From contig JANLFM010000035.1 of NCBI GenBank assembly GCA_024655865.1, positions 1 through 9,923 of the forward strand: 9,923 nucleotides of DNA, read 5' to 3'. The DNA is from Caldisericota bacterium. GTDB lineage: Bacteria; Caldisericota; JANLFM01. This document shows positions 1-9,923 of this stretch, piece after piece. Every line of letters begins with the position of its first letter. The first letter of the stretch is position 1. The notes beneath the pieces are model-generated. The model was not told where the DNA came from and did not search any database. It worked only from the letters and a program-made list of their open reading frames with translations. Position numbers and translations under genes: made by a program.

Positions 1-811
1 TGAAACCATAGCAGACGTGGGCGACATTATGCATTCTGGGATCGTTTAAACGGTTGAACCACCCTTTTAGAAAATCAGCTTCCTCGGCGCCAGTAATTTC
101 AACCCATTTACCACTTTCTATACGGAAAGTAATGGGATGGCGAAGAATCCCAAGATCAGCTTCACCACCACCAGAGAATGAACCGTCAAAGACAATCTCA
201 CCATTAATGGATTCTTCCCTAGGGGCCCAACCAATCTGACCCAAAAGAAAGTGTGCCCCAGGGGTCCTGGCCCATCCCTCATTTGTTACAGGCCGCCCAG
301 GTACATTTTCAAAAGATACATCGGTGCCGGCTGGGGTAGTGATGCGCATTTTCCTAGCCTTAGCAGTCATTTCAACCAAAGTATTCTGGAATTCCTCCTG
401 AAGGGCCAGATCCACTTTGCCAACTGTTCTATTTATCTGGTCAATGCTAAGACCACCCAAGAATAGATATCTGACTCGTTTGGGAACACCTACAGCCTCT
501 TCCCAGGCTTTGCCGTAAAGCAGCCACTGGTAATTGTACTCTATCCAAACGTCAGTATTAGGGATAGCTGCATGCAAGCAATCTGGCAAATATGGATCTC
601 CAGCTCTTCCATAACCTGGAGGAGTGGTATGCCAAGCCACCATAACTTTTGCTCCCAGTGCTTCTCCGGCTTTAGCTGTTTCCTCCGCAAGAGGCCAATA
701 GCCGGCAGAGTCGATGGTGATCAGAAGGGTTTCCCCCTTTTTTACTGCGCATAACTCACGGACTATTTTATTTGCAGTTACAGACAGCTCTAAATCTTGT
801 GTGTAAGGCAT
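1..811 (-). CDS. M29-aminopeptidase / NicX-like metalloenzyme, C-terminus cut off by window edge
   Basis: The reading frame is open for 270 residues from an ATG at 811 to the left edge, with a good Shine-Dalgarno (AAGGAGAAA) upstream. It begins MPYTQDLELS and carries the stretches GWAPREESINGEIVFDGSF (about 194-212), GGGEADLG (214-221) and HNVAHVCYG (261-269). These resemble the family that contains M29 leucyl aminopeptidases (aminopeptidase T) and the mononuclear-iron 2,5-dihydroxypyridine 5,6-dioxygenase NicX. The Glu pair at 199-200 and His261/His265 are candidate metal ligands. Family members usually have about 360-400 residues, so roughly 100 residues, including later ligands, lie outside the window. 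It is the last visible gene of the operon, 32 bases after the racemase-like gene. Family membership is fairly likely. I cannot tell peptidase from ring-cleaving oxygenase, and the aminotransferase and racemase context fits amino-acid metabolism better than pyridine breakdown. Confidence 0.72.
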   Translation of the reverse strand, partial: MPYTQDLELSVTANKIVRELCAVKKGETLLITIDSAGYWPLAEETAKAGEALGAKVMVAWHTTPPGYGRAGDPYLPDCLHAAIPNTDVWIEYNYQWLLYGKAWEEAVGVPKRVRYLFLGGLSIDQINRTVGKVDLALQEEFQNTLVEMTAKARKMRITTPAGTDVSFENVPGRPVTNEGWARTPGAHFLLGQIGWAPREESINGEIVFDGSFSGGGEADLGILRHPITFRIESGKWVEITGAEEADFLKGWFNRLNDPRMHNVAHVCYGF

Positions 812-843
812 AACAAATTTCTCCTTTCAATTCACAAAAAATT

Positions 844-1557
844 TCAAAGTAAGGTCCTTTTTTTGGCAGAAGGACTAGGGTAACCGATCTTACTATGAGA
901 AATCTTCAGCGAGACCAGATCCTCGCAGACCTTAAGAGCCGCAGGAGCTGGATTAATAACAGGAACTGGCAGCTCCTTGGCAATTTGGCCTGCCAGTTCA
1001 GTCATCCCAGTACAACCAATTACCATCACCTCCGCTCCTTCTTGTATAAGTTCCTTAGCTATTTGAACAAACTGCGTTACTACCTTCGTTTTATCTTCTG
1101 TTAAATCCAAAACGTTAAACCCAACGGACCTCACCGCGATACACTTATGATCCATTTCATAAACCTTAAAATTGTCCATGATATAAGCCCCAGCATCCGG
1201 TGGCCCAGCAGTGATAACTGCAAAACGTCTGCCAAGCATGGAGGCTAAATGAATACTCGCTTCTGCAACCCCTACTACTGGAATTTTGACAGCCTCCTTA
1301 GCAGCTCTTAGCCCAGGATCGCCAAAGCAAGAGATGATTACGCCATCAAATCCTTCTTTTTCCGCTTTTTCAACTTCCAGAATAGTAGCTAAAGCATTCC
1401 AGGTATCATCATAACCATTCTCAACGGATTCCGCCCCAGTATCTAAGGATACAACTGTAATTTCGGTGTCCGCATCCTTACATTGGTTTAATTCTTCAAA
1501 GTGGGGTTTTGTCCATATTTCAGTTTGAACTGGAATAATGACTTTGATTTTTTTCAT
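844..1557 (-). CDS. Asp/Glu/hydantoin racemase family protein
   Basis: This is a 237-residue protein with ATG at 1557 and a strong Shine-Dalgarno (CAGGAGGAAAGG) just upstream. The fold signature is the two-cysteine active site of the Asp/Glu/hydantoin racemase superfamily: Cys77 in IISCFGDPG and Cys182 in VIGCTGM, each after a hydrophobic beta strand. The N-terminus (MKKIKVIIPVQT) is the expected first strand, and ITAGPPDAG (about 115-123) follows the usual middle strand. Enzymes of this group racemise or epimerise amino acids or hydantoins without a cofactor by paired Cys acid/base chemistry. Maleate isomerase and arylmalonate decarboxylase are variants. Length matches hydantoin-racemase-like members. 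With both cysteines present, a racemase or isomerase role is favoured over a decarboxylase, but the substrate is unknown. It sits between the CGGC-domain gene and the M29/NicX-like gene, 32 bases from each, which suggests one transcript. Confidence 0.85.
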   Translation of the reverse strand: MKKIKVIIPVQTEIWTKPHFEELNQCKDADTEITVVSLDTGAESVENGYDDTWNALATILEVEKAEKEGFDGVIISCFGDPGLRAAKEAVKIPVVGVAEASIHLASMLGRRFAVITAGPPDAGAYIMDNFKVYEMDHKCIAVRSVGFNVLDLTEDKTKVVTQFVQIAKELIQEGAEVMVIGCTGMTELAGQIAKELPVPVINPAPAALKVCEDLVSLKISHSKIGYPSPSAKKRTLL

Positions 1558-1589
1558 TCCTTTCCTCCTGTTTGTTTTTAATCGTAGGC

Positions 1590-2027
1590 CTATCTTGTCC
1601 TCTCATCGCATAAAGTCGGCCTGAGGATCTCCTCCCATTCCGGGGATTTCCAGGTTCCCAGCTTGGTATGCGTGAGGAAATACTTCTGGGGGATGGGGTG
1701 AGTGCCGATAACTACTTTTATCCCGTACTTTTCCTGAATGAAGTCCCGGAAGTACGTCAAATAAGGACAGGGAGGATAACCCACAATCATCCCTGTGGCC
1801 AGGTGAATAACCTGGGCCCCATTTTTTACCATTTCTTGAGGAGCATATTCGATATTCCCTCCCGGACATCCATCGCAGGTAGTGTATCCTACAAGCTCCA
1901 GCTCTTGGTCTTCTTTGTAAATGCTGAATGCCCCTTCCCTGTTATGAAATGCCCTGAGGCATTTTCCTCCAGCGCAGGTGTGATAACGGTCGCAGATGAT
2001 AATCCCAACTTTAATTTTGTCCCTCAT
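1590..2027 (-). CDS. CGGC-domain cysteine-rich protein
   Basis: This is a 145-residue soluble protein starting at ATG 2027, with a purine-rich ribosome site (GAGGAGACTTAGG) upstream. It matches the CGGC domain family. Its N-terminus runs KVGIIICDRYHTCAGGKC, with Cys12, Cys18 and Cys23. The segment FHNREGAFSIY follows, then the diagnostic TTCDGCPGGN with Cys51 and Cys54, and finally Cys87 in YPPCPY and His110 in GTHP. The clustered Cys and His residues suggest metal or Fe-S binding, or redox chemistry. The family has no established biochemical role that I know of. It lies 59 bases after the aminotransferase stop and 32 bases before the racemase-like gene, in the same direction, so it is probably cotranscribed and may serve the same pathway. 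Family call is confident; function is unknown. Confidence 0.85.
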   Translation of the reverse strand: MRDKIKVGIIICDRYHTCAGGKCLRAFHNREGAFSIYKEDQELELVGYTTCDGCPGGNIEYAPQEMVKNGAQVIHLATGMIVGYPPCPYLTYFRDFIQEKYGIKVVIGTHPIPQKYFLTHTKLGTWKSPEWEEILRPTLCDERTR

Positions 2028-2086
2028 TTCCTAAGTCTCCTCATACTCAATTCCCATCTTTCCTCCAAGCCTGATAAGACAAAATT

Positions 2087-3262
2087 TTAGGAGAACCGGG
2101 CCAGAGATTCTTTTATCCTGCGCAACGCTTCTTGGATGTTTTCCACGGAGTTGGCATAGGACAGACGAAGGTAACCTTCCCCGAATGTTCCAAAGGCAGT
2201 TCCAGAAAGAACAGCCACTCCGGCCTCGTTCAGGAGATAGTCTGCTATTTCTTTGGCCGGCCGCTTGAAGGACTTCACATTTGGAAAAGCGTAGAAAGCG
2301 CCTTTGGGCAATGTGCAGGTCACGCCAGGAATCCCGTTCAGCCCATGGACGATGACGTCCCTTCTTCTCCGGAATTCCTGGACCATTTTCTCGACATCAT
2401 CCTGAGGTCCCTTCAGTGCCTCCATGCCTGCCATCTGGACGAAAGCGGCGCTGCAGGATGTGAAGTTTACCTGGAGCTTGGTTACTTTGCTGGCCAGTTC
2501 CTTTTTCATCACGCCGTATCCCAACCGCCAGCCGGTCATGGCGTAGGTCTTGGAGAAACCGTCCAGAATGATCACCTGCTCCTTCATTCCTGGCAGGGAG
2601 GCCAAGGAAATATGCTCACCGTCGTAAATAATCCTGGAGTAGATTTCGTCGGAGAGCACAAAAATGTCCTTTCCTTCAATCAGCTCGGCGAGCCTTTCTA
2701 AGTCCTTGCGGGAAAGAATGCCTCCCGTGGGATTGTGCGGGGAATTTAACACAATTAGCCTAGTTTTTGGGGTGATCTTCTGGGCCAGTTCTTCCACGTC
2801 TAAGCGAAAATCAAGTTCCTCTTTTAGAGGAATAGGGACGGGCGTCCCTCCTGTAAAATTGATCATCGATTCATAAATTGGATAGCCTGGGTTGGGGTAA
2901 ATGACCTCATCCCCTTCATCCACTAATGCCAGCATAACGAAGGACATGATCGGCTTGGCCCCAGGGGTGACCACCACCTCATCAGGGTCAACCGGTATAT
3001 TTCTGGTTTTAGAAACATATTCCGCCACTGTTTCCCTTACTTGGGCGATTCCGGCAGCAGGGGTATAGTGAGTATAGCCAGCGTTTAAAGCCTTTATGGC
3101 TGCATTCTTGATGTAAGCTGGGGTATCGAAATCAGGCTCTCCAATTTCCAGATGCACGACATGTTTTCCCTGCGCTTCTAAGGCTCTTGCCTTGGCTAAC
3201 ATTTCAAAGGCCGTTTCCGTTCCACAGACATCCATCCTTTTGGCGTACCTAGGATTCGCCAT
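2087..3262 (-). CDS. Class I/II PLP-dependent aminotransferase (aspartate-aminotransferase-like)
   Basis: The 391-residue length is typical of fold-type I aminotransferases. ATG is at 3262 with Shine-Dalgarno AGGAG about nine bases upstream. Visible motifs are HLEIGEPDFDTP (about 37-48, substrate-side glycine loop), YTPAAGI (about 66-72), SPHNPTGG (Asn about 177 contacts PLP), DEIYS (Asp about 205 binds the pyridine nitrogen, Tyr about 208 the phenol oxygen), the Schiff-base lysine about 238 in GFSKTYAMTGWRLGY, and the carboxylate-binding arginine in YLRLSYANS near 366. These place it in the aspartate/aromatic/alanine aminotransferase-like Igamma group, a cytoplasmic enzyme moving an amino group between an amino acid and a 2-oxo acid. 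It is the promoter-proximal gene of the operon. The specific donor amino acid cannot be determined, and genome-wide annotations as aspartate aminotransferase would be guesses. Confidence 0.95.
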   Translation of the reverse strand: MANPRYAKRMDVCGTETAFEMLAKARALEAQGKHVVHLEIGEPDFDTPAYIKNAAIKALNAGYTHYTPAAGIAQVRETVAEYVSKTRNIPVDPDEVVVTPGAKPIMSFVMLALVDEGDEVIYPNPGYPIYESMINFTGGTPVPIPLKEELDFRLDVEELAQKITPKTRLIVLNSPHNPTGGILSRKDLERLAELIEGKDIFVLSDEIYSRIIYDGEHISLASLPGMKEQVIILDGFSKTYAMTGWRLGYGVMKKELASKVTKLQVNFTSCSAAFVQMAGMEALKGPQDDVEKMVQEFRRRRDVIVHGLNGIPGVTCTLPKGAFYAFPNVKSFKRPAKEIADYLLNEAGVAVLSGTAFGTFGEGYLRLSYANSVENIQEALRRIKESLARFS

Positions 3263-3324
3263 CTCCCGTTACTCCTTTCTTGATCCTGTTTTCTACGCTA
3301 CATTGGTTCATTTCCGAACCTCAT

Positions 3325-3645
3325 CTAAGGAGCATTTGGAATAGGAAATAGTTCAGAGCAGTGTGATCCCGATAATAGAGTCAATTTCAATGCTGTCCTT
3401 GATTTTAGGAGCTTTTCGAATATTACTTCGGAACTAAGGATGGCAAATAACGGTAAAAACAGAATGGATATAACGGACCAAATTGACACGCGAAGGAGCC
3501 TTTTTATCGATATACTCATCAATGATTTAAAGCGGATTAATTCTGTGAAAAAAACTGAACTTCTTTTCTTCCCAAAATAATCAACAACCTTGTTAAGTAT
3601 TGTTCTCCGAGATCTGAGCAAAATACACCTTTCCTCCTGTGGCAT
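3325..3645 (-). CDS. Doubtful small membrane ORF upstream of the aminotransferase operon
   Basis: This is a 106-codon frame from ATG 3645. The strongest ribosome site here, AGGAGGAAAGG (about 3628-3638), lies inside the frame, after the ATG. A real protein would therefore more likely begin at TTG 3621 (or ATT 3624), giving about 98 residues. The product is basic at its N-terminus (RSRRTILNK) and has one hydrophobic stretch, about 52-72 (RVSIWSVISILFLPLFAIL), that could be a membrane helix. I recognise no family. On the opposite strand a 46-codon frame beginning MANNGKNRMDITDQ occupies about 3441-3581, so coding strand is not settled. The region could also be a decayed gene or an AT-rich leader of the operon. 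Confidence 0.25.
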   Translation of the reverse strand: MPQEERCILLRSRRTILNKVVDYFGKKRSSVFFTELIRFKSLMSISIKRLLRVSIWSVISILFLPLFAILSSEVIFEKLLKSRTALKLTLLSGSHCSELFPIPNAP

Positions 3646-3654
3646 CTATATAAA

Positions 3655-3678
3655 AGTATTATCAGGATCAATAATACT
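3655..3678. promoter_or_regulatory. Operator-like inverted repeat
   Basis: The arms AGTATTAT and ATAATACT are perfect reverse complements separated by eight bases. The half-motif AATACT recurs at 3688-3693. Its size and symmetry fit a binding site for a dimeric regulator. It lies upstream of the doubtful ORF and about 390 bases upstream of the aminotransferase operon. No regulator gene is visible, so this is a structural observation only. Confidence 0.35.
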
Positions 3679-3723
3679 AGCAATCGGAATACTTCTGAAT
3701 TTACATAAGAATATTTCTGATAT

Positions 3724-3729
3724 ATTATA
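3724..3729 (-). promoter_or_regulatory. Possible -10 box (TATAAT) facing the metabolic operon
   Basis: The minus strand reads TATAAT exactly, about 45 bases upstream of the inverted repeat at 3655-3678 and pointing toward the aminotransferase operon. The hexamer 17 bases upstream (AATATA) is a poor -35 match, and the surroundings are very AT-rich, where such boxes arise by chance. Weak call. Confidence 0.25.
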
Positions 3730-3739
3730 CTTACAAATT

Positions 3740-4145
3740 TTCTAAATATATTTTATTTACAAGTATGCTAAGCACAAAAAGTTTAATTAATTTTTCGTTT
3801 TGAACAGAACGGTCATTTCATGAGACAAGAGAGAGCGATGTAGCGCAACATAGATGAACCTGAATACACCGGACAAAATTGAACAGCAGAGGTAAAGCCT
3901 AATCTAATTAGCGGAGGCCCTGAGAAAATATTCAGATAAACGGCTTCGTGGAAAAGTTCAACTTACTGTCTTGGACGAGGTCCTCCGCCAGGTTTTCCAT
4001 ACCAAATTCTAAGAATCGCTGGGGCGTTGCAGCAACCAGGGATAGAAAGCCTTAGAATGAATTAAAGAGTAGGTGGAGAGTAATAGACACGAGGAGTAAG
4101 ATTACAGGAAACTCTATTGCTGGTTTGAAGAAACTGACACAGGGG
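3740..4145. other. Gap with no intact gene; possible decayed coding fragments
   Basis: No frame here is long enough or well enough started to call. Two stretches look like coding fossils. On the plus strand, about 3912-4010 reads AEALRKYSDKRL and continues for some 33 residues to a stop. On the minus strand, about 3797-3890 reads a short frame ending in FKTKN before a stop. About 3912-3992 is also bounded by an imperfect inverted repeat (GCGGAGGCC and GGTCCTCCGC). This could be debris of an insertion sequence or of an earlier integration event, but I cannot identify a family. Confidence 0.3.
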
Positions 4146-4155
4146 CTATTCTTCA

Positions 4156-4262
4156 GGGTAGAGCGGAGGCGGCGGGTGGGCGGGACCTATCCGAAGAGCA
4201 GGGGTAGGCCCGCAAGAAGACCGAGCCCTGCTTACTAACTGGGTGAAGGCGCCTCCTCGAGG
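4156..4262. repeat. Structured repeat, left copy (A) of the pair flanking the module
   Basis: This segment matches 9035-9149 in the same orientation with about three-quarters identity and several indels. The longest shared blocks are CTGCTTACTAAC and GAAGGCGCCTCCTCG. It can fold: an outer stem pairs GGAGGCG (4165-4171) with CGCCTCC (4250-4256), and an inner hairpin pairs AGCAGGG (4197-4203) with CCCTGCT (4226-4232). Because the indels shift any reading frame between copies, similarity is at the nucleic-acid level and a coding role is unlikely. Possible identities are a structured RNA, a miniature mobile element, an extragenic palindrome, or diverged attachment ends of the inserted block. Confidence 0.65.
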
Positions 4263-4608
4263 GAGCGCTCTCTTCTGAAGGTCTATTCTTTGACCCTTTC
4301 CTTCCTTACTGAGCTCATTCACCGCTCGCTTCAAATGTGTTCTGACCAATTCCGCGTGATCCAAGTTAAAATATCTTTACGCCAGAGAGCATGGAGCAAA
4401 AGCCCATAAAAAAGCTTTTTGCTCCCGTCATAATTTTGGGAAAAGTGCAAAAAAGGAAAAAGATGTCTCCTTTAAATTTAATTCGCTCTCGGAATTTGTC
4501 CCCAACATCCTTTATACCAACCCCTGGCATTGTATCTGGCAAGGCATACCTCTTACTGCCAGAACTAAGCTTCAGGTAATTGGGGGGAGTATATTTCTAA
4601 ATCAGAAA
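4263..4608. other. Gap between repeat A and the integrase remnant
   Basis: No recognisable gene is present. It contains the hairpin at 4393-4425. Between about 4370 and 4595 both strands have open frames of 60-75 codons. The minus frame includes RYALPDTMPGVGIKDVG and the plus frame starts MEQKPIKKLFAPV at 4391. Neither has a convincing ribosome site or a family I recognise, and neither shows the catalytic-domain motifs (R...HxxR...Y) that would complete the nearby recombinase. Confidence 0.4.
4393..4425 (-). terminator. Hairpin, likely transcription terminator after the module
   Basis: GGAGCAAAAGC (4393-4403) pairs with GCTTTTTGCTCC (4414-4425), leaving a short A-rich loop and one bulged base. 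It lies downstream of the last minus-strand reading frame of the module and before repeat A. The stem itself is A/T-rich internally and no long U-run follows, so termination efficiency is uncertain and it could act on either strand. Confidence 0.45.
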
Positions 4609-4621
4609 TTAATTCTGATTT
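4599..4621. terminator. Hairpin straddling the stop codon of the integrase remnant
   Basis: AAATCAGAA (4599-4607) pairs perfectly with TTCTGATTT (4613-4621) around a five-base loop. The stop codon of the truncated recombinase (4609-4611) falls in the loop. The stem is AT-rich and the U-run is short on both strands, so it may be a weak terminator or an mRNA 3' structure. Confidence 0.35.
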
Positions 4622-5055
4622 TTGGCCACCTTTGTTTCCCCTCCTCGCCTGCTTCCTCTTCTTTTTTTGCTTCCACAATTATCAAGGGGTCTTCTCAACT
4701 TCCAACCCTGCATGGGGCTCCTTTCTATTACCTCGGCGCTTATAAGGAAGCAAAAGAAGGCCCGTAAGGCCCGGAAGTAAAAGGCATAAGAGTAGTTCAC
4801 ACTTTCTGGAGTGCGCGGTTTGTGGTGTATCCCATCAACAAAGTGATCTAGGAAATCCAAGATGTTTTCTTTTGTAGGAGGCCACTTCCCGTCCTTGGCA
4901 TAATGGCCAAGGCACTCTTTGTAGAAGCGAAGGGTAATAGGAGATCCTCTTTCTTTTCGTTTTAAATCCAGAAAAATTGAATTTGAAGAACGACAGACCC
5001 CACTTTTTTCATATGCGGCTCCATTCTCTGGAAGCAGCTTCACAACTGATTTCAC
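4609..5055 (-). pseudogene. Truncated tyrosine recombinase/integrase (core-binding domain only)
   Basis: The 148-codon frame from GTG 5055 contains a SAM-like core-binding domain of phage integrase type. Recognisable parts are TLRFYKECLGHYAK (about 41-54), ENILDFLDHFVDG (about 63-75), YAFYFRALRAFFCFLISA (about 90-107) and the closing ERSPMQGWKLRRP. In complete tyrosine recombinases of about 300 residues the catalytic domain, with its Arg, His-x-x-Arg, His and Tyr, follows immediately. Here it is replaced by a short basic tail (KKRRGSRRGGETK) and a stop, and I find no catalytic motif in any frame downstream. There is no Shine-Dalgarno before the GTG, and the frame is open upstream to about 5165 without an ATG. 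An A7 run at about 4663 is a possible frameshift point, but correcting it adds no catalytic domain. It is most likely a remnant of the enzyme that moved the module, though a stand-alone DNA-binding protein cannot be excluded. Confidence 0.65.
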
Positions 5056-5174
5056 GGATTTTTGATATCGAACCCGTAATCTACAGACCCGAAGGTTAAT
5101 GGTGTTTGGATGGTTTATAAAAGAAACGAGGCACTTTGTTTTGATCCGGGAGTAGGACTATTCAGTACACGATA

Positions 5175-6638
5175 CTATTCTATCGGTAAGAATAAATTTG
5201 AACCAATCATTTTCAATTTCGGGTTTAAAGTTGCCGCCATTATGACACTTGAGGGGTTTATTAGTTTCCTTTTTTTGCTCACCTCTCCTAAAATTGCATT
5301 GATGTGCACGGGGCGACCAGTTTTCTGAAAAATATCCGTTACTATTTCTTGAACAGTATCAAAGAGAGTTTCTGAAGGTCGCTCATAACCCCATTCCTTT
5401 AAAGCATAAATGCCTTTTAGTCCAGCCCAAACAATCCCAAATTTGCCCCTACCGAGTATTGCATGAACCGCTCTCTCGGTAATTGGTTTGTTTGGAAAAA
5501 GGGAACAATAAACCTCTGTCACCTCGCTATAATGGGCGGGCCGGCCAATGGTTTTCAGGGCTAAATAAACAGATTCCTCCCTAGTCGAATAAATGCCAAT
5601 GGCCCCAATAATGCCCTGGACAAGTATTGTTAAATCTTCTTGCGTTAGAAAGGCCTCTTCAAGCTTTGAGCTTGCAATTGCTTGGTCGAGCAGAGTGATT
5701 ATTAAATTGAGTTCAATTCCCATTTCCTTCTTGTATAGACGGCAGAAAAGAGAAAGATCTAAGGAAGATCCTAAGATGAAAATCCCCGCCTCCGAAAATT
5801 CTCTGAAAGGAATATTGAAACATTTTGAAAGAATTCTTAGGATCCCGGCTTCTTTAGAATTTAGATTAAAAATCAGACTTCCTTTTCTGGAAATAATATG
5901 TTTGATCAATGAAACGGCAACAGGCTTAGCGACCTTTTTCGCTCTGGGATAGAATTTATGCTGTTTATAAAATTTGTTCTCAAGCTGGCGGATACGCTCT
6001 CTTGATAACCCCAGAGATCTGCCGATTTCTCCAAGGGTCATTTTTTTAGGGGTTAAAAGGCCTGCTCGGGCTAAGATTATATAGCGAATTCTTTCATCGA
6101 ATTTAGAAAGCCACTCTTGTAAGCAGTCTTCAGAAAGTCCCTCTGCAACGGTCTTAGCCTCGTTTTTTTCAGATATTTCTTCTTTAAGAGCATCTATGGC
6201 GCTCTTTGCAATTGGCATAAAGGAGAGGAGATGAGCCAAAGGAAAGACAAACTGATCCTGTTTTTCCGTAAGCCCGATCAAGCCTAAATCAGATCCAATT
6301 TGAAGGACACCTTCAGGGGTTCTCTTCCAACGCCCCTCAGTGCGCAAGGTACTTAATAGTGTGGCTATTTCCCTTGAAAGAAGCTTTCTTTTTTTGGAAA
6401 AAGATAACTTAAGGTTGAGGTCAAGAAGCCATTTGAGCAAGCTTTTCCGGGGTATGAAGTAATGATCCCTTTCGCCATCCTCTTCTAAGGACACAAACCG
6501 GTAGTCATTCAAAAGGGCTCGTTCTATTATTTCTGGATCAGCTTCCGACCCTGCAAAATCAAAAACTTCTTTTAGGGTGAAAGCTCTTTTGAAGCTACCA
6601 AAATAATCTAGTACTAGCTTTGTTAAATTCTCTTCCAC
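5175..6638 (-). CDS. Sigma-70 region-4-like plus HARE-HTH multidomain DNA-binding protein
   Basis: This is a 487-residue soluble protein from GTG 6638, 11 bases after the preceding stop. No strong ribosome site is seen, so translation is probably coupled. Residues 1-65 (LTLKEVFDFAG...IIERALL...HYFIP) look like a winged helix. About 172-225 resembles sigma-70 region 4: an ERIRYIILARAG helix and then the helix-turn-helix MTLGEIGRSLGLSRERIRQLE (199-219). About 355-416 (VYLALKTIGRPAHYSEV...ILGRGKFGIVWAGLKGIYAL) resembles a HARE-HTH domain, the fold also found in RNA polymerase delta subunit. About 423-486 (VQEIVTDIFQKTGRPVHINAIL...) looks like a second one. No sigma region 2 is present, so it is not a normal sigma factor. 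HARE-HTH domains are proposed in the literature to sense or read modified DNA and occur in restriction-type operons. I infer a DNA-reading or RNA-polymerase-contacting subunit of the module. Domain calls are by eye. Confidence 0.72.
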   Translation of the reverse strand: MEENLTKLVLDYFGSFKRAFTLKEVFDFAGSEADPEIIERALLNDYRFVSLEEDGERDHYFIPRKSLLKWLLDLNLKLSFSKKRKLLSREIATLLSTLRTEGRWKRTPEGVLQIGSDLGLIGLTEKQDQFVFPLAHLLSFMPIAKSAIDALKEEISEKNEAKTVAEGLSEDCLQEWLSKFDERIRYIILARAGLLTPKKMTLGEIGRSLGLSRERIRQLENKFYKQHKFYPRAKKVAKPVAVSLIKHIISRKGSLIFNLNSKEAGILRILSKCFNIPFREFSEAGIFILGSSLDLSLFCRLYKKEMGIELNLIITLLDQAIASSKLEEAFLTQEDLTILVQGIIGAIGIYSTREESVYLALKTIGRPAHYSEVTEVYCSLFPNKPITERAVHAILGRGKFGIVWAGLKGIYALKEWGYERPSETLFDTVQEIVTDIFQKTGRPVHINAILGEVSKKRKLINPSSVIMAATLNPKLKMIGSNLFLPIE

Positions 6639-6649
6639 AACGGATAATT

Positions 6650-7105
6650 CTATCTTTTTAAACTTTCAGCAATTCTTCGGGTTCCCTTTTCACAGCGTCC
6701 CCAGTTTAGTGACTCAGGAATAATATCTACATTAGGAAGGTATCTCCGAAAAATAAGGACCTTTTCCAGCCATTTTCTTTTTACTCCCAGATCTCGAATA
6801 AGGTGTTGATATAGGCCGTTAATCTGCAGCGAAAGCTTTTCAAGGTTATTAATTAGTTCAAAGATACTGTTTCCAAGTTCCCACACTTTTCTCGCAGGTA
6901 GTTTAACGCGTTTTTTTCTCAGCATTTCGATCTCGTTTACAATATTACGCATCACGATAATTGATTTTTTATATTCCTCAGAGGCTTTTCTAAGAATTAG
7001 CTCTGGATCGTCTTCTAAAGAAAATAATCCCTCCAGTGATATTGAAGAAATGTATTGTCCATTTGACGGCTCAAAAGATACGAAAGTTAATTTGTTTTTT
7101 CTCAT
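6650..7105 (-). CDS. Small helical protein of unknown family, middle gene of the module
   Basis: This is a 151-residue protein. Its ATG (7105) overlaps the stop of the ATPase gene as ATGA, which indicates translational coupling; the Shine-Dalgarno is weak. The N-terminal 30 residues (MRKNKLTFVSFEPSNGQYIS) look beta-rich. About 33-66 (DPELILRKASEEYKKSII and on to EMLRKKR) and 72-118 (RKVWELGNSIFELINNLEK and following) are long amphipathic helices with coiled-coil character. The protein is basic overall, and ends SLNWGRCEKGTRRIAESLKR. There are no membrane segments, signal peptide or catalytic motifs, and I recognise no family. Its fixed place between the ATPase and the HTH protein suggests an adaptor or regulatory subunit bridging them, which is inference from position only. 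Confidence 0.7.
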   Translation of the reverse strand: MRKNKLTFVSFEPSNGQYISSISLEGLFSLEDDPELILRKASEEYKKSIIVMRNIVNEIEMLRKKRVKLPARKVWELGNSIFELINNLEKLSLQINGLYQHLIRDLGVKRKWLEKVLIFRRYLPNVDIIPESLNWGRCEKGTRRIAESLKR

Positions 7106-8745
7106 TTTTTACCCCAGGCGGCCATCATCTTATCTACAAAGCCAAGTTCTGACTTTGAATCAGCCCCGCTTAGAAATCTTTGAATTGCTGCTGCAATCGC
7201 AAATAAACAGTGGACTCTTCTAGCAGTAGTGTTAGATCGGACCTTTATGTAAGAAGGGTGACCGCTGTTAATCACAATGTTATTCCCATCTACCCATGCT
7301 AAATCAACCCTCTCTACAGCCTCTAGAAAGGAGATCTTTGGCCCTCTTTTGCTATTCCGGGAAATCTGCGAAGCTTTCTTATCTCCTTCCTTTTTTTCCG
7401 ACAGGGCGACACCGGGAAAGTTTCCTACATCTAAAAGCCCTGGATTTTTGCTGCTATCCCCATCAAAGGTGGGAAAGGTTCCTTCAGCCCCTTCTTGAAA
7501 AATTGCAAATAGTGTCCCCTTCTCGTTTTCTTGAAGAATATGCTTTTTCTGTCTGAAGCCAAAAAATTCGCTTAGTTCAGGAACTTCATTTAAAATTTTT
7601 TTAAGTTCTCTTTCCAGCTTTAAAGCTTCGTCTGACCCCGTAACTTCCTGCGGGAGAATTCCTAAGCTATCTAGCCACGCTTTAAACTCCTGCCTAGCTG
7701 GGTCATAAATACTCTCAAACTCTTTATGTCTTGATTGGCGAGAAAAGTCGGTCTTTGAAGTAATAAGAAAATTAATTAACTCAGGAATCTCCACAATACC
7801 TAATATTCTCGTTGCAATTTGGTTTGGAAATTGATTAAAAAAATCTGCTTTAATTACCTTGCCATGAGTGCAAAGTAAAACACCACATACATCAGGCCCA
7901 ATCGGGTAATCCGAAGGAGATAGGCCGAAAAACCCCAATCCAATTTCCCGCCCAGCTTTCTTTAGTTTAAACTCCCTTACACTCTCTAGGTGAAACTTCT
8001 CAATTAATTTTCCGGGATTGATTGGTTTCCCATTAATAACAAACTTGAGGGTGTTGGAGTAAAACCCGCATTTTTCGTAATAGTCAAGAAAGTGAGAATC
8101 CAGAAGTGGAAGGTAATGCCTATTCAGAAGTTTTTCAATGTCTTCGGTAGATGAGTAGGAAATTTTTTCGGTTGGGGAAAATCTTACCTCTACTCTTGTT
8201 CCAAAGCCAGATAAATGAATAGGATGAATGTCTTCCCATACAAGTTTATTTCTATGGTCAAAATACCAATTAGAGCCTCCTTCGAAAAAAGGGCTACGGG
8301 TTTCGGTGAGAACTTTAGAGGCAATGTTGAAACTGATTTTCGCACCTACCCCAGCAAAACCGATACCGCTCCCCCTAGTTTTTAATCCTGCGGCAAAATC
8401 GTGGTATTGTTCAAATTCAGAAAAGTTCATCCCTTTGCCGTTATCAGTAACAACCAGGATTTTCTTAAGTGGATCAAAAGAAATCTCAATACGGTCGGGT
8501 TTTGCGTCAAGGGAGTTCGCAATTATTTCAACAAGAACAACTTCTGACACATCAAAAGGGTACATTTCAGCAAGGTCTTTAATAAGGTTTTGATAGTTCA
8601 CGCTACTTTCGTGCAACGTCACGTTTTTCCTCTCCAAGGCATTATTAATAATATTATATTTCCAAGGCAATGATATTCTTTCAAGAGATATTTTTCCAAA
8701 CTCTGTTTTTCTGAAAAGTTTTTCTGGAAAGAGGAGGGCATTCAC
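7102..8745 (-). CDS. GHKL (Bergerat-fold) ATPase, MORC/MutL/HSP90-like
   Basis: This is a 547-residue soluble protein from GTG 8745. An in-frame TAG just upstream rules out a longer start, and no good Shine-Dalgarno is visible. All Bergerat-fold ATP-site motifs are present: N box EIIANSLDA (Glu73 catalytic base, Asn77 Mg ligand), G1 DNGKGM (101-106), the G2 lid RGSGIGFAGVGAK (124-136) and G3 SGFGTRVEV (179-187). A transducer-like region (about 190-350) includes LCTHGKVIKADFFNQFPN and KTDFSRQSRHKEF, as in MORC/MutL-type ATPases. After a low-complexity linker (about 415-465), the C-terminus has DLAWVDGNNIVINSGHPSY and a final helix pair. There is no histidine-kinase phospho-acceptor or receiver domain, and no topoisomerase or MutL endonuclease motif. 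ATP-driven dimerisation around DNA is the expected mechanism for the family. MORC/MutL-like ATPases of this kind are known from prokaryotic restriction-type operons. It is the first gene of the trio and presumably its motor. Confidence 0.82.
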   Translation of the reverse strand: MNALLFPEKLFRKTEFGKISLERISLPWKYNIINNALERKNVTLHESSVNYQNLIKDLAEMYPFDVSEVVLVEIIANSLDAKPDRIEISFDPLKKILVVTDNGKGMNFSEFEQYHDFAAGLKTRGSGIGFAGVGAKISFNIASKVLTETRSPFFEGGSNWYFDHRNKLVWEDIHPIHLSGFGTRVEVRFSPTEKISYSSTEDIEKLLNRHYLPLLDSHFLDYYEKCGFYSNTLKFVINGKPINPGKLIEKFHLESVREFKLKKAGREIGLGFFGLSPSDYPIGPDVCGVLLCTHGKVIKADFFNQFPNQIATRILGIVEIPELINFLITSKTDFSRQSRHKEFESIYDPARQEFKAWLDSLGILPQEVTGSDEALKLERELKKILNEVPELSEFFGFRQKKHILQENEKGTLFAIFQEGAEGTFPTFDGDSSKNPGLLDVGNFPGVALSEKKEGDKKASQISRNSKRGPKISFLEAVERVDLAWVDGNNIVINSGHPSYIKVRSNTTARRVHCLFAIAAAIQRFLSGADSKSELGFVDKMMAAWGKK

Positions 8746-8927
8746 TAAAAGAAAAGCCTAATGCAAAGTAAATTGAGGAGCAGGAAAAGGAGAGAAAAAG
8801 GCTGGAACGATGCCACTTGGAGACGAACGTAAAACAGAAAACCCGATGGTAAACCATGAAGAAAGAGGGGGTAGTTAAGGGAGAGAGTTGAACAATAGAG
8901 AGTTGAACAATAAAAACTAGGAATCAT
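8745..8927 (-). CDS. Doubtful leader ORF immediately upstream of the ATPase gene
   Basis: This 60-codon frame starts at ATG 8927 with only a weak purine stretch (AAAGAGA) upstream. Its stop shares one base with the ATPase start (TAGTG), an arrangement that would allow reinitiation. The product is hydrophobic, rich in Leu, Phe and Ser (SFQPFSLLFLLLNLLCIRLFF at the end), and repeats YCSTL because of a 15-bp tandem duplication. The frame reads a polypyrimidine strand, so the composition could be accidental. It is either a small membrane or leader peptide, or simply untranslated leader. Confidence 0.25.
   Translation of the reverse strand: MIPSFYCSTLYCSTLSLNYPLFLHGLPSGFLFYVRLQVASFQPFSLLFLLLNLLCIRLFF
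8883..8912. repeat. Perfect 15-bp tandem duplication in the ATPase leader
   Basis: The unit GAGAGTTGAACAATA occurs at 8883-8897 and again at 8898-8912 without mismatch. It is about 140-170 bases upstream of the ATPase start. It could be a recent replication-slippage product or a pair of regulator sites 15 bases apart. Confidence 0.8.
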
Positions 8928-8978
8928 AACGTCTCTTTAAAGCCTCCAGAATGATCAGAAGATAATTAACTAAGCTGG

Positions 8979-9037
8979 CCCTTTTTGAACCTCGCAAGCT
9001 TTCCAAAGATTTTTGGGCTTTAAGCTTGCAAAAAGGG
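8979..9037. terminator. Long interrupted hairpin next to repeat B
   Basis: CCCTTTTT pairs with AAAAAGGG (9030-9037) at the base. After an unpaired GAACCTC on one side, GCAAGCTT (8994-9001) pairs with AAGCTTGC (9022-9029), and CCAAA pairs with TTTGG near the tip. The T-run and A-run at the base would give U-rich ends on both strands, so a bidirectional terminator is plausible. It would insulate the module from transcription entering from the right; a role as a recombination end is an alternative. Confidence 0.45.
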
Positions 9038-9149
9038 TAGCGGAGGCGCCGCCGGAGCTGGGTGGGAGGGCTTCTGTTCGATGAGCAGGGGGCGACCCGC
9101 CAGAAGGCCGGCCCCTGCTTACTAACCTGTTGAAGGCGCCTCCTCGGTC
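9035..9149. repeat. Structured repeat, right copy (B) of the pair flanking the module
   Basis: This is the partner of 4156-4262 in direct orientation. The outer stem is longer here: GGAGGCGCC (9042-9050) pairs with GGCGCCTCC (9135-9143). The inner hairpin is AGCAGGGG (9084-9091) with CCCCTGCT (9112-9119). The conserved single-stranded linker is TTACTAAC. The 85-codon minus-strand frame that covers it (8970-9227) arises from the repeat and has low-complexity Pro/Gly/Ser composition, so I do not treat it as a gene. Together with copy A it marks an interval of about 5 kb holding the ATPase module and the integrase remnant. Confidence 0.68.
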
Positions 9150-9227
9150 GGCAACCAATATCAGAGGGGGCTTTCTCTTCCTGTCCCGGCTTTGGGCGCT
9201 CGGCTCAATTACTAGATCAGCTTCCAA

Positions 9228-9254
9228 TTAAAAGGGGAGCTTGCGCTCCCCTTT
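9228..9254 (-). terminator. Rho-independent terminator of the right-hand operon
   Basis: AAAGGGGAGC (9231-9240) pairs with GCTCCCCTTT (9245-9254) around a four-base loop. On the minus strand the GC-rich stem runs into CCCCTTTTAATT, a classical U-rich tail. It lies directly after the stop of the 65-residue gene and ends that transcript before repeat B. Confidence 0.8.
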
Positions 9255-9256
9255 AC

Positions 9257-9454
9257 TCATTCCTCCTCTAATAGGGGCTCAAAGACCCTCACCTTCCACC
9301 CGGACTTGCGGCAAAACCCTGCGGGCTCGATCTCCACCCAGGGCTTCCACTCAGGGCCCAGGCTTCTCGCCCAAGCTCGGGCTTCCCTCTGGCTTGGAAA
9401 CCAGCGGGCTTCTTTAAGGCGCTTTCTGGTTTCTGGTATAATTTCCTGAGACAT
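9257..9454 (-). CDS. Hypothetical 65-residue protein
   Basis: I choose ATG 9454 because it has an excellent Shine-Dalgarno (AAGGAGGAG, four to six bases upstream). The longer frame starting at 9574 has no such site and would overlap the upstream gene. The product begins MSQEIIPETRKRLKEARWFP and is small and highly charged, with many Trp, Glu and Arg residues. SQREARAWARSLGPEWKPWVE and SGWKVRVFEPL suggest a compact alpha/beta fold. No family recognised. It is the last gene before a strong terminator and probably shares a transcript with the partial gene upstream, from which it is separated by 62 bases holding a GNRA-loop hairpin. GC-rich, unlike the module to its left. The context suggests a phage or plasmid accessory protein. 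Confidence 0.7.
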   Translation of the reverse strand: MSQEIIPETRKRLKEARWFPSQREARAWARSLGPEWKPWVEIEPAGFCRKSGWKVRVFEPLLEEE

Positions 9455-9485
9455 TTTCTCCTCCTTATGCTCAGCTTCCTCCCAG

Positions 9486-9507
9486 GGGAGGGGCTTTCGC
9501 CCCTCCC
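9486..9507 (-). other. Perfect GC hairpin with GAAA tetraloop between two genes
   Basis: GGGAGGGGC (9486-9494) pairs with GCCCCTCCC (9499-9507). On the minus strand the loop is GAAA, a stable GNRA tetraloop. No U-run follows on that strand, so it is more likely an mRNA processing, stability or pausing element than a full terminator. On the plus strand a T-rich tail follows, but there is no plus-strand gene to end. Confidence 0.5.
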
Positions 9508-9516
9508 ATTCTTCTT

Positions 9517-9923
9517 TTATAGGGCCTCTGCAGGTTCCCTGCGCCAACCAGGGGCTTCCAGGGAGCGGGCCCACTCCAAGTCTTTCAGCATGTCTATGGC
9601 GTGCGAGAGCTGGGCTTGTGAGCAGTCCTTGGAGGAAGGCGGGAAACCATTCTCTTCCAGCCAGGCGTGAGTGTCCTTGATCCCGGCTTTCCGTGCCAGA
9701 AGATGAAAGTAGCGGATCTGTTTTTCCGTGGCACGGCGAAAGGTTTTGGCTTTCTGGGCTTCTTCGATCTCCTCCTGGGCGTGGGGGTCATCTCTTAGGG
9801 AAAGGGCCACAAGCTCAGGATCGCTGACCACGACATCCTCGGCCTTCTCAGGCCTTGGCTCTTCCTTGGGCTGGGGAGAGGGCTTTTCCGCCAGCCTGAC
9901 TTCGGGGACGCTTCCCTCTTCGG
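9517..9923 (-). CDS. C-terminal part of a phage-recombination-like protein, N-terminus beyond window
   Basis: The frame is open from the right edge to a stop at 9517, at least 134 residues. The internal GTG at 9831 is not the start, because the frame continues upstream in an acidic, proline-rich linker (KPSPQPKEEPRPEKAED). The last domain, about 50 residues from ATEKQIRYFHLLARKAGI through DCSQAQLSHAIDMLKDL, resembles the short helical tail seen after the linker in many phage RecT-, ERF- or Rad52-type single-strand annealing proteins (pattern AT-x-KQ...A...GI...S...A...ID-x-L). If so, the missing N-terminus would carry the annealing fold, but other phage replication proteins share this tail. 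The very end (SLEAPGWRREPAEAL) is not conserved to my knowledge. Confidence 0.55.
   Translation of the reverse strand, partial: EEGSVPEVRLAEKPSPQPKEEPRPEKAEDVVVSDPELVALSLRDDPHAQEEIEEAQKAKTFRRATEKQIRYFHLLARKAGIKDTHAWLEENGFPPSSKDCSQAQLSHAIDMLKDLEWARSLEAPGWRREPAEAL

Follow-up and report, generated by a model that had tools for sequence, protein, structure and literature searches.

A conserved trio of GHKL ATPase, small HTH protein and sigma-4/winged-helix protein is a candidate nuclease-free DNA-remodelling system

Three adjacent genes in a 9,923-nucleotide stretch of Caldisericota DNA (the window) encode a GHKL ATPase, a small HTH protein and a sigma-4/winged-helix protein, and the same three genes recur in identical order in at least 6 further genomes from a scatter of uncultured bacteria. 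Since the trio contains no cutting enzyme, it may silence or guard DNA. Tentatively, we propose a MORC-type complex, mobile by horizontal transfer and free of any nuclease, that would remodel DNA, be recruited to promoter-like sites and silence, for example, incoming DNA. Foreign-DNA silencing is the leading putative purpose, and a role in repair is its main rival.

All three genes lie on the minus strand. Gene 1, the MORC/MutL-like ATPase (7102..8622), encodes 506 amino acids from a probable GTG start at 8622; the reading frame can be extended to 8745, and we prefer 8622 because a Shine-Dalgarno-like GGAGAGG precedes it and homologs start at the corresponding residue. Gene 2 (6650..7105; 151 amino acids) shares the ATGA at 7102-7105 with gene 1, and 11 bases (6639-6649) separate it from gene 3 (5175..6638; 487 amino acids), the arrangement that the sequence-only reading had described. 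GC content is 39.8% in the trio vs 47.2% and 52.2% in the outer flanks.

Beyond the window, the trio hosts are 1 Atribacterota, 4 Dehalococcoidia and 1 other Chloroflexota MAG, with 2 of these 6 loci cut by contig ends. All 7 loci, which span three phyla, keep strictly to one gene order, with no counter-example among the loci found. Gene 1 is 45-64% identical to the ATPases of the six homologous loci, gene 2 is 46-60% identical across them, and gene 3 is 29-36% identical to their third genes. The sequence-only reading of the genes as one unit, which hinged on homologues not parting company elsewhere, is borne out: the trio genes stand together at all loci found, more than chance would give. 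Because the other 53 genomes examined from the window's phylum, same genus included, all lack the trio, the window's copy was probably acquired by horizontal transfer. The trio is also absent from most Chloroflexota sampled, in keeping with the patchy spread over distantly related genomes that had been expected. A gene-2 match at L087 (G086) was discarded as a read-through with seven stops. At the sensitivity used, the viral and plasmid collections yielded no relatives of the ATPase or gene 2 and the phage collection no ATPase relatives, nor did the plasmid collection yield relatives of a diverged ATPase; gene 3 matches in the viral, plasmid and phage collections centred on region 4 only. We judged a mis-binned contig less likely because the contig's aminotransferase shares 79% identity with that of a congener and 82% with a copy elsewhere in its own genome, on a different contig, and because the repeat flanking the trio recurs on other contigs.

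The complete GHKL ATP site claimed for gene 1 held up on closer comparison. Its ATP-binding domain (8182..8559, minus strand; residues 63-188 of the long ORF) has the N-box, G1, G2 and fourth ATP-lid motif of the GHKL superfamily, namely E73/N77, DNGKGM, GIGFAGVGAK and GT183, all kept in homologs. Gene 1 matches HATPase_c_3 at 3.1e-11, and its profile matches structures of MutL, Hsp90 and MORC2. The S5-domain motif GVLLCTHGKVIK (7846..7884, minus strand) was placed from the columns of the homolog alignment; its stretch GVLLCTHGKVI fits the MORC S5-domain signature GhXhhpXXRhl, as given in PMC2292703, except for K where the strict signature has R. This lysine is present in 8 of 8 homologs reaching that point in the alignment, and a putative lysine finger, K331 (TSKTDF), follows downstream. 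The broad paraMORC layout, GHKL then S5 and distinct from MORC, is a putative reading of S5-like motifs and the lysine in the alignment. We place gene 1, a GHKL ATPase with a putative S5 domain, nearest to MORC/paraMORC.

Among equivalog families, MutL comes closest to gene 1, a point in favour of the repair rival: the trio would assist DNA repair or recombination, with a MutL-like ATPase and its DNA-binding partners working alongside RecF-pathway proteins, and would be horizontally spread but not anti-phage. The Chloroflexota hosts, however, have their own MutL, which rules out the trio as a MutL replacement there. The window's genome has no MutL, but neither has its trio-less congener G050.

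Gene 2 had been labelled a helical linker. Its AF2 model (pLDDT 93.6, pTM 0.88) instead predicts a compact fold: two strands, a long hairpin of helices, and C-terminal helices that resemble an HTH and include the basic segment GVKRKWLEKVxIFRRY. Searches of the PDB by sequence and by fold returned no significant match; ParB/Spo0J fold rows (Z 5.5) lay inside the tool's noise range. Gene 2 appears faintly related to DUF1016_N, the N-terminal domain of YhcG, whose W-x-x-G-x-x-I and L-x-x-D-[LV] ... F motifs align with it at weak statistics. One diverged gene-2 homolog matches the DUF1016_N profile weakly (E 0.0078), and hhalign scored gene 2 against it at 32.8 (prob 50, P 1.6e-4), where the best of 397 shuffles reached 24.3; three of the 400 shuffles run, which scored 130-135 spuriously at the end of the template, were excluded as artefacts. 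The YhcG nuclease domain is missing from gene 2.

Gene 3 is modelled (AF2, pLDDT 88.3) as N-terminal winged helices, a sigma-70 region 4, a middle part and two HARE-like C-terminal winged helices. It matches Sigma70_r4 at 8.9e-8, and its region 4 (residues 170-232; 5943..6131, minus strand) superposes on DNA-bound Taq sigmaA region 4 (1rio_H) with Z 10.3 and 1.4 A over 61 residues at 39% identity. The -35-reading helix SRERIRQLE (residues 212-220; 5979..6005, minus strand) is near-invariant across the 7 trio loci, with a mean pairwise identity of 82.5% vs 29-54% for other parts of gene 3 and about 35% for the whole protein; RERxRQ within it is invariant. Gene 3 was rejected as a sigma factor in its own right: its sigma-factor matches are restricted to the region-4 stretch, and Pfam gave no match to region 2 (core-binding, -10 melting) or region 3 in gene 3 or its homologs. 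The C-terminal tandem winged-helix region (residues 350-485; 5184..5591, minus strand) is placed from AF2 secondary structure and from matches of Patescibacteria relatives to the HARE-HTH family PF05066. That profile was matched by 29 of 36 aligned members (best E 4e-16), and we attribute the matches to the Patescibacteria relatives since a scan of the seven trio proteins yielded none. At the place of the earlier HARE-HTH claim, the model of the window protein shows winged helices.

The sigma-4/winged-helix architecture is found in Patescibacteria too, in proteins of about 346 amino acids that can be aligned with residues 150-483 of gene 3 across their sigma-4, middle and HARE parts. These proteins are without the N-terminal winged-helix part of gene 3, no ATPase or gene 2 adjoins them and, unlike the trio, their genes hold a recurrent position by topA- or secF-like genes. 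The resemblance of the C-terminal two thirds of gene 3 to a fixed-locus gene counts against silencing, as it may mark a general transcription or nucleoid factor. An ordinary host transcription or nucleoid regulator, patchily retained by chance, would fit these core-like relatives and the housekeeping-like surroundings of most trio copies; we nonetheless hold it quite unlikely, given that the trio is missing from every other genome examined in the window's phylum and from nearly all sampled Chloroflexota, and sits at a different location in each host.

Surroundings of the trio differ at every locus. Among trio loci with usable flanks, L003 alone lies within a clear defence island (type I RM, TIR/ThsB-like, PDC-S65 and AbiE); the copies at L100, L101, L103 and L090 stand amid unrelated housekeeping-like genes, each elsewhere. 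The predicted enrichment in defence islands is not supported by these loci, and the position of most copies outside such islands counts against the silencing reading. The TIR, PDC-S65 and AbiE genes are missing at other trio loci, so we take them as neighbours rather than components. Their TIR and AbiE members, together with the contacts that sigma-4 domains make with RNA polymerase and promoters in sigma-4 structures, would suit a phage-sensing or abortive system in which gene 3 would sense promoters that have been hijacked, or an altered RNA polymerase, and the ATPase would then serve as a switch that shuts the cell down via host proteins instead of a nuclease of its own. We regard this as unlikely: beyond the ATPase, the three proteins showed no recognisable effector domain, toxic or enzymatic.

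Diverged pairs of ATPase and gene 2 occupy other settings. At L102 (G517), such a pair sits in the order dnaX-ybaB-recR-[pair]-recO, with recR and recO confirmed by TIGR families and the recO start abutting the gene-2 end. For that branch at least, this placement points to a role in repair, and the coupling to recO weighs against silencing. The trio proper, however, never adjoins rec genes at the loci found, and it is not obvious what repair would gain from a sigma-4 helix that reads promoters, leaving the repair reading doubtful for the trio. At L089, a type IIG restriction enzyme (PADLOC 1.8e-21) comes directly after a diverged pair, a point in favour of an MZA-like or restriction system that has degenerated or been split, with nuclease and methylase encoded elsewhere. 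MZA (MzaABCDE) likewise joins a sigma-4 protein to a MutL-like ATPase, and the trio has weak matches to MzaA (sigma-4, up to 2e-8) and MzaB (0.21, marginal). Only region 4 carries the MzaA match, and it lies at the C-terminus of MzaA vs the middle of gene 3; the other MZA components are absent beside the trio, and at none of the loci does the trio include a Z1, AIPR or nuclease gene. We rejected the trio as MZA, and consider a degenerate or split system very unlikely.

MORC-type remodelling, our preferred reading, finds its closest precedent in the prokaryotic MORC and paraMORC ATPases of restriction-type operons (Iyer, Abhiman, Aravind 2008; PMC2292703), which are described there mainly beside cutting or modifying enzymes. 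The trio resembles the systems covered there in its GHKL + S5-like layout, full set of ATP motifs, near-copy of the S5 signature and sporadic, laterally transferred distribution, with one diverged pair beside a type IIG enzyme. It differs in the K for R and in having no helicase, nuclease or methylase of its own: as the sequence-only reading had noted for the window, none of the seven loci has the SFII helicase, nuclease or DNA methylase of MORC/paraMORC operons as part of the trio. Its constant partners, gene 2 and the sigma-4/HARE protein, are not described in the available sections of that paper. The anti-phage GHKL-nuclease Shedu protein VcSduA, a mobile defence protein, likewise has a GHKL ATPase, which is its proposed switch, but it carries a PD-(D/E)XK nuclease of its own, whereas none is recognisable in the trio (PMC12137116).

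Under the remodelling reading, the three proteins would form a complex in which gene 3 grips DNA, its sigma-4 helix reading promoter sequences that resemble -35 elements while further contacts come from its winged helices, and gene 2 would be a conserved adaptor whose own HTH binds DNA or protein. ATP binding would dimerise the GHKL ATPase as in MutL and MORC, and the dimer would clamp or compact the DNA that gene 3 has located. Clamping at promoters could block sigma/RNA polymerase and silence transcription, which would be most useful against incoming DNA. Counting for this reading are the strict order in 7 of 7 loci, the retained ATP motifs and S5 lysine, the conserved -35 helix, the DNA-bound sigma-4 fold match, the MORC2/MutL profile matches, the patchy distribution, low GC and the one defence-island copy; conflict-system relatives of gene 1, reported in PMC2292703, and the anti-phage GHKL-Shedu (PMC12137116) point the same way. 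A bolder version, which we consider doubtful, is a bacterial counterpart of MORC silencing: a nuclease-free, ATP-driven clamp whose captured sigma-4 finds promoters and shuts down invader transcription. A stripped-down, conserved trio with a promoter-reading partner makes clamping and silencing of DNA by the ATPase alone directly testable, and if the ATPase does so, bacterial conflict systems would be linked to eukaryotic MORC silencing.

The integrase debris and repeats reported around the trio fared unequally. The debris (4609-5055) is weakly supported, by a XerD match at E 0.24, but the flanking direct repeat is real: it is dispersed and brackets the trio, and its left copy (4174..4256) shares 77-80% identity with 9060-9146 and with a further copy on contig C62. 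An Rfam search gave no matches, and folding of the repeat as a structured RNA was not significant (z -1.1). The right flank (9045..9921), which matches G000:C62 at 79% identity over 895 bp, begins a multi-copy element with a terminal repeat, a small gene (9257-9574) and a GemA-like gene (9517-9921; GemA 0.0065, phrog_286 1e-4).

The window spans a whole contig of 9,923 bases (genome 1.82 Mb, 63 contigs), on which three minus-strand ORFs follow one another: gene 1 (7102-8745, 547 aa in its longest form), gene 2 (6650-7105, 151 aa) and gene 3 (5175-6638, 487 aa). The tight coupling noted in the sequence-only reading is plain, with genes 1 and 2 joined by an ATGA overlap and genes 2 and 3 by an 11-base gap. 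Gene 1 probably starts at GTG 8622 and is shorter than its ORF, because GGAGAGG stands before this codon, aligned homologs start at or close to the residue it encodes, and no such site precedes 8745. Six further loci keep the same order and tight spacing: L003 in Atribacteria UBA6794; L002 (Dehalococcoidia) and L090 (another Chloroflexota), where contig ends cut the trio; and L100, L101 and L103, obtained from a Dehalococcoidia search. Their gene 1 proteins are 45-64% identical to that of the window, the gene 2 proteins 46-60% and the gene 3 proteins 29-36%. Wherever a close gene 1 homolog was found with its flanks intact, genes 2 and 3 accompanied it; the trio is thus the recurrent cassette that had been proposed, and its homologues stay together.

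Horizontal transfer is the simplest account of the trio’s distribution. It occurs in 1 of 54 genomes of the window’s phylum, being absent from the same genus and family, in 1 of 50 Atribacterota (where a single diverged pair, consisting of distant homologs of genes 1 and 2 without gene 3, also turned up) and in 2 of 400 Chloroflexota sampled; strong matches were present in 5 of 393 Dehalococcoidia sampled. GC content is 39.8% in the trio versus 47.2% and 52.2% in the outer flanks. The window’s right edge (9045-9921) shares 79% identity over 895 bp with another contig of the same genome and carries a GemA-like gene, a small gene and a terminal repeat, which also lies left of the trio (4174-4256), so that direct repeat copies bracket it. 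Of the integrase debris and repeats described earlier, the repeats hold up; the integrase likeness is weak, a 148-aa minus-strand ORF (4609-5055) faintly resembling the core-binding part of a XerD-type recombinase (E 0.24), with no catalytic domain.

At L003 the trio sits in a defence island, preceded by HsdS, HsdR, a TIR/ThsB-like protein and PADLOC candidate PDC-S65 and followed by AbiEi/AbiEii. Elsewhere it lies between proS and pheT (L100), near serS (L101), or beside a GatA-like amidase gene (L103) or a sulfatase (L090), these names coming from reading translations, not family searches. Defence-island placement is therefore seen at L003 and not at these four loci. Consistent housekeeping placement had been named as grounds for refutation; because placement differs among loci, the site is not a fixed housekeeping locus, nor is the trio regularly a defence-island gene.

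Gene 1 matches Pfam HATPase_c_3 (3.1e-11), and its profile matches structures of Hsp90, MutL and MORC2. The GHKL ATP site is complete, as first read: the N-box (E73/N77), G1 and G2 glycine motifs and fourth motif are kept across a ten-sequence alignment. Downstream, an S5-like part carries GVLLCTHGKVIK, whose sole departure from the MORC signature GhXhhpXXRhl, as published (PMC2292703), is K for R. This K occurs in all 8 aligned gene 1 proteins reaching that point, as does the lysine of the TSKTDF that follows; the C-terminal motif is WVDGNNIxINxGHPSY. The replaced R rules out a strict MORC by that signature, and gene 1 seems to be a sister to the MORC/paraMORC group.

For gene 2, previously called a helical linker, AlphaFold2 instead predicts from nine homologs, with confidence (pLDDT 93.6, pTM 0.88), a compact fold in which two strands and a long hairpin of helices precede four shorter helices that carry the basic conserved segment GVKRKWLEKVxIFRRY. 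It had no significant match among solved structures. One diverged member matched DUF1016_N, the YhcG N-terminal domain (E 0.0078), and profile-profile comparison of gene 2 with DUF1016_N scored 32.8 (probability 50) against a best of 24.3 in 397 non-artefact column shuffles, three others being left out for spurious end effects; we treat this as a lead, not membership.

The gene 3 structure predicted from 36 sequences (pLDDT 88) comprises winged helices in the N-terminal 140 residues, sigma-70 region 4 (residues 170-232), a middle part and, at 350-485, a further pair of winged helices. Its region 4 matches DNA-bound Taq sigma-4 (Z 10.3, 1.4 A over 61 residues), upholding the sigma-4 half of the original description; HARE-HTH (PF05066) was found in 29 of 36 aligned family members (best E 4e-16) and in 0 of 7 trio proteins scanned, leaving predicted winged helices. 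Across the seven trio versions, the helix reading the -35 element has 82.5% mean identity with RERxRQ invariant, and the remaining parts 29% to 54%. No region 2 or 3 was found in gene 3, which is therefore not a sigma factor. A uniform sigma-4/HARE family of ~346 aa (L004-L081) is widespread in Patescibacteria, where it may be an uncharacterised transcription factor. These proteins align with gene 3 residues 150-483 and repeatedly adjoin topA- or secF-like genes (named by inspection), with genes 1 and 2 not found beside them; gene 3 may therefore have a general sigma-4/HARE factor as its basis.

No catalytic domain other than the ATPase was recognised in the three proteins. MutL and MORC family ATPases close around DNA. 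Gene 3 would bring the complex to DNA that resembles a promoter, around which the ATPase would close in the same manner, and transcription would be blocked as a result. Fixed-order co-occurrence, the intact ATP switch, the preserved promoter-reading helix and several predicted winged helices make such promoter clamping our best, if still tentative, explanation of the whole, and a mobile silencer would most naturally act on foreign DNA. The trio can be classed as a GHKL ATPase cassette of MORC/paraMORC type, but it has none of the helicase, nuclease or methylase partners found in those systems. MZA likewise combines a MutL-like ATPase with a sigma-4 protein; the trio is not MZA, as similarity is limited to region 4 and the other MZA genes are absent. 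No PADLOC or NCBIfam model covers any trio protein, and literature searches, which covered a minority of subscription journals, found no description of the trio, so an earlier one may exist.

A role in DNA repair is a serious rival to promoter clamping because of one diverged pair (L102, 3849-6651), which is flanked by recR and recO (each identified with a family model), the recO start abutting the end of the gene 2 homolog. That genome also holds a full trio, ~10 kb away. After the Atribacterota pair (L089, 824-4107) comes a type IIG restriction-methylation enzyme, represented by its N-terminal part (1.8e-21); the core of ATPase and gene 2 thus serves more than one DNA-related setting. MutL (TIGR00585) had no match in the window’s genome, its congener or two Atribacterota genomes (G055 and G078), and was matched in 6 of 6 Chloroflexota genomes searched. 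The start of a further diverged GHKL ATPase, cut by a contig end, lies beside secA (L097, genome G245).
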